Assembly: GCF_000741525.1 (NCBI RefSeq)
Contig: NZ_JGYP01000005.1
Coordinates: forward strand, 209,666 to 273,665
Reading direction: 5' to 3'
DNA length: 64,000 bases
DNA from: Bifidobacterium bohemicum DSM 22767
GTDB taxonomy: Bacteria > Actinomycetota > Actinomycetes > Actinomycetales > Bifidobacteriaceae
Shown here: positions 1 to 64,000 of the stretch, piece by piece
How positions within the stretch are numbered: the first letter of the stretch is position 1
Layout of the letters: the number at the start of each line of letters is the position of its first letter
Made by a program: the position numbers and the translations under genes
Notes under the pieces: model-generated
Told to the model about the DNA's origin: nothing
The model's database searches: none
The model's input: only the letters and a program-made list of their open reading frames with translations

Positions 1-582
1 CTGTAAACTAAGCTTCTTCTTGGTTTGTGTGCATCGTTTCATTTGTTGCTGCATTGAATCTGCCAAGTGGGTTGATGGGCTTTAGGGGGGTGTGGCGATC
101 GGGGGTTGAATCGTTGGGGTGGAATTATATAAAGATAGCAATTTTATCTAGTGATTTTTGTAATTCTATATTCCAATATTTGGAAGCGTGTTTCAAGAGT
201 TTGCGACCATCTGTGATATTTTTGGCTTTTACCCTGTGTCGTATAGCCCGGTCACCACTCGCAGTGAAAATTTATTGACGTATCAAAAACCACGGTCGGC
301 CATGGCGTGTCGTGCAGAGGGTTGGCTGCTGCACGATTCTTGGTCGGAAAGTTCGGGATGGGTTGGATGTATAAGGATTACTCTTTTTGGTTTTGGGCGG
401 GATTCATCGGATGTCGTTGCCTGCCGCGACCTCTTGGAAACTCTTTGCGGTACGTTTTTGATGGCCTCATTTGTGCCTTAGCACAGCCGACACGCTCAGG
501 GCTGGCCTTGAGGCTTGCTGTGCGTCCGCCGAAGATGGTATAGTCTATACTTGTTGTGCATGGTATTCGTTGTGTGCAATGT
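1..582. other. Gene-poor stretch before the first tRNA
   Basis: No reading frame here has family-like composition, a ribosome binding site and sensible length together. The first 250 bases are more AT-rich than the rest of the window. The stretch ends at the tRNA-Ser gene. The end of a gene lying to the left of the window cannot be excluded. Confidence 0.4.
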
Positions 583-669
583 GGAGCTGTGCCTGAGTGG
601 CCGATAGGGGCACCCTGCTAAGGTGTTAACTGCGCAAGCGGTTCGAGGGTTCGAATCCCTCCGGCTCCG
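583..669 (+). tRNA. tRNA-Ser(GCU)
   Basis: The sequence folds as a class II tRNA with a long variable arm. The acceptor strand GGAGCTG pairs with CGGCTCC, the anticodon loop CTGCTAA at 615-621 gives anticodon GCT, and the T loop is GGTTCGAATCC. The discriminator base is G and CCA is not encoded. A hairpin with a T tract follows within a few bases. It reads the AGC/AGU serine codons. Confidence 0.95.
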
Positions 670-1069
670 CCGATAGGGTTTCCGTGGTTTTTCACGGAAG
701 CCCTTTTTCATGCCGTTTTCCTTGTGTTTGCAAGGGTTTCGGTGGTTCTTTCTTCCGGTGGTTGTCGTCTCGAATTGGCTCATGATGAGTCGGATTAGCG
801 TGTAGTTGTGGTACGTTTTATGGTACGTACGTACCTGTTTATAGTCCAAAACGGGGGTTCGGGATTTGTTTTGGCCTGTTGACCAAATCACTGGGCATGA
901 TTACAAGTCAGGGCCAGCTTTCATCAAATTCGGTTTATATGTCAAAATCATCACGGACGTTCAAACGTGTCAACTTCTCTGGTCGACGAGACAACGTCCT
1001 GGCAAACTCTCGTAATCGGAAGGCTGAGGGCATCTTGGTACTCAGCGTTCTGTGGTCTAACGGGATGCC
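670..1069. other. Spacer between tRNA-Ser and the GNAT gene
   Basis: Beyond the tRNA terminator no gene is supported. The stretch holds a perfect 14-bp palindrome, GGTACGTACGTACC, at 822-835. About 44 further codons stay open in frame after the stop of the GNAT gene on the minus strand, but nothing marks them as coding. Confidence 0.4.
674..709 (+). terminator. Rho-independent terminator of tRNA-Ser(GCU)
   Basis: The arms AGGGTTTCCGTG and CACGGAAGCCCT pair almost perfectly around a short T-rich loop and are followed by a run of T residues, a few bases past the tRNA 3' end. Confidence 0.8.
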
Positions 1070-1732
1070 TTATCGCCGTTCCCACTGCTCCTTGGTGATT
1101 GCAAGAATGATGTAGTCGTAGTGGCGGTCAATCAGAGGGAAGTAGGCGTTATCTTTGCGACAGATGGGTCGCATGCCCCAGTGTTGCATCACCTTACCGG
1201 ATGCGGGATTCTCGACGTAGTGCCCACCCCACACGGTCTGGGCGCCAAGTACATCGAATGACCGCGCAAGCATCGCCTCAAGCGCCTCCGACATCAAACC
1301 CTGTCCCCAGAACGGCCGGCCGATCCAATATCCCAGAGTCCGGTCACCGCCGTATCCAGCCAACGCACGCTCCATGTCATCGGCATCGACTCCGGGCATC
1401 AACCGCCTTCCGTCAATCGCCTCACGCACGTATTGACCCCCATGGCTGCCTTCCGTCTTTTTCAGTTCGATGCAGCCGATCGGCATATCTTGGCCGCGCA
1501 AAGTGATGGCGTAATTCTCGTCCCCGGTGAGAACCTTCTCGATGGCCTCAGAACTTCTTTCTACTGATTGGTGCGGCATCCACCCGCAGCGAATGCCGAT
1601 GTCGGGGTCGGAGGCGTATCGGTATAGCGCCTGTGCTTCGGTGGCGTCACCTTTGCGCCAGTGCCGAAGGGTTAGGCGTTCCGTGGTTATCGTGTTGGTT
1701 ATTGGTGCGGTATTCACAGTAGCGTCTGTCAT
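1070..1732 (-). CDS. GNAT family N-acetyltransferase (RimJ/RimL type)
   Basis: The 220-residue protein begins with the TTERLTLRHWRKGD strand typical of the RimJ/RimL branch of GNAT acetyltransferases. It also has the GYWIGRPFWGQGLMSEAL stretch that corresponds to the acetyl-CoA pyrophosphate loop region (around residues 135-155). The family transfers acetyl groups from acetyl-CoA to an amine, often a protein N-terminus or a small metabolite; the substrate cannot be told. The ATG at 1732 has no Shine-Dalgarno sequence, but TAGCCT lies six bases upstream on the minus strand (1739-1744), so the mRNA may be leaderless. The gene stands alone between non-coding stretches. Confidence 0.85.
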   Translation of the reverse strand: MTDATVNTAPITNTITTERLTLRHWRKGDATEAQALYRYASDPDIGIRCGWMPHQSVERSSEAIEKVLTGDENYAITLRGQDMPIGCIELKKTEGSHGGQYVREAIDGRRLMPGVDADDMERALAGYGGDRTLGYWIGRPFWGQGLMSEALEAMLARSFDVLGAQTVWGGHYVENPASGKVMQHWGMRPICRKDNAYFPLIDRHYDYIILAITKEQWERR

Positions 1733-2189
1733 GAGTCTAGGCTAGCGAGATGGTCAGTGCAGTTTTGTGTCCTGTTCACAATGTGAAAACCCTTGAAAGA
1801 GCCAGAAATCGAGGTTTGGGTGGGGAGCCAGGAAAACGCCGTTGTCTCCTGTCTCCTTACCTGACAGATTATAGTGCAGGAGTCGAGGCTGTGATATTCG
1901 TTCTGATTTGCCAGATGGCGGAAAGCGGATTCAAAACGGAACTTGCCCTAGTTGACGGTGGCTGTTCAACGGCGTAACGGCTGGCCTTTGCATCTCCTTA
2001 GGTAACGAAACAGTGCAGTGCACAAATACAGTTCATTGGACAATGCGTCATTTCGTAGGTGTGTCGTGAAACGGGGGTACGCCGTATCGAATGCCTGAGA
2101 GCGTGGCGACGCCCTTGTTGCTACGCAGGTCTGGTCGCTACAATGGCAAAGGTAAAGATTCGGAACCAAACGATAGGGAAGGCGTCGGT
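1733..2189. other. Intergenic region between divergent genes
   Basis: This region separates the GNAT gene (minus) from the YigZ-like gene (plus) and should contain both promoters. I see no convincing gene. The open frames here lack ribosome binding sites and have composition unlike their neighbours. Confidence 0.4.
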
Positions 2190-2840
2190 ATGGCGGACTC
2201 CGCAGCGCATCAACGGTTCGCTGAGGGGTTTTCCACGCTCGGAAACCGCTCGGATGCGCCTGCACGCGATTCGTTGGTCGAGAAAAAGTCCGAGTTCATC
2301 GGATCCGCGTGTCATGTCGGCACCTTGGATGAGGCGCTCGCCTTCGTGGACACGGTTCGTCGGGAACACCCCAAGGCGCGGCATGTGGCCTACGCGGCCA
2401 TCGTTGGTGCGGCGTCCGGATCGGCCCGTGAGCGGATGAGCGATGACGGCGAACCTTCCGGCACTGCAGGCAAACCGATTCTTGAAGTCATTCGCGCCGG
2501 GCATCTGACCGATTGCGTGGTCACGGTCACGCGGTATTTCGGCGGGATTCTGCTGGGTTCAGGCGGTTTGATTCGTGCATATTCTACGGCCGCGTCGCTG
2601 GCGATAAAGGCGGCGAAAGTGCAGGTCATCGTGCCTATGCGCCGGTACCGCACCACCTTGGAATATGCCTGGCTCGATCATTTTGAGCGTGTGCTCACTC
2701 AAGCCGGGGGAATGGTGAAAAATCGATCTTTCACCGATCGAGTTGCTCTCGATTGCGTGGTGCCGGCAGCTGTTGCGTCGACGTTCGAAACCACTGTTCG
2801 TGAGGCGTTCAGCGCTCAGGTTCGGTTGGAACGCTTGTAG
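2190..2840 (+). CDS. YigZ/IMPACT family protein
   Basis: The 216-residue product has the UPF0029/IMPACT N-terminal domain. Its hallmarks are the early KKSEFIGSACHV strand, the central ARHVAYAA and DDGEPSGTAGKPILEVI motif (about residues 88-105), and VVTRYFGGILLGSGGLIRAYS. A DUF1949-like C-terminal domain follows. Family members are linked to ribosome-associated or translational stress roles, but their biochemical activity is not settled. The ATG at 2190 is preferred because AGGGAAGG lies eight bases upstream; an in-frame start at 2091 is possible but has no such site. Confidence 0.88.
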   Translation: MADSAAHQRFAEGFSTLGNRSDAPARDSLVEKKSEFIGSACHVGTLDEALAFVDTVRREHPKARHVAYAAIVGAASGSARERMSDDGEPSGTAGKPILEVIRAGHLTDCVVTVTRYFGGILLGSGGLIRAYSTAASLAIKAAKVQVIVPMRRYRTTLEYAWLDHFERVLTQAGGMVKNRSFTDRVALDCVVPAAVASTFETTVREAFSAQVRLERL

Positions 2841-2905
2841 AGGCATGCGAGAGGGTGCGCGGGGCTTACCGCTGTCAAGTAGGTCGAGTTCGCTATGCTG
2901 GCGTT

Positions 2906-3637
2906 ATGAGCGATACGAGCGATTTCGATGACCAAACTGCCCAAAGCGGTGCCGCCGAAGGGGTTGAGGCGGATGCGAATGTTGATTCGACCATGGGTGG
3001 CGAAGTGTCCGGCGAGCCGTTAGACGCTGCGACGCAAGACGGAGACGGCGATACCTTCGAGTCGCTTTCGGCCACGTACGAGCGTCTGCGTCACTCCACG
3101 GACTCGGCCGAGCTCAGCCATGCCGCGCATGAGCCCTTGCCAGACCGCACCGATCAGGCCGCCTTCTCGCGTGAGACCGCACTGCTTGAGGCCGTCGCGG
3201 GCAACGAACACACCCCGCTTGAGGACCGTGTGTTTCTGGCTTCCACCATGCCGTTCCCGAACATCCTGGTCAAGCTTTCGGAGGACGCGGATGCCACGGT
3301 TCGCAAGGCCGTCGCGGAAAACGCGGATGACAAGAACTGGCTGGTTGGCCGGCTCGCCAAGGACGAGGACGTAAGTGTGCGCGAGGCCGCCCTGCGCAAC
3401 CCGCAGGCCTCGTGGAGGGTTCGTCTCGAAGGCGCCGAGGACCCGCGCACCAGCGCCGAAACGTTGGACTTTCTAGGAAAGATGGGTGTCGAGAGCGACC
3501 AGAAGGCTCCGGCGGTTCTGGCCGCGATGGTGCGTCGGGCGGTGGCGCTCAATCCCGGCACTGCCCAAGCCACACTCACCCGACTTGCCTCCGATCCCGC
3601 CACCGACGTGACCCACGCCGTCGCCCAGCGCTCGTGA
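2906..3637 (+). CDS. HEAT/variant leucine-rich repeat-like protein
   Basis: This 243-residue protein has an acidic, low-complexity first 50 residues followed by short alpha-helical repeats of the kind seen in HEAT-like or variant leucine-rich repeat proteins: LVKLSEDADATVRKAVAENA, LAKDEDVSVREAALRNPQ, and LTRLASDPATDVTHAVAQRS at the end. Such repeats usually form a protein-binding solenoid; no catalytic motif is visible. TATGCT at 2894-2899 ends six bases before the ATG and no Shine-Dalgarno sequence is present, suggesting a leaderless mRNA. An earlier in-frame start at 2855 would add 17 unconvincing residues. Function unknown. Confidence 0.75.
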   Translation: MSDTSDFDDQTAQSGAAEGVEADANVDSTMGGEVSGEPLDAATQDGDGDTFESLSATYERLRHSTDSAELSHAAHEPLPDRTDQAAFSRETALLEAVAGNEHTPLEDRVFLASTMPFPNILVKLSEDADATVRKAVAENADDKNWLVGRLAKDEDVSVREAALRNPQASWRVRLEGAEDPRTSAETLDFLGKMGVESDQKAPAVLAAMVRRAVALNPGTAQATLTRLASDPATDVTHAVAQRS

Positions 3638-4079
3638 CGACCCGCCATGCTCTCCAGTTTCAAACTCGAACCGTTAATAATGGAAATCGATTCGACTAAT
3701 CCATGTAAATCAGCTCCATTGCGCCGGAAACAGGTCAAAGATGGCAGAAAACGTACATTTTGAGTTCCGATAACATGCGCTTTCTGCCATCTTTGACCTG
3801 TTCCTGCCATGAGGCTGATTCATTCTCAAGGTTTTGGCTGATTTGTCCGCCGATGATGGGGCCGTCCCTGCTTTTCGACACTGTGTGAGTCGTCGTCTTG
3901 CGGTTGGGCATGGGTGTCGATACAATATCTACTTGTTGTGTTTCCCTACGGGGTCCTTCAAAGCGCTATCCCACTCGCACGAGGACTTTCAGGGAGCCCA
4001 CGGATAATGAGGCTGTTTCGGCGCGTCTTACCAGCGAGTCGGCATGGCCCGGAACACAATATAAGGAAAAGGCACACTC
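3638..4079. other. Spacer and 5' leader of rplM
   Basis: Apart from the inverted repeat at 3731-3800 no gene is supported. The last 150-180 bases upstream of rplM, after the AT-rich segment GATACAATATCT near 3918, are the likely promoter and a long untranslated leader, as is common for autoregulated rplM-rpsI operons. No known leader structure could be recognised by eye. Confidence 0.4.
3731..3800. repeat. Perfect 20-bp inverted repeat
   Basis: Arms 3731-3750 (CAGGTCAAAGATGGCAGAAA) and 3781-3800 are perfect reverse complements around a 30-base loop. The similarity extends a few more bases outward with one bulge. There is no T tract, so it does not look like a simple terminator. The loop carries, on the minus strand, CTCAAAATGTACGT, which resembles the loop motif of another palindromic element at 36144-36251. 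Confidence 0.75.
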
Positions 4080-4529
4080 GTGAAGACTTTCACACCGAAG
4101 CCAGCTGATTTGACTCACGACTGGTACATTATCGACGCCACCGATGTGGTGCTGGGCAAGCTTGCCACCAAGACGGCCGAGCTCTTGCGTGGCAAGAACA
4201 AGCCGACCTTCGCGCCTCATGCCGATCTTGGCGATCACGTCATCATCATCAACGCCGAGAAGATCGCGTTGAGCGGCAAGAAGATGGACAAGGTGCTTTA
4301 CTCGCACTCCGGTCGCCCCGGCGGTCTGCGCGAGGATAGCTACGCCGACCTTCTGAAGCATAACCCTGAACGCATCATCATCAACGCCGTCAAGGGCATG
4401 CTGCCGAAGAACCGTCTTGCGAAGGTTGAACTCAACCGTTTGCATGTCTTCGCTGGGCCGGATCATCCGCACACGCCGCAGAAGCCGACGCCGATTACGG
4501 TTGACGCTGTTGCGCAGCAGGCCAAGTGA
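4080..4529 (+). CDS. rplM: 50S ribosomal protein L13
   Basis: The 149-residue product has the usual uL13 length and signature: W..DATD..LGKLAT near residues 15-30, then [16 protein letters not shown] and [10 protein letters not shown]. uL13 is an early-assembly 23S rRNA-binding protein of the large subunit. Translation starts at a GTG (4080); AAGGAAAAGG lies upstream. It is co-transcribed with rpsI, 20 bases downstream. Confidence 0.97.
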
Positions 4530-4549
4530 ACCGAGAGGAGAGAATTATC

Positions 4550-5041
4550 ATGGCTGAAAACACCGAGAACTCCGCGGTTCAAGAGACCGAGGAAGAAATC
4601 ACTTCATACACCACCGAGACCAACGCAGGTGCCGGTACCGGCACTTCGCAGATTGCTCCGGGCTACGGCACCGGTCGCCGTAAGGAGTCCGTCGCCCGCG
4701 TGCGTCTGACCCCGGGCACCGGCAAGTGGACCATCAACGGGCATACGTTGGAGGAGTATTTCCCCTCCCGTCTGCACCAGCGTGAGGTCAACTCGCCGAT
4801 CGTGCTGCTCAAGCTCGAAGGCAAGTTCGACATCAACGTTCTGGTTGAAGGCGGCGGCACCACCGGTCAGTCCGGCGCCATTCGTCTGGGCGTGGCTCGC
4901 GCACTGAATGCCATCGACCGCGATGCCAACCGCGCTGCGCTGAAGAAGGCCGGGTTCCTCACTCGTGACGCCCGCGCCGTGGAACGCAAGAAGGCTGGTC
5001 TGCACAAGGCCCGTCGCGCCCCGCAGTTCTCCAAGCGTTGA
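4550..5041 (+). CDS. rpsI: 30S ribosomal protein S9
   Basis: The 163-residue product carries the uS9 core ([15 protein letters not shown], then [22 protein letters not shown]) and ends in the invariant basic tail QFSKR, which reaches the P-site tRNA. An acidic extension of about 40 residues precedes the core, which is common in actinobacteria. The ATG at 4550 is chosen for the GAGAGGAGAG site just upstream; a frame start at 4526 would add eight residues and overlap rplM. A strong terminator follows. Confidence 0.97.
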
Positions 5042-5056
5042 TTTCTACGCCTATCG

Positions 5057-5093
5057 AAGCCCCGAGCTTTATGGCTCGGGGCTTTTGTTTTTC
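5057..5093 (+). terminator. Terminator of rplM-rpsI
   Basis: AAGCCCCGAGC and GCTCGGGGCTT form a perfect 11-bp stem with a six-base loop, followed by TTGTTTTTC. It lies 15 bases after the rpsI stop codon. Confidence 0.92.
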
Positions 5094-5675
5094 TTGATGT
5101 CACCCCGGACGCACGCAGGCGTGCAAATCGCTCTGATGGTTTCGAAGGGAAGCGCCAATCCGAGTGTTCGTTCGGGATGCAGACGGTTTGAAGTCTGGAC
5201 GGTTTGGGGTCCGACCGGTCTGGGGTCCGGCTGGCTCCGCATTTCGCCAGAGCAAAAACTTCTGACGATTTGATTTGCAATAGTTTTTTAAAAAAATGCG
5301 GTATAACCAATGTCGCGGAAGTACTGAAGGCTCGATGTGGAGCCGTTAATCAGTCATGGACTCCCCTTTGAAAAGGTGCAGGACTTTCTTGACGGCAAAG
5401 TTGCGGGCATCTCGAAGGCCATGGTCAAGGTGGGATGCTGATTTTCGACGGAAGAATCATCGGGAAGTGGAGGCCAGATGTCGAAAACGCTCTCGTGATG
5501 TTCGGTCCGTTCGTAGGTGCCGTCGTTGTGACGTTTCCTCGTCGGTGATCGATCCGGTGATCCAATTGTCCGATTTGCACTATTATATTTGGTGGCGGTA
5601 AGTCAAAGCGGCGTCGATGCGCATGATGTTTCAGAACATAATCAAAACAATAAACAGCTGCAATAAGGAGTAGCC
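5094..5675. other. Intergenic region upstream of the VOC gene
   Basis: No intact gene is seen. It contains three imperfect copies of a GGT(T/C)TGG(A/G)GTCCG-like stretch near 5187-5230, an AT-rich tract near 5270-5300, and a short protein-like remnant listed separately. Confidence 0.35.
5337..5441 (+). pseudogene. Possible C-terminal gene remnant
   Basis: A 34-codon frame from a GTG to a TGA translates into a protein-like sequence with HGLPFEKVQDFLDGKVAGIS in its middle, followed by a short helix-like end. The composition and codon pattern look coding, but the frame is closed immediately upstream and there is no ribosome binding site. It may be the leftover 3' end of a lost gene. I cannot assign a family, and it could be chance. 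Confidence 0.22.
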
Positions 5676-6071
5676 ATGAAACCAATGTCAGATTTCACCA
5701 CGGATTTCCAGCATTCCGGCATGCCCGCCAAAGATCTCGATGAGACCATCGAGTTTTATACCAAGAAACTCGGTTTTGACCTGGTGGGAGTGTTCCCCAA
5801 TGGCGAGAACCGCTGTGCTTTCCTGCGCTATGGTCATCTGACGATTGAGACTTGGGAAGGCGACCCGGCGACGCTGAGGGATGGTGCAATCAACCACTGG
5901 GCTCTTGATACGCCTGATATCGATGCTGCGTTCGAAAACGCGAAAACGCTGGGATTCGATTTCAAGGACGACAAGATCCAGTCCATCCCGACGTTCTGGG
6001 ATCGCGGCATTCGTTATTTCAACATTTACGGTCCGAACCATGAGACCATAGAGTTCTGCCAGATCGTCTGA
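5676..6071 (+). CDS. VOC superfamily (glyoxalase/bleomycin resistance-like) protein
   Basis: This 131-residue protein shows the two beta-alpha-beta-beta-beta halves of the vicinal oxygen chelate fold: FQHSGMPAKDLDETIEFYTK at the start, and INHWALDTPDIDAAFENAK then NIYGPNHETIEFCQIV in the second half. Conserved histidine and glutamate positions (H10, H74 and E126 in my numbering) could hold a metal. VOC proteins include glyoxalases, dioxygenases and antibiotic-binding proteins, and the substrate here is unknown. AAGGAG stands eight bases before the ATG. It is monocistronic, closed by a terminator. Confidence 0.88.
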   Translation: MKPMSDFTTDFQHSGMPAKDLDETIEFYTKKLGFDLVGVFPNGENRCAFLRYGHLTIETWEGDPATLRDGAINHWALDTPDIDAAFENAKTLGFDFKDDKIQSIPTFWDRGIRYFNIYGPNHETIEFCQIV

Positions 6072-6101
6072 ATGATGTCGATTTGGCATGCTGAAGTGCA
6101 A

Positions 6102-6134
6102 TGCACCAAGCCACCCGGTGCTTCGTGCATTTTT
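6102..6134 (+). terminator. Terminator of the VOC gene
   Basis: TGCAC-C-AAGC pairs with GCTT-C-GTGCA around a CACCCGGT loop, followed by five T residues. It lies 30 bases after the stop codon. Confidence 0.8.
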
Positions 6135-6703
6135 ATTGGCGCCGGGCGCCTGGTGCAGACGGAGCCACGGCTGAGGGCGCGCGGCCCCAGGAAAACGGTT
6201 CGTCGTCTGGCAGCGGTGTTGGCTGGTTGCTGTGTTTCGAGGTGTGTCCGTCGAGAGACTTCGGTTGACGTTCGGCTCCCGTCTCGACGCCGATGGCACA
6301 TCTGCTGTATGCGACGAATTCGTAGGCCTGCGAGCGCCTTCCTCTGGTCGAATCGAGCGTTGAAGAGGGGGCGACGAGCCCTGGTTCCTGAGAAGGATGT
6401 TCAGTTTTTTATCGACCGTGGGCAGACTTGGTTCGAGATTCTGTTCCGGGTCACGTTTGGTGACGTGCTGGCTGCGATGGATGTAGTTGATTATGGCCGT
6501 CGGCGCCGGTGTCGTAGGGTCCTCTCTGTAGTGCGCCATAGTTTGGTTCATAGGTAGAAAAAGAGATTCGCAAAAGATGGCCTACGAATCTGCTATTAGG
6601 AAGGGGCATGGCGTCAGGCGCTGAATGGTCCGGCGTCGTAACGCCTATTCGCGGTGACTGAATTGCTTCGTTCTCAGGATGATGAAGGCACAGGAGAGAT
6701 CGT

Positions 6704-6719
6704 TTGTGAACGCTAACAA
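6704..6719 (+). promoter_or_regulatory. Candidate Rex operator upstream of adhE
   Basis: TTGTGAACGCTAACAA is an imperfect palindrome with the TTGT...ACAA ends and internal spacing of Rex (redox-sensing repressor) sites. Rex releases DNA when NADH is high and commonly controls adhE, which fits this position 250 bases ahead of adhE. The assignment is inferred from the motif alone. Confidence 0.5.
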
Positions 6720-6749
6720 TTTTACTAGTCATGACACGTTTGCTGTGCG

Positions 6750-6765
6750 CTTATGTTCACATAAG
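6750..6765 (+). promoter_or_regulatory. Palindrome upstream of adhE (second dyad)
   Basis: CTTATGTTCACATAAG has perfect six-base arms around TTCA. The internal TTCACATAA resembles half of a Rex-type site, so it may be a second weaker operator or bind another regulator. Confidence 0.4.
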
Positions 6766-6776
6766 CCAGAAAAGCT

Positions 6777-6795
6777 GTATTATGTACCATAATAC
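6777..6795 (+). promoter_or_regulatory. Perfect 19-bp dyad upstream of adhE
   Basis: GTATTATG-TAC-CATAATAC is a perfect palindrome with eight-base arms in the AT-rich region ahead of adhE. Size and symmetry suit a dimeric helix-turn-helix regulator. I cannot name the protein. Confidence 0.45.
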
Positions 6796-6968
6796 CTTAC
6801 AAATACGGTTTGATTAAAAACAAAATATGACTCAAACTACCATAATCTTACATTCCTTTTCCTGGATTCAGCCACTGTTATGCATGTTGGTTATATTGGC
6901 CTTGAACTCCTTTTGTCGGATATCAATCAAATCGGTAGTCCGACGCAACCAACGGATTCGGAGCAAAT

Positions 6969-9704
6969 ATGACAACGACACGACAGCAAGACTCGACCGG
7001 TGAGATTGAATCCGCCCAAGTCGATGCGCTCACTCAGGCGGAGCAGGAAGTAAACGAACTGGTGGACAAAGGCGTTGAGGCTCTTTCGCAATTCGAAGAG
7101 CTTAACCAGACCCAGGTCGATCGCATTGTGGCCAAGGCTTCGGTGGCGGCACTCAACAAGCACTTGGTGCTGGCGAAAATGGCGGTGGATGAGACCGGAC
7201 GTGGATTGGTGGAGGACAAAGCCACCAAGAACATCTTCGCCTGCGAACATGTCACGCATTATCTGGCGTGTCAAAAAACCGTCGGTTTGATTCGTGAGGA
7301 CGATGTGCTCGGCATCGATGAAATCGCGGAGCCTGTTGGCGTGGTTGCCGGTGTCACTCCAGTGACGAACCCCACCTCTACGGCGATCTTCAAGTCTTTG
7401 CTTGCCTTGAAGACACGTTGCCCAATCATTTTCGGCTTCCATCCGGGTGCCCAACGTTGCTCGGTGGAGGCGGCCCGTATCGTGCGTGACGCCGCGGTCG
7501 CCGCCGGGGCACCCAAAAACTGCATCCAGTGGATCGAGCACCCGTCCGTCGAAGCCACCGGCGCACTGATGAGGCACCCCGATGTGGCCACGATTTTGGC
7601 CACGGGCGGTCCTGGCATGGTCAAGGCCGCGTATTCCTCCGGCAAACCGGCGCTGGGCGTGGGTGCGGGCAACGCTCCGGCGTACGTCGACGTGAACGTC
7701 GACATCAAGCGTGTGGCTAACGACCTGGTGCTTTCCAAACATTTCGACTATGGCATGATCTGCGCGACTGAACAGGCTATTATCGCCCGTGCCGAAAGTT
7801 ACAAACCGCTTAAGGCCGAGCTCAAGCGTCGTAAAGCATATTTCGTCAACGACGCTGAAAAGGCCAAGTTGGAACGATACATGTTCGGCTGTACCGCCTA
7901 TTCCGGTGGTACGCCGAAACTTAACTCCGTGGTGCCTGGGAAGTCGCCCCAGTTCATCGCAAGAGAGGCCGGTTTCGAGATTCCGGCGGATGCCACCATC
8001 ATTGTGGCCGAATGCAAGGAAGTCGGTCCGAGCGAACCGCTCACCCTCGAAAAGCTTGGCCCTGTGCATGCCATGCTGCGCGCGGACAGCAAAGAACAGG
8101 GATTTGAGATGTGCGAGGAGATGCTGAAATTCGGCGCCGGACACACCGCGGCGATTCATTCGGACGATCAGGATCTTGTGCGTGAGTATGGCCTGAGGAT
8201 GCACGCGTGCCGTATCGTATGGAATCAGCCTTCGTCGTTGGGCGGCATAGGCGACATCTACAACGCCATCGCTCCTTCGCTCACCCTTGGCTGCGGCTCG
8301 TACGGCGGCAATTCGGTTTCCGGCAACGTCCAGGCCGTCAACCTCGTCAACATCAAGCGTATAGCGCGGAGGAACAGTAATATGCAGTGGTTCAAGGTGC
8401 CGCCGAAGACCTATTTCGAACCCAATGCCATACGATATCTGCACGATATGTATTGCATTCGTCGTGCCGTAATCGTCTGTGACAAGGTGATGGAGCAGCT
8501 GGGTGTGATCGACAAGGTCATCGATCAGCTCCGTGCCCGCCCCGAAAAGGTGACTTTCCGCATTATCGACTACATCGAGCCCGAACCTTCGGTCGACACC
8601 GTCGAACGGGGCGCTGAAATGATGCGTGATGAGTTCCAGCCCGACACCATCATCGCCATTGGCGGCGGTTCTCCCATGGACGCTGCCAAAATCATGTGGC
8701 TGCTGTACGAGCACCCCGAAATCTCCTTCGATGACGTGCGTGAGAAATTCTTCGACATCCGCAAACGTGCCTTCCGTATTCCGCCTCTGGGCAAGAAAGC
8801 GAAACTGGTGTGCATCCCCACCTCTTCGGGCACCGGTTCCGAAGTCACTCCGTTCGCCGTGATTACCGACCACAAGACCGGCTACAAGTATCCGATCACC
8901 GACTACGCGCTGACCCCGTCGGTGGCCATCGTCGATCCCGTGCTGGCGCGAACCCAGCCACGGACACTGGCCTGCAACACCGGTTTCGATGCGCTGACGC
9001 ACTGCATGGAATCCTATGTTTCGGTCTACTCCAACGATTTCACCGATGGTATGGCCCTGCACGCCGCCAAGCTCATATGGGATAATCTCGAGACTTCCGT
9101 CAACGCCGAACCAGGTGAGACCAAGAAAATGGCACAGGAGAAAATGCACAATGCCGCCACTATGGCGGGCATGGCGTTCGGCTCGGCGTTCCTCGGTATG
9201 TGCCACGGCATGGCCCACACCATAGGAGCATTATGCGAGGTCGAACACGGCCGCAACAATGCGATTTTGCTGCCGTACGTCATCCGTTACAACGGATCGG
9301 TGCCCGAAGAACCGACCAGCTGGCCCAAGTACGACCACTATGTGGCTCCCGAACGCTATCAGGAATTCGCACGAGTCATCGGAGTGAACCCCGGGTCGAC
9401 TCCCGCACAGGGCGTGGAAAATCTTGCGCTTGCCGTTGAGGATTACCGAGACAACAAGCTTGGCATGTCCTCGAGTTTCAAGGAATGTGGCGTTGACGAG
9501 GAGTATTTCTGGAACATTCTTGATCAGATCGGCATGCGTGCCTATGAAGATCAGTGCACACCCGCCAACCCTCGTATCCCGCTGATTGAGGATATGAAGG
9601 ATATCGCCATCGCCGCCTACTATGGCGTGCCTCAAGCAGAGGGTCACGCCATGCGCATCAAGCGCGAGGGGCGGCTTTCGGTGGCGGAGGCCTCTGAAAT
9701 CTAA
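6969..9704 (+). CDS. adhE: Bifunctional acetaldehyde-CoA/alcohol dehydrogenase
   Basis: The 911-residue protein is the full two-domain AdhE. The N-terminal aldehyde dehydrogenase half reduces acetyl-CoA to acetaldehyde with NADH; its catalytic cysteine is in MICATEQA (about residue 265). The C-terminal iron-dependent alcohol dehydrogenase half reduces acetaldehyde to ethanol; it shows GGGSPMDAAK near 566, GTGSEVTPFAV, and iron-binding histidines in DALTHCME and MCHGMAHTIG (about 677-750). AdhE assembles into spirosome filaments and disposes of NADH in fermenting bifidobacteria. The ATG follows CGGAGCAAAT. The gene is monocistronic, with a strong terminator behind and several dyads in front suggesting redox control. 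Confidence 0.98.
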   Translation: MTTTRQQDSTGEIESAQVDALTQAEQEVNELVDKGVEALSQFEELNQTQVDRIVAKASVAALNKHLVLAKMAVDETGRGLVEDKATKNIFACEHVTHYLACQKTVGLIREDDVLGIDEIAEPVGVVAGVTPVTNPTSTAIFKSLLALKTRCPIIFGFHPGAQRCSVEAARIVRDAAVAAGAPKNCIQWIEHPSVEATGALMRHPDVATILATGGPGMVKAAYSSGKPALGVGAGNAPAYVDVNVDIKRVANDLVLSKHFDYGMICATEQAIIARAESYKPLKAELKRRKAYFVNDAEKAKLERYMFGCTAYSGGTPKLNSVVPGKSPQFIAREAGFEIPADATIIVAECKEVGPSEPLTLEKLGPVHAMLRADSKEQGFEMCEEMLKFGAGHTAAIHSDDQDLVREYGLRMHACRIVWNQPSSLGGIGDIYNAIAPSLTLGCGSYGGNSVSGNVQAVNLVNIKRIARRNSNMQWFKVPPKTYFEPNAIRYLHDMYCIRRAVIVCDKVMEQLGVIDKVIDQLRARPEKVTFRIIDYIEPEPSVDTVERGAEMMRDEFQPDTIIAIGGGSPMDAAKIMWLLYEHPEISFDDVREKFFDIRKRAFRIPPLGKKAKLVCIPTSSGTGSEVTPFAVITDHKTGYKYPITDYALTPSVAIVDPVLARTQPRTLACNTGFDALTHCMESYVSVYSNDFTDGMALHAAKLIWDNLETSVNAEPGETKKMAQEKMHNAATMAGMAFGSAFLGMCHGMAHTIGALCEVEHGRNNAILLPYVIRYNGSVPEEPTSWPKYDHYVAPERYQEFARVIGVNPGSTPAQGVENLALAVEDYRDNKLGMSSSFKECGVDEEYFWNILDQIGMRAYEDQCTPANPRIPLIEDMKDIAIAAYYGVPQAEGHAMRIKREGRLSVAEASEI

Positions 9705-9747
9705 GGTCTTCGGAACTGCATGTCGGCCGGTCGGTTGGAAACCATCC

Positions 9748-9787
9748 ACGGCGCACCCATCGTCTTTGTTCGACGGGTGCGCCGTTT
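9748..9787 (+). terminator. Terminator of adhE
   Basis: ACGGCGCACCCATCG and CGACGGGTGCGCCGT form a 15-bp stem with one mismatch, followed by TTTTAT. It lies 44 bases downstream of the adhE stop. Confidence 0.9.
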
Positions 9788-10067
9788 TATGCAAAGTCGG
9801 GGTAGGGCTGAAATCCCTTGAAATAGGCGACACGCCCGATTTCGGCAAGTACTGACCCGATGGTTTAATAGAACAGTTGCCTGTTATAGGCTCGCAAATT
9901 GTTATCAAAAGAGCGAGTGCGGCCCGGCATCCTCCCTCTCGAAGATGTTGTTGCGCCACACACTGATGCGGATCGACCATAGAACCGTGAGGTTCTGGGG
10001 TCGTGCGCGCCGGTGTCCTTGAAGCAGGCTGGTAATGTAAATCGAATCGCTAGAAAGGGCGGACGGC
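9788..10067. promoter_or_regulatory. Promoter and leader of the S10 operon
   Basis: Between the adhE terminator and rpsJ lies the likely promoter and 5' leader of the ribosomal supercluster. A hairpin at 9974-10003 (CGACC, AGAACC / GGTTCT, GGTCG) ends about 65 bases before rpsJ. In many bacteria L4 autoregulates the S10 operon through its leader; whether this hairpin does so is inference. Confidence 0.4.
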
Positions 10068-10376
10068 ATGGCGGGACAGAAAATCCGTATCAGGCTTAAG
10101 TCCTATGACCACGAGGTCATTGACCAATCGGCGAAGAAAATCGTCGAAACGGTCACGAACGCGGGTGCCACTGTTGTGGGCCCGGTTCCTCTGCCTACTG
10201 AGAAGAACGTATTTGTCGTAATTCGCTCTCCTCATAAATACAAGGATTCTCGCGAGCACTTCGAGATGCGCACTCATAAGCGCCTCATTGACATCGTCGA
10301 CCCGACCCCCAAGGCCGTGGATTCTCTGATGCATATCGATCTGCCTGCAGATGTAAACATCGAGATCAAGCTGTAG
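10068..10376 (+). CDS. rpsJ: 30S ribosomal protein S10
   Basis: The 102-residue product is a canonical uS10 ([20 protein letters not shown] at the N-terminus, then [20 protein letters not shown]). It binds the head of the 30S subunit and, in transcription, NusB as the NusE antitermination factor. It opens the S10 operon; AAAGGGCGG precedes the ATG. Confidence 0.98.
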
Positions 10377-10390
10377 GGAGGGGGAGAAAC

Positions 10391-11044
10391 ATGACGTTGC
10401 AGAGTACTAATCGCACTGCGTTGCTGGGTCGTAAGCTTGGCATGTCGCAGGTTTGGGACGACAAGGGTTTCTTCGTCCCCGTCACCTTGGTCGACGTGTC
10501 CACGAACGTGGTCACGGGTGTAAAGACCGAAGAGACTGACGGCTACAAGGCTGTTCAGCTCGGCTATGGCCAGATCGATCCGACGAAGGTCACCAAGCCT
10601 TTGGCTGGTCACTTCGCGAAGGCGGGTGTTACCCCGCGTCGCCATCTGGTAGAAATCCGTACCGACAATGCCGAGGACTTCACGCCGGGTCAGGAGCTTT
10701 CGGCGGATGTGTTCGCCGATGGTGCTCAGGTGGATGTCACCGGCACCACCAAGGGCAAGGGCTTCGCCGGCACCATCAAGCGCTGGGGCTTCAAGTCCTA
10801 TCGCCGCACTCACGGTTCTCACAAGAACGAACGTCGCCCCGGCTCAGTCGGTGCGTGCGCGACTCCGAGCCGTATTCTGAAGGGCAAGCGCATGGCCGGT
10901 CGTATGGGTCATGTCACCTCTACCGTGCAGAACCTCACTGTCGTCTCGGTCGATCAGGCCAGCGGCGTAATCGCCATCAAGGGCGCCCTGCCGGGGCCCA
11001 AGGGCGGCATCGTCGTGCTTCGCTCGGCTGTGAAGGGAGCCTGA
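10391..11044 (+). CDS. rplC: 50S ribosomal protein L3
   Basis: The 217-residue uL3 shows LLGRKLGMSQVW at the start and the TKGKGFAGTIKRWGF and THGSHKNERRPGSVGA stretch that reaches toward the peptidyl transferase centre. It is one of the first proteins to assemble on 23S rRNA. GGGAGGGGGAGA precedes the ATG; rplD follows after four bases. Confidence 0.98.
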   Translation: MTLQSTNRTALLGRKLGMSQVWDDKGFFVPVTLVDVSTNVVTGVKTEETDGYKAVQLGYGQIDPTKVTKPLAGHFAKAGVTPRRHLVEIRTDNAEDFTPGQELSADVFADGAQVDVTGTTKGKGFAGTIKRWGFKSYRRTHGSHKNERRPGSVGACATPSRILKGKRMAGRMGHVTSTVQNLTVVSVDQASGVIAIKGALPGPKGGIVVLRSAVKGA

Positions 11045-11048
11045 AATC

Positions 11049-11711
11049 ATGGCAAACGTTACGTTGAAGGTCACTGACGCCAGCGGCAAGTCCGCAGGAA
11101 CCGTCGAGGCCCCCGAAGATATCTTCGGCATCTCCAACGAAGAAGTCCAGGCTCATGTGCCGCTGATCCATCAGGTCGTCGTCGCGCAGCTTGCGGCAGC
11201 CCGTCAGGGCACCCACGCCGTCAAGTCCCGTGGTGATGTCTCCGGTGGCGGCAAGAAGCCTTGGAAGCAGAAGGGTACCGGCCGCGCCCGCCAGGGTTCG
11301 ACCCGTGCTCCTCAGTGGGTCCACGGTGGCGTCGTGCACGGACCGGTTCCGCGCGACTACAGCCAGCGCACACCCAAGAAGATGAAGGCCAGCGCGTTGC
11401 GTTACGTGCTGTCCAACCGCGCGAGCGCGGGTCGTGTAGCTGTGGTCGACTTCGGCATCAAGGACACTCCATCCACGAAGGCTGCCGTCGCCGCGCTCAA
11501 CCCGATTTCGGGCGACCAGTTCACCACCGTCGTGCTTTCACGCGACAACGTGAACGAACTGCTGTCCGTGCGCAACATCCCCACGGTGCATGTGCTGTTC
11601 GCAGATCAGCTCAACACCTACGATGTGGTGACCGCTCAGTATGTCGTCTTCAGCAAGGACGGCTTCGAGGCCTTCGTCGCCGCGAAGACCGAGCCTAAGA
11701 AGGAGGCCTGA
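11049..11711 (+). CDS. rplD: 50S ribosomal protein L4
   Basis: The 220-residue uL4 has the long internal loop with [20 protein letters not shown] (around residues 70-90) that lines the nascent peptide exit tunnel. In other bacteria L4 also autoregulates the S10 operon. It sits between rplC and rplW with almost no spacing. Confidence 0.98.
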
Positions 11712-11716
11712 TTCAC

Positions 11717-12013
11717 ATGGTCGCAATTCACAAGCCAGCCCACGATATCATTCTCAAGCCCGTCGTCTCCGAGAAGAGCTACGCCGCCGGTGACCGTGGA
11801 CAGTACACCTTCGTGGTCGCACCGACTGCCAACAAAGTGCAGATCAAGAACGCCATCGAAGAGATCTTCAAAGTGAAGGTGACGAACGTCAACACCCTCA
11901 ACCGTGCAGGCAAGCGACAGCGCACCCGCACCGGCTTCGGCCGCCGCGCCAGTCAGAAGCGCGCAACGGTTACCGTGGCCGAGGGTCAGTCAATCGACAT
12001 CTTCGGTAACTGA
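11717..12013 (+). CDS. rplW: 50S ribosomal protein L23
   Basis: The 98-residue uL23 ([13 protein letters not shown] at the start, then [20 protein letters not shown]) lies at the tunnel exit, where it contacts trigger factor and the signal recognition particle. AAGGAGG at the end of rplD serves as its ribosome binding site. Confidence 0.97.
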
Positions 12014-12048
12014 AGGTTAGCCGAGAAAGTCAAAGGAAGAACTACATT

Positions 12049-12879
12049 ATGGCTATCCGTATTTACAAGCCGACGACTCCCGGTCGTCGTGGCGCATCGG
12101 TTTCGGATTTCTCCGACCTTACGCGCTCGACTCCTGAGAAATCGCTCGTGCGTAAACTCAATAAGACCGGCGGTCGCAATTCCTATGGCCGCGTGACTTC
12201 ACGTCATCGCGGTGGCGGTCACAAGCGTCAGTACCGCTTGATTGATTTCAAGCGTTGGGACAAGGATGGCGTGCCCGCCAAGGTTGCGGAAATCGAGTAT
12301 GATCCGAACCGTTCGGCTCGAATCGCACTTCTGCACTACGCCGATGGCGAGAAGCGCTACATCGTGGCGCCTAACGGCATCAAGCAGGGCGACGTCATCG
12401 AGACCGGCGAACAGGCCGACATCAAGCCAGGCAATAATTTGCCTCTGCGCAACATCCCGACCGGTACCATCGTTCACGCCATTGAGCTGCGTCCTTTGGG
12501 CGGAGCGAAGATTGCGCGTTCGGCAGGTGCGGGCGTTCAGCTCGTCGCCAAGGACGGTGCCTACGCTCAGTTGCGTATGCCCTCCGGTGAGATTCGCAAT
12601 GTGGATGCCCGTTGCCGTGCAACGGTCGGTGAGGTCGGCAATTCCGATCATGCCAACCTGCAGATCGGTAAGGCGGGTCGTGCACGTTGGATGGGCAAGC
12701 GCCCGATCACGCGTGGCGAGTCCATGAACGCCGTCGACCATCCGCATGGTGGCACTACCCGCGGCGGCAAGCCGCCAGTGTCTCCTTGGGGCAAGGGCGA
12801 GGTTCGTACTCGTCATCCGAAGAAGGCTTCGAACAAGATGATTGTTCGTCGTCGTCCTAATGGCAAGAACCGCAAGTAA
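12049..12879 (+). CDS. rplB: 50S ribosomal protein L2
   Basis: The 276-residue uL2 carries [18 protein letters not shown] in its first quarter and the near-invariant [20 protein letters not shown] stretch (around residues 225-245), which approaches the peptidyl transferase region and helps subunit association. Length and order are canonical. Confidence 0.98.
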
Positions 12880-12892
12880 GGAGCGCCGATAG

Positions 12893-13171
12893 ATGGCACG
12901 TAGCATCAAGAAGGGTCCCTTCGTCGACGCCCATTTGCAGAAAAAGGTTGACGAACAGAACGAGAAGGGCACGAAGAATGTCATCAAGACGTGGTCGCGC
13001 CGTTCGATGATCACCCCGGATTTCATCGGTCACACGTTCGCCGTGCACGATGGTCGCAAACATGTCCCGGTCTTCGTGACCGAGGCGATGGTCGGCCACA
13101 AGCTCGGTGAATTCGCACCGACGAAGACCTTCCGTGGTCACGTTCATGACGACAAAAAAGCCCGCCGCTAA
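12893..13171 (+). CDS. rpsS: 30S ribosomal protein S19
   Basis: The 92-residue uS19 is complete, from [17 protein letters not shown] to the basic C-terminus. [20 protein letters not shown] and [16 protein letters not shown] mark the family. It forms a complex with S13 in the 30S head near the A and P sites. Confidence 0.98.
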
Positions 13172-13186
13172 AGGAAGAGAAAGATT

Positions 13187-13546
13187 ATGGAAGCTAAAGC
13201 AATCGCACGTCACGTCCGTGTGACGCCGCGCAAGGCTCGCCGCATGGTCGACCTCATCCGTGGCAAGAAAGTGGACGAGGCCGTCACCATCCTCAAATTC
13301 GCCCCTCAGGACGCTTCGACCCCAGTGTTGAAGTGCCTTCAGAGCGCGATTGCGAACGCTCGCGTAAAGGCTGAAAAGGCCGGCGAGCCGTTCCGTGAGG
13401 CTGATATGTATGTGAGCCAGACTTATGTGGATGAGGGCGTGACGCTCAAGCGTTTCCGTGCTCGTGCGCAGGGTCGCGCTGGTCGCATCAACAAGCGCAC
13501 CAGCCACATCACCGTTGTGGTCGCTAGCAAGGAAGGAGCCCGGTAA
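13187..13546 (+). CDS. rplV: 50S ribosomal protein L22
   Basis: The 119-residue uL22 shows [20 protein letters not shown] at the N-terminus and the C-terminal hairpin [20 protein letters not shown], which reaches into the exit tunnel and is a known site of macrolide-resistance changes in other species. No change in this loop can be called without an alignment. rpsC follows after two bases. Confidence 0.97.
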
Positions 13547-13548
13547 AG

Positions 13549-14376
13549 ATGGGTCAAAAGATCAATCCCCTAGGTTACCGCCTGGGCATCACCGAAGACC
13601 ATCGTTCCAAGTGGTTCTCCGATTCCAACAAGGTTGGCGAGCGTTACAGCGACTTCGTGCTTGAGGATGACAAGATCCGCAAGGAAATGAACCGCGACCT
13701 CGAGCGTGCGGGTATTTCCCGTATCACCATCGAGCGTACCCGCGATCGAGTGCAGGTCAATCTGCATGCAGCTCGTCCGGGTATCGTCATCGGTCGCCGC
13801 GGTGCGGAGGCCGAACGCGTGCGCGCCAAGCTTGAGAAGATTACGGGCAAGCAGGTTCAGCTCAACATCTTCGAAGTGAAGAACGCCGCGATCGACGCAC
13901 AGCTGGTTGCTCAGGGTATTGCCGAGCAGCTGACCAACCGTGTCACGTTCCGTCGCGCCATGCGCAAGGCACAGCAGGACGCCATGCGCGCCGGTGCCAA
14001 GGGCATCAGGATCAAGCTGTCCGGCCGCCTTGGAGGCGCCGAGATGAGCCGTTCCGAGTTCTACCGTGAAGGTCGCGTGCCGCTTCAGACACTGCGCGCC
14101 CTGATTGATTATGGCTTCTTTGAAGCCAAGACCACTTACGGCCGTATCGGCGTAAAGGTTTGGATCTACAAGGGTGACATGACCGAACGTGAGTTCGAAG
14201 AGCAGCAGGCACAGGGTGCCAACAACCGTGGCCGTCGTGGAGCGGACCGTCGTCCGCGCCGTGGCGCTCGTCCTTCTTCCAACGCCTCCAAGGCCGATTC
14301 CCAGGGTTCTCGCTCTGAGTCGCCGGCCCCGGCCGCGGATCAGCAGGCCGAGCCCGTCGTGGAAACGAAGGAGTGA
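13549..14376 (+). CDS. rpsC: 30S ribosomal protein S3
   Basis: The 275-residue uS3 has an N-terminal KH domain with the GXXG-type loop in [18 protein letters not shown] (around residues 74-92) and the conserved C-terminal domain ([18 protein letters not shown]). A basic then alanine/serine-rich tail of about 55 residues extends past the core, longer than in E. coli but usual for actinobacteria. It helps form the mRNA entry tunnel. Confidence 0.98.
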
Positions 14377-14382
14377 GCGAAT

Positions 14383-14802
14383 ATGCTTATCCCAAAGAGG
14401 ACTAAGTACCGTAAGCAGCAGCGTCCCACGCGTAGGGGTATGTCCAAGGGCGGTAATGAGATTTCGTTCGGTGACTTTGGCATTCAGGCCTTGGCTCCGG
14501 CTTACATCACCAACCGTCAGATTGAGGCGGCTCGTATCGCCATGACCCGTTACATCAAGCGTGGCGGTCGTGTGTGGATCACGATCTTCCCTGATCGCCC
14601 GTTGACCAAGCATGCACTCGGAAGCCGAATGGGTTCAGGTAAGGGTACTCCTGAGTTCTGGGTTGCAAATGTGCGTCCTGGCCGCGTGATGTTCGAGATT
14701 GGTGGCGTTGACGAGACCACGGCGAGGGAAGCCCTTCGCCGCGCTATCGACAAGCTGCCCATGAAGTGCCGTATTATCGCACGTGAAGGCGGTGACATCT
14801 GA
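14383..14802 (+). CDS. rplP: 50S ribosomal protein L16
   Basis: The 139-residue uL16 ([15 protein letters not shown], then [20 protein letters not shown] and [18 protein letters not shown]) is canonical. It binds near the A-site tRNA elbow. Its stop codon overlaps the start of rpmC by one base (TGATG), which implies translational coupling. Confidence 0.98.
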
Positions 14803-15119
14803 TGGCAGTCGAATCTGCATACACTATCAACAATCTCAACGAGAAGACCAACGCGGAGATCGAGGGCTTCCTCAAGAAGTCCAAGGAAGAGCTGTTCAAT
14901 CTGCGCTTCCAGAACGCCACAGGTCAGCTCGAGAATCCCTCGCGCTTGAAGACCGTCAAGCACGACATCGCCAGGATGTACACCGTCCTGCGCGAGCGTG
15001 AGCTCGGCATTACAGTCGAGCCGGCCGCTGCCGAGGTCAAGGATGAGTCTGAATCCAAGGCGAAGAAAGCTAAGGCCACGAAGACGCAGTCCGACGAGAC
15101 CAAGACTGAGGAGAAGTAA
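14802..15119 (+). CDS. rpmC: 50S ribosomal protein L29 with C-terminal tail
   Basis: Residues 1-75 match uL29: two long helices with [19 protein letters not shown] and a basic second helix. The remaining 30 residues form a lysine/glutamate-rich tail ([20 protein letters not shown]), so the protein is 105 residues against about 65 usually. uL29 lies at the exit tunnel with L23. The tail is probably disordered. Confidence 0.96.
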
Positions 15120-15121
15120 GC

Positions 15122-15388
15122 ATGGCTGAAGAGCAAGAGCGCAACTTCCGCAAGACCCGAATCGGTTATGTCGTGTCCGATGCCATGGACAAGACGATTA
15201 CCGTCGAGCTTGAGCAGCGTTCGACCCACCCGCTGTATGGCAAGGTCGTCCGCTCCACGCGCAAGGTCAAGGTCCACGATGAACACAACGACGCCCACAT
15301 TGGCGATCGCGTGAGTATCATGGAGACTCGGCCCCTGAGCAAGACCAAGCGTTGGCGTCTCGACTCCATCGTCGAGCGCGCCAAGTAA
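15122..15388 (+). CDS. rpsQ: 30S ribosomal protein S17
   Basis: The 88-residue uS17 is an OB-fold protein with [19 protein letters not shown] and the [20 protein letters not shown] segment typical of the family. It binds 16S rRNA helix 11 early in assembly. rpmC ends three bases upstream. Confidence 0.97.
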
Positions 15389-15459
15389 TAAGTTCGGCAA
15401 GGCTCTGCCGCTTACCTTTACGGGTGGCGGCGGAGAACCAGCTCGGCTAAGGAGAATCA

Positions 15460-15828
15460 ATGATTCAGCAGGAAACGCGGCTTCATGTCGCCGACAACAC
15501 GGGTGCCAAGGAGATTTTGGCCATCCGAGTGCTCGGCGGATCGAAGCGACGCTATGCCGGCATCGGCGACGTGATCGTCGCCACCGTCAAGGATGCAATC
15601 CCCGGCGGGTCGGTTAAGAAGGGCGATGTGGTCAAGGCCGTCGTCGTCCGCACAGTCAAGGAGCATCGTCGTAATGACGGCTCATACATCAAGTTCGATG
15701 AGAATGCCGCTGTGATTCTTGGCTCCGGCCATGAACCCAAAGGCACTCGTATCTTCGGACCGGTCGGTCGTGAGTTGCGTGACAAGCACTTCATGAAGAT
15801 CGTGTCGCTCGCCCCGGAGGTGATCTGA
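15460..15828 (+). CDS. rplN: 50S ribosomal protein L14
   Basis: The 122-residue uL14 starts [18 protein letters not shown] and contains GVVRTVKE-like and [20 protein letters not shown] blocks of the family. It sits at the intersubunit bridge with 16S helix 14. A 70-base spacer after rpsQ with GC-rich hairpin potential marks the S10/spc operon boundary, although the clusters are contiguous here. rplX starts immediately after its stop. Confidence 0.98.
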
Positions 15829-16164
15829 ATGGTAGCAAAGATCAAGACCGGAGATGAGGTCAAGGTCATCCGTGGCAAAGACCGCGGCAAAGAGGGCAAG
15901 GTCACTCGCGTACTTCCCAACGATCGGCTGATTGTCGAAGGTGTGCAAATCGTCAAGAAGCATGTCCGCGCCACCCAGCAGGGTCAGCAGGCAGGTATTG
16001 TCTCGGTCGAGGCTCCGATTCATCGCTCCAACGTGATGGTTATCGATCCTGAGACCAAAGAGCCCACTCGTGTCGGTGTGAAGATCACGACCGACGAGCG
16101 CGACGGGAAGGTCAAGACCGTGCGTACGCGCGTCGCCAAGAAGTCCGGAAAGGAGCTGGCATGA
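15829..16164 (+). CDS. rplX: 50S ribosomal protein L24
   Basis: The 111-residue uL24 has the KOW motif [20 protein letters not shown] (around residues 9-28). It starts assembly of the large subunit. It abuts rplN and overlaps rplE by four bases (ATGA), so translation is likely coupled. Confidence 0.97.
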
Positions 16165-16736
16165 CCGATGCAACAGTTGAAGCGCCGGCAACCCCGCGTC
16201 TGAAGCAGCAGTATATCGACAAGATCGTGCCTGAGCTGGAGAAGGAGTTCAAATACTCCAACCCCATGCAGGTGGCGAAGGTCACGAAGGTCGTTGTGTC
16301 CATGGGTGTCGGTGCCGCGGCTCGTGACTCCAAGCTCATTGAAGGCGCCGTCAAGGATCTCACCGCCATAACCGGTCAGAAGCCGAAGATCACCAAGGCC
16401 AAGAAGTCCGTAGCGCAGTTCCATTTGCGTGAAGGCCAGGCAATCGGTGCATTCGTCACGCTTCGCGGCGATCGCATGTGGGAGTTTCTTGATAGGTTGC
16501 TGACACTGGCTCTGCCGCGTATTCGTGATTTCCGCGGTATCAGCGACCAACAGTTCGACGGCCAAGGTAACTATAACTTCGGCCTCACCGAGCAGTCCAT
16601 GTTCCATGAGATTGATCCTGATGCGATTGATCACCAGCGTGGTATGGATATCACCGTGGTCACCAGCACGAAGGACGATCAGGAAGCCCGCGTTCTCTTG
16701 AAGCATCTCGGCTTCCCGTTCAAGGAGAACAAATAA
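16161..16736 (+). CDS. rplE: 50S ribosomal protein L5
   Basis: The 191-residue uL5 carries [37 protein letters not shown] and [19 protein letters not shown]. It binds 5S rRNA and contacts P-site tRNA and S13. The start overlaps rplX by four bases and the stop overlaps rpsN by one. Confidence 0.98.
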
Positions 16737-16921
16737 TGGCAAAAACCGCTTTGAAGGCTAAGGCGAGCGCCAAGCCGAAGTTCAAGGTGCGTGGCTACAC
16801 GCGCTGCCAGGTTTGCGGTCGTCCGCACTCCGTATATCGTAAGTTCGGCCTGTGCCGCATCTGCCTTCGCGAGAAGGCTCATGCCGGTCAGCTGCCCGGA
16901 GTGACGAAATCCAGTTGGTAA
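16736..16921 (+). CDS. rpsN: 30S ribosomal protein S14, zinc-binding (type Z)
   Basis: The 61-residue form with two CXXC pairs (CQVCGRP and CRICLRE) is the zinc-containing version of uS14, which is shorter than the zinc-free paralogue of about 100 residues. Actinobacteria often keep a zinc-free copy elsewhere for zinc starvation; none is in this window. It starts one base before the rplE stop ends. Confidence 0.97.
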
Positions 16922-17013
16922 ACATCGACGCTGAAGGTCCCTTGCTTGGTCTGTGCCTTTAAGGTGCGGGCCAAGCGGAGGAAACCACGGCGAGAAAGGG
17001 CGGCAAGCCCAAC

Positions 17014-17412
17014 ATGACAATGACAGATCCAATCGCAGACATGCTTACGCGTCTGCGCAATGCGAGCACGGCGAAGCACGACACTGTCGTTATGCCGTAC
17101 TCCAAGTTCAAGGCGGCGATCGCCGAGATTCTCAAGCGCGAAGGCTACATCAAGGACTTCGTCGCGAAGGATGCTCGCGTCGGTCAGGATCTTGAAATTA
17201 CGCTTAAGTACGGAGCCCATGGCGAGTCCGCCATTCAGGGTATCAAGCGTATTTCCAAGCCGGGCCTGCGTCGCTACACGAAGTCGGATTCGCTGCCTAT
17301 GCCTCTTGGTGGCATGGGTGTCGCAATTATTTCGACAAGTGCAGGATTGTTGACCCAGAAGGAATGCCTCGACCGGGGCATTGGCGGCGAAATTGTCGCC
17401 TTCGTTTGGTGA
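17014..17412 (+). CDS. rpsH: 30S ribosomal protein S8
   Basis: The 132-residue uS8 shows [15 protein letters not shown] and the C-terminal [20 protein letters not shown]. In E. coli S8 represses the spc operon; here a 92-base spacer with a possible hairpin (GCTTGGTC / GGGCCAAGC near 16946-16978) precedes it. ATG codons at 17014 and 17020 are both possible. Confidence 0.97.
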
Positions 17413-17428
17413 GAAAGGAGAGCCGAAA

Positions 17429-17968
17429 ATGACTTCACATATTGGTAAGCTCCCCGTCACCATTCCGGCTGGCGTAGAGGTCAATATCGACGGACAGGCG
17501 TTCAGCGCCAAGGGACCTCAGGGTTCCGATTCCTACATGATTCCGGAGGGCATTACCGCTCGTGTCGACGGCGATCAGATCGTCCTCGAAACCGCGGATG
17601 ACAGCCGTCAGACCAGCGCCTACCACGGTCTGGCCCGTGCGATGGTCGCATCGAAGGTCAAGGGTGTGCATGAAGGATATACCAAGACGCTTGATATCGT
17701 CGGAACTGGTTATCGTGCGCAGATGAAGGGCAAGAGCATTGAGTTCTCGCTCGGTTACTCTCACACCATCACCATGGATCCGCCCGAAGGCATCACCTTC
17801 GAGTTGCCCAATGCCAACCAGGTGGTCGTCAAGGGCATGGATAAGCAGTCGGTCGGTCAGACCGCGGCCAACATCCGTGCGCTGCGCAAGCCGGAACCCT
17901 ATAAGGGCAAGGGCATCAAGTACAGCGATGAGCACATCCTGCGCAAGGCTGGAAAGGCTGGTAAGTGA
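17429..17968 (+). CDS. rplF: 50S ribosomal protein L6
   Basis: The 179-residue uL6 has the paired alpha/beta domains, with [19 protein letters not shown] at the start and [20 protein letters not shown] near the end, which is diagnostic. It sits near the sarcin-ricin loop. GAAAGGAG lies ten bases before the ATG at 17429; an upstream frame start inside rpsH is not needed. Confidence 0.98.
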
Positions 17969-17969
17969 T

Positions 17970-18341
17970 ATGACAGTCAAGATTCTCGGTAAGGGTAAGA
18001 AGGTAGCTCGGCTTAGGCGTCATGCGCGTCTGCGCAAACGCATTTCCGGCACTCCTGAACTCCCTCGTCTGGTGGTGACTCGTTCGAACCGTCACATGGT
18101 TGCTCAGATTGTTGATGACACCAAAGGGGTAACTCTGGTGTCCGAGTCCACGCTCGCCCATGACTTTGATGGTTTTGATGGCACGAAGACCGAAGCCGCC
18201 CAGAAGGTTGGCGAGCTGATTGCCAAGAAGGCCAAGGATGCCGGCATCAATGCCGTTGTCTTTGACCGTGGCGGCAACAAATATCATGGTCGCGTCGCAG
18301 CTGTGGCTGAAGGCGCCCGTCAGGGAGGTCTGGCACTGTGA
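17970..18341 (+). CDS. rplR: 50S ribosomal protein L18
   Basis: The 123-residue uL18 has a basic N-terminus ([15 protein letters not shown]), [18 protein letters not shown] in the middle and [20 protein letters not shown]. It binds 5S rRNA together with L5. It starts one base after the rplF stop and overlaps rpsE by four bases. Confidence 0.98.
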
Positions 18342-19099
18342 GCGACAACGAGAAGGAAACCCAAGTGACTGAAGACACTCAGAGCACCCAGGCGTCCGAC
18401 CAGGAACAGCAGAACCAAGGCCGTGAAGATCGTCGTGGTGGTCGTCGTTCCGGTGGCCGCGGCGAGGGTCGCGGTGAAGGCCGTCGTGGTGAGCGTCGTG
18501 GCCGTCGTGACGATCGTCACGATGACGATATGCTCGACCGCGTGGTGGCCATCAACCGTGTGTCCAAGACCCGTAAGGGTGGTCGAAGCATGAGCTTCGC
18601 CGCTCTCGTGGTCGTTGGCGACGGCAATGGCACCGTTGGTGTTGGTTACGGCAAGTCCCGTGAGGTTCCTGCGGCAATCGCCAAGGGACAGCTCGACGCC
18701 AAGAAGCACATGTTCAGCGTGCCGCGTGTACGTGGCACGGTCACGCACCCGGTGATCGGGCACGATGCAGCTGGCACCGTGCTCCTGCGCCCGGCGGCTC
18801 CCGGTACCGGCGTTATCGCCGGCGGTGCGGTTCGCGCCGTCATGGAGTGCGCTGGCATCACCGATATTCTGACCAAGTCGATGGGCTCGGCAACGGCGGT
18901 CAACGTCGTGCGCGCTACTGTCGATGCGTTGAAGAATCTCGAGGAACCTGAAGAGATCGCGGCCCGTCGTGGACTGTCGGTTGAAGAGGTCGCCCCCGAT
19001 ACGATGCTCCGTGCGCGTGCCGAAGGTATCGCCGAGGCTCGCAAGGCTCGTGAGGATGCCAAGGCATCCGAAGAGTCAGCAGCGAAGGATGGTGAGTGA
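18338..19099 (+). CDS. rpsE: 30S ribosomal protein S5 with RG-rich N-terminal extension
   Basis: The uS5 core starts near residue 62 ([20 protein letters not shown]) and includes [20 protein letters not shown] and the C-terminal [19 protein letters not shown]5 maintains decoding accuracy and mRNA helicase activity at the entry tunnel. The first 60 residues are an acidic then arginine/glycine-rich extension ([20 protein letters not shown]), and there is an extra alanine/glutamate tail, giving 253 residues against about 166 in E. coli. Start is GTG at 18338. Confidence 0.97.
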
Positions 19100-19278
19100 T
19101 GGCAGATCTGAAGATCACACTGGTTAAGGGTTTGGTTAACCGCAAGCCGGCTCAGCGCGACACCGTTCGTACTCTGGGTCTGAGGAAGATCGGCCAGTCG
19201 GTCGTCCGTCCGGACACTCCGTCTACGCGCGGTCTGGTTCAGGCGGTTCGCCACCTGGTCACCGTCGAGGAGGTCTGA
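19099..19278 (+). CDS. rpmD: 50S ribosomal protein L30
   Basis: The 59-residue uL30 ([20 protein letters not shown], then [19 protein letters not shown]) is full length. The ATG at 19099 overlaps the rpsE stop (TGATG); a GTG one codon earlier is less likely. rplO follows after five bases. Confidence 0.97.
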
Positions 19279-19283
19279 TAGAC

Positions 19284-19745
19284 ATGGCAAAGCAAGAGGA
19301 AAACACCATTCTGCAGATGCATGACCTGCGTCCTGCTCCCGGTGCCAAGAAGGATCGTATCCGTGTGGGTCGTGGTGAAGGATCCAAGGGTAAGACCTCC
19401 GGTCGTGGCGACAAGGGCACGCTGAAGCGTTATCAGGTTCGTCCTGGTTTCGAAGGCGGCCAGTTGCCGCTGTACATGCGTTTGCCCAAGTTGCGTGGTT
19501 TCAAGAGTCCGTTCAAGAAGGAATATCAGGTCGTCAATATCGCGACTCTCGATAAGCTTTTCCCGAAGGGCGGCAAGTTGACCGCCGAGGATCTGGCTCG
19601 TGCAGGCGCTGTGCGTTCCGGAGAACCGGTGAAGGTCCTTGGTGATGGCGAAACGAAGTCTGCTTTCACTCTTACGGGTGTTAAGGCTTCCGCTTCAGCC
19701 CGTGCGAAGATCGAAGCCGCTGGCGGCTCGGTTTCCGAGGACTGA
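19284..19745 (+). CDS. rplO: 50S ribosomal protein L15
   Basis: The 153-residue uL15 has the typical N-terminal basic glycine-rich region (GRGEGSKGKTSGRGDKGT) followed by PGFEGGQLPLYMRLPKLRGF. It is a late-assembly protein deep in the 50S subunit. A hairpin follows, separating it from secY. Confidence 0.97.
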   Translation: MAKQEENTILQMHDLRPAPGAKKDRIRVGRGEGSKGKTSGRGDKGTLKRYQVRPGFEGGQLPLYMRLPKLRGFKSPFKKEYQVVNIATLDKLFPKGGKLTAEDLARAGAVRSGEPVKVLGDGETKSAFTLTGVKASASARAKIEAAGGSVSED

Positions 19746-19758
19746 GCAATGAATTATT

Positions 19759-19792
19759 GAGGCCGGGTGGCATGGCTACCCGGCCTCTTCAT
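19759..19792 (+). terminator. Terminator-like hairpin between rplO and secY
   Basis: GAGGCCGGGT and ACCCGGCCTC form a perfect 10-bp stem around a nine-base loop, followed by a loose T-rich tail. It implies that secY has its own promoter in the 145 bases that follow. Confidence 0.75.
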
Positions 19793-19937
19793 ATTTCGAC
19801 CTACGAATGCGAGCACTGTTGTGCGCGTTGCGTTACGTTGTGATTTGGTAGATGCTGTACGCTAAACTCGCTTATAGTGTGTTTTCATCGGTGCATCGGT
19901 TGCATCCGATGCGTCGAAATTGGAAGGGGAAACCCAG

Positions 19938-21464
19938 GTGAGGACGTTAATCCAGGCCTTTAAGGCGAAGGAACTTCGCAATAAGATTCTTTTTGTAATC
20001 GGCATGATTATCATATATCGAATCGGTTCGTTCATCCCCACCCCAGGGGTCGATTTCAAGGTTGTGCAGCAGTGTGTGGGCACTATGAAAACGACTCAAG
20101 AGAATTTCGTGGGCTTGGTTAATCTTTTCTCCGGCGGTGCCATGTTGCAGCTGTCGATTTTTGCGCTAGGCGTGATGCCTTATATCACCGCATCGATTGT
20201 CGTTCAGTTGCTGCGTGTGGTTATTCCTCGGTTTGAGGCACTGCACAAGGAAGGGCAGTCCGGAGAGGCGAAGCTTACTCAGTACACCCGTTATCTCACC
20301 ATCGGTCTGGCGATTTTGCAATCGACCACGATTCTTGTTACGGCACGTTCAGGTGCCTTGTTCAATTATCAATGCGGACAGGTTATTCCGGATAGCTCAG
20401 TGTGGAACCTTACCGTGATGGTCCTGGTGATGACCGGTGCCACCGGCCTGATCATGTGGATGGCGGAGTTGATCACCGATAAGGGAATCGGTCAGGGCAT
20501 GTCCATCCTAATCTTCATGTCCATTTGCTCCGGCTTCCTTCCGCAGCTGTGGGAGATCGGTTGGGGCACCAACGGCAAGAACGGCGATTGGGTGAAGTTC
20601 GGCATAGTCACGGCCGTGCTTCTGGTGATTCTCGCCTTCGTCGATTATGTTGAATTGGCGCAACGCCGCATCCCAGTCCAGTACACCCGTCGCATGATTG
20701 GCCGTAAAATGTACGGCGGCTCGTCAACGTATTTGCCGCTGAAAATTAACATGAGCGGCGTCATTCCACCGATCTTCGCTTCGTCTATCCTCGCGATTCC
20801 AACCCTTATCGCCCAGTTCGGCAAGGCGGATAAGCCCTGGGTCAAGTGGATCAATGCGAATCTTGCGAACACCACATCGGTGTGGTACATAGGCTTGTAC
20901 TCATTGATGATCGTGTTCTTCTGCTTCTTCTACACAGCTATCACGTTCGATCCCGATGAGACGGCGGACAACATGAAGCAATACGGCGGTTTCATTCCGG
21001 GCATCCGCGCCGGCAATTCCACCAGCCATTATTTGAGCTATGTCATGAACCGTTTGAACACGGTGGGCGCGGTGTATCTGTTGCTGGTGGCCCTGATTCC
21101 AACAGTGCTTATCATGGCTCTTAAGCTCAATTCCAAACTGCCATTCGGCGGTACGACCATCCTGATCATCGCGGGTGTCGGCCTTGACACACTACGCCAG
21201 GCCAAGGCCCAGACCGAACAGTTCCAATACACCGGCTTCCTTCTTGAAGGCAATGACCATCTGGAAGGTAAAGACATCGATGTGGAACCCAAGTCCAAGA
21301 TCTCGAGTGATGACGCTCACAGCGACAGTGAGAACGCGACTGAGGTTCAGGATGTCAACGGCAAAACCAAAGTTGCAACCGGTCGGAGCAATGATGACAG
21401 CATCTTGTCCGACGCAGGCAAATTGAATGACGCCAGCGATAGTAGCGACGACAGCAGAAAGTAA
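19938..21464 (+). CDS. secY: Preprotein translocase subunit SecY
   Basis: SecY forms the protein-conducting channel in the cytoplasmic membrane with SecE and SecG. The 508-residue protein has ten predicted membrane spans, with family blocks NKILFVIGMIIIYRIGSFIP in the first, GIGQGMSILIF around residue 190, and RRIPVQYTRRMIGR. About 75 acidic, serine-rich residues follow the last conserved block, longer than usual. The GTG at 19938 is chosen for GGAAGGGGAAA upstream; a TTG at 19920 is in frame but has no site. It belongs to the secY-adk unit. Confidence 0.96.
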   Translation: MRTLIQAFKAKELRNKILFVIGMIIIYRIGSFIPTPGVDFKVVQQCVGTMKTTQENFVGLVNLFSGGAMLQLSIFALGVMPYITASIVVQLLRVVIPRFEALHKEGQSGEAKLTQYTRYLTIGLAILQSTTILVTARSGALFNYQCGQVIPDSSVWNLTVMVLVMTGATGLIMWMAELITDKGIGQGMSILIFMSICSGFLPQLWEIGWGTNGKNGDWVKFGIVTAVLLVILAFVDYVELAQRRIPVQYTRRMIGRKMYGGSSTYLPLKINMSGVIPPIFASSILAIPTLIAQFGKADKPWVKWINANLANTTSVWYIGLYSLMIVFFCFFYTAITFDPDETADNMKQYGGFIPGIRAGNSTSHYLSYVMNRLNTVGAVYLLLVALIPTVLIMALKLNSKLPFGGTTILIIAGVGLDTLRQAKAQTEQFQYTGFLLEGNDHLEGKDIDVEPKSKISSDDAHSDSENATEVQDVNGKTKVATGRSNDDSILSDAGKLNDASDSSDDSRK

Positions 21465-21482
21465 CAAGAGGAAGTAAGGTAA

Positions 21483-22043
21483 ATGCGTATTCTGATTATG
21501 GGCCCGCAGGGTGTCGGCAAGGGAACCCAGGCGAAGTTGTTGGCGAAGCACTATGGGATTCCACACATTTCGACCGGAGACATGTTCCGCTACAACATCA
21601 GCAACAAGACCCCCTTGGGTGTGGAGGCCGCAAGCTATACCGACAAAGGTGAACTGGTTCCTGACGAGCTGACCAACAAGATCGTCAAGGATCGTCTTGC
21701 GATGGACGACGCCAAGGACGGGTGGATTCTTGATGGATACCCGCGCAACGCCTCGCAGGTGGTGGCGCTCGATCGGATGCTGGATGAACTCGACACTCCG
21801 CTCGACAAAGTGGTGGCACTCGACGCCGATCGTCAAACCCTGATGAAGCGTATCGCTCGTCGCGCGCAGGAGGAGGGTCGTACGGACGACACCCCTGAGG
21901 CGATCGATAAGAGACTGAAGACGTACGACGAGCAGACGGCTCCGTTGCTTGATACGTATAAGAGCCGCGGACAGCTTGTGCTTGTGGACGGACAAGGCGA
22001 TATCGACGAGATTTCGCGGACCATCATCGGTTTGCTTGGCTGA
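21483..22043 (+). CDS. adk: Adenylate kinase
   Basis: Adk interconverts ATP + AMP and two ADP. The 186-residue protein has the P-loop GPQGVGKGT (residues 7-15), the AMP-binding HISTGDMFR, and the short LID typical of actinobacterial enzymes without a zinc finger. It lies 18 bases after secY with GAGGAAGTAAG as ribosome binding site. A terminator hairpin follows. Confidence 0.97.
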   Translation: MRILIMGPQGVGKGTQAKLLAKHYGIPHISTGDMFRYNISNKTPLGVEAASYTDKGELVPDELTNKIVKDRLAMDDAKDGWILDGYPRNASQVVALDRMLDELDTPLDKVVALDADRQTLMKRIARRAQEEGRTDDTPEAIDKRLKTYDEQTAPLLDTYKSRGQLVLVDGQGDIDEISRTIIGLLG

Positions 22044-22100
22044 TTGCCGGTCTTGCCCAAGTTGCTCGTGAGTTCCAGATAGTTTTGCGAACTGCGATTG

Positions 22101-22153
22101 CGGTACGGCATGTGTTGTGTTGAGGTTTCAGCCAACACGCCGTACCGTTTGTT
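22101..22153 (+). terminator. Terminator after adk
   Basis: CGGTACGGC-GTGTTG pairs with CAACAC-GCCGTACCG with a two-base bulge, followed by TTTGTTG. The AT-rich stretch after it (GTATACCC, GGTATATTTATAAG) probably holds the infA promoter. Confidence 0.8.
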
Positions 22154-22235
22154 GTATACCCTTGTGGTATATTTATAAGTTGGTGTGTCTTCAGATATAC
22201 CGAAATGTGATACCTAGAGGAATGGAACGAGGCCA

Positions 22236-22454
22236 ATGGCAAAAGACGGTGTGATTGAAGTCGAAGGGCAGGTGGTGGAAGCGCTGCCCAACGCGATGTT
22301 TCGCGTTGAACTGGAGAACAAGCACATCGTGTTGGCCACCATCTCCGGCAAAATGCGCAAGAATTATATTCGCATCCTGCCTCAGGATCGTGTGGCGCTT
22401 GAGATGAGCCCCTACGACCTGAACCGCGGTCGTATCACGTACCGCTATAAGTAA
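22236..22454 (+). CDS. infA: Translation initiation factor IF-1
   Basis: The 72-residue S1-fold protein ([20 protein letters not shown], then [17 protein letters not shown] and [10 protein letters not shown]) is a canonical IF-1, which binds the A site during initiation. AGAGGAATGG lies upstream. It has its own likely promoter and leads the infA-rpmJ-rpsM-rpsK-rpoA-rplQ group. Confidence 0.97.
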
Positions 22455-22475
22455 AGGTACAAGCAAAGGAAAACC

Positions 22476-22589
22476 ATGAAGGTCAGCCCTAGTGTGAAGA
22501 GGATCTGCGAGAATTGCCGTGTGATCCGCCGTCACGGTCGCGTCATGGTGATTTGCTCCAACCCGCGCCACAAGCAGCGCCAAGGCTGA
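22476..22589 (+). CDS. rpmJ: 50S ribosomal protein L36
   Basis: This 37-residue protein ([14 protein letters not shown] at the start, [14 protein letters not shown] at the end) is bL36 of the zinc-binding type, with C11, C14, C27 and H32 as ligands. AAAGGA precedes the ATG. It stands in its standard place between infA and rpsM. Confidence 0.96.
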
Positions 22590-22716
22590 GAGCAGTTACC
22601 TGCCGACAACAACAGAAGGTGCCAAGTCACAGCATTAGCTGAACCCCAGGTACGTAGGCCTGGGCCGTGAAAGCGGACGATTTGGTACACACCTACGGAA
22701 AATAGAAGGAATCGCA

Positions 22717-23094
22717 ATGGCACGTCTTGCCGGAGTCGACATCCCCAATGAGAAGCGCATCGAGGTCGCCCTCACCTACATTTTTGGTGTCGGTCGTACC
22801 CGCGCGAAGGAAACGCTTGCCGCCACCGGAGTCAATCCGGATACGCGCGTCAAGGATCTGAGCGATGAGCAGCTGATTACGCTGCGTGATTATCTCGAGG
22901 GTAATTACAAGATTGAGGGTGATTTGCGTCGTGAGATCGACGCAGATATTCGCCGCAAGGTTCAGATCAACTGCTATCAAGGTCGTCGCCACCGCCAGGG
23001 TCTCCCTGTTCGTGGTCAGCGCACCAAGACCAACGCTCGCACCCGTAAGGGTCCGAAGCGCACAGTCGCAGGTAAGAAGAAGGCCACGAAGTAA
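22717..23094 (+). CDS. rpsM: 30S ribosomal protein S13
   Basis: The 125-residue uS13 shows [20 protein letters not shown] and the C-terminal [20 protein letters not shown], which reaches the P-site tRNA. A 127-base spacer with a CCCAGG/CCTGGG hairpin near 22649 precedes it. AAGGAA lies before the ATG. Confidence 0.98.
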
Positions 23095-23185
23095 TTCGAT
23101 AGTAGTTCCGCCAGGGCGTTCAAGCCATTATCGCCCGGCGTGACGCACAGTAATTCGTTATCGTATTTTAAGGAGACGAGGATCA

Positions 23186-23584
23186 ATGGCAGCTCCCAAG
23201 CAGGCCGCGCGTAAGCCGCGTCGCCGGGATCGCAAGTCGGTGCCGGTCGGGCAAGCGCATATCAAGTCCACATTCAACAATACCATCATTTCCATCACCG
23301 ATCCCTCGGGCGCCGTAGTCGCTTGGGCTTCGGGTGGCGATGTCGGTTTCAAGGGCTCTCGTAAGTCCACTCCGTACGCTGCAGGCATGGCTGCCGAATC
23401 GGCCGCTCGCAAGGCATCGGAGCATGGCGTCAAGAAGGTTGACGTCTTCGTCAAGGGTCCGGGTTCAGGTCGTGAGACCGCAATCCGTTCTCTGCAGTCC
23501 GCAGGTCTTGAGGTCGGTTCCATCACTGACGTCACCCCGCAGGCCCATAACGGTGTGCGTCCTCCAAAGCGTCGCCGCGTCTGA
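23186..23584 (+). CDS. rpsK: 30S ribosomal protein S11
   Basis: The 132-residue uS11 has [38 protein letters not shown] and the basic end [17 protein letters not shown] tail (here [14 protein letters not shown]). It forms part of the platform near the E site. AAGGAGACGAGG is a strong ribosome binding site. Confidence 0.98.
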
Positions 23585-23664
23585 AGCACTTCATTCATTC
23601 ATTTAGTCCAACCCGCTTATGGCCGGCGAGTGCACCACAGGTCAGAAGCTGAAAGGATATCACA

Positions 23665-24660
23665 GTGCTTATCGCACAGCGTCCGACTCTTACTGAGGAA
23701 ACCCTCAATCCGCAGCGTTCGCGTTTCGTCATTGAACCTCTTGAGCCAGGTTTCGGATATACGCTCGGCAACTCCCTGCGCCGTACGCTCCTGAGCTCGA
23801 TTCCGGGAGCTGCTGTCACTTCCGTGCGCATTTCCGGCGCACTGCATGAGTTCACGACCTTGCCGGGTGTCGTGGAGGATGTCACTGAGATCCTCCTGAA
23901 CATCAAAGGTATCGTTCTGACGAGCGAATACGACGAGCCCGTGGTCATGTATCTGCGCAAGAACGGTAAGGGCGAGGCAACCGCCGGAGACATTACGCCT
24001 CCTGCCGGTGTCACCATCGCCAATCCCGATCTGCACATTGCTTCCCTCGCGGAGGATGGAGAACTTGAAATCGAGTTCACCGTCGAGCGTGGCCGTGGCT
24101 ATGTGCCGGCGCAGATGAACAAGCAGGACAACGACGAAATCGGTCGCATCCCGGTCGACTCCATTTATTCACCCGTGCTCAAGGTGAGTTACAAAGTCGA
24201 AGCGACTCGTGTGGAACAGCGCACGGACTTTGACAAACTCATCCTTGATGTTGAGACCAAGCCGGCGATTTCGCCTCGCGATGCCGTCGCGTCGGCTGGT
24301 TCGACACTGGTCGAGCTTTTCGGCCTGTGCCGTGAGCTCAACACTCAGGCCGAGGGCGTTGAAGTGGGTCTTCCCCCCGTCGAGGAGGAAGACAACCCGG
24401 AGATGTCCGTGCCGATTGAAGAGCTCAACCTTACACAGCGCAGCTATAACTGCCTGCGGCGCGAGGGGATCCACACGGTCGGCGAACTCGTCGCTCATAC
24501 CGAGCAGGATCTGCTCGACATCCGCAATTTCGGTATGAAGTCAATCGATGAGGTCAAGGAGAAGCTCGAAAGCATGGGTCTTTCCCTTAAAGCCTCGCCG
24601 TTGGGCTTCGATACCAATAGTCTAGAAGGTGGCACGTTCTTCTCTCCCGAAGACGAGTAA
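23665..24660 (+). CDS. rpoA: DNA-directed RNA polymerase subunit alpha
   Basis: The 331-residue alpha subunit has the N-terminal assembly domain ([20 protein letters not shown], residues 18-37, to about 230), an acidic linker, and the C-terminal domain (about 250-315; [20 protein letters not shown]) that contacts UP elements and activators. Translation starts at GTG 23665 with GAAAGGAT upstream. Confidence 0.98.
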
Positions 24661-24767
24661 ACGCCAACTTCACATACCAGCCTTAAGGCAACGAGGAATC
24701 GTCTCGGATGTTCGGGCGTATGCCCACCTGAGCGATTCCAAGCCTTGGGGCATAAGGAGTAATCAAT

Positions 24768-25433
24768 ATGCCTACACCTAAAAAAGGCCCACGTCTGGCT
24801 TCGAGCCCAGCACATGAGCGCCTGATGCTTGCGAACATGGCGACCAGCCTGTTCGAGAACGGTCGTATCGTCACCACTCTGCCGAAGGCCAAGCGTCTTC
24901 GCCCGTTGGCCGAGCGCCTCATCACCTTCGCCAAGAAGGGCGATCTGGCAAGCCGTCGTCGTGTCATGCGCGTCATTCGCAACAAGTCCGTCGTGCACAA
25001 GCTGTTCACCGAAATCGCCGAGCAGATGCAGCAGCGTGAGGGTGGTTACACCCGTATCATCAAGATTGCCCCGTCCAAGGGCAACAACGCGCCGCGCGCC
25101 ATCATCGAGCTCGTCACCGAGCCGGTCAGTGCCAAGCAGTCCGTGGTCAAGGAAGCGCAGACCGCCGCTGATGTCGCCGCCGACAAGGCCGAAGTGAAGA
25201 AGACCGAGGCCAAGGAAGCGGAAGTGGCTGCGGACGTGGCCGCCGACGAAGCCCAGGTCGAGGAAGCGAAGGCCAAGGACAACAGGGGCAAGGATGAAGT
25301 CGCCGCTGATGTTGCCGCAGACGAGGCTGAAGTCAAGGAGACCGAGGCAAAGGAAGCCACGGCTGAGGCCAAGGAAGCTCAAGTCGACCAGGATGTGGCC
25401 GACGATGAGGTTCAGGTCGAGAAGGCTGAGTGA
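24768..25433 (+). CDS. rplQ: 50S ribosomal protein L17 with long repetitive tail
   Basis: Residues 1-122 are a normal bL17 ([20 protein letters not shown], then [20 protein letters not shown] and [12 protein letters not shown]). The final hundred residues are an alanine/glutamate/lysine-rich tail with three related repeats containing AADVAAD(E/K)A(E/Q)V. The protein is 221 residues against about 127 in E. coli. The tail is probably a charged helix or disordered region on the ribosome surface near the exit tunnel. Confidence 0.97.
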
Positions 25434-25477
25434 TTTTTCCCTCATATTAGGGATTTTCGCTCTTCGGTAAGTCGATG

Positions 25478-25513
25478 AAGAGGGTCAGGATTTCAAGTCC
25501 TGGCCCTCTTTGC
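25478..25513 (+). terminator. Terminator of the rpoA-rplQ group
   Basis: AAGAGGGTCAGGA and TCCTGGCCCTCTT form a 13-bp stem with one G-T pair, followed by TTTGCAT. It ends the ribosomal supercluster. Confidence 0.85.
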
Positions 25514-25565
25514 ATATTCCTGAAAATCGGCAATCGAATCATGCCGCCCGCTATACTGGACAGCG

Positions 25566-26567
25566 ATGAGACTACGAATCGACTTGGCTTACGATGGCGG
25601 CGGCTTTTACGGTTGGGCCCGCCAGCCCGAATTGCGCACGGTGCAGGGGGAGTTGGAGGCTGCACTCCACAAGGTGCTGCGTGTGCCTGACAGCGGCTTG
25701 ATCGATCAGGGAAGTCGGAATAGCCCAGATGATAATCAGATAACCAGTGATGCGTCGGCTTTCGGTGATGGTCAAAGAGACGCAGAAGCTGATGATCGTA
25801 CCGAGTTATTGAGGGTGACGGTCGCCGGGCGCACCGACACCGGGGTTCATGCCGCCTGTCAGGTCTGCCATCTCGATTTGCGGCAGCAGACGCTCTCGCG
25901 TTGCGTGGGTCATATGGATGTGCCGCCGACCAAGGCATTGCTGCGGCGCCTGCGCCATGCGCTGCCGAACGACATCGCGGTGCATGCGGTGTCCGTCGCC
26001 CCGTCCGGTTTCGATGCTCGTTTTTCGGCTCTGGAACGTACCTACGTCTATCGAATCTCGGACGACTGCTCTTCCGTGGATCCGAGATTACGTGGATTCG
26101 TGCTGGCTCTTGACGATACACTCGACATCGAGTCCATGAATGAGGCCGCTGCCATGACGGTGGGCCTGCACGACTTCGGTTCGTTCTCGACGCCGAACCC
26201 CGGAGGCACCACCATCCGTGAGGTCAAACGTGCCGTGTGGCGGCGGGTGCCTGAACGTTGCATGTTCGATGATGGCTCGGAGCTCTATCGTGTGCCTTCG
26301 TTGGATTCCGGGCTCCTCACGTTTACCATTGTGGCCGATGCTTTCGCCCATAACATGGTCCGTTCGTTGGTCAACGCCTGCGTGCAGGTCGGGCGCGGCA
26401 GGAAATCCCTCGACTGGTTCGCCGATAAGATGGCAAATCCCGTGCGTGAAGGCTCTACCGGCCCAATCGCCGCCTGTGGACTGACCCTGGAACACGTCGC
26501 CTACCCATCAGACGAGGAGCTGGCCTCGCGCGCCGCCTCGATACGGGCTCGCAGAACGCTTCCGTGA
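25566..26567 (+). CDS. truA: tRNA pseudouridine(38-40) synthase
   Basis: TruA makes pseudouridine at positions 38-40 of tRNA anticodon arms. The catalytic aspartate is in VAGRTDTGVHA (D91), and RIDLAYDGGGFYGWARQP opens the protein. At 333 residues it is longer than the usual 245-270. Most of the excess is a polar insertion between about residues 40 and 78, between the first strand motif and the catalytic loop. TATACT at 25552-25557 ends eight bases before the ATG and no Shine-Dalgarno sequence is seen, so a leaderless mRNA is possible. Confidence 0.95.
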   Translation: MRLRIDLAYDGGGFYGWARQPELRTVQGELEAALHKVLRVPDSGLIDQGSRNSPDDNQITSDASAFGDGQRDAEADDRTELLRVTVAGRTDTGVHAACQVCHLDLRQQTLSRCVGHMDVPPTKALLRRLRHALPNDIAVHAVSVAPSGFDARFSALERTYVYRISDDCSSVDPRLRGFVLALDDTLDIESMNEAAAMTVGLHDFGSFSTPNPGGTTIREVKRAVWRRVPERCMFDDGSELYRVPSLDSGLLTFTIVADAFAHNMVRSLVNACVQVGRGRKSLDWFADKMANPVREGSTGPIAACGLTLEHVAYPSDEELASRAASIRARRTLP

Positions 26568-26959
26568 AATGCGGGATCGCGTGCTGCATGTTTGGTGTTT
26601 GTCGCTCGATTCTTACTTCCAGGGCAGGGGTGCAGGTCGAGACGATGGACAACCGTGTCGCGAGGTCGTTTTGAGATCGGCAAGTGAAAGGCTGACGGTA
26701 AGACATCCGGCAGAGCCGGTGCTTTGTGCTGTAACGCAGTAGACCCCTGTTGTCGCCAGCCCCCATTGGTTGTCGTCGGGTCAGCTCTGGGTCGGCCTCG
26801 AATAATAAGTCATTTCGTCTTTCGGTACAGCGGTAGAACTGCTCGCTCAACTGCGCCGCCAGGGTATGGCGGAGGATCATGCGCCGCTATGCGCCACGCC
26901 CAATTGCGTGCGTCGACCTCAGGGCTTATACTGGAAAAGTTGCGTTTGTCGTAACGTAT
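26568..26959. other. Spacer between truA and tRNA-Ser(CGA)
   Basis: No gene, repeat or convincing hairpin is seen in this stretch. The promoter of the tRNA gene should lie in its last 80 bases. Confidence 0.4.
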
Positions 26960-27044
26960 GGATGAATGTCCGAGCGGTCTAAGGAGCACGCCTCGAAAGC
27001 GTGTGAGGAGAAATCCTCCGCGAGTTCGAATCTCGCTTCATCCG
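26960..27044 (+). tRNA. tRNA-Ser(CGA)
   Basis: The acceptor strand GGATGAA pairs with TTCATCC. The anticodon stem CACGC/GCGTG encloses the loop CTCGAAA, giving anticodon CGA (26994-26996). A long variable arm (GAGGAGAAATCCTC) and the T loop AGTTCGAATCT complete a class II tRNA. CCA is not encoded. Confidence 0.95.
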
Positions 27045-27050
27045 CAGGCA

Positions 27051-27081
27051 GGGTTCCGGGTTTTCGCCCGGAACCCTTTTG
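27051..27081 (+). terminator. Terminator of tRNA-Ser(CGA)
   Basis: GGGTTCCGGG and CCCGGAACCC form a perfect 10-bp stem with a six-base loop and a TTTTG tail, seven bases past the tRNA. Confidence 0.9.
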
Positions 27082-27524
27082 TTATGTCGGGATGGCCGGG
27101 ATTGCTTTGGTTGTTCCATGAGGCGTGGCTCAGGTTGTTTCGCAGTGGTTTCGGAAGGCGGTTACGGTTCCAAAACGGTCCTGTGGAAGGAATCCCGGCG
27201 CTGTCGACAAAAACAATCCAGAAAAGTATCTAGGCGGCGCCAATGGGTTGGAGCGCGGAAATCGGTCCCTGTTGGTCCGTCTGCTGGCCGTCGCCTTCCC
27301 GATGACCGGGATTGTCGGTGGTTTGAGGGCCAATATGTTTCCACCGATATGCATCAGGGTTTAAGACGGCGTGTGGTTGCATAAAAGGCGAGGGTTTTGA
27401 CGAGCGACGGGTTTCCTATCCAGTCAGGTTCCTGGATGTGCCAATGTTCCTTCGCTATTCAATGATCCCTCGCAAGTCAAAGATCCGCCACAATTCAATG
27501 ATGGTCACAGGTTTCGGCAAGGGC
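27082..27524. other. Gene-free stretch with a tandem repeat
   Basis: No gene is supported. The right part holds the 18-bp tandem repeat listed separately, ending 11 bases short of the stop codon of the convergent minus-strand gene. Confidence 0.4.
27442..27513. repeat. Degenerate 18-bp tandem repeat, four units
   Basis: Units start at 27442, 27460, 27478 and 27496, exactly 18 bases apart, each opening with CAA(T/A)G. Units 1-2 agree at 14 of 18 positions and units 2-3 at 13 of 18. The fourth unit agrees well only in its first seven bases. On the minus strand the period gives six-codon repeats of the form SL(N/T)(C/S)(E/G)G, but that frame is closed by nearby stops. Confidence 0.6.
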
Positions 27525-28490
27525 TCACTGTTTGAACAGGGCCGCGTCTGTGGCGGGGTAGCCAAGGGTCATGGCGAAGTAGGCGCGGGAGGCGATGAGC
27601 GTCGCGAGTTTGACAGTGGCTGTCGGGTCCTCAACGCTCGATTGATTATCGGGCGATGCTGGGTGTGTCGTGGGCGAGCCTGGTGTTGAGGGCTTAGATG
27701 ATGGAGCGGCCTTCCCGTTCTTGCCAGTGGTGTCGTTCAGTGCTTCAACGTCCGCGCGGGCGCAGATCATCTCGATGACCGCCAGTGTCGGTGCCGTCAA
27801 CTTGGTGGCCGGATCTTCGATGGCGTAGGGGTGAGCCAGCAGAGCGGAGACGTTGTACACCTTCCGCCGAGGATCGTCCGCACCGGTTCGCCCGTCCCCG
27901 CCTGCCAAAGAGATCAGTCTCTCAGCCACGGCCTTGTGGGCGTCGCTCAGAGCGAGTGTGGCATCCGGGTTGTTGCGGGCGGCCAGCACGCCGACCTCGA
28001 AGCCGGCACGGTCCTCGGCCAACGCCATTTGGGTCAACGCTTCATCCGGCACGTCGAGTCTGGCGATTTCATTGAGGTTCTCGTGCGCCTCGTTTACGGG
28101 TGATGTCGCAAATCCCGATTTCTGCGCCCAAATATCAGAGGTATGCCGCAGTTGAGCGCTTTTCATCACGCCTTCTCCGAAACGGGAAGGGCAGTTCGCG
28201 GCTACGTCCAGCCATGTACGAGCGGCGGCTGAACCCGCCAGGTATCGCGCAGCCGTTGGGTTGCCCGGGGCCAAATCTCCGAGGTCAATTTCCAGCCAAC
28301 GCGAAGCATCCTGACAGGATTCGGCCGACTCGGCGGCGCTTGCCTCAGCTTCACGTATACCCTCGCTTGCGGCAGCGGCCGGCACCGGCGTCAAGCCAGT
28401 CACGAACGTGACCGCGAAAATGACGGCGATGGTTCGCCAAATCAACGCTGAGCGTTGCGTGAACAAGGTCGTGCGTGTCTGCATAAACAT
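27525..28490 (-). CDS. Secreted or cell-surface protein of unknown function
   Basis: The 321-residue product starts with a basic N-region and a hydrophobic segment (IWRTIAVIFAVTFVTGL, residues 17-33) followed by PVPAAAASEG, a good signal peptidase I site near residue 41. The mature part is alanine-rich and mostly helical by composition, with C59 and C94 as a possible disulfide pair. A proline/serine-rich linker (SSKPSTPGSPTTHPASPDNQ) lies at about 270-290. No family is recognised. It is transcribed away from nusA and shares the upstream region 28491-28567 with it. Confidence 0.65.
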   Translation of the reverse strand: MFMQTRTTLFTQRSALIWRTIAVIFAVTFVTGLTPVPAAAASEGIREAEASAAESAESCQDASRWLEIDLGDLAPGNPTAARYLAGSAAARTWLDVAANCPSRFGEGVMKSAQLRHTSDIWAQKSGFATSPVNEAHENLNEIARLDVPDEALTQMALAEDRAGFEVGVLAARNNPDATLALSDAHKAVAERLISLAGGDGRTGADDPRRKVYNVSALLAHPYAIEDPATKLTAPTLAVIEMICARADVEALNDTTGKNGKAAPSSKPSTPGSPTTHPASPDNQSSVEDPTATVKLATLIASRAYFAMTLGYPATDAALFKQ

Positions 28491-28567
28491 CTAGACTAAT
28501 GAATGATTGTGACTTCATAGGGCTATTGGCATACGGTAGATAACTTCATATAGGAGGTCTTGCGACC

Positions 28568-29614
28568 ATGGAACTGGACCTGACAGGTATTCATCAGCTT
28601 GCGGCTGAGCAGGGGATTGATTCCCAGACTCTTGATGACGCCCTTTCCGAGGCGTTGCTTCTTGCTTACGGGAAAACACAGCACGCATCCCGGCACGCGC
28701 GAGTCGAACTAGACGAGCGCGCCGGGACCTTCACCGTCTGGGCACGCGACGAGAAGCCGGCGGAACCCACTGAGGAGAATCCTCATCCGCGTCCGGAGCT
28801 GGGCGAGGAGTACGATGACACGCCGCATGATTTCGGCAGGCTTGCTGCGTCCACTGCGCGTCAGGTGATTCGCCAGCTCTTCCGTGATGCGGAGGACGAA
28901 CGGGTCCTCGGCGCTTTCGCCGGTCAGAAAGGCAAGCTCATCACGGGTGTGGTGCAGCAGGACGCGAAGGATTCCGACAATGTGCATGTCGCAGTCGGCG
29001 ACGTGGAGGCCATTCTTCCCAAACGCGAACAGGTGCCCGGCGAAAGGTATCGCCACGGCCAGCGACTGCGTGTTTACGTGGTCACCGTAGGTCGCGGCCT
29101 CAAAGGGCCGGAAATCGTCGTGTCGCGTTCACATCCGGAACTCGTGCGCAGGCTGTTCGAACGCGAGGTGCCGGAACTGGTTTCCGGAGCCGTTTCGATT
29201 ATGGCCGTCGCCCGCGAGGCCGGCGCGCGCACCAAGATCGCGGTGCGGGCCAACGCAGAGGGCGTGAACCCCAAAGGCGCGCTCATCGGACCCGGCGGCG
29301 CCCGTGTGCGCGCGGTTATGGAGAATCTCGGACCCGAGAAGATCGACATTGTGGACTGGTCCAAGGATCCGGCCCAGTTCGTCGCTTCGGCGCTTTCGCC
29401 GGCCGTGGCTACGGGAGTGACCATCGTCAGCGAGAAGAACAAGACGGCCGTCGCCTTCATCCACGACGATCAGCTTTCGCTCGCCATCGGCAAGGAAGGC
29501 CAGAACGCAAGACTAGCGGCAAAGCTCACCGGTTGGAAAATCGGCATCGAATCGGCTGAGGCGCATCAGGCGCAGTTGCAGCAGGCCGCCACTGCCGAAA
29601 CGCCCGACGCCTGA
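28568..29614 (+). CDS. nusA: Transcription termination/antitermination factor NusA
   Basis: The 348-residue protein has the N-terminal polymerase-binding domain, an S1 domain (GQKGKLITGVVQQDAKDSDN, about residues 118-137) and two KH domains with VNPKGALIGPGGARVRAVM and LSLAIGKEGQNARLAAKLTG. It lacks the C-terminal acidic repeats of E. coli NusA, as is usual in Gram-positives. AGGAGG lies before the ATG. The common partners rimP and ylxR are not found on either side here. Confidence 0.96.
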   Translation: MELDLTGIHQLAAEQGIDSQTLDDALSEALLLAYGKTQHASRHARVELDERAGTFTVWARDEKPAEPTEENPHPRPELGEEYDDTPHDFGRLAASTARQVIRQLFRDAEDERVLGAFAGQKGKLITGVVQQDAKDSDNVHVAVGDVEAILPKREQVPGERYRHGQRLRVYVVTVGRGLKGPEIVVSRSHPELVRRLFEREVPELVSGAVSIMAVAREAGARTKIAVRANAEGVNPKGALIGPGGARVRAVMENLGPEKIDIVDWSKDPAQFVASALSPAVATGVTIVSEKNKTAVAFIHDDQLSLAIGKEGQNARLAAKLTGWKIGIESAEAHQAQLQQAATAETPDA

Positions 29615-29761
29615 GAGGGCAATGAATCCAGCCTCACGAGTATATTGGGGCGTGGTAATCCGGGTGTGTCATGATAACAGTGATGCATTACGGGATTGGA
29701 GACGAGGTAACACGATCATGGTCGCACGATGAGTCAGTCTAAGCTCGCCGTCAACACACAT

Positions 29762-29785
29762 TGACCGCGCATATACGCGCGGTCA
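29762..29785 (+). promoter_or_regulatory. Perfect hairpin just upstream of infB
   Basis: TGACCGCGC and GCGCGGTCA form a perfect 9-bp stem with a six-base loop, ending seven bases before the AGGAGA ribosome binding site of infB. There is no T tract. It could modulate infB translation or mRNA stability; that is inference. Confidence 0.45.
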
Positions 29786-29805
29786 TAACAGTAGGAGAAA
29801 CGTTA

Positions 29806-32670
29806 GTGGCAAAACAGCGCGTATATGAACTCGCTAAGGAGTTTGGCGTAGACAGCAAGGTAGTCTTGTCCAAGCTCAAAGACATGGGGGAGTTTGTCAA
29901 ATCTGCCTCCTCTACGGTCGAACCGCCTGTGGTTCGCAAACTTCGTGGGGCTTTCCAGAAGGAAAGCGCAAAGACGGGGGCTTCAGACAAGGCAGCCGGT
30001 GGCGAGCAGAAGCGCTCGCGTCCCGCCGCATCGGTCCATCCGGGTCCTTCACCCAAGCCGGGGCAGGCACGGCCGACCGTCACGAATCAGTCAAACCATT
30101 CACCAGCGGCTCCGCGTGCTGGTCAGTCGCATCATCAGGGCGGTGTACCCGGTCCGCGCCGTCAGCAAGCGCAAGCCCATGGTTCTACGTCTGCGCGAGA
30201 TGGGGCGAAACCTGGTGCCCACAACACGCCCCGTCCCCATAATCCGGCTGCACACACCCAGCATGCCGACGCTACGGGGAGTGCGCACCGTCAGCATCCG
30301 ACCCCCGGCCCTCGTCCGGGCAACAATCCGTTCAGTCGCAAACAGGGCATGCACGTGCCAGTTCCCAGCGACATTCCTCGTCCGCACCCCGTCGCACGCC
30401 CATCGGTAGGAGGCAAAGGCGGCGGTCGTAACGGTGGAGGCCCCCGTTCAGGGTTCCGTGGCGGCCGTGGTGGCCAGGGAGGCAATCAGGGTGCTCCTCG
30501 TATGGGTCAGTGGGGTCACAGCAACGCAGGCCAGGGTGGCGGAGGTTCCCGCGGGGGCAGTCGTTTCGGTGCTAACGCCGGCGGTCCCTCCGCAGGTGGT
30601 TTCCAAAATGCAGGACGTGGTCCGGCTCGCGGCGGCGGGCGGGGCCGTGGTGGTGCCGCAGGTGCGTTCGGCCGTCAGGGAGGCAAGTCCTCGAAGGCCC
30701 GCAAGAACAGGCTTGCGAAACGTCGTGATTTCGAGGAGATCAAAGCTCCTACCATCGGCGGCGTACGCATCCCCACCGGCAACGGTGCGGTCATCAAACT
30801 GCGTCAGGGTGCGACTTTGGCCGACCTTGCCGAGAAGATCAACGTCAATCAGGCGGCGTTGGTCACGGTCATGTTCCATCTCGGCGAGATGGTCACCGCC
30901 ACACAGTCGCTCGACGATGCCACGTTCCAGATTCTTGGCGATGAGATAGGCTGGACCATCAAGGTCGTGTCCGCCGAGGAGGAGGACAAGGAACTGTTGC
31001 AGCAGTTCGATATCGACCTTGAGCAGGAGGAGTTGCAGGATGATGAGGACCTGAAGCCCCGTCCTCCGGTGGTCACGGTCATGGGCCATGTCGATCATGG
31101 CAAGACCCGACTGCTCGACACCATCCGCAAGACCCACGTGGTCGAGCGCGAGGCCGGCGGCATCACGCAGCGTATCGGCGCTTATCAGGTCACGGTCAAC
31201 CTTGAAGGCCAGACCCGCAAGATCACCTTCCTCGACACCCCGGGCCACGAGGCGTTCACCGCCATGCGTGCCCGCGGTGCGGAACTGACCGATGTGGCCA
31301 TTGTCGTGGTCGCAGCGGATGACGGCGTGATGCCGCAGACCGTCGAAGCCATCAACCACGCGCAGGCGGCTCATGTGCCGATCGTCGTGGCGGTCAACAA
31401 GATCGACGTGGAGGGCGCGAACCCTGAAAAGGTGCGCGGCCAGCTTACCGAGTTCGGCCTGGTGCCGGAGGAATACGGCGGCGACACCATGTTCGTCGAC
31501 ATTTCCGCCAAGCAGGGCACGAACGTCGACAAGCTGCTTGAAGCCGTGCTGTTGACAGCCGACGCGGAACTCGACTTGAAGGCCAACCCCAATATGGACG
31601 CGCGTGGGGCGACCGTCGAGGCCCGCCTTGACAAGGGTCGTGGCGCAGTGGCGACCGTGCTGGTTCAGCAGGGCACGCTCCATGTGGGCGACGCCATTGT
31701 TGCGGGCACCTCCTATGGGCGTGTTCGTGCGATGCTCGACGAGAACGGCCAGCAGATGAAGGCGGCACTGCCATCGACTCCGGTGCAGGTCTTGGGTCTG
31801 ACCAACGTGCCAAGCGCCGGAGACCTGTTCATCGTGGCTCCCGACGACCGTACGGCGCGTCAGATCGCCGAGAAGCGTCAGGCTTCCGAACGCGCTGCCC
31901 AGCTGGCCAAGCGCCGCAAGGTCGTCTCGCTCGAAAGCCTCAAGGAGCAGTTCGCCAAGTCCGAGGTCGATATGCTCAATATCGTCATCAAGGGCGATTC
32001 CTCCGGCTCCGTCGAGGCGCTGGAGGATTCCCTGATGAAGATCGAGGTGTCCGACGAGGTCGGTATTCAGGTCATCCATCGCGGCGTCGGCGCAATCACG
32101 CAGAACGACGTCAATCTGGCGAGCGTGGACAAGGCCGTCATCATCGGCTTCAACGTGCGTCCGAACCGTCAGGTGGCCGACCTCGCCGAGCGCGAGGGCG
32201 TGGAGATCAAGTACTACTCGATCATCTACAAGGCCATCGAGGACGTCGAGGCGTCGCTCACCGGCATGCTCAAGCCCGAATACGAGGAGGTCACCACCTC
32301 TCACTCCGAGATCCGCGAGATCTTCCGTTCCTCCAAGTTCGGCAACATCGCGGGTGTCATGGTGCAGGACGGCGAGGTCAAGCGCGGCACGAAGGCCCGT
32401 ATTCTGCGCAACGGCGTCGCCACGGTCAACGACCTCGAGATCAGCTCGCTGCGTCGTTTCAAGGACGATGTGCAGTCGGTCAAGGAAGGTTACGAGGCTG
32501 GCATCAACCTCGGTTCCTTCAACGACATCGAGGTTGGCGACATCATCGAGACCTTCGAGATGCGGCAGATCGAGCGCAAGGATCTCAAGTCCGGCGCGGC
32601 CGCCAAGAAGGGCGATGACAAATCAGCCAACGCCGGCAAGGGTCCCGATTCCGCATCAGCGAAAGCCTGA
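29806..32670 (+). CDS. infB: Translation initiation factor IF-2
   Basis: The 954-residue GTPase brings initiator tRNA to the ribosome. [19 protein letters not shown] opens the N-terminal IF2N domain. A long region of about 270 residues rich in glycine, proline, histidine and arginine follows. The G domain then starts with GHVDHGKT (about 427-434) and continues with DTPGHEAF and NKID. Domains II to IV ([11 protein letters not shown], then [20 protein letters not shown]) complete it. The GTG at 29806 is chosen because AGGAGA lies eight bases ahead; a TTG at 29761 would place the hairpin inside the gene. Confidence 0.96.
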
Positions 32671-32695
32671 TTTGTTGGTAATGCTGTAATGCTCA

Positions 32696-32728
32696 AACGG
32701 CCTGTAGTGCTGCATGCTACAGGCCGTT
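32696..32728 (+). repeat. Hairpin between infB and rbfA
   Basis: AACGGCCTGTAG and CTACAGGCCGTT form a perfect 12-bp stem with a nine-base loop. No T run follows, so termination may be weak or the hairpin may be a processing or stability element. Confidence 0.6.
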
Positions 32729-32876
32729 GGCGTTGCGGGCGCAAACCGATGCAAGCTGGTGCAGGATTGGCGTATCTGAACGGTACTATCATGCTACGGA
32801 TTGAATATGCCAGATGGTTCATGCCGCGCACGTTGTGTGACGCGGTATGGCGAGAATTAAGTTTAGGGGGAGCCTT

Positions 32877-33338
32877 ATGGCAGCAACAAACCCACGTGCC
32901 GCGCGTATAGCGGCGCTGATTCAGCGCGTCATCGCCTCATCGATGGAGCGCACACTGCACGACAAACGACTCGAAGGCGTCACCATCACCGATGTCCGCG
33001 TCACCGGCGACCTCCAGATCGCCCGCGTGTACTGGACGCAACTGGGGCATGAGGGCAAGGCCGACGGCGAACGCAAACGCGCGGAACAGGCCCTCAACCA
33101 AGCGAAGGGTCGCCTGCGTTCATTGGTGGGAGTGAAGGCCGGTCTGAGGCTCACCCCGCAGCTGCAGTTCGTCTACGACGAGGTGCCCAGCGAGGCGCAT
33201 GAGATCGAGGACATCCTGACGGTCGCGCGTAAACGCGACGAGGAGCTGGAGAGGACACGACAGACGGCGCAATACGCCGGCGACGAGGATCCGTACGAGC
33301 CGGAACGTCCGAAGAGGACCGCGGAGGACTTCGAGTAG
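32877..33338 (+). CDS. rbfA: Ribosome-binding factor A
   Basis: The 153-residue protein has the KH-like RbfA fold (NPRAARIAALIQRVIASSME, then RLEGVTITDVRVTGDLQIAR and LRLTPQLQFVYDE). It helps late maturation of 16S rRNA. AGGGGGAG precedes the ATG at 32877; an in-frame ATG at 32847 lacks such a site. truB follows in the same direction, completing the infB-rbfA-truB order. Confidence 0.95.
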   Translation: MAATNPRAARIAALIQRVIASSMERTLHDKRLEGVTITDVRVTGDLQIARVYWTQLGHEGKADGERKRAEQALNQAKGRLRSLVGVKAGLRLTPQLQFVYDEVPSEAHEIEDILTVARKRDEELERTRQTAQYAGDEDPYEPERPKRTAEDFE

Positions 33339-33449
33339 TGGTCGCGCTCGGGGCGCCGAATTCGATAAGGGATTCCTATAGGGAACTTGGACGGGATTCT
33401 GACGAGGTTCGCTTGAGTCGGACACGCGGATTGATGATGGGTGGAGTAG

Positions 33450-34784
33450 ATGCCAAAAAATAAGAAGCCGGAATTATCCGGCCTTATTGTCGTGGATAAA
33501 CCGCTCGGCGTCACCAGTCATGACGTTGTTGCCGCGGTGCGGGGCGCGTTGGGGATGCGACGCGTGGGTCACGCCGGCACGCTCGACCCGCAGGCCTCAG
33601 GTGTGCTGGTGGTCGGTTTCGGCCACGGCACGCGTCTGTTGAACTATATCGTCGATCACACGAAGACTTACGAAGCCACCATCCGGCTGGGGCAGACCAG
33701 CACCACCGACGATTCCGAAGGCGAGATTACTGCCCTTGCACCGGTGTTGCTGGCTGATGACGCCGGGCATATTACCAATGAACTCAAAAATAGTGGTGGC
33801 TTATCTTCGCCAAGAAGCAAGTCTGATTCTGGCAACGTCCGTGTGCTGACGCTTCAGCAGATTGAGCAAGCGATTAAGGAACATCTGACCGGTGGAATCG
33901 AGCAGGTGCCGAGTTCCTATTCCGCGGTCCGTGTAAACGGTCGCCATGCCTACGAACTGGCGAGGGCCGGCAAGGATGTCAGACTCGACGCCCGGCGTGT
34001 CACTGTCAATGAGTTCAAAGTGCTTGATGCGCGCACCGTGTTGGCGCCGTCCGATCGCACACAGGCCGGTTCGGTCGTTGTCGACGACCCCATTTCCGGC
34101 GGATTGTCGGCCGATGATTCGAAGCCCCTTGATTCCACCGGTTCCTTCGATGCCGCTGATTCCAAGGACTCCGTGGATTTGACCGGTTGGACCGGTTCGG
34201 CGGACTGCCCGTATCGCGAGGGGCGTGACGAAAGCGCCGGGGATTGGGTTCCCGTGGTCGATGTTGATGTGCGAATCAGCTGTTCGACGGGCACCTACAT
34301 CCGTTCGCTCGGACGTGATCTGGGCCGTCTGTTGGGCGAGGGCGGGTATCTGACCCGATTGCGCCGCACCCGGGTGGGACGCTTCGACCTGGAAGACCCG
34401 CTGATTGCCGCGCGGGTGGTCGCCGCCCATCCCAAACCGCACACCTTCACCAATCGCGAAGGCAAGGTCGTCACCCTCAACAAGGCCGTGCTCGACGCAA
34501 CGCCAGACGAATTGAGGCAGCGTGCCCTGACCATGTTCGAGGCCGTTCGATGCACCATGCCGCTTGTTCCGATCACTGCGGACGATGCCGCGAACCTTCG
34601 TTTCGGCCGTCGTCTGAGAATGAACCTCGCCCAAGCCGTCACGACGGCCGACGAAGAGCGCGGGCCGGTTCGTTTCGCGGCGGCGTGCGTTCCGGAAACG
34701 CGGGAGCTCGTGGCCGTCCTGGAGCCCGCCGGGCAGAACGAGGTCAAGTCCGCCCTCGTGTTTCCCGCCCCGGTGTCCCTGTAA
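33450..34784 (+). CDS. truB: tRNA pseudouridine(55) synthase with insertions
   Basis: TruB forms pseudouridine 55 in the T loop of tRNA. LIVVDKPLGVTSHDVVAAV and the catalytic aspartate in HAGTLDPQASG (D46) are intact, as are IEQVPSSYSAVRVNGRHAYE and STGTYIRSLGRDLG. The protein is 444 residues against about 300. Two polar insertions explain much of this, one near residues 100-132 and one near 205-265 rich in serine, aspartate and glycine. Activity should survive because the core motifs are present. Confidence 0.94.
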   Translation: MPKNKKPELSGLIVVDKPLGVTSHDVVAAVRGALGMRRVGHAGTLDPQASGVLVVGFGHGTRLLNYIVDHTKTYEATIRLGQTSTTDDSEGEITALAPVLLADDAGHITNELKNSGGLSSPRSKSDSGNVRVLTLQQIEQAIKEHLTGGIEQVPSSYSAVRVNGRHAYELARAGKDVRLDARRVTVNEFKVLDARTVLAPSDRTQAGSVVVDDPISGGLSADDSKPLDSTGSFDAADSKDSVDLTGWTGSADCPYREGRDESAGDWVPVVDVDVRISCSTGTYIRSLGRDLGRLLGEGGYLTRLRRTRVGRFDLEDPLIAARVVAAHPKPHTFTNREGKVVTLNKAVLDATPDELRQRALTMFEAVRCTMPLVPITADDAANLRFGRRLRMNLAQAVTTADEERGPVRFAAACVPETRELVAVLEPAGQNEVKSALVFPAPVSL

Positions 34785-34894
34785 TCTGCAATCCTGCAAT
34801 CGTTTTCGATGCCAGGCGCCGTAAACAGGTTTGAACATGATTCTCGTTCCGTGCTGTTGGCGGTAGCGGGTCGGCGTTGGCGGATTTCGTATGT

Positions 34895-34938
34895 TTTTGG
34901 GTGTGAAAACCTACGTTTGCGGGCACTGGAGTGACCAG
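34895..34938 (+). repeat. Partial copy of an intergenic palindromic element
   Basis: GTGAAAACCTACGTTTGCGG followed by GCACTGGAGTGACCAGTT matches the loop and right arm of the palindrome at 36144-36251 with few changes. No left arm is found upstream, so this looks like a decayed or half copy. Confidence 0.45.
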
Positions 34939-34947
34939 TTGACTTGC

Positions 34948-35908
34948 TCAGAAGCATTTCGGCACGCCTACTCGCTCCAAGCGCGACACAAGCAGGCCAG
35001 GCTGGTTGATTTCCTGAGATGAAATCCTACGGATGTCCGTAACCCCGGCTCTTTTCAAGGCATCCTCGCGTTGCCGCTCCTCGTTGACCACGCCCCATCC
35101 CGCTCTTCCGTGAGTCATGTCGGGATTGGCGTACTCTTCTATTCCGTCATACTCCAGAACGATAACCTTGCCGTTGTCGAGACGCCGCAGAAAGTCGGTG
35201 TAATATTTCTGCCTGGTCTTAGGGTCGATGAACCTGTGCTGTAGCTCAGGTACCTCAAAACCGGCTTCGATGATCAGGGCGCGGCAGTAGGACTCGCCGC
35301 CGTTGGCACTGAGCCCGTTTGCGTATCGCAGCAGCTTGGAGACCGCCGAAGTGTCGGCTCGCATTGAGGCGCAGGTGGCTTGGACTTGTGTCGGGACTAA
35401 GAGCCCTTTGGTCGAGGCCGAGTCGAACACGCTGAGCATCTGGGCGAATGGGTAGAGCCGTGCGCAGTCTATCAATGTGCGTGCAGGGTCCGTGACGGAC
35501 ACGCCTTGCGCTTTCCATGATTTTGGGTAGGGGACGAATATTACGGTGCAGGTGAGGGTCCGATCGTCTGGCGACAGAGTGCTGGGTGGCTATGTACACT
35601 CGACCGTCTCGATTCGTCGACCATGGTAGGTCCAATCCCAGCATGGTTGCCGCGCTTGACCCTGCGAATAGCCAATTCGGATGGATCAGCGCCAATGTGC
35701 GGATGAGATGCACCGCTTTCTGAATCGGATTCAGCGATGTGAAATATTCCGCTTTGGCGTATATGCCTCGGTACGGGCTGACCAGCAGGCCCGACTTCTG
35801 CAAGCGCGACAAAGCCCGGTTTTGACCGTCATTGGCTCCAAAGCAATATCAGTGCTCCGCTTGTGCTTGTATCAGGAGTTCGTTGACCTGAGTAACGTGC
35901 TGTCCCAT
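34948..35908 (-). pseudogene. AbiEi-like antitoxin/transcriptional regulator, disrupted
   Basis: From an ATG at 35908 the frame runs MGQHVTQVNELLIQAQAEH, hits TGA, then continues in the same frame as YCFGANDGQNRALSRLQKSG and on through GIYAKAEYF, the winged-helix part typical of AbiEi-family antitoxin domains. Near 35505-35530 the reading shifts by one base into SVTDPARTLIDCARLYPF, which leads to a DUF559-like end with VLEYDGIEEYANP. Both halves read like one protein of about 320 residues, so one nonsense codon and one frameshift have disabled it. No intact AbiEii-type toxin gene lies nearby. Confidence 0.75.
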
Positions 35909-36598
35909 GTTTTGAAACTAGCGTCTTCGAAGCGTGGAGAACAAGCTGAAACGGGTACTGTGGTCGAACGCCACCCATGTCCGGCGTGTCTGTGGATAAC
36001 TCTTGCCAATCCACCGCTATCCACCTGTCAGCTTGTCCACAAAGCACGGTTTCCGAGACGGCATATCGACCGTAACCGTTCGCATGCGCTTGGTGACAAT
36101 TTGAAAAGTGTGGCGATCTGCCTTCCTCCATTGTGTCCATAAACCGTCATTGCTGCCTCTAACCGGTCACTGATGCCTCTCGGCGTTCATTTTTGGGGCT
36201 GAAAATCTACGTGCGCGGGCACTTGTGACCGGTTAGAGGCAGCAACGACGGCTTGGAGGCGTTTAGCGGCCGGTAAGAGTGCAGGTATTCGATGAGTGGA
36301 TAGCGTAAATGGTGGAATTGAGTACTTAAATAGGTTTGGCGAATGGGAATGTGGCGGATTTCCGGCTGTGTGAAGATTTCCCCCGCTCGTGTACGGTTCG
36401 GCGTGCCGAACAAATTGAGCAGCCATGTGCAGGTATGAAGATTGCCTGCGCGTGGATGGTCCGAGGTCCAGACCGGCGATGACATCCGACTTGTGCGTTG
36501 TGCGCATATCTCTTCCACAAAGCGCGGATAGGCTGGTAGAGTAGACGGCGGAATAGGACAGGCACGATAAGCGTAAGAGTGTAGAAAGAACCGAAAAC
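35909..36598. other. Intergenic region before ribF
   Basis: No gene is supported. It contains the palindromic element at 36144-36251 and, near its right end, the ribF promoter region. Confidence 0.4.
36144..36251. repeat. Intergenic palindromic element, 27-bp arms
   Basis: Arms 36144-36170 and 36225-36251 are reverse complements with a single mismatch that would be a G-U pair in RNA. The 54-base loop contains CTGAAAATCTACGTGCGCGG, also seen in altered form at 34895-34938 and in the loop of the inverted repeat at 3731-3800. It may be a small non-autonomous repeat family. Confidence 0.65.
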
Positions 36599-37831
36599 AT
36601 GAAAATCGCCACCTTGACCCCTGACGTGAGCGGACTGGTCGACTGGCCATTATTGAGCCGTAATAAAAAGGCCGTCGTGACGGTGGGGACTTTCGACGGC
36701 ATGCACCGGGGGCATCAGGCCGTGGTACGGCGTGTGGTCGAGCTGGCGCGGGAGACCGACTCCTTCGCCGTGGCGGTGATGTTCGACCGGCGTCCGGCCA
36801 TGGTGCACGGGTATGCGGCGGCCCACGATGGGGCGGAGCCGCCGGCCGACTTACGTGACACGCAGGCCTTGACCTCCGTGCGACAGCGTCTGCGCATGCT
36901 CGACCACATGGGCGTGGATCATGCCCTCGTCGTGCACTATGATTGCGCATTCGCCGCCAAATCATTCCGGTTCTTCCTGGGGCAGCTGGTCGGCAGGCTC
37001 GGCATGCGCACGCTCGTGCTCGGCTCGGACGCGACCATGGGCGCCGGGCGCACGGGGGACATCAAGGCCATTCAGGCGTTGGCCGATAGCACCGGCGTCT
37101 TCGAGCTGGATGTGGTCGATGACCTCGGACCCGGGCACGTCCGCGTGCCCGCGCGCATCGATCCGGTCGCCCCGCCCGCGGACAAGCCGGGCGAGCCCGC
37201 CGACCCTCGCGAGAACATGAACAAGGCCGAATTGCGTGCATGGAGCAAGGCGAATCAGGGACACGAGGTTCGTGTGTGGAGCTCATCGAACGTCCGCTAC
37301 CTGTTGTCGCGCGGTTGCGTGAAGGCCGCGAATGAGGTTCTGGGCTACGCGCATGCCGTCGAAGGCGAGGTCGTCCACGGCGAACAGCGCGGTCGTACCA
37401 TCGGCTTCCCCACGGCCAACCTGACCACGGACGTGGAAGGCTACGTGCCTGTGGACGGCGTGTACGCCGGATGGCTCGTGGACCTCGGGCCGGTGGAACA
37501 GAAAGCCTCCGACGATTCGCATTCCGGCGGCTTTGACACCATCGGCTTCGACCGCGACCGGGCGCGCATGGCCACAGGGTCGCAGTGGCGCTGGCCGGCG
37601 GCGATCTCCATCGGCACCAAGCCGACCTATAGCGACGAAACCGGTATTGCCGACCGGGTCATCGAACCCTATTGCGTTACTCCTGACTGGCTGGAGCTTT
37701 ACGGTCATCGCGTGCGCGTCGAATTCGCGGGATTCCTGCGCCCGCAGATCAAGTTCTCCGGCACCGACGAGCTGAAGGCAGCGCTCAAGGACTACGCCGA
37801 ACAAACCCTTGCGATGACACGAAAAGACTAG
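36599..37831 (+). CDS. ribF: Bifunctional riboflavin kinase/FAD synthetase
   Basis: RibF phosphorylates riboflavin to FMN and adenylylates it to FAD. The N-terminal nucleotidyltransferase half shows VVTVGTFDGMHRGHQAVVRR (about residues 27-46); the C-terminal kinase half shows GEQRGRTIGFPTANLTTDVE. At 410 residues it is longer than the usual 310-340, with an extra proline/aspartate-rich segment around residues 190-215 and another near 300-335. The ATG has only a weak upstream purine tract. The gene converges on the ABC importer operon. Confidence 0.93.
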   Translation: MKIATLTPDVSGLVDWPLLSRNKKAVVTVGTFDGMHRGHQAVVRRVVELARETDSFAVAVMFDRRPAMVHGYAAAHDGAEPPADLRDTQALTSVRQRLRMLDHMGVDHALVVHYDCAFAAKSFRFFLGQLVGRLGMRTLVLGSDATMGAGRTGDIKAIQALADSTGVFELDVVDDLGPGHVRVPARIDPVAPPADKPGEPADPRENMNKAELRAWSKANQGHEVRVWSSSNVRYLLSRGCVKAANEVLGYAHAVEGEVVHGEQRGRTIGFPTANLTTDVEGYVPVDGVYAGWLVDLGPVEQKASDDSHSGGFDTIGFDRDRARMATGSQWRWPAAISIGTKPTYSDETGIADRVIEPYCVTPDWLELYGHRVRVEFAGFLRPQIKFSGTDELKAALKDYAEQTLAMTRKD

Positions 37832-37888
37832 GACATTCCATTCCGTAGACGCTACGTTGCTTCGGATCTCCACAAGCATACGGTGTAC

Positions 37889-37924
37889 TTTTCAGGAATG
37901 GTCGGATTTCGCGGTTCCTGAAAA
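37889..37924. terminator. Inverted repeat between convergent ribF and ABC genes
   Basis: TTTTCAGGAA and TTCCTGAAAA are perfect 10-base arms around a 16-base loop. On each strand the stem is flanked by A and T runs, as expected of a bidirectional terminator between converging genes. Confidence 0.6.
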
Positions 37925-38032
37925 TGAGCGTGGACGACGGAATCATCGAAAGCCCCTCAGGGAAAATGAAACGTCACGGCAGAAGCGTCCAGGGGAGGCC
38001 TCGATCACCGGTTTGCGCGGCTCTGCGTCGCT

Positions 38033-38935
38033 TCAGCGCTGACGGAAGTGGGCGAAGAAGTCCTGTGTGGCCGGGTCTTGCGACTCGTCCATCACCTCGC
38101 ACGGGGTGCCGTCCTCGGCGATGCTTCCGTTGCGCAGGAGCAGCACCCGGTCCGCGGCGTGGTGCGCGAACTCCATCTCGTGCGTCGCCATCAGGATCGT
38201 GGTGCCTTGGGTCTTGAGTTCGGTGACCAGTTCAAGCACCTCGCCCACCAGCATCGGGTCGAGCGCGGAAGTGATCTCGTCAAGCAACAGCAGTTCCGGG
38301 TCGGCCATGAGCGCACGGGCGATGGCGACACGCTGCTGCTGACCTCCCGAGAGCTGATCCGGGTAGGAATCGGCCTTGCCGTCCATGCCGATGCGTTTCA
38401 GGAGCACATGCGCCTTCGCTTCGGCGTCGTGGCGGTTCCAGTGATGCACCTTGATGGCGCCGAGTGTCACGTTCCTCAACACCGTCATGTGCGGGAACAG
38501 GTTGAACTGCTGGAAGACGACGCCGATGCGCGCCCGGCTTTCGTCCGCGTCCACGCGCGGATCGGTGATGTCGGTGCCGTTGAGCATGATCTGCCCGTCA
38601 TCCACGCGCTCCAAGAGGTTGATGCATTTCATCAGGGTGGACTTGCCTGAGCCGGAGGGGCCGAGCAGAGCCACCACCTGATGGGCGCGAATGTCGAATG
38701 ACACGCCATGCAGAACATGGTTCGCGCCGTAGGACTTGCATATGTTGCGCACCTGTAGCACCGTTTTTGCGTCGTCCTGGTCGCATGGTGGTTGCTTGGG
38801 TTCGGCGAGCGTCGTCGCCAGGGTGGTAGCGGTCATGTCTGCTGTTTTCGTTGTGGATGTCATGTTTGGGGATGCGGTAACGGTGCCGCCATCGGTGGTC
38901 TTTTTCGTCTGCATTGGTCGTGTCGTCTCGCTCAT
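38033..38935 (-). CDS. Polar amino acid ABC transporter, ATP-binding protein
   Basis: The 300-residue protein carries Walker A GPSGSGKST, the Q loop, the signature LSGGQQQRVAIARAL, Walker B LLLLDEITSALDP and the switch histidine in MATHEMEFA, the pattern of GlnQ/HisP-type ATPases. About 60 threonine-rich residues precede the domain; a shorter start is possible but none has a clear ribosome binding site. Its start overlaps the end of the permease gene by four bases, so both are one operon. Confidence 0.92.
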   Translation of the reverse strand: MSETTRPMQTKKTTDGGTVTASPNMTSTTKTADMTATTLATTLAEPKQPPCDQDDAKTVLQVRNICKSYGANHVLHGVSFDIRAHQVVALLGPSGSGKSTLMKCINLLERVDDGQIMLNGTDITDPRVDADESRARIGVVFQQFNLFPHMTVLRNVTLGAIKVHHWNRHDAEAKAHVLLKRIGMDGKADSYPDQLSGGQQQRVAIARALMADPELLLLDEITSALDPMLVGEVLELVTELKTQGTTILMATHEMEFAHHAADRVLLLRNGSIAEDGTPCEVMDESQDPATQDFFAHFRQR

Positions 38936-39789
38936 ACCGCGCCTCCGCTCTGCTCACGTCGCCGCAGCCGCGCCGAATACCAGTCGTTGAGGATGATGAA
39001 CGGCACGCTCAACAGAATGAACAGAAGGCTGGCCACTACATACGGGGTGAAGTTATATGAGGTCGAAACATCGATCTGTGCGGCGCGCACCGCATCCACG
39101 ACGCCAAGCACCGAAATAAGCCCGACGTCCTTCTGCATGGAGATGAAATCGTTCATGAGGGCGGGGGCGACCTTGCGCAGCGCCTGGGGGATGATGACCA
39201 TGCGTATCGTCTGACCGCTCGTGAGTCCCAGCGAACGTGCCGAGGCCCGTTGCGAGGGATGCACGTCCTCGAAGCCCGCGCGCAGCACCTCGCCGATATA
39301 CGCCGAATATGACATGACAACCGCCACCGTGCCAAGAAGCGCCGCCGGAATGCGGCCGAAGATGCCCAGCCCCGGTATGCCGAACCCGATCAGGTAGAGC
39401 ACCACGATCATGGGGATGCCGCGCATGACAGTGGTGTATAGCGCCGCGAGCGCCCGCAACGGGAACAGCACGGCGGAGGTGCTGGTGCGGATCATCGCCA
39501 GCAGTGTGCCGAAGACGGCGACGCCGATTACCGCGAAGAAGAGCACCTGCACGTTGACCCACAGTCCCTTGAGAACGTCGGGGAACGACTTGACGAAATA
39601 GTGCCATGAGAAGAAGGACTGCTGTACACGCGGCCAGCCCGGGGAAAGTTTCAGTCCCACCACGATCAGCGCCACCAGAACCAGCGTGCTCACGATGCTT
39701 GTGGCCACTGATTTAAGCGACTGGCGCTTTCGGTAAAGCCGTCGGTCGATTTCGACCTGACTCGGCGTGGTCGTTTCCTTCGTGGTCAT
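38932..39789 (-). CDS. Polar amino acid ABC transporter, permease
   Basis: The 285-residue membrane protein has five or six hydrophobic segments and the HisM/GlnP-type permease block (GTVAVVMSYSAYIGEVLRAG, then VHPSQRASARSLGLTSGQT), whose EAA-like loop docks onto the ATPase. It forms the channel for the substrate delivered by the binding protein encoded upstream at 40049-40924. Confidence 0.92.
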   Translation of the reverse strand: MTTKETTTPSQVEIDRRLYRKRQSLKSVATSIVSTLVLVALIVVGLKLSPGWPRVQQSFFSWHYFVKSFPDVLKGLWVNVQVLFFAVIGVAVFGTLLAMIRTSTSAVLFPLRALAALYTTVMRGIPMIVVLYLIGFGIPGLGIFGRIPAALLGTVAVVMSYSAYIGEVLRAGFEDVHPSQRASARSLGLTSGQTIRMVIIPQALRKVAPALMNDFISMQKDVGLISVLGVVDAVRAAQIDVSTSYNFTPYVVASLLFILLSVPFIILNDWYSARLRRREQSGGAV

Positions 39790-40048
39790 AGGCGGTATGT
39801 CGATTCGTTGGGTGGGGTTGATGGGGACGGGTTCTAGTATATAAGCCGCCGTAAACGAGACTCGTAAGCGGCGACGACATGCCGGCCGGGCATGATGATT
39901 ACGGCGACGACGAGCCTGGTCTATTATGCCTAAGGTTTCCGCGCTCGTCCGATCCGACGGAATCCGACCCCATTGATGCGGTTTAAGGGGGCGACTGTGT
40001 TTGACGACGCCGAACGCAGTCGCATTGATATCTGAACGGAGGATCTGG

Positions 40049-40924
40049 CTATTTCAGGACCGGCACATCGGTGGTGTATTCCGCAAGCCACTGTTTCTGC
40101 AACTTGTCGAGCGTGCCGTCCTTCTTCATGGCATTGAGCGCCTTGGTGACTGTGGGTGTGAGCTTGGAGCCTTTGGGTAGCACGAAACCGGTTCCCTCGG
40201 GATCGTCCGAGCCGGGAATCTGGCCGACGACCATGGCGTCCTTGACCTGATTCTCCTTGACCATGTCCTTGGCCGTGGGTGTGTCGAGCACTATGGCGTC
40301 GATCTGGTCCGCGTCAAGAGCCTGGGCCAGGGCGGCGTTGTCGTTGAAGGTCTTGATGTCGTCTTTGACCTTGGACTTGGCGAAGTCGTAGCTGGTCGAA
40401 CCCACCATCGCGCCCACCGTAGCCGGCTTGAACTCCGAGAGCTTGGTGGCCTTGGCGTATTTCGAATCCTTGCGCGTCAGAATGGACTGCTTCACGTTGT
40501 AATAGCTGGGGGAGAAGTCGACGGCCTGCTTGCGTTCGGGCGTGATGCTGTACTGCTGGATGTTGAGGTCCCAGTCCTTGGTACCCGGAGTGGTGGCGTC
40601 CTCGAACGAGGTACGCACCCATTTGACATGGCTTTTGTCGAAGCCGAGTCGATTGGCCAGTTCGTAGGAGATGGCGGCCTCGTAGCCTTTGCCGCTTTCG
40701 GGTTTGTTGTCGAGGACCCACGGCGAGTAGGCGGGCTGCCCGGTGGCGATGGTAAGGGTGCCCGACTTGACCGTCTGACTCTTCACGTCATTGGCATCGG
40801 AGGACGTCGCATTGCCGTCGGAGGCGCCGCCGCAGCCCGTAGCCAGCGGGATCATGGCGATGGTCAGAGCCGTCGCGGCCAGGCGGGTCAGTCCCCGTTT
40901 ATTGAACAACTGCACGAATGACAT
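40049..40924 (-). CDS. Polar amino acid ABC transporter, substrate-binding lipoprotein
   Basis: The 291-residue family 3 solute-binding protein begins with a lipoprotein signal peptide ending in PLATGC (lipid-modified C31). The mature part has GTLTIATGQPAYSPWVLDNK and the IQQYSITPERKQAVDFSPSY motif common to amino acid receptors. AAAGGA before the ATG at 40924 supports this start over an upstream one. It leads the three-gene importer operon; the exact amino acid is unknown. Confidence 0.92.
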   Translation of the reverse strand: MSFVQLFNKRGLTRLAATALTIAMIPLATGCGGASDGNATSSDANDVKSQTVKSGTLTIATGQPAYSPWVLDNKPESGKGYEAAISYELANRLGFDKSHVKWVRTSFEDATTPGTKDWDLNIQQYSITPERKQAVDFSPSYYNVKQSILTRKDSKYAKATKLSEFKPATVGAMVGSTSYDFAKSKVKDDIKTFNDNAALAQALDADQIDAIVLDTPTAKDMVKENQVKDAMVVGQIPGSDDPEGTGFVLPKGSKLTPTVTKALNAMKKDGTLDKLQKQWLAEYTTDVPVLK

Positions 40925-41301
40925 GGTAGGTCCTTTCTGTTCGACGTCGACCCGATCTGCTTGAAATGCGTTACGCGCGCCTAAGGCGTGCGGTTGTGGG
41001 TCCAAACGAGATTCATGCTACCGTCACCGCTCTACGGTATGAAGTCTTCGCCTGATTTTCCAGGTGTGTTCGGGTCCGGGACGGAGGACGAGTGACGGGG
41101 GATCTGGGCAAGCACCGGGCCGTGGGTGGCTCGGAGGTGCGTCCGGTAAGTCGGCGTACCTGCGGATTTCCTCGTGGATTCCCTGCGGTTTTTTCTACGG
41201 GTCGCTATGTGGCCCAACGGCCGGGACGGCATTCACCCAGGTCCTTTCGGCTACTGGCGACATGGACGCGGAAGGCACGGCGTTCCTAAAACGGTTCCGT
41301 G
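40925..41301. other. Spacer between radA and the ABC importer operon
   Basis: No gene is supported. The importer promoter on the minus strand should lie here. Nothing resembling a T-box or other known riboswitch could be picked out by eye. Confidence 0.4.
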
Positions 41302-42723
41302 TTATCTTCGGGACAGCCCCAACGCTCCAAGGGCGTCCAACAGAGACGAAACTTCCACAATCTCAAGCCCCCGCACCGCCTTGAGTTTGCGGCGTGTGCG
41401 GTTCGTGGGCACCACCGCCCGCGTGAAGCCAAGGCGGCCAGCTTCCGAAAGGCGTCGGGCCAACTGTGGCACGGGCCGGACCTGCCCGGTCAGGGAGATT
41501 TCACCAATGGCGCAGGTGGTGCGTGCGATGGGTCTGGCGATGGTGGCGCTCGCGAGTGCGGCCACGATGGCCAGATCGCATGCCGGCTCTTTGGCGAGTC
41601 CTCCGGCGATCGTAGAGACGTAGAGGTCGTTGGACAGAAGATTGACGCGGCCGTGGCGGTAGAGTACCGCGGACAGCATGGCCAGACGGTTGGCTTCGAT
41701 GCCGTTGGTGTTGCGCCTTGGGGTCGGCAGAACCGACTTGGTGACCAGCGCCTGCACCTCGATCGGCAAACTGCGGTGCCCATCGAGAGTGAAGGTGACG
41801 CAGGTTCCCTCGACGGGGGCGTCCTCGGTCGAAAGGAACAGTCCTGATGGGTCCGCCACCTCTTCGATTCCCTCGCCGCTCATGTCGAAGCAGCCCACCT
41901 CATCGGTGGGGCCAAAGCGGTTTTTAGCCGCATGTAGTAGGCGTAGAGCCGTCTGGGCGTCGCCTTCGAACTGGCAGACCACGTCCACCAGGTGTTCGAG
42001 AGTGCGCGGCCCGGCGATGGTGCCGTCCTTGGTCACGTGACCTACCAGCATGACCGGGATGTCGAGCGTCTTGGCTGTGTCGATCAGGGCGCTGGCCACC
42101 TCGCGCACCTGTGTGGAGCCTCCGGAGATGCCATCGACCTCCTGCGAGACGATGGTCTGGGCCGAGTCCACGATGGCCAGGACCGGCTTCTCCTGTTCGA
42201 TCAGAGCCAGCACCGTGGCCAGATCCGTGGTCGCCGCAAGCAGCAGGTTGGGTTCCATGGCGTTGACGCGGCTGGCGCGCATACGCACCTGCGCCTGCGA
42301 TTCCTCGCCGGAGACATAGAGGACGGATCTGCCGGCATCCCCTCGTGCGACGTTGCCTGCCGTCTCAAGCAGGAGCGTAGATTTGCCGATGCCCGGCTCG
42401 CCGGCCACCAAGGTCACCGAACCCGGCACGATGCCGCCGCCGAGCACGCGATTGAATTCGTCGAAGCCTGTCGCGATCCGCGTGACGCTGTCGGTCGAAA
42501 CCTCGGTCACCGGCTTTGCGGCCGCGCTGCCTATGGCCAGTCCGTTCACAGCCTGCGTGCGTGAGGTGCGCCCGGGTGCCGCTGTGCGTGAGGCCGCGGC
42601 TGGGCGTGCCTCATGAAACTCTTCAAGCGTGCCCCATGAGCCGCATGAGGGGCAGCGTCCGTACCATTTCGTGCCGTTCCAGCCGCATTCCGAGCAGACG
42701 TATTGCGTCGAGTTCTTCGCCAT
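41302..42723 (-). CDS. radA: DNA repair protein RadA (Sms)
   Basis: The 473-residue protein has an N-terminal zinc finger (CSECGWNGTKWYGRCPSC), a RecA-like ATPase with Walker A GEPGIGKST, the RadA-specific KNRFGPTDEVG motif, and a C-terminal Lon-like domain. It is a DnaB-type helicase that promotes branch migration during recombinational repair. The ATG at 42723 (MAKNST) is the usual start; ten further upstream residues are possible but unlike the family. Confidence 0.95.
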   Translation of the reverse strand: MAKNSTQYVCSECGWNGTKWYGRCPSCGSWGTLEEFHEARPAAASRTAAPGRTSRTQAVNGLAIGSAAAKPVTEVSTDSVTRIATGFDEFNRVLGGGIVPGSVTLVAGEPGIGKSTLLLETAGNVARGDAGRSVLYVSGEESQAQVRMRASRVNAMEPNLLLAATTDLATVLALIEQEKPVLAIVDSAQTIVSQEVDGISGGSTQVREVASALIDTAKTLDIPVMLVGHVTKDGTIAGPRTLEHLVDVVCQFEGDAQTALRLLHAAKNRFGPTDEVGCFDMSGEGIEEVADPSGLFLSTEDAPVEGTCVTFTLDGHRSLPIEVQALVTKSVLPTPRRNTNGIEANRLAMLSAVLYRHGRVNLLSNDLYVSTIAGGLAKEPACDLAIVAALASATIARPIARTTCAIGEISLTGQVRPVPQLARRLSEAGRLGFTRAVVPTNRTRRKLKAVRGLEIVEVSSLLDALGALGLSRR

Positions 42724-42899
42724 GGTGTCGACGCTACAGATTTTAACGGACAAATGCTCCCGGTAGATGCTCCCGGTAGACGTTGCTGGCAGACGTTGCT
42801 GAAAGCCTTACCGGGAGGCGTTTCCGGCAAACGTCATGGCCGGCCCGATCTGCCGCCTTGTCCGTATCCAGCGTCAGCCCGATGTGGAATAATCGAGCC

Positions 42900-43511
42900 A
42901 TGTCTTCAGTTGAAAAAACTTCGTCCCACGGTAAGCTTTTGGTCGTCGTGGCAGCGGCGGCGGCCGTCATCGTCGTTGCCCTGCTTTCGGCCTTCATCTG
43001 GCCAGGATGGGCGTTGAGCCATTCGAATGCGCCCGCTCCCGACCCACAGACGAACGTCAAGGCGGAGCCAGCCACTCCGTCGATCAAGGCGAAGGATCTG
43101 CCCAAGGACGCCACCGCCTTACTGAAGGCAATGCCCGACAACGTTTTGAACTATGCGCGCACGGAGGCCGTTCCCAGTGCCGAGTGGACCGCCACTTCAC
43201 CGCTCGAGGAATACACGCTGACCTATTCGACCGGCGATGAGACGCAGAACATCACGCTTATCGTGGCCCAGTGGCCGAACCAAAACGGTGCAAAGTCGCA
43301 GTACACCGCGCTTACCGGCGCGCTCAAGGGGGACGATATCAGCACCGGTCCGGTCAAGGTCTCCGGCAATACGACCGGTGAGTTCGTCATGAAAACGGCG
43401 GGCAAAAAAGGCAAGGAGGCGGTTGCGGTCTCGCAAAACGACACGGTCGTGTTCCAGGCGACCGGCCCCAAGAAGGAAATCGTACGCTTTTTCGGCAAGT
43501 TCCCGCTGTAG
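42900..43511 (+). CDS. Membrane-anchored protein of unknown function
   Basis: This 203-residue protein has a short cytoplasmic N-terminus, one hydrophobic segment (LLVVVAAAAAVIVVALLSAF, residues 13-32) and an extracytoplasmic part with no recognised family. The external part is polar with many beta-prone stretches (EYTLTYSTGDETQNITLIVA). AATAAT at 42888-42893 ends six bases before the ATG without a Shine-Dalgarno sequence, which fits a leaderless mRNA. It is divergent from radA. Confidence 0.7.
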   Translation: MSSVEKTSSHGKLLVVVAAAAAVIVVALLSAFIWPGWALSHSNAPAPDPQTNVKAEPATPSIKAKDLPKDATALLKAMPDNVLNYARTEAVPSAEWTATSPLEEYTLTYSTGDETQNITLIVAQWPNQNGAKSQYTALTGALKGDDISTGPVKVSGNTTGEFVMKTAGKKGKEAVAVSQNDTVVFQATGPKKEIVRFFGKFPL

Positions 43512-43650
43512 ACGTCGCAAAAGCCGTTGCGGAACCATGTCCGATGCAATGCGGCAAGGATGGTTCCTGCGCGGCGTGGCGCGGTAAGTCGTCTTGGGTG
43601 TGTATCATTGGGCGAGTTGCATACGTTTAGTCAAGGATGGGAGGCTTCAG

Positions 43651-43740
43651 ATGGGTTCGGTCATCAAGAAGCGCCGCAAGCGGATGAGTAAGAAGAAGCA
43701 CCGCAAAATGCTGCGTAAGACTCGTCATCAGCGCAAGTAG
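43651..43740 (+). CDS. bS22-like small ribosomal protein (AURKAIP1/COX24 domain)
   Basis: The 29-residue, extremely basic product (MGSVIKKRRKRMSKKKHRKM then LRKTRHQRK) matches the short actinobacterial protein annotated as an AURKAIP1/COX24 domain protein, described as bS22 in mycobacterial ribosomes. GGGAGG precedes the ATG. It is encoded alone, between the membrane protein gene and tpx. Confidence 0.9.
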   Translation: MGSVIKKRRKRMSKKKHRKMLRKTRHQRK

Positions 43741-44155
43741 TGGCGTTGAGTCATCAACTCTTCGTAAGGGGGCTCGGAATCGCAAGGTTCCGGGTCTCTT
43801 GCATTTTTATCCAAAGAGCCTCAATGAGCTGAAACGCCGGCCGAAAAGCGGCATCGAACGAACTGCGTCCCGGAATGGGCCTGTATGCGTCTTCGTCATT
43901 CCCGGGTCAGTCGAAAGCGATATTCGAGCAAAGGCTGTCGTGGGCTTCGCTGTTCGTCAGAGGCCTCTTCTCGTAGGTCTGGGCTTGTTGTCCCGCCCCG
44001 CGCCGACAAGCTCTTCGGGATTGGCCGTCCGCAAACCTTGCCGTCGGGTCGTCCAAACGTCGCTACGAGCGCACGTTCGACGCCAATTCCGTCATTCCGT
44101 CGCCGTCGAGCGCAATCGGCTGGCGAGTCGTGGCATTCCGTGGGACGATTGTGGA
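43741..44155. other. Spacer between the bS22-like gene and tpx
   Basis: No gene is supported. An in-frame extension of tpx back to 43799 lacks family similarity and is not used. A loose hairpin follows the bS22-like gene near 43765-43800. Confidence 0.4.
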
Positions 44156-44662
44156 ATGGCACAGATAACGTTAAACGGTAATCCCACACATACCGTAGGC
44201 AATTTGCCTGAAGTGGGCTCCGTGGCCCCATCGTTCAGCTTGAGCGATGCCGATCTCAACGATTTCGACTCGACCCGGTTCAAGGGCCGCCGCCTCGTGC
44301 TCAACATTTTCCCGTCGGTCGACACCGACGTGTGTTCCATGTCGGTGCGTCGGTTCAACCAGATGGCCGACGAGCTTGAAGGCGTCACCGTGGTTTGCGT
44401 CTCCAGGGACCTTCCCTTCGCGCTGGGACGTTTCTGTGGCGCCAACGGCATCGAGAACGTGGTGGTGGGTTCGGCCTTCCGCTCGTCTTTCGGTGAGGAT
44501 TACGGCGTCACGATTACCGACGGCGGCATGAAGGGCCTGCTGTCGCGAGCCGTGGTCATCATCGGCAGCGATGGCAGGGTGGCTTATGTCCAGCAGGTGC
44601 CGGAAATCGGTACCGAGCCGGACTATGACGCCGCCCGAAAGGCCATTGAATCGCTGAAATAG
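44156..44662 (+). CDS. tpx: Thiol peroxidase
   Basis: Tpx reduces hydrogen and alkyl peroxides using thioredoxin. The 168-residue protein has the peroxidatic cysteine in SVDTDVCSMSVRRFN (C60) and the resolving cysteine in GRFCGAN (C94), the atypical two-cysteine arrangement. The length fits the family. It matters for an anaerobe with few oxygen defences. A perfect inverted repeat follows and serves both tpx and the convergent rpiA. Confidence 0.95.
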   Translation: MAQITLNGNPTHTVGNLPEVGSVAPSFSLSDADLNDFDSTRFKGRRLVLNIFPSVDTDVCSMSVRRFNQMADELEGVTVVCVSRDLPFALGRFCGANGIENVVVGSAFRSSFGEDYGVTITDGGMKGLLSRAVVIIGSDGRVAYVQQVPEIGTEPDYDAARKAIESLK

Positions 44663-44826
44663 CATTTTGCTTGCTGTTCATTTCGCGGCATGTTGAGCGT
44701 CCGTCGTGTGGAGGCGTGAATGCAAGACCGATGGAATCCGGCCGTCCTGGTGCGCATACTTCTCGGGTACGGCGTCAATGCGCCTGCGGAATGGTCTGGC
44801 GCCGATAAGGCTTGCGAATCATGACA

Positions 44827-44873
44827 TAACGAATTGGCATCCGAACATTGGGTGCTCGGATGCCAATTCGTTA
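44827..44873. terminator. Bidirectional terminator between tpx and rpiA
   Basis: Two perfect 18-base arms (TAACGAATTGGCATCCGA and its reverse complement) enclose an 11-base loop. The flanking TTA and TAA bases give short T tails on each strand. Confidence 0.75.
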
Positions 44874-44911
44874 TTACCGTCTGTCTGAGAAGGGGATGGC
44901 TTTGATGTGTA

Positions 44912-45610
44912 TTATTCCTCGGACTTGGTCAGTATGCGCGGCCCGTTCGGATCACCGACGATAACCGTGTTGACGCGTCCAAGGAACAGGCCGGTCTCAA
45001 CCACGCCAACCATATTGATCAGGTCTTCGGCCAGGTCCTTGGGTTGGTCGATGCGACCCATATGCAGGTCGATGATCAGGTTGTTCTCGTCTGTGCGCAC
45101 CGGCCGGCCTTCGGCATCAAGGCGCAGCACGGGCTTATAGCCCTTGTCCTCGAGACGCTTGAGCACATGTTTGGCGCCGAAGGGGATGACCTCGACCGGC
45201 AGCGGGAACGCGCCGATGGTGTCGACCACCTTGGACTCGTCGACGATCCACACGTTCCTGTGCGAGGCCTCGTTCACGATTTTCTCCCAGAGCAGGGCCG
45301 CGCCGCCGCCCTTGATGCCGTTGAAGTTCTTGTCCACCTCATCGGCCCCGTCGATGGTCAGGTCGACGTCGTTCACGTCGTCGATGTCCACGATTCTGAT
45401 TCCGTAGCCTTCGGCTTGTTCGGCAGTACGGCGTGAAGTGGTCACGCCCGTGAACCGAAGGGCTTCCTCCTGAGTGCGTCGCCCGAGCTCATCCACAAGG
45501 AACCGCACTGTCGACCCGGTGCCCAGCCCTACTACCATGCCGTCCTTGACCAGTTTCGCGCCCTCGATGCCAGCGGCCTTCTTCAGTGCATCCTGCTGAG
45601 CCTTGTCCAT
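44912..45610 (-). CDS. rpiA: Ribose-5-phosphate isomerase A
   Basis: RpiA interconverts ribose 5-phosphate and ribulose 5-phosphate, which feeds the bifid shunt's pentose part. The 232-residue protein has GLGTGSTVRFLVDELG (around residues 28-43), the DGADEVD motif with its catalytic acids and KGGGAALLWEKIV. AAAGGAAG before the ATG at 45610 fixes the start; an upstream in-frame start would add 29 unlike residues. Confidence 0.96.
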   Translation of the reverse strand: MDKAQQDALKKAAGIEGAKLVKDGMVVGLGTGSTVRFLVDELGRRTQEEALRFTGVTTSRRTAEQAEGYGIRIVDIDDVNDVDLTIDGADEVDKNFNGIKGGGAALLWEKIVNEASHRNVWIVDESKVVDTIGAFPLPVEVIPFGAKHVLKRLEDKGYKPVLRLDAEGRPVRTDENNLIIDLHMGRIDQPKDLAEDLINMVGVVETGLFLGRVNTVIVGDPNGPRILTKSEE

Positions 45611-46125
45611 TGTACTTCCTTTCGCGGTTACTTGGCTTTGCCTCGGGTAGGTAAGGGGGGCGGGGCCATCGCCTGCCTCGCCCTGTCTTGCGGCCAAAGC
45701 CGACTCTACCGGTCACGCGGATATTGTGTTACGCTATGACCGACGCTTATATCATTCTACCGTTATTCGCCTACTTTCGCCGGTTGGGGGTGCGGTGGCA
45801 AACCGCGTCCGGTTTTCCTGAGCCTCAGGGCAGTTCTCAATGTTGCCGCGCAAACCGGCGTCATCTTCCGATGATGTGGCTTTTACTTACTGAGCATCGT
45901 CCAAACGGCTCAAGTGACTCGCAGACCGACGAAAACGCGGGATAGCCTGATGGTCCGTTCGACTGACGGATGCGGTCGGCTTAAGGACGGTCAGTCGTAT
46001 CCGTTCTTGCGCAAAACACAGATATCGTAAAACTTACCGGAGGCGTGACGAAAACCTGGATCCGGCATATCGTCGTGCCTCCGGTCCGGACTCGACCGGC
46101 GCTGCGCATGGTCGCGTTTTGCGGA
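45611..46125. other. Intergenic region between rpiA and the RNase H gene
   Basis: No gene is supported in these 515 bases. The rpiA promoter should lie near its left end. No clear repeat or terminator was found. Confidence 0.4.
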
Positions 46126-47652
46126 TCAGTCCTGTTTCGCGTTCGCAATCAGGAACGGCGCGCCGCCGAGGTTGAGCGTTCCGTCGCCGGCCACGTCGCC
46201 TTCGATTGGAATCACGCCGCGGATATGCCTGGGGCTCCCGTTGAAAGTGGGGCTGGTGCTCGGTGCCGGCGAGAAGCGAAGCGTCCCACTTACGGTCAGC
46301 CCGTTGTTGACGTATTTGGGGCGCATTGACCGCTGCATTCCGTTGTTCTCCTGGCGGGTTGCGCCGTCGGATGAACGGCCGTTGGTGCCTGAATCGGTTT
46401 TCATCGGGTTTTCGGGCACGCTGGCATCGTCGAATTCGCCAATGTAGTCGCGCCCGTCATCGAGGTTGGTGTTGTCGGTCCGGATGTCGCCGTCTGCGTG
46501 TTCTTCACTGGTTGCGTTCACTGCCAAGTTCTTGTGGACGACAGCGTCTTCTGATTCATCGGGTGACTCGTCGAGCCCATCTGCCCGGTCGTCCGTGCTT
46601 TCACTGAGGTTGGTCTCGTCAATGTTGCGGTTGGCGTCGGCATCCGCAACGTCGGCATCCGTGTCGTCGGTATCGGCGTCTGCATCCATGCCGTCGGTAC
46701 CGGTGCCGTCCAGGCCGCTGCCCATCGCCGTGTCCGCGTCGTCAGCTTCCGTGCCTGAGTCGTCGTCGGGCTTGTCGCCTGACCATTCGTCGGGCCCGGC
46801 CGCGTCTTTCTGGTTGTGGTCGGACACGCTGGCCGGTTCCGAGGATGCGTCGTCATGCTCTTCGGTGTTCAATCCGTCGGAAAGCGATGCCTCGTCGTCG
46901 GTGGCATCCGCATCGTCGCGCTTGTCGAAATGGTATTCCGGCACCGACTCGCGTTCGCTCAGCCGTTCCATCAGCGGCATCCGCGCGCCATGCTGCCAGG
47001 CCTGGCTCGACGCATCGTCGTCACCGTCATCCGAATCGGCGCCGCGACCGAGATGGTATTGCTCCTCGGTGATTTTCCCGTCGAGCAGCATACGCGCGTC
47101 GGCTGGTACGTCGACCCCGCGCGCATAGGGGGAGGCCAGCAGCGACTGCCATCCTTCCGAAGGCAGGTAGCCGCTTTTGACTCCGCTGCGGGCGTCACCC
47201 GAGTAGGTGTGGGCCAGGTCGTCCACCTTCTCGTTGCCGGGGTTGCCGTTGTGCCCTTTGACCCAGACGAACCTCACCGGCCCTTCACGCCTGCTGATTT
47301 CGGCGTCGATGGCCTTGATCAGGGGCGCGTTCTTCACCGGCTTCTTCTGCGAGTTCTTCCAGCCGTTCCTCTTCCAACCCCTGACCCATGTCGTGGAGCA
47401 GTTGATGGCGTACTGTGAATCGGTCTCGATGGTCAGCGGCTCGGATCCGCGATGCGCCCGCAGAGCCTCGAGCACCGCGCACAATTCGCCAATCTGGTTG
47501 GTGCCGTTGGTGGCGCCGCCCGCGTCCGAGTCGCCGTCGTGCTGATGGCCTTCGGTGCGCGCCGCGTTCGCCGCGTGATCCGCCCATGCCCAGCCCATCG
47601 GCCCGTTGGGATTGCCTAGTGCACTGCCGTCAGTGGAAACCGTAATCGTCAT
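46126..47652 (-). CDS. rnhA: RNase HI with very long acidic C-terminal region
   Basis: The first 150 residues are a complete RNase HI, with catalytic acids D8 (STDGSA), E56 (IGELCAVLEAL), D78 (ETDSQYAI) and D144 or D145 (NEKVDDLA). It cuts RNA in RNA-DNA hybrids. A linker with a GYLPSEGWQSLLASPYARG block follows. Then come about 230 residues dominated by aspartate, alanine and threonine, and a conserved-looking end (SGTLRFSPAPSTSPTFNGSP). The total is 508 residues against about 155 usually. TAGGCT at 47660-47665 lies seven bases upstream of the ATG at 47652. Confidence 0.88.
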   Translation of the reverse strand: MTITVSTDGSALGNPNGPMGWAWADHAANAARTEGHQHDGDSDAGGATNGTNQIGELCAVLEALRAHRGSEPLTIETDSQYAINCSTTWVRGWKRNGWKNSQKKPVKNAPLIKAIDAEISRREGPVRFVWVKGHNGNPGNEKVDDLAHTYSGDARSGVKSGYLPSEGWQSLLASPYARGVDVPADARMLLDGKITEEQYHLGRGADSDDGDDDASSQAWQHGARMPLMERLSERESVPEYHFDKRDDADATDDEASLSDGLNTEEHDDASSEPASVSDHNQKDAAGPDEWSGDKPDDDSGTEADDADTAMGSGLDGTGTDGMDADADTDDTDADVADADANRNIDETNLSESTDDRADGLDESPDESEDAVVHKNLAVNATSEEHADGDIRTDNTNLDDGRDYIGEFDDASVPENPMKTDSGTNGRSSDGATRQENNGMQRSMRPKYVNNGLTVSGTLRFSPAPSTSPTFNGSPRHIRGVIPIEGDVAGDGTLNLGGAPFLIANAKQD

Positions 47653-47758
47653 AGACTCCAGCCTACGGGTCGCCACCGAAATTGAGTCATCACCGGGTCG
47701 TTTCGTCGCCGACAGGGGCGTTATGCGCGTCCATGACGGCGATGAAACCGGATCCTCC

Positions 47759-49435
47759 CTACTCGCCCAATGCCTTGGCAACCACCTCGTCTGCCTCGGC
47801 GAGCACCGTTTTCAGCGCGTCGGGGGAGACGAACGACTCGGCGTAGACCTTGTAGATGTTCTCGGTGCCGGAAGGGCGGGCCGCGAACCAGTTGTCCTTG
47901 GTCGTCACCTTCAGGCCCCCGATCGGCGCGTCGTTGCCCGGCGCGTGCGTGAGTTTGGCGGTAATCGGCTGGCCCGCCAGCGTGCTTGCGGTGATGTCGT
48001 CACCCGATAGCGTCGCGAACCTCTGCTTCTGTTCGAGCGTGGCGGGGGTGTCGACGCGCTCATACCAGCTCTGGCCAAAACGCGCGACCTGATCCTTGTG
48101 TAGTTCTGCCGGATTCTTGCCGGTTTTCGCCGTGATCTCCGCGGCCAGAAGGTCCGGAATCAAGCCGTCCTTGTCTGTCGTCCACACGTGGCCGTCCCGG
48201 CGCAGAAAGCTCATGCCGCTGCTTTCCTCGCCCCCAAACGCCACTTCACCGGTGAACAGCGGATCGACGAACCATTTGAACCCGACCGGAACTTCCACAA
48301 GCCTGGCGCCGATAGAGGCCGCGACGCGGTCGATTAGACCGGAGGAGACGAGCGTCTTGCCCACTCCGGCTCTCTTCGGCCAGTCCGGTCGCGCGCCGCC
48401 GAACAGGTACTCGATGGCGACGGCGAGGTAATGGTTCGGGTTCATCACCCCCCAGTCCGGGCAGACGATGCCGTGCCGGTCGGCGTCCGGGTCGGTGCCG
48501 CCAACCAGGTCGTACTTGCTCCATGCTCCGGCATCGAGCTCGTCCACAAGCCCCTTCATCGCGTATTGCGAACTGGGGTCCATGCGGATTCTGCCGTCAT
48601 GGTCCACTGTCATGAATCGCCAGGTCGGGTCCACGTCGGGTCGTACCACGCCGATGTTCAGGCCGTACCTCTCGTTGATCAGCGGCCAGTAGTTTACGCT
48701 CGCACCGCCGAGCGGGTCGATGCCCAGGCGCACCCCGGAGGAGCGGATCACGTCGAAATCGATCACATCGCCAAGGTCGGCGACATAGTGCTCGCGATAG
48801 TCGAAACGCTCGACGAAGGGGGACCTGAGCGCCTGCTGGTACGGTACGCGTTTGACTGAACGATATGAGCCCAGTAATTCATTGGCCCGTCGTGCTATCG
48901 CTCCGGTCGCCTCGGCGCTGGCCGGTCCGCCGGTCACAGGGTCGTATTTGAAGCCGCCGTCTGTGGGCGGGTTGTGCGAAGGCGTCACCACGATGCCGTC
49001 GGCCAGCCCTTGTCCGCTGAAACGCTGCGTGCCGTCGGCCGCACGGTTGTGGGTCAGGATCGCCTGCGAGATGACGGGGGTGGGCACGAAATCGTCCCGC
49101 GAGTCGATTCGCACGGTCACCCCGTTCGCGACGAGCACCTCAATGGCGGTCTTCGTCGCGGGGGCCGACAGCGCGTGGGTGTCGCGGCCCAGATACAAGG
49201 GTCCGGTGACGCCCGCCTGTTTGCGATATTCGGCGATCGCCTGTGAGATGGCCACGATATGCGCCTCGTTGAACGAGGTCTTGAGCGAGGAGCCGCGGTG
49301 TCCGGAAGTGCCGAAGGAGACACGCTGTTCGGCGATTTGTGGGTCCGGGACGTCCTTGTAGTATCTGTTGATGACCTCATCGACGTCAATGAGGTCCGCT
49401 TGGGTGGCGGGTCTGCCCGCATTGTTTGCTACCAT
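47759..49435 (-). CDS. pgm: Phosphoglucomutase (alpha-D-glucose phosphate-specific)
   Basis: Pgm interconverts glucose 1-phosphate and glucose 6-phosphate, linking galactose, glycogen and cell-wall sugar metabolism to the bifid shunt. The 558-residue protein has RVSFGTSGHRGSS near residue 40, the phosphoserine loop VTPSHNPPTDGGFKY, the metal loop DPDADRHG, and the sugar loop GGEESSGMSF. CACAAT (49442-49447 on the minus strand) ends six bases ahead of the ATG; a G-run alone lies between, so leaderless initiation is possible. Confidence 0.96.
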   Translation of the reverse strand: MVANNAGRPATQADLIDVDEVINRYYKDVPDPQIAEQRVSFGTSGHRGSSLKTSFNEAHIVAISQAIAEYRKQAGVTGPLYLGRDTHALSAPATKTAIEVLVANGVTVRIDSRDDFVPTPVISQAILTHNRAADGTQRFSGQGLADGIVVTPSHNPPTDGGFKYDPVTGGPASAEATGAIARRANELLGSYRSVKRVPYQQALRSPFVERFDYREHYVADLGDVIDFDVIRSSGVRLGIDPLGGASVNYWPLINERYGLNIGVVRPDVDPTWRFMTVDHDGRIRMDPSSQYAMKGLVDELDAGAWSKYDLVGGTDPDADRHGIVCPDWGVMNPNHYLAVAIEYLFGGARPDWPKRAGVGKTLVSSGLIDRVAASIGARLVEVPVGFKWFVDPLFTGEVAFGGEESSGMSFLRRDGHVWTTDKDGLIPDLLAAEITAKTGKNPAELHKDQVARFGQSWYERVDTPATLEQKQRFATLSGDDITASTLAGQPITAKLTHAPGNDAPIGGLKVTTKDNWFAARPSGTENIYKVYAESFVSPDALKTVLAEADEVVAKALGE

Positions 49436-49786
49436 GCCCCCATTGTGCCACGCGGCTTCGCCTTGCGTGGGGGGGGGCAGGATTTTCTGTTGTTCATTCG
49501 CATGTCGAATCGCACATGGAGGTCGTGCGTTCAGGCATCGTTTCGGTGCCGTTGCGCCGGCGGGGACGGTGGTGCGGCGAATCGTATTGATGCCGCGTTC
49601 TTGCGCGCGCCTTGATAATTCGATTCAGGCGTCGAGATCGGTCGGGGTTTTGCATGGGGAAACGCCGCTGATTGCAATGCCTGTCAGGTCGGCAACGGGC
49701 AAATGTGGACGTTTTGTATAGCGTAATATATACAATGAATCGCAAATACTGGCACGTCCAGAGCGTCCGGCGACGAAAGGTGCGTT
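49436..49786. other. Divergent promoter region between pgm and the DUF3290 gene
   Basis: No gene is supported. An AT-rich segment contains TGTATAGCGTAATATATACA at 49715-49734, an imperfect dyad with six-base perfect ends that may be an operator or promoter of the DUF3290 gene. Confidence 0.45.
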
Positions 49787-50227
49787 ATGACGTTTTACGG
49801 AATCGGTTATCTCAAGAACCAGCACAGCCTCAACATGTTCATAGGTTTCGCGATCATCGGCGTGTTGTGCCTGGCGCTTGTCGTCTTCACTGTGTTGTAT
49901 CTGCGGCACCGTCTGCAGACCAAATACCGTGACCTCGGCATCATCGCACTGCTTCTGGTCGTGGTCGCCTTCGGCAGCGGCTACACGCGTTTCGAGAAAA
50001 GCGAGACCAATACCGCCAAGGCCACGCAGATGGTGGGCTTCGTCCAGCAGGTCGCCAAGGACAGCGGGGTCGATCAGGACAAAGTGTTCGTCAATTCGAA
50101 GTACCTGAACCAGGATGTGATCGTCAAGGTGGACAAAAAATACTATACGGTCGAACTCAACACGGATTACACGGCCTATCGCCTGACCCCCACGTACATG
50201 CTCGCCGACGTTACCATTGAAAGGTAG
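49787..50227 (+). CDS. DUF3290 family membrane protein
   Basis: The 146-residue protein matches the DUF3290 pattern: a short N-terminus (MTFYGIGYLKNQHSLN), two hydrophobic segments (IGFAIIGVLCLALVVFTVLY and LGIIALLLVVVAFGSGY) and an extracytoplasmic domain. Members are found in Firmicutes and bifidobacteria beside a YetF-type DUF421 gene, as here, nine bases upstream of the next start. The biochemical role is unknown. CGAAAGG precedes the ATG. Confidence 0.85.
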   Translation: MTFYGIGYLKNQHSLNMFIGFAIIGVLCLALVVFTVLYLRHRLQTKYRDLGIIALLLVVVAFGSGYTRFEKSETNTAKATQMVGFVQQVAKDSGVDQDKVFVNSKYLNQDVIVKVDKKYYTVELNTDYTAYRLTPTYMLADVTIER

Positions 50228-50236
50228 GCAGCCATC

Positions 50237-50875
50237 ATGCTTATCAGCACTTCCCTCATCGCCAAACTCGTCGTCGGCATCGTCTTCCTGATCGTACACA
50301 TCAACCTGTTCGGCAAATCCAATCTCGCCCCCACGAGCCCGATGGACCAGATACAGAACTACGTGCTCGGCGCCATCGTCGGCGGCGTGATATACAACGA
50401 ACAGATCACCGTCCTGAATTTCTTCTTCGTGTTGGTCACTTGGACGTTGCTGTGCATGATCATCAAGTTCGCCAAGGATCATAACCGCACGGTCAAGGGG
50501 ATCATCGACGGCAAACCCCAGGTGATTATCACGGACGGGCGCATCGATGTGGAACGGTGCATGAAGAGCGGCATTTCGGCCAGCGACCTCATGCTTAAGC
50601 TTCGGGCGCAGGGCATCTACGAGATATCCAAGGTCAAGAAGGCCTATTTCGAGCAGAACGGTCAACTGACCGTGATCTCGTATGGCGAGGACACGCTCAG
50701 GCTTCCCGTGATTGCGGACGGTCAGGTTGACGCTGATGTGCTCGATGCCATTCATCACGATGAGGACTGGCTTGAACGGCAGGTCAAGGAGCAAGGGTTC
50801 AAGGGGCTCGGCTCCGTCTACCTCGGCGAATACATCTCAGGCAAGCTGGAATTGACCGGTTACGCCGGGCAGTAG
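50237..50875 (+). CDS. DUF421 (YetF) family membrane protein
   Basis: The 212-residue protein has three N-terminal hydrophobic segments and a soluble YetF-like C-terminal domain (IDGKPQVIITDGRIDVERCM, then SDLMLKLRAQGIYEISKVKK), the arrangement of the DUF421 family. Family members are linked to membrane stress and sporulation in bacilli without a defined activity. It follows the DUF3290 gene at nine bases and is surely co-transcribed with it. Confidence 0.88.
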   Translation: MLISTSLIAKLVVGIVFLIVHINLFGKSNLAPTSPMDQIQNYVLGAIVGGVIYNEQITVLNFFFVLVTWTLLCMIIKFAKDHNRTVKGIIDGKPQVIITDGRIDVERCMKSGISASDLMLKLRAQGIYEISKVKKAYFEQNGQLTVISYGEDTLRLPVIADGQVDADVLDAIHHDEDWLERQVKEQGFKGLGSVYLGEYISGKLELTGYAGQ

Positions 50876-51082
50876 CGGGCTTGCGGGCGATTCTCGTGGC
50901 ACATCCTCCCCACCCCCATCGCCATTGATTTTGTGGTCACTTTCGCATACATGAATCTGAAGCGTTCGAAGTATGGGAAGGTGATGGATATTGAGACGAC
51001 CCGTCAACCTTTTGCGTATCCTGGCCGGCACCTACGGAGTGGAATCCGAAGGCGCCGGCCGTCTGGCGTGTGAGGATGCTCC

Positions 51083-52189
51083 CTATTCCGCGTCCTGTTC
51101 GACAGGGCCGGATGCGGGCACCCGCACTTTCAGGGCCTTGTGCTCGACGGTGAAACGGATATGGCTGGTGGTCCCCAGCATATCCCCGTCCACCTGCGCG
51201 AGAGCGGGTTTTTCAAGACGCAACTCGGCGCTAACGCCCTGAATCTGATCCATGGTCGAGTTTTCGGATATCGGGTTTTCGTTGACTTTGCCGGTGACGG
51301 TCTGTTGGACCACGCCCCCGAACAGGTTCAGCCAACCAAGCAGTCCGCCGTTGGTGTCGATGATCTCGAAGTCCAGCAGGCCATCGTCGTATACGGCGTT
51401 CGGCATGAGGGAGAAGACGGGGATCTGCCCGCAGTTGCCGGCCATGAAAGTGCGGAAATGGACCTTGGAGGCGGTGCGGGTGCTGCCGTCGGCGTTCGTG
51501 ATCGACACGGACGCGCGGTATTTCGGGGCGAACAGGTGCTTCAGCCCGCCGGAGAAGTAGGCGAGCCAGCTGATGTTCTTCTTCAGCTCCGGGTCGGTGT
51601 CGTCGATCATATCGGCGTCGAAGCCGGTGCCGGCTATGATCAGGAACGCGTGGGCATGGTCGTCGTGCCGGTCCAGCAAAGCCATGCGGCCCATGTCCAC
51701 CATGCGCTCGCCGCGTGAGGTGGCGACGGTCAGCGCCGCTTCTATGTCGTCGACCGGGATGCCCATGTTGCGGGCGAACAGGTTGCCGGTGCCGATGGGC
51801 ACGATTGCCAGCGTCTTGCCGGTGCCGGAGACCGCGCTGGCCACGGTGCGCACGGTGCCGTCCCCGCCCACCGCCACGAGCACGTCCGCACCGCGCCGCA
51901 TCGCGTCCATCGCGCAATCGCGGCCGGTGCGCTCCAACGTCGTGTCGATGAACTCGATGTCCGTGATGCCTTTGGCGTCGCAGAACTCCTCTATGCGGGC
52001 GCGGCTGCGCTCGGCCGCCGGTTTTGACGGGTTGATGATGAAAGCGTACCGAACCTGATCATCGTCGCGTTTGTTGAATTCCATGACACGCCTGCGTCGC
52101 AGATCGTACCTGATGCCCACGATGGCGCACACCGCGGCGACAAGAACAAGGGCAGCCACGGCGATGATGATGATCACAGTTTTCGACAT
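51083..52189 (-). CDS. Diacylglycerol kinase family lipid kinase
   Basis: The 368-residue protein has an N-terminal membrane anchor (IIIIAVAALVLVAAVCAIVG) followed by a diacylglycerol/sphingosine kinase-type catalytic domain. ADVLVAVGGDGTVRTVASAV and LAIVPIGTGNLFARNMGIP are the ATP-binding glycine-rich motifs. Bacterial relatives (DgkB, YegS) phosphorylate diacylglycerol or related lipids to phosphatidic acid. The substrate here is inferred from family only. No ribosome binding site is visible; CACAAT lies a few bases upstream of the ATG. Confidence 0.9.
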   Translation of the reverse strand: MSKTVIIIIAVAALVLVAAVCAIVGIRYDLRRRRVMEFNKRDDDQVRYAFIINPSKPAAERSRARIEEFCDAKGITDIEFIDTTLERTGRDCAMDAMRRGADVLVAVGGDGTVRTVASAVSGTGKTLAIVPIGTGNLFARNMGIPVDDIEAALTVATSRGERMVDMGRMALLDRHDDHAHAFLIIAGTGFDADMIDDTDPELKKNISWLAYFSGGLKHLFAPKYRASVSITNADGSTRTASKVHFRTFMAGNCGQIPVFSLMPNAVYDDGLLDFEIIDTNGGLLGWLNLFGGVVQQTVTGKVNENPISENSTMDQIQGVSAELRLEKPALAQVDGDMLGTTSHIRFTVEHKALKVRVPASGPVEQDAE

Positions 52190-52448
52190 GCTTTATATTG
52201 TGTATCCCGCACGGTCGCGAACCGTGATTTTGGCCGCAACGCTAACGATTCCTACACGCAACCGGCACCGGGCCTGGTCGGAGGATGTGCAGGGCCTGCA
52301 TTTGTGGCAAGTGCGAGATGCGGACCGCTGGATTCCACGGGACGTTAACCGGCGAATTTATTGGGCTTATATGTTTGCGGAACCGCTTCGTGGCCACCGC
52401 TTGCTTGCCTTACCGATTGTGTCCCTTTACGTCGGTAGACTTTGCTAT

Positions 52449-53735
52449 ATGTTAGATATACAATTCATTCGTGAAAATCCCGACGTGGTGCGCGAATCCC
52501 AGCGTAAACGCGGGGAGTCCGTCGAACTCGTGGACGAGGTGCTGCGTCAGGACGAGGCACGCCGTGCCGCGCTCAAGTCATACGAAGACGCACGGGCCAG
52601 CCAAAAGGCGATGGGCAAGAAGGTCGCCTCCGCGCCGGCCGATCAAAAAGCAGCCCTGATTGCACAGACCAAGGAACTCGCCGGCAAGGTCACTGAGTAC
52701 AAGAAGGCGTCGGACGACGCCGCGGCGGCTTACACCAAGGCCATGTGGCGGTTTTCCAATATCGTGGAGCCTGAGGCGCCCGAGGGTGGCGAGGACGATT
52801 ACGTGGTGGTCAGGAAGGTCGGCACGCCGCGTGATTTCAAGGCGGAGGGCTTCGAGCCGAAGGATCATCTGACGTTGGGCGAGGGCGTTGCCGGTATCGA
52901 CATGCGTCGTGGCGTCAAGGTGTCCGGGTCGCGTTTCTATTTCCTGCGTGGCGCCGTGGCCCGCATGCAGATCGCGATGCTCACCATGGCCGTCGACCAG
53001 GCCGAGGAGAACGGCTTCACGCTGGCGATCACGCCGACGCTGGTGCGGCCGGAGATCATGGCCGGGACGGGATTCCTCAACTCGCACGCCGACGAGATCT
53101 ACCGTCTGCGCGAGCCCGACGACCAGTATCTGGTCGGCACGTCCGAGGTGGCGCTCGCGGGCATGCATGAGGATGAGATCCTCGACCTGTCCGACGGTCC
53201 GCTCAAGTACTGCGGCTGGTCGAGCTGCTATCGGCGCGAGGCCGGCGCGGCGGGCAAGGACACCTCGGGCATCATCCGCGTCCACCAGTTCGACAAGGTG
53301 GAGATGTTCGTGTACTGCAAGCAGGAGGAATCCCGCGAGATGCACCAGCAGCTGCTGGGCATGGAGGAGCGGATGCTCGCCAAGGTCGAGGTGCCGTATC
53401 GCACGATCGACACCGCCGCCGGTGATCTGGGTTCTTCGGCCGCACGCAAGTTCGATAACGAGGCTTGGGTGCCGACGCAAGGTCGTTACCGCGAGCTTAC
53501 GTCCACCTCGAACTGCACGGAATACCAGGCGCGTCGCCTGAACATCCGGGAGCGCTGCGAGGACGGCTCTACGCGTGCGGTGGCCACGCTCAACGGGACG
53601 CTTGCCACGACGCGCTGGCTTGTGGCGATCCTTGAGAACCACCAGCAGAGGGACGGTTCCATCGAGATCCCGAAGGCGATGCGCCCTTACATGGGGGGTC
53701 GCGAGGTCATCGAGCCGACCAAGTGGGAGGCGTGA
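52449..53735 (+). CDS. serS: Seryl-tRNA synthetase
   Basis: SerRS attaches serine to tRNA-Ser. The 428-residue class II enzyme has the N-terminal coiled-coil arm (residues 30-100) that reads the long variable arm of tRNA-Ser, motif 2 in CYRREAGAAGKDTSGIIRVH and motif 3 in NGTLATTRWLVAILENHQQR. TAGACT at 52436-52441 ends seven bases before the ATG and there is no Shine-Dalgarno sequence, so the mRNA is probably leaderless. A terminator follows. Confidence 0.97.
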   Translation: MLDIQFIRENPDVVRESQRKRGESVELVDEVLRQDEARRAALKSYEDARASQKAMGKKVASAPADQKAALIAQTKELAGKVTEYKKASDDAAAAYTKAMWRFSNIVEPEAPEGGEDDYVVVRKVGTPRDFKAEGFEPKDHLTLGEGVAGIDMRRGVKVSGSRFYFLRGAVARMQIAMLTMAVDQAEENGFTLAITPTLVRPEIMAGTGFLNSHADEIYRLREPDDQYLVGTSEVALAGMHEDEILDLSDGPLKYCGWSSCYRREAGAAGKDTSGIIRVHQFDKVEMFVYCKQEESREMHQQLLGMEERMLAKVEVPYRTIDTAAGDLGSSAARKFDNEAWVPTQGRYRELTSTSNCTEYQARRLNIRERCEDGSTRAVATLNGTLATTRWLVAILENHQQRDGSIEIPKAMRPYMGGREVIEPTKWEA

Positions 53736-53788
53736 GGCTTCCCCGATCGTCCTCGTGACGGTACGTGGCTATATGCTCGCGCAATACG

Positions 53789-53826
53789 AACCCGTCGCAA
53801 TCCTTGCGGTTGCCGACGGGTTTTTG
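53789..53826 (+). terminator. Terminator of serS
   Basis: AACCCGTCG-CAA pairs with TTGCCGACGGGTT with one bulge around CCTTGCGG, followed by a T-rich tail. Confidence 0.8.
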
Positions 53827-54156
53827 ATTTCGGAACACTCAAGCTCGTGGGGGCAGACCTTTTAAACGGTTCTAGGGTTGAGTATGACTGTCGACGGTCG
53901 CATCAAGTTTCTTATGATTCAATGTTTGTCGCTTCAGCGGGTGTTCAATGATTGATGGACTGCGATTCGTGATCCGCACAGTTTTGCTTGTTGGGAGGGG
54001 GCGATGCCGTTGGGGGTCTGCCCTGTGCCGGAGCATTTACGCCGGTTGTTCTTTCCTATCGGAGTCCTCGGTGTTTTTTCGGTGTGGTCTGTCTGTGGGG
54101 AGTTGTTATAATCCTTGAGTTGCATGTGTTCCTGTGTGTGTCGGATTGTGCAGCAT
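53827..54156. other. Spacer between serS and tRNA-Ser(UGA)
   Basis: No gene is supported. The tRNA promoter probably lies in GTTGTTATAATCCTTG near 54101-54117, where TATAAT is a perfect -10 element. Confidence 0.5.
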
Positions 54157-54241
54157 GGACAGGTGTCTGAGCGGTCGAAAGAGACGGTCTTGAAAACCGT
54201 TGAGGAGCAATCCTCCGCGAGTTCGAATCTCGCCCTGTCCG
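54157..54241 (+). tRNA. tRNA-Ser(UGA)
   Basis: The acceptor strand GGACAGG pairs with CCTGTCC. The anticodon loop CTTGAAA within ACGGT/ACCGT gives anticodon TGA. The long variable arm (GAGGAGCAATCCTC) and T loop are of class II type. TATAAT lies about 40 bases upstream. It marks the left edge of the accessory region. Confidence 0.95.
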
Positions 54242-54247
54242 CAAACG

Positions 54248-54277
54248 GGGTTCCGAGCAAGTGCTCGGAACCCTTTC
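54248..54277 (+). terminator. Terminator of tRNA-Ser(UGA)
   Basis: GGGTTCCGAGCA and TGCTCGGAACCC form a perfect stem with a short AG loop, followed by TTTCGTTT. Confidence 0.9.
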
Positions 54278-54528
54278 GTTTAGCCGAAAAGTCAATGATG
54301 GCAGCGGTTTCGATGTTATTGACCCTTATCCGTATGGAACCGTATGGACCCTTCAATACGTTCCTCTAACGGTGTGAGTTACTGGACGAGTTTCCTGACT
54401 GTTCGATCCAGATCCTGAGTTCTACTTAGAGGTACAGCACTGATGTTTGCTCTGATGGCATTATTAATAATCAAAGATATGATATTATTTTAATAATTTA
54501 GTTGCTAACTGTGGGGGAAGGGTGGATC

Positions 54529-54807
54529 GTGGCTTCTGAGCGCGTGTTTGTCCTTGACCAGGTGCCTCAGCGGCATCCGAATGTCACCAAAGATGACGCC
54601 GCGACGGCATGGAACCACTGTCTTGCGTGCACTCCCGCGTTCGACAAGGATCCGGATCGCTACATTGCTATCGGCATCGATGGCAAAGGGCGGTATGTCG
54701 AGTTGGTTGTCATTCGCAAACCGGGTGGCTTGTGGCTGGTCATTCATGCGCAAACGCCGCCGGAACAGGACATCAAACGGAGATTAGGTTTTGGAAGGGG
54801 CAATTAA
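54529..54807 (+). CDS. BrnT-like toxin of a type II toxin-antitoxin pair
   Basis: The 92-residue product has the compact layout of BrnT/DUF4258-type RNase toxins: DRYIAIGIDGKGRYVELVVI followed by RKPGGLWLVIHAQTPPEQDI and RRLGFGR. It precedes a ribbon-helix-helix gene with one base of overlap, the brnT-brnA order. The GTG at 54529 is used because GGGGAAGGG lies eight bases ahead. A GTG at 54511 or TTG at 54502 are alternatives. Family assignment is by pattern and context; catalytic residues were not verified. Confidence 0.65.
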   Translation: MASERVFVLDQVPQRHPNVTKDDAATAWNHCLACTPAFDKDPDRYIAIGIDGKGRYVELVVIRKPGGLWLVIHAQTPPEQDIKRRLGFGRGN

Positions 54808-55079
54808 TGAACGATGAGGAACTGTACAGGTTTTTCGGAACGACCGAAAATGATGTGGATCGCACGGTCGACAAGGTGGAGACCGGTGATTATTCTGATT
54901 TTGATTTTTCGCGGGTCATGCAGGGGCGTCCGATGGAGAAGGAGCGGATGGAGACGGTTTCCGCGCCCGTTGCGCAGTCCCGTGTGAAGGCGATGAATCG
55001 TGCTGCGAAGGCACAGGGCATCTCTCGTAGCGAATTCATTCGTCGTGCCATTGATCGTGAGCTCATGGCGTTGTCTTGA
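54807..55079 (+). CDS. Ribbon-helix-helix antitoxin (BrnA/CopG-like)
   Basis: The 90-residue protein ends with PVAQSRVKAMNRAAKAQGIS and RSEFIRRAIDRELMALS, a ribbon-helix-helix DNA-binding domain. The acidic first 50 residues likely wrap the toxin. It overlaps the toxin stop by one base (TAATG) and has AAGGGG upstream. Such antitoxins repress their own operon. Confidence 0.7.
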   Translation: MNDEELYRFFGTTENDVDRTVDKVETGDYSDFDFSRVMQGRPMEKERMETVSAPVAQSRVKAMNRAAKAQGISRSEFIRRAIDRELMALS

Positions 55080-55389
55080 GCAAATAGAGACCGCTGAAAC
55101 GGTTCGGTATGACGGAAAACGGATTGGGATTCTGAGAGGCAGATCAATATTCAGTTCTCGGGTTACCGGCATTTCGTTGAGGCCTGTACACCACCGCAGG
55201 GAGAACATTTCTGACGTAGCGAGATGCGGGGCACGGATCGAACGGGAGTAAATGCCGGGCCCCAAGTGTTTACTCAGTACTTCTAGGCGAGCTTTCACCT
55301 GCCGTTTGTAAAATGTCCTTAGCGTAGTGGCGGTAGAGGGGCAGAAGAGAAAAGCCTTCTTAAACAGCGCTGCCCGCGTCTGAATGCCG
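55080..55389. other. Spacer between the toxin-antitoxin pair and the cas control region
   Basis: No gene is supported. The stretch may include the 3' end of the orphan crRNA-like transcript if termination at 55390 is leaky. No integrase or attachment-site duplicate of the tRNA was found. Confidence 0.35.
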
Positions 55390-55478
55390 AAATGCCATTC
55401 CATTGTAAGTGGAATGGCATTTTAGGCGGTGTTTGCGCAAGTAATTCTTTCAATCCACGCCAAGGTGCACTTGGCGAC
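55390..55478 (-). ncRNA. Candidate crRNA-like cas-regulating RNA (CreR type)
   Basis: Read on the minus strand, 55478-55447 is a 32-nt type I-C-like repeat that starts GTCGC, has a perfect stem CGCCAAG/CTTGGCG and ends GTGGATTGAAAG. The next 24 nt (55446-55423) start AATTACTTGCGCAAA and act as a guide; a hairpin with 12-bp arms (55422-55390) closes the unit. The guide matches 13 of its first 15 nt at 55606-55620, next to a TTC motif, inside the cas3 promoter. Mismatches fall at 6 and 12, positions at which type I interference complexes do not read the guide. The role, repression of the cas operon by its own complex, is inferred. No partner toxin RNA (CreTA) is evident. Confidence 0.55.
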
Positions 55479-55484
55479 AGCTTC

Positions 55485-55513
55485 ATTCTAACCGTTCGTA
55501 CATAAGATATAAA
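55485..55513 (-). promoter_or_regulatory. Predicted promoter of the crRNA-like RNA
   Basis: On the minus strand TTTATA (55513-55508) and TAGAAT (55490-55485) are 17 bases apart. Six bases after the -10 element comes the first G of the orphan repeat at 55478, so transcription would start at the repeat itself. Confidence 0.45.
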
Positions 55514-55602
55514 AAGAGAAATCATAGCCAAGGTAGGGAATTTGGAGGGGCTTTAGAACGTATCAGGGATTTTCTGATGAAAGTTCAGGTTGACAAATTT
55601 GC

Positions 55603-55620
55603 TTCAATTAATTGCGTAAA
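55603..55620 (+). promoter_or_regulatory. Protospacer-like target of the crRNA-like RNA
   Basis: TTC at 55603-55605, the known type I-C protospacer-adjacent motif, is followed by AATTAATTGCGTAAA. Against the guide AATTACTTGCGCAAA only positions 6 and 12 differ. Identity falls off after position 15, which would favour binding without cleavage. Confidence 0.55.
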
Positions 55621-55640
55621 ACCAAAATGTGTTGTATACT
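55612..55640 (+). promoter_or_regulatory. Predicted promoter of the cas operon
   Basis: TATACT at 55635-55640 is a good -10 element, with TTGCGT at 55612-55617 as a -35 element at a 17-base distance. TTGACA at 55590-55595 is an alternative -35 for another start. A start near 55647 gives a short leader before cas3. The guide target at 55603-55620 covers the -35 element. Confidence 0.45.
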
Positions 55641-55673
55641 CCTTTTAAGATGTACTTCATTGAAAGGACAATG

Positions 55674-58052
55674 ATGGGCGAAACGCTGATGGCCAGAAGG
55701 AATGCCGATGGAGCATTGCAGACGTTGCGTGATCACCTTCTTGAGACGGGGCTCCTGGCTGAACGGTTTGAGCACCAATACGGCGATACGGCGCGTTTGA
55801 TAGGCGAAATTCATGATCGGGGTAAGGCCAGCCAACGGTTTCAGCGTTATCTTCTTTTGGGAGAGGGAAAACGTGGTGAAGTGCCGCACGCGAAGCAGGG
55901 AGCCTTTGAGATATCCGAGCTGCAGACCAATGGGGATTGCTTCGCCGTGCTGACGCAGGACATGATCGAAGCCGTGGTGTCCAGCCACCACGGCGACCTT
56001 CCCGATTACCTTGATGTCCAAGGTGAACATGCATTCAGCGACGAAATGTCGGTTGCGTGCAAGGAAGATCCGAAATATAGCTGGCGAGAGATTCGGGAGC
56101 GCTTGCCTGAACTCCGGATTCCCGTGGAAGGGGATTTCCGCCGCAGTCAACAAGACAGCCAAAGGTTAGTCGAGTCGGTCGACGGCTACGCGTCGGGGGC
56201 GTCGTTCGATTTCGCGTTGGGGCTATACGTCAAGTACATGTATTCTCGATTGGTCGATGCCGACAGATTCGACGCCATGAGTTTCGAGAAAGGCATCAAG
56301 CCCTGTGACAGGCGCGTTTCGTGGGATGAATTCATCGCTCACTTGGAAGAGTATATAAAGGGGTTTACGTCCCGCTCGCCGATAAACGACATGCGTGCGC
56401 GTATATCCGAGGAATGCCTTAAGGCTAGTGTCCGGCCGACAGGGATTTATAAGCTGTCGGTGCCTACCGGCGGTGGCAAGACCTTGGCTTCGTTGCGGTT
56501 TGCGTTGCATCATGCCAAGCGCACGGGCAAACAACATATCATCTATGTCATCCCATACTTGACGATCACGGAGCAGACCGTGGCTACATTCCGAGAGGCG
56601 TTGGGTATTTCCGAAGGTGACGATTCGTTGCTGGAGCATTATTCGAGCGTGTCCATTGATGATGATGCCGACGATGAGCGGCGGGAAAATCACAGGTTGG
56701 CGGCAGAGCGATGGGCCAACCCCTTCATAGTGACCACGATGGTCCAATTCCTTGAATCGGTCATGGCTTCGCACGGAACGAAACTGCGGAAGTTCCATAA
56801 TATGGCCAACAGCGTCATCATATTCGATGAAGTCCAATCCCTTCCGCTGAACATGGTCAATCTTTTCAACGAGGTGATCAGTTTCCTTTCCCATGCGCTT
56901 GGTTCCACCATCGTGCTTTGCACGGCGACACAGCCGTTGATAGATACGACGAAGCGTCAGAATCTCGTTTTGGGGGAAGATTCTGATTTGATAAAGGTTT
57001 CCCGAGAGGACATTGCCCAGAGCAAACGCACTGAAATCATCATCTCAAGGGACGAAAAAAGCGTTGAGCAATTCGCTGATGATGTGTACGAGAAAGCTCA
57101 AGAGCAGGGGAATTGCCTGGCGATCGTCAATCTCAAATCGGAGGCGCGGTCCGTTTTTCAACGTCTTCAGCAACTGAACACGGATAAGAAGTTCGAGCTG
57201 ATTCACTTAAGTACATCCATGTGCGGGGCTCATCGCAAGAATCAAATCGAGCATACCAGACAGTTGCTCAACAGCGGCACACCTGTCATTTGCGTAAGCA
57301 CGCAGGTCATAGAGGCAGGGGTCGATATTTCCTTCAAGTGCGTTGTTCGAGCCATGGCCGGGTTGGACAGTATCCTTCAGGCCGCTGGGCGTTGCAACAG
57401 AAGTGGAGAATCCCCAACGCTGCAGCCCGTGTATGTGTTCCCTATTCGTGATGAGCGAGGGCTGGATCATCTTCCCGACATCAAGGACGGCAAGAGGATC
57501 ACCCAAGAACTCGTGCACGATTATCCGACTCGGGACGTGCAGTCGGAATTCATGATGCATGAATTTTACAAACGGTATTTCGCCAAAAAGGACCAAGGCT
57601 CATACATGGATTACGTTCTTCCGGATGTGGGAGGTGGAACGACGGTCTACGATCTGTTGTCGACGAATGAAGCCGGAAGGGGGGCTTTTCGGAACCGTAC
57701 CGGTACCGAATACGGCCGTGTATTCGCGCAGGCTTTTCGGACGGCGGGAAGCAAATTCAAAGTCATCGATCAGCAGACCAAGAATGTTGTCGTCGAATAT
57801 GGCCAGGCATCTTATTATGTAGTTCAACTGCAGGACGATGATTTCAAGGTCAGGCTGGACGCATTGCGCCACTTGCAGGAGTATACCGTCTCTTTGTTCC
57901 CATATGAATATGATAAATTAATCAGTCAGGAAGCGGTGAATCAGGTCAGCGAGGATTTTGATGTTTTCTTATTGAACAGTGATTTTTATTCTGCCGACTA
58001 CGGAGTTGTGCTGGAGCCGCAGGGTCTGCCATTCGAGTTTCTTTGTAGTTAA
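55674..58052 (+). CDS. cas3: CRISPR-associated helicase/nuclease Cas3 (type I-C)
   Basis: Cas3 is recruited by Cascade and degrades target DNA. The 792-residue protein joins an N-terminal HD nuclease (GEIHDRGK with H47-D48, SSHHGD at 103-108, and DADRFD near 195) to a superfamily 2 helicase: Walker A PTGGGKT at 264-270, DEVQ in the DExH box, STQVIEAGVDISF and QAAGRCNRSG. ATG at 55674 sits five bases after AAAGGA; an ATG at 55671 is nearly equivalent. It opens the cas operon. Confidence 0.95.
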   Translation: MGETLMARRNADGALQTLRDHLLETGLLAERFEHQYGDTARLIGEIHDRGKASQRFQRYLLLGEGKRGEVPHAKQGAFEISELQTNGDCFAVLTQDMIEAVVSSHHGDLPDYLDVQGEHAFSDEMSVACKEDPKYSWREIRERLPELRIPVEGDFRRSQQDSQRLVESVDGYASGASFDFALGLYVKYMYSRLVDADRFDAMSFEKGIKPCDRRVSWDEFIAHLEEYIKGFTSRSPINDMRARISEECLKASVRPTGIYKLSVPTGGGKTLASLRFALHHAKRTGKQHIIYVIPYLTITEQTVATFREALGISEGDDSLLEHYSSVSIDDDADDERRENHRLAAERWANPFIVTTMVQFLESVMASHGTKLRKFHNMANSVIIFDEVQSLPLNMVNLFNEVISFLSHALGSTIVLCTATQPLIDTTKRQNLVLGEDSDLIKVSREDIAQSKRTEIIISRDEKSVEQFADDVYEKAQEQGNCLAIVNLKSEARSVFQRLQQLNTDKKFELIHLSTSMCGAHRKNQIEHTRQLLNSGTPVICVSTQVIEAGVDISFKCVVRAMAGLDSILQAAGRCNRSGESPTLQPVYVFPIRDERGLDHLPDIKDGKRITQELVHDYPTRDVQSEFMMHEFYKRYFAKKDQGSYMDYVLPDVGGGTTVYDLLSTNEAGRGAFRNRTGTEYGRVFAQAFRTAGSKFKVIDQQTKNVVVEYGQASYYVVQLQDDDFKVRLDALRHLQEYTVSLFPYEYDKLISQEAVNQVSEDFDVFLLNSDFYSADYGVVLEPQGLPFEFLCS

Positions 58053-58061
58053 GGAGGATTG

Positions 58062-58784
58062 ATGCAAAAGCACAGAAATTCCATTGAGTATCAGGTTTCA
58101 GCGAAGTATGCGCTGTTTTCTGAAGTGATCACCAGGGTTGGAGGTGAGAAGTTCTCGTATCAAGTACCGACGTATCAAGCGCTTAAGGGTATAACGGAGT
58201 CAATATACTGGAAACCGACCCTAATCTGGTACATAGACGGCGTCAGAGTGATGAACAAAATCCAGACGGAGAGCAAGGGAGTGCGTACTATATTATATAA
58301 ACCTAAAAAAAGTGTTCAGAACGACCTTTCCTATTATACGTATCTGAAGGACGTCAGATATCAGGTGCTGGCCCATTTCGAGTGGAATGAGCAGCGTGAG
58401 GATCTGGCGGCCGACCGTGATGAAAACAAGCATCACAACATAGCCAAACGGTGTGTAAACGCCGGCGGGCGCCGTGATATTTTCCTAGGGACAAGGGAAT
58501 GCCAAGGATATGTGGAACCTTGCGAATTCAATTCCGGGGAAGGCTACTATGACGAATACGGCGAAATAAGCCTTGGGTACATGTTCCATTCGTTCATATA
58601 TCCGGACGAAAACCAGAATCATGATTTCATCTCCCAATTCTGGAGACCGCAAATGGACAACGGCATCATAGAATTTCCTCGTCCGGGCAGTCCTGAGCTG
58701 GATGGCAGGGTCATTCGAGAGCATGAGAAGATGAAGCAGTTTGATCTTGGACAAACAATACTTCCAGTGGAGGAGGAGCAATGA
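58062..58784 (+). CDS. cas5c: Type I-C Cas5 (Cas5c/Cas5d)
   Basis: In type I-C systems Cas5c replaces Cas6 as the endonuclease that cuts pre-crRNA below the repeat stem, then stays bound to the 5' handle. The 240-residue protein opens [20 protein letters not shown] and has [20 protein letters not shown], both typical of Cas5d, and a glycine-rich stretch near the middle. ATG at 58062 follows AAGGAGG closely; the site overlaps the cas3 stop. Confidence 0.94.
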
Positions 58785-60754
58785 GCTTATGGTCCGCGCT
58801 GCTGAGCACATACGGCACGATTGAAGCCGCGTCCGGCGAAGTCGCCGTGAACAAGGACTCTTCTTTGGATACCAAGAGGATGCTGTCTCCGCTCTTTCAT
58901 ATTTCCCTGAAGACCAGGTTGCATGTCATCCTTGACGAGCGTGGCGACCTTATGGATATGGAGATGGACGGCAAGGATGTCTCGGTCATAGTCCCATGCA
59001 CTCAACAGTCATTGGGGAGAAGCGGCAAGAATCCACCCCCTCATCCTCTCTGTGACAAGATAATTTATGTAGATTCGGAGTTGGACACAAAAAAGCACGC
59101 AAAGTACGTCGAATTGTTGGATGGTTGGAAAGGGCAGGATGTCAAACTCAACGCCATCTATACCTATGTGACCACCCATAGCGTCGTTGAGGATGCCGTT
59201 GGCAAAGGTTTGTTCCAGTCGAAACAGAGTAAAACCGATGAAAAGGAGAAATGGAGTCAAGCGAGCACCCAGATGGACCCCAAAATCGGTGTACGTTTTT
59301 CTGTTCATACTCTCACTGACGAACCAGATGAGGTATGGATGGACCGGAAACTGCAAAAGCGTTGGATTGATTATTGCATGCAGGCAGATACGTCGAAAGG
59401 TATCGATTCGCTTGGTGAGCCGCTTTTCCGGGCAGTTTCAAACTTTCCGAAGAACATTGTCGGTGTAGCTGGTAATGCAAAACTGATTTCCTCGAATGAC
59501 GACAAGAATTTCACGTATCGAGGCCGGTTTAACTCCGCGCAAGATGCCATGCAAATCGATGACAACACATGTCAAAAAGTGCACGCGGCCCTCAAATGGC
59601 TTATAGGCAACAATGGCAGAACCATCGATAAGCAGACTGTGGTTGTTTGGGCGGTTGAAGACAAGCCGACACAGGTGGTTCAACCATCCGTGAATACGTA
59701 TGAAGCTTTGCATAATTTCAGCAAGATTGAAAAGAGTGATCAGATCAATCAGCTTGATAAGGCGAGAACCGCAGTCGACACCAATTATGCGAAACGGTTC
59801 CACAATATAGTTCGTGGCTTTGCCGATGGCAAAAAGCTTGCCGGCCACTCTAAGACGATAGTCGTCGCGATCTTCGATGCTGCCAGCAAAGGGCGGTTGA
59901 GCGTTACCTATTACATCGAATTGCCTCAATATGAGTATTTGGAACATATTGCTTCGTGGCATGAAGAGGCGGCATGGCCCTTGACCTATTCCAAAAAAGA
60001 AAAGAAACAAGATTCTACAGAGAAAAGCAAAGCTAAAGCCAAGGATGAGACCAAGGAAATCTCTTATATTGGAGCCCCCTCATTTCTTGACATAGCCGAC
60101 TGTGCATACGGCCCCAGAAACAAGTCAAAGAAAAACTATAAGGATTTCTGTAAAAACACGGAAAAACAACTCATCGAAGCTATGTTTTCTAATGGAATCT
60201 TACCCAGGCCTCTCGCCGTTTCTGCATTTCATCGCGTACTTCGTCCTCAAAGTTATGATGATTTGTCAGTATGGCGGCATGACTTTGAGGTGGCATGCAG
60301 TATTTGGAAAAAGACCCTGAATCAAAATAAACCCGAAAAGGAGCAAATTTCCATGGCATTGGATACAAGAAGAAAAGACAGGGACTATCTGTATGGTCGT
60401 TTACTTGCGTTTGCTGACTATTGGGAAAGCAAAATCCTGGCTGAACGACATATCGACAGGCCAACAATTGCCGTTAAACTGATGACGACTTTCGCAGAAA
60501 GACCGTATTCGACGTGGAATGTTGTTTGCTCTCACATGGCCCCCTATCTTCAGTCGATAAAATCAGCAAGACGTTTTGAGTATGAGAATGGGATTGATGA
60601 GGTGACCGACATGTTTCAAGAGCACCAGTTTGAGGACAACAGTGCGCTTTCCCCGCTTTTTCTGTTAGGGTATTCGTCGCAGCGCAGGGCGCTCAGGCAA
60701 AGATTTACCAAAAGCAATGAATCTGTTGACAACAGTGTTGAACAAGGAGAATGA
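58781..60754 (+). CDS. cas8c: Type I-C Cascade large subunit Cas8c (Csd1)
   Basis: Cas8c recognises the protospacer-adjacent motif and recruits Cas3. The 657-residue protein begins [15 protein letters not shown] and has [20 protein letters not shown] and [20 protein letters not shown], features of the Csd1 family. The 3' part probably also contains an internal start for the small subunit Cas11c, as reported for type I-C; the exact site cannot be told from sequence alone. Start overlaps cas5c by four bases. Confidence 0.93.
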
Positions 60755-60756
60755 AA

Positions 60757-61611
60757 ATGGAAAGTCTGCAGAACAAGATTGATTTTGCCGTGGTATTCAG
60801 CGTTACGAACGCGAATCCGAATGGCGATCCCCTTGGTGATAACCGTCCTCGTACCACCTCCGAAGGTTTGGGAGAGGTGTCGGATGTGGCGCTTAAGCGT
60901 AAGATACGCAACCGCCTTCAGGACGCCGGCGAGTCGATTTTCGTGCAGTCCGAGGAGCGGACTGATGATGGTGCAAAGTCATTGTCGGACAGGATGAAAG
61001 CGTTCAAAGCTTCTCTTCCCAAGGATGAGCAAAAGCGCAAAGACGCTGTCTTTGATGCGGTTTGTGCGCATTGGATGGATGTACGATCCTTTGGTCAAGT
61101 GTTCGCATTCCAGAAGGGCGGCGATACGGATGCCGTTTCGTTGGGAGTCCGGGGTCCTGTGTCGATTCAGTCGGCATTTTCGCTAAAACCAATCGCGGTA
61201 GACAGTATGCAAATTACTAAGTCAGTCAATGGCGAGACCACCAAGGACGGCTCCAAATCCAGCGATACCATGGGCATGAAATATCGTGTGTCCGGCCGTG
61301 CGGTGTATGCGACCTTTGGCAGTATCAGCCCGCAGCTCGCCGAAAAGACCGGTTTCACACAAGAGGATGCCGAGAAGATCAAGGATGCGCTGGCGACGCT
61401 GTTCACCAACGATGAAAGCTCCGCCAGACCGTCCGGATCAATGGAGGTCCTGAAAGTCATCTGGTTCACTCATGACAGCAAGCTTGGTCAATATTCCTCT
61501 GCTGCGGTTCATCGCTCGGTACAAATCAATGACGAGGGTGAGCACACCGAGATAACGGTGAATGCAAGCGCCATTCCCGGTTTGCATTATGACGAAATCG
61601 ATGGGCGCTGA
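60757..61611 (+). CDS. cas7c: Type I-C Cascade backbone Cas7c (Csd2)
   Basis: Several Cas7 copies line the crRNA in Cascade and flip out every sixth guide base. The 284-residue protein shows IDFAVVFSVTNANPNGDPLG near the N-terminus and GVRGPVSIQSAFSLKPIAVD, typical of Csd2. AAGGAG lies seven bases before the ATG at 60757; the ATG at 60751, which overlaps the cas8c stop, is too close to it. Confidence 0.94.
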   Translation: MESLQNKIDFAVVFSVTNANPNGDPLGDNRPRTTSEGLGEVSDVALKRKIRNRLQDAGESIFVQSEERTDDGAKSLSDRMKAFKASLPKDEQKRKDAVFDAVCAHWMDVRSFGQVFAFQKGGDTDAVSLGVRGPVSIQSAFSLKPIAVDSMQITKSVNGETTKDGSKSSDTMGMKYRVSGRAVYATFGSISPQLAEKTGFTQEDAEKIKDALATLFTNDESSARPSGSMEVLKVIWFTHDSKLGQYSSAAVHRSVQINDEGEHTEITVNASAIPGLHYDEIDGR

Positions 61612-61638
61612 TTGCCTCATCTCACGTTCTTCGACTGA

Positions 61639-62343
61639 ATGATGACGAATACAAACAAACTGGGAAGCTCGTGCGAGCCAGTCGATTATCCTGAGGATGA
61701 TTGGCTGGCCCTTTCGGGCATCCAACACTACGCTTTTTGCAAGAGACAGTGGGCTTTGATTCACGTTGAGCAGCTATGGGATGACAACGCCCGGACAACC
61801 TCGGGATCAATTGAACATAAGCGTGCGGATGACTACAAGCAGTCGGAAAGTCGCGGCGATTTGCTGATTATGCGCAGTCTTCGGGTCTTCTCCCGTCGTT
61901 TGGGAATCACGGGGATATGTGATGTCGTGGAGTTCCATCGTGATCCTCAGGGTGTTCGGTTGCATGGGCGCGAAGGAGCATGGGCTGCCTATCCTGTTGA
62001 GTATAAGCATGGTCGGTCCAAAGCGGGCGACGAAGACAGGCTGCAACTTTGCGCCGAGGCCATGTGCCTGGAGGAAATGCTGGGCTGTGATATTCCCCGG
62101 GCCGCCCTTTTTTATAAAGGGACGCAGCGACGGGAGATGGTGGATCTTGACGAACCGCTCAGGGATCGCGTAATCGCGACTTTTAAACAAATGCATGACC
62201 TTTATGAGCGGAGGTTGACTCCCAAACCCCGAAGGACAAAAGCGTGCAATGCCTGTTCATTGAATAATCTGTGCATGCCCGAGCTGGAAAAGAGGCAGTC
62301 AGCAAAACGATATATCAAGCAAACGCTTGCTGAGGCAGAATAA
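61639..62343 (+). CDS. cas4: CRISPR-associated exonuclease Cas4
   Basis: Cas4 trims prespacers and selects those next to the correct motif. The 234-residue RecB-like nuclease has the motif residues ICDVVEF and YPVEYKHGR, plus cysteines in HYAFCKRQW and KACNACSLNNLC for an iron-sulfur cluster. The ATG at 61639 has no clear ribosome binding site; the second ATG at 61642 is equally possible. Confidence 0.94.
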   Translation: MMTNTNKLGSSCEPVDYPEDDWLALSGIQHYAFCKRQWALIHVEQLWDDNARTTSGSIEHKRADDYKQSESRGDLLIMRSLRVFSRRLGITGICDVVEFHRDPQGVRLHGREGAWAAYPVEYKHGRSKAGDEDRLQLCAEAMCLEEMLGCDIPRAALFYKGTQRREMVDLDEPLRDRVIATFKQMHDLYERRLTPKPRRTKACNACSLNNLCMPELEKRQSAKRYIKQTLAEAE

Positions 62344-62354
62344 CGGGAACTGAA

Positions 62355-63386
62355 ATGCGTAGATTATTGAACACCTTATTTGTGCTTACCGAAGATGCCT
62401 ATCTTTCGCTTAAGAATGAGAATGTAATCGTTCAAGTAGGGGATGAAAAACTGGCGGCGGTGCCACTTAGATCCATAGAACAGATATTGTGCTTTTCTTA
62501 CAAAGGCGCTTCGCCATCCCTAATGGGCAAGTGTGTGGAATTCGGTGTGAATCTGTCATTCTTTTCTCCACGCGGGCGATACTATTGTTCGATTCTGGGT
62601 GAGAAGAACCGAAACGTTTTGCTTCGCAGAGAGCAGTTTCGGATTGCTGACGATGAGACCAGAAGCCTGCCCATTGCTAAATCTTTTATTCTTGGCAAGG
62701 TGTTCAACTGTCGATGGATCTTGGAGCGGGCAAAACGAGACCATGCCATGAGAATCAACGTTGAACGGGTGACGCAACAAAGCACCCTGCTTCATTCTGC
62801 GTTTGCTGAAATCGAAGGTTGCTCCAGCATTAGTGAATTGCGTGGCATTGAAGGCAATGCCGCCAAGAACTACTTTTTGGCTTTCGATGACTTGGTCTTG
62901 CGCAGTAAGGATGACTTTTATTTCGAGGCGCGAAGCCGGCGTCCGCCTCTTGACCGACTGAACGCTTTGCTCTCGTTTGTATATACGTTATTGACGCAGG
63001 ACTGCACCGCAGCCTTACAGGGTGTCGGATTGGACCCCTACGTAGGTTTTATGCATGTTGACAGACCGGGACGAGTGTCTTTGGCATTGGACCTGATGGA
63101 GGAGCTCCGCCCCGTCTTGGCGGATCGATTTGTGCTGAGCTTGGTCAACACCGGCGCAGTCAAACCCGCAGACTTTGAAGAACAGGAGAATGGGGGTGTC
63201 TTTCTAAATGAAAAAGGTCGGAAAGTGGTTCTTGCTACATGGCAGAAACGAAAGGCGGAGGAATTGACCCATCCTTTTTTGAACGAGAAAATGCCTTGGG
63301 GCTTGGTGCCCTACGTTCAGTCGTTGTTGCTTATGCGTACGTTACGTGGTGATTTGGATGCGTATCCGCCGTTGATGTGGAAGTAG
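62355..63386 (+). CDS. cas1: CRISPR integrase Cas1 (type I-C)
   Basis: Cas1 forms the spacer integrase with Cas2. The 343-residue protein starts MRRLLNTLFVLTEDAYLSLK. It has catalytic residues in LRGIEGNAAKNYF (glutamate), VGFMHVDRPGRVSLALDLME (histidine and downstream acids), which are all intact. It lies between cas4 and cas2 in the standard I-C order. Confidence 0.96.
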   Translation: MRRLLNTLFVLTEDAYLSLKNENVIVQVGDEKLAAVPLRSIEQILCFSYKGASPSLMGKCVEFGVNLSFFSPRGRYYCSILGEKNRNVLLRREQFRIADDETRSLPIAKSFILGKVFNCRWILERAKRDHAMRINVERVTQQSTLLHSAFAEIEGCSSISELRGIEGNAAKNYFLAFDDLVLRSKDDFYFEARSRRPPLDRLNALLSFVYTLLTQDCTAALQGVGLDPYVGFMHVDRPGRVSLALDLMEELRPVLADRFVLSLVNTGAVKPADFEEQENGGVFLNEKGRKVVLATWQKRKAEELTHPFLNEKMPWGLVPYVQSLLLMRTLRGDLDAYPPLMWK

Positions 63387-63398
63387 GTTGATGGTCCG

Positions 63399-63689
63399 AT
63401 GATGGTGGTTGTTGCATATGATGTCAAAACCGAAACGCCGCAGGGTAGGAGGCGACTTAGGCTTGTGGCCAAGGCTTGCATCAAATTTGGTCAGCGTGTT
63501 CAAAATAGTGTCTTCGAGTGTCTTGTTTCGCCTTCCGATTTGCTTATTCTAAAGGATGAGTTGACTCAAATCATCGATCCGGAGCAGGATAGTTTACGGT
63601 TCTATAATTTGGGTGCTAAATATTCGAACCGGATCGATTATATTGGGCAGGTTCGGCATCTTCCTATGGACGAGGTCATGATGATTTGA
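63399..63689 (+). CDS. cas2: CRISPR-associated Cas2
   Basis: The 96-residue ferredoxin-fold protein (MMVVVAYDVKTETPQGRRRL) has the conserved aspartate D8 and the family's RVQNSVFECLVSPSDLLIL stretch. Its dimer bridges two Cas1 dimers. It closes the operon; the leader and array follow. Confidence 0.96.
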   Translation: MMVVVAYDVKTETPQGRRRLRLVAKACIKFGQRVQNSVFECLVSPSDLLILKDELTQIIDPEQDSLRFYNLGAKYSNRIDYIGQVRHLPMDEVMMI

Positions 63690-63965
63690 GGTAAACCGTT
63701 CTGGAGACAGATTCTATTTTGTCGGATAGATGCGTGTGTCGAGAATCGTCACTGGGTGCGAAAGTAAAGCGCTCATGATTTCCTTGGAGGTTCGCACCTT
63801 CCGGGCATGATATTTTTCGGATTTTCATTTTAAGTGATAAGTTCGATGGCTGCTTGATAACATAAAAGAGTATTAAAGGCGACTCCGTTGAGACAAAATC
63901 GTTGGAGTCGATCAATGCTACAATGGGCATGTTCATATTTTGAAATATTTGATTTCAAATGTGCA
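63690..63965 (+). promoter_or_regulatory. CRISPR leader
   Basis: This AT-rich 276-base stretch lies between cas2 and the first repeat, and no gene is supported. It contains a seven-base-arm dyad (CGACTCC at 63880-63886, GGAGTCG at 63904-63910). A TTTGAAAT/ATTTCAAA dyad at 63939-63959 ends six bases before the first repeat. It should hold the array promoter and the integration signals. Confidence 0.75.
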
Positions 63966-63998
63966 GTCGCTCCCTTCACAGGGAGCGTGGATTGAAAT
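63966..63998 (+). CRISPR. First repeat of a type I-C CRISPR array (array continues beyond the window)
   Basis: The 33-base sequence starts GTCGCTCCCTTCACAGG and ends GCGTGGATTGAAAT. CGCTCCC and GGGAGCG form a 7-bp stem. This is the typical I-C repeat shape. Only one repeat lies inside the window, so spacers cannot be read. Confidence 0.9.
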
Positions 63999-64000
63999 AT

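What the first reader, a model, noticed from the sequence alone, without database searches (positions are those of the whole stretch)
55390..55640. Orphan repeat plus guide aimed at the cas3 promoter: candidate self-regulating CreR RNA of a type I-C system
A single minus-strand I-C-like repeat (55478-55447) is followed by a guide whose first 15 nt match 55606-55620 at 13 positions. The matched site has TTC, the I-C motif, on its 5' side. The mismatches are at 6 and 12, exactly where type I complexes ignore the guide. The site covers the predicted -35 element of cas3. crRNA-like regulators (CreR, and CreTA antitoxin RNAs) are known from several type I and V systems. A bifidobacterial I-C case with this layout may be new.
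Basis: partly seen in the sequence, partly recalled or inferred. Interest (0 to 1): 0.93.

Follow-up and report, generated by a model that had tools for sequence, protein, structure and literature searches.

The report
Self-regulating guide RNA of type I-C CRISPR
Next to its own CRISPR genes this Bifidobacterium carries a lone CRISPR repeat whose guide matches, beside the TTC recognition motif, the predicted promoter of those same genes, and 22 related loci show a similar match with different but co-changing sequences, so the small RNA likely lets the CRISPR complex turn down its own production.

Summary
A minus-strand orphan type I-C repeat (55478-55447) is followed by a guide matching 55606-55620 at 13 of 15 positions, with TTC before the site and mismatches only at 6 and 12. 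The site lies 51-65 nt before the cas3 start and overlaps the predicted promoter of the cas3-to-cas2 operon. It is not chance: of 76 type I-C-like cas3 upstream regions examined in Actinomycetota, 23 (in two classes) have an orphan repeat plus a guide matching a nearby site. All 21 clear single repeats do, 20 with TTC and 1 with TTT, without TTC being asked for. The 23 seeds are all different, yet 223 of 230 seed cells match. Positions 6 and 12 match no better than shuffled, and matching fades after 14-16. None of the 23 has a second repeat end within 90 nt. Best reading: a CreR-type cas autorepressor RNA of subtype I-C, a subtype for which my (partly capped) literature searches showed no CreR. 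Transcription, Cas5c processing and repression are inferred. In four loci the target lies far from cas3; in three of these a small ORF lies under it, so some copies may guard peptide toxins instead.

The parts
55447..55478 (-). orphan (single) I-C-like repeat with a 7-bp hairpin and a conserved GTGGATTGAAA 3' part
   Evidence: stem bases differ from the array repeat but a stem is kept
55412..55446 (-). guide; first 15 nt (55446-55432) match the target at 13 positions
55386..55427 (-). hairpin that follows the guide (core stem 55390-55422, 13 bp); predicted 3' end / terminator, with a weak T-run
   Evidence: 2 of 100 shuffles fold as well; not listed by the terminator tool
55485..55513 (-). predicted promoter of the guide RNA (TTTATA, 17 nt, TAGAAT); TAGAAT ends 6 nt before the first base of the repeat
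   Evidence: 9 of 12; 2 promoter-like sites found in the stretch, 0.8 expected; TANNNT box 6-7 nt before the repeat in 13 of 23 loci
55603..55605 (+). TTC motif beside the target (type I-C PAM)
55606..55620 (+). target seed: matches guide positions 1-5, 7-11, 13-15; a 35-bp protospacer would reach 55640
55612..55640 (+). predicted cas3 promoter (TTGCGT, 17 nt, TATACT) inside the would-be Cascade footprint
   Evidence: prediction only
55671..58052 (+). cas3, first gene of the operon
   Evidence: TIGR01587, TIGR01596 above cut-off
58059..58784 (+). cas5c, predicted to process the guide RNA
   Evidence: TIGR01876
58781..60754 (+). cas8c
   Evidence: TIGR01863
60751..61611 (+). cas7
   Evidence: TIGR02589
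61639..62343 (+). cas4
   Evidence: TIGR00372
62355..63386 (+). cas1
   Evidence: TIGR03640
63399..63689 (+). cas2
   Evidence: TIGR01573
63966..63998 (+). first repeat of the CRISPR array (GTCGCTCCCTTCACAGGGAGCGTGGATTGAAAT); the array runs past the window

Best explanation
The lone repeat and its guide, which matches a TTC-flanked site in the predicted cas3 promoter, are likely the gene of a CreR-type guide RNA that would lead the cell's own type I-C Cascade to that promoter and lower expression of the whole cas operon. Predicted steps: RNA polymerase starts at the first base of the repeat. Cas5c would cut below the repeat hairpin, leaving a short handle, and the downstream hairpin would define the 3' end. 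Cascade loaded with this RNA would open the promoter DNA over about 14-16 bp, probably too little pairing to call in Cas3 for cutting, and would block RNA polymerase. More Cascade means more repression. Array crRNAs or anti-CRISPR proteins that occupy Cascade would relieve it. Shown by sequence: the anatomy, the TTC, the pairing pattern, and co-change of guide and target in 23 loci. Inferred: transcription, processing, binding, repression and its relief.
For: In all 21 single repeats (at most 1 mismatch to the conserved 3' part, not in an array) found within up to 600 nt upstream of cas3 in 76 loci, the best site by a TTC-blind search scores 10-13 of 13. It is preceded by TTC in 20 and TTT in 1; 7 array repeats in two of these regions, used as controls, score 8-9. 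Two more loci have a degenerate repeat (L008, L066) with 13 of 13, giving 23 of 76. The 23 seeds (positions 1-5, 7-11) are all different, and 223 of 230 cells match. Position 6 matches in 2 of 23 (shuffled mean 4.5) and position 12 in 7 of 23 (5.6); 13-14 match in 21 and 20, 15-16 in 12 and 11 (shuffled 6.7 and 5.8), 17-18 in 10 and 7 (7.0 and 5.3). Guides tried on the other loci reach 10 or more at a TTC site in 5 of 506 pairs and 12 or more in 0 of 506; own pairs reach 10 or more in 22 of 23. Sister loci show compensating changes: window AATTA and B. commune AGTCG in both guide and target. A stem is kept in the window's repeat although its bases differ from the array repeat. A TANNNT box lies 6-7 nt before the GTC of the repeat in 13 of 23, against 40 of 1303 GTC sites of all 76 regions. 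All seven cas genes pass a family cut-off, with gaps of -4 to 27 nt. The same 1-5/7-11 pairing with TTC was shown by mutation to be needed for CreA repression in a haloarchaeal I-B setting (PMC8501985, passages).
Against: No RNA or expression data were available. The downstream hairpin has a weak T-run, the terminator tool did not list it, and folds after the guide beat all 100 shuffles in only 12 of 23 loci (window: 2 of 100 as low). A looser test for a -10 box before the repeat gives 15 of 23 against 1009 of 4600 controls. 5 of 12 bifidobacterial I-C loci of this clade (L007, L010, L011, L012, L013), all 7 of a second bifidobacterial cas3 lineage and 41 of 57 other loci have no such RNA by my test, so it is dispensable. 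Searched without the TTC, foreign loci reach 11 or more in 12 of 506 pairs and own beats every foreign locus in only 19 of 23 (ties in L040, L056, L058, L072); L040 and L072 score only 10, L058 and L065 only 11, and L072 has an equal second site, so these are not secure one by one. In L041, L058, L062 and L080 the target lies 213-406 nt before the cas3 start I chose, so cas3 is not obviously the regulated gene there; L058's cas3 has an in-frame stop and L080's start is uncertain. The best promoter of my hexamer scan does not overlap the footprint in 6 of 22 loci (L005, L006, L035, L041, L056, L058). In the 12 plasmid-borne cas3 loci I fetched, of 40 matches, 11 of them from other phyla, no supported case was found; one 11 of 13 hit in L103 has no real repeat, and in L106 cas3 is not the first gene.
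Confidence: 0.86

Rival explanations
1. It is the antitoxin RNA of a CreTA/CrePA-like addiction module: the guide would repress a toxin, not the cas genes.
For: The same architecture with a small ORF behind the target is seen in L058 and L062 (28- and 29-aa peptides, alike by eye) and L080 (32 aa), and a 66-aa ORF in L041 that looks DNA-binding to me.
Against: In the window only 50 nt separate the target seed from the cas3 start, and an ATG at 55650 is in frame with cas3. B. commune has a similarly short distance. A very short RNA toxin read into cas3 cannot be excluded.
Confidence: 0.06
2. It is a dead fragment of a CRISPR array, or a self-targeting spacer caught from the cas3 promoter, with no role.
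For: The repeat shares GCGTGGATTGAAA with the array repeat and one spacer-like stretch follows it.
Against: An acquired self-spacer would match along its full length. Here matching fades after 14-16 nt, skips 6 and 12, and recurs with co-changing sequences in 23 loci. The 7 array spacers in two of the regions do not match.
Confidence: 0.03
3. It is a repeat decoy that titrates Cas5c or Cascade (like the phage-encoded Racr RNAs) and the guide is irrelevant.
For: Solitary I-C repeats that inhibit I-C interference are known, one from a B. pseudocatenulatum prophage (PMC10651486, passages).
Against: It sits in the cas locus, and the guide, not only the repeat, keeps its match to the promoter.
Confidence: 0.03
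4. The RNA guides Cascade to the promoter but acts as an activator or a roadblock for the divergent guide gene itself, not as a repressor of cas3.
For: In L080 one target overlaps the guide gene's own upstream region.
Against: In the window the footprint would cover the predicted cas3 -35 to -10 and lies 125 nt from the repeat; CreA-guided Cascade at a promoter is reported to repress it (PMC8501985, passages).
Confidence: 0.02

Closest known systems
CreR, cas-regulating crRNA-like RNAs (reported for types I-B, I-E and V-A)
   Different: Here it is subtype I-C, where Cas5 instead of Cas6 trims crRNA (PMC10013973, passage). None of the 23 has a second repeat end within 90 nt, where the original report (recalled, not held) speaks of mini-CRISPRs.
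CreA of CreTA modules, especially one-repeat H. hispanica CreA
   Same: Seed pairing at 1-5 and 7-11, TTC motif, one repeat-like sequence ending in a terminator (PMC8501985, passages).
   Different: CreA represses a toxin RNA; here the target is the predicted cas3 promoter. Pairing here also covers 13-14 and partly 15-16.
Racr solitary-repeat anti-CRISPR RNAs
   Same: A single I-C repeat directly behind a (predicted) promoter (PMC10651486, passages).
   Different: Racrs are phage or plasmid genes and work by repeat mimicry; here the guide-target match is what is conserved.

Membership tests
CreR | crRNA-like gene: CRISPR repeat with a hairpin followed by a spacer-like guide, outside the array, in the cas locus | tested here: met
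CreR | limited, PAM-flanked complementarity to the cognate cas promoter | tested here: met
   TTC, 13 of 15; the promoter itself is predicted
CreR | guide-target match conserved by selection | tested here: met
   23 loci, 223 of 230 seed cells
CreR | mini-CRISPR with two flanking repeats (usual form, recalled; I do not take it as a strict requirement) | tested here: not met
   0 of 23 have a second repeat end with 3 or fewer mismatches within 90 nt; a one-repeat CreA is described
CreR | effector-dependent repression of cas, relieved by crRNAs or anti-CRISPRs | not testable with these tools
   needs expression assays
CreTA / CrePA | toxin gene under the targeted promoter | tested here: not met
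   50 nt between target seed and cas3 start in the window, no room for a protein gene; a tiny RNA toxin cannot be excluded; small ORFs do occur in L058, L062, L080
Racr | solitary repeat on a virus or plasmid, not linked to cas genes | tested here: not met
   cas-linked: the repeat lies 192 nt before the cas3 start

The most novel reading that the evidence does not exclude
Type I-C CRISPR systems in at least two classes of Actinomycetota are wired to their own Cascade by a family of single-repeat guide RNAs gained or lost several times: most set the level of the cas operon, some have been turned into guards over small peptide toxins placed between the target and cas3, and the 23 natural guide-promoter pairs record which guide positions I-C Cascade reads in living cells.
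Probability: 0.45. Interest if true: 0.85.

Novelty: new variant of a known kind. Interest (0 to 1): 0.74.

Why it matters
It would extend RNA-guided autorepression of cas genes to the subtype that the bifidobacterial review reports in the most strains (PMC12838274, passage). It would mean that native I-C tools in some bifidobacteria carry a built-in brake. It also gives a natural record of guide reading by I-C Cascade (5 read, 1 skipped, 5 read, 1 skipped, then fading) that can be tested directly with a reporter.

Tried and rejected
Chance: rejected. A second CreR in the genome: a search for a 14-base repeat part with up to one mismatch gave 22 places: the orphan, 20 in arrays on two contigs, and one inside an ORF that looks like murD to me, with no convincing site in its 6,001-base surroundings (best 9-10 of 13). 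Rfam: only two hits below the gathering score (E 0.45 and 0.46) in the region. Viral contigs: no relative of this cas3. Order-level draw: 2 of 396 genomes matched at E 1e-80, both Bifidobacterium. Plasmids: 12 of 40 matches fetched, no supported guide-target pair. L037: a 12 of 13 hit dropped because its repeat-like site has 2 mismatches and lacks GTCG and the first guide base does not match. L007 has a repeat-like hairpin and a guide-like stretch alignable by eye to L009's but fails my test: perhaps a decayed copy, not counted. The target base at position 6 is A in 16 of 23, against 42% at that place behind TTC in the same promoters (binomial p 0.007, ignoring kinship): left unexplained.

Rows dropped before counts: L001, L003, L004, L057, L059, L063, L078 (same places as others) and L022-L032 (weak helicase matches), which located 83; L086, L091, L098, L099, L051 (same places as others) and L049, L050 (85 and 161 nt of upstream DNA), leaving 76 (L090 with 165 nt and L021 with 552 nt kept). 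For the tree L097 and three rows under 350 aa (L012, L058, L080) were dropped, leaving 72, with 21 of the 23 labelled. In one search n was 22; L062 (TTT) was added to make 23.

Full report
What is there. The window (G000:C5:209666-273665) ends in a type I-C operon: cas3, cas5c, cas8c, cas7, cas4, cas1, cas2, each passing an NCBIfam cut-off, with gaps of -4 to 27 nt, then a CRISPR array with the repeat GTCGCTCCCTTCACAGGGAGCGTGGATTGAAAT. Upstream of cas3, on the other strand, lies one orphan repeat, 55478-55447. It shares GCGTGGATTGAAA with the array repeat, while its stem bases differ; a stem is kept. The next 15 bases match 55606-55620 at all positions but 6 and 12, and TTC precedes the site. 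A hairpin follows the guide (55386-55427). The pattern is unique in the genome with up to two mismatches.

Is it chance? For the window alone, 0 of 200,000 random guides from a Markov model of the region reach the same score at a TTC site in the last 150 nt before cas3. The stronger test is other genomes. In 112 genomes of the genus, 41 match the cas3 protein at E 0.001: 12 with 50% or more identity, 7 with 35-39%, and 22 weak (best E 5e-7) that look like other helicases. In a draw of 396 genomes of the phylum, 24 match at E 1e-60, the own genome included. In a draw of 396 from another class, 43 match at E 1e-80, some of them the same genomes as. After removing duplicates and very short stretches, 76 cas3 upstream regions remain: 12 and 7 bifidobacterial, 57 others. 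The phylum name comes from the label of B. commune.

Result. 23 of 76 have the arrangement: 7 of 12, 0 of 7 and 16 of 57; the 16 all lie in the class. Asking only for a single repeat (at most one mismatch in GTGGATTGAAA, not part of an array) gives 21 cases. In all 21 the best site in the region, searched without regard to TTC, scores 10-13 of 13; 20 are preceded by TTC and one (L062) by TTT. The 7 array repeats in L040 and L075 give 8-9. L008 and L066 add two degenerate repeats with 13 of 13. At places unlike a repeat end, 30 of 1,405,929 TTC tests reach 12 or more; next to repeat-like ends at least 19 of 2,450 do, one of them (L037) not accepted. Swapping guides among the 23 loci gives 10 or more at TTC sites in 5 of 506 pairs and 12 or more in none, while own pairs give 10 or more in 22 of 23 (L062 is the exception, having TTT). 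Without TTC the swap is less clean: 81 of 506 reach 10, 12 reach 11, and own exceeds all foreign in 19 of 23.

What the 23 pairs show. All 23 seeds differ, and 223 of 230 cells at positions 1-5 and 7-11 match. Position 6 matches in 2 of 23 and position 12 in 7 of 23; these two were not used for selection and are no better than shuffled (means 4.5 and 5.6). Positions 13 and 14 match in 21 and 20. Positions 15 and 16 match in 12 and 11, above shuffled (6.7 and 5.8; 15 was among the scored positions). Positions 17 and 18, with 10 and 7, are not clearly above it. That is the reading pattern of a type I complex, which skips every sixth base (recalled), recorded by evolution. The same 1-5/7-11 seed with TTC was shown by mutation for haloarchaeal CreA (PMC8501985, passages). 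Sister loci show compensation: window AATTA and B. commune AGTCG, each in both guide and target.

Layout. In the 7 bifidobacterial loci the guide is on the minus strand and the target on the plus strand; in the 16 others it is the reverse. No locus has a second repeat end within 90 nt (at least 4 mismatches in all 23; L040 has array repeats further upstream). My scan finds a hairpin of 8-25 bp after the guide in all 23, but the fold beats all 100 shuffles in only 12 of 23. A TANNNT box ends 6-7 nt before the GTC of the repeat in 13 of 23, against 40 of 1303 GTC sites; a looser test gives 15 of 23 against 1009 of 4600. So transcription is predicted to start at the repeat. On a cas3 tree of 72 rows (21 labelled) the label needs at least 7 gains or losses, so the trait has come or gone repeatedly.

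How it likely works. Cas5c would cut the RNA below its hairpin and Cascade would carry it to the cas3 promoter. With 14-16 paired bases it would sit on the promoter without full unwinding and so probably without Cas3 cutting (inference). Since cas3 heads the operon, the complex would limit its own synthesis, and relief would come when other crRNAs or anti-CRISPRs take up Cascade, as described for CreR (PMC12737573 and PMC13131331, passages; PMC12948488, passage).

Known or new. The reviews name I-B, I-E and V-A for CreR or type I and V-A in general. The primary CreR paper is not held, so a mention of I-C in it or its supplement cannot be excluded. The searches listed no paper whose title or abstract start describes a CreR in I-C or in bifidobacteria; some searches showed only part of their matches (25 of 238, 20 of 211, 15 of 19, 12 of 1,459). 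The 2026 bifidobacterial CRISPR review does not contain the word CreR in its main text. The TTC motif for I-C is from the start of the abstract of PMC8406640 (Xanthomonas, listing). I therefore call it a new variant of a known kind.

Limits. In L041, L058, L062 and L080 the target is far from cas3, and small ORFs lie between; L058, L062 and L080 may be toxin guards rather than cas regulators. L058's cas3 has an in-frame stop and the start I chose in L080 reads only 14 codons, so distances there are uncertain. In L041 the ORF looks like a DNA-binding protein (my reading of the sequence, not searched).

Noticed in passing
L058 and L062, 343 and 201 nt before the cas3 start: Two small ORFs (28 and 29 aa), alike by eye, start just behind the guide's target site, as in CRISPR-guarded toxin modules; possible peptide toxins under Cascade control.
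   Followed up: partly
L080, 406 and 294 nt before the cas3 start chosen: The guide matches two TTC sites, one at its own upstream region (12 of 13) and one (10 of 13) before a 32-aa ORF; possible self-regulated toxin guard.
   Followed up: partly
L041, 285 nt before the cas3 start: A 66-aa ORF that looks like a small DNA-binding protein lies between the guide's target and cas3.
   Followed up: no
window 54502-55079: Small gene pair before the guide gene; the second has matches below cut-off to VapB and BrnA antitoxin models, so a type II toxin-antitoxin pair may neighbour the CRISPR locus.
   Followed up: partly
targets of 23 loci, position 6: The unread base at position 6 of the target is A in 16 of 23, more than expected from the promoters; no explanation.
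   Followed up: partly
L007 upstream of cas3: Repeat-like hairpin and guide-like stretch alignable by eye with L009's, with seed matches lost; perhaps a decayed copy.
   Followed up: partly
G000:C1:578378-579122 and G000:C5:273649-274130: Array repeats of the same type on two contigs (12 and 8 places), perhaps one array split by the assembly.
   Followed up: no
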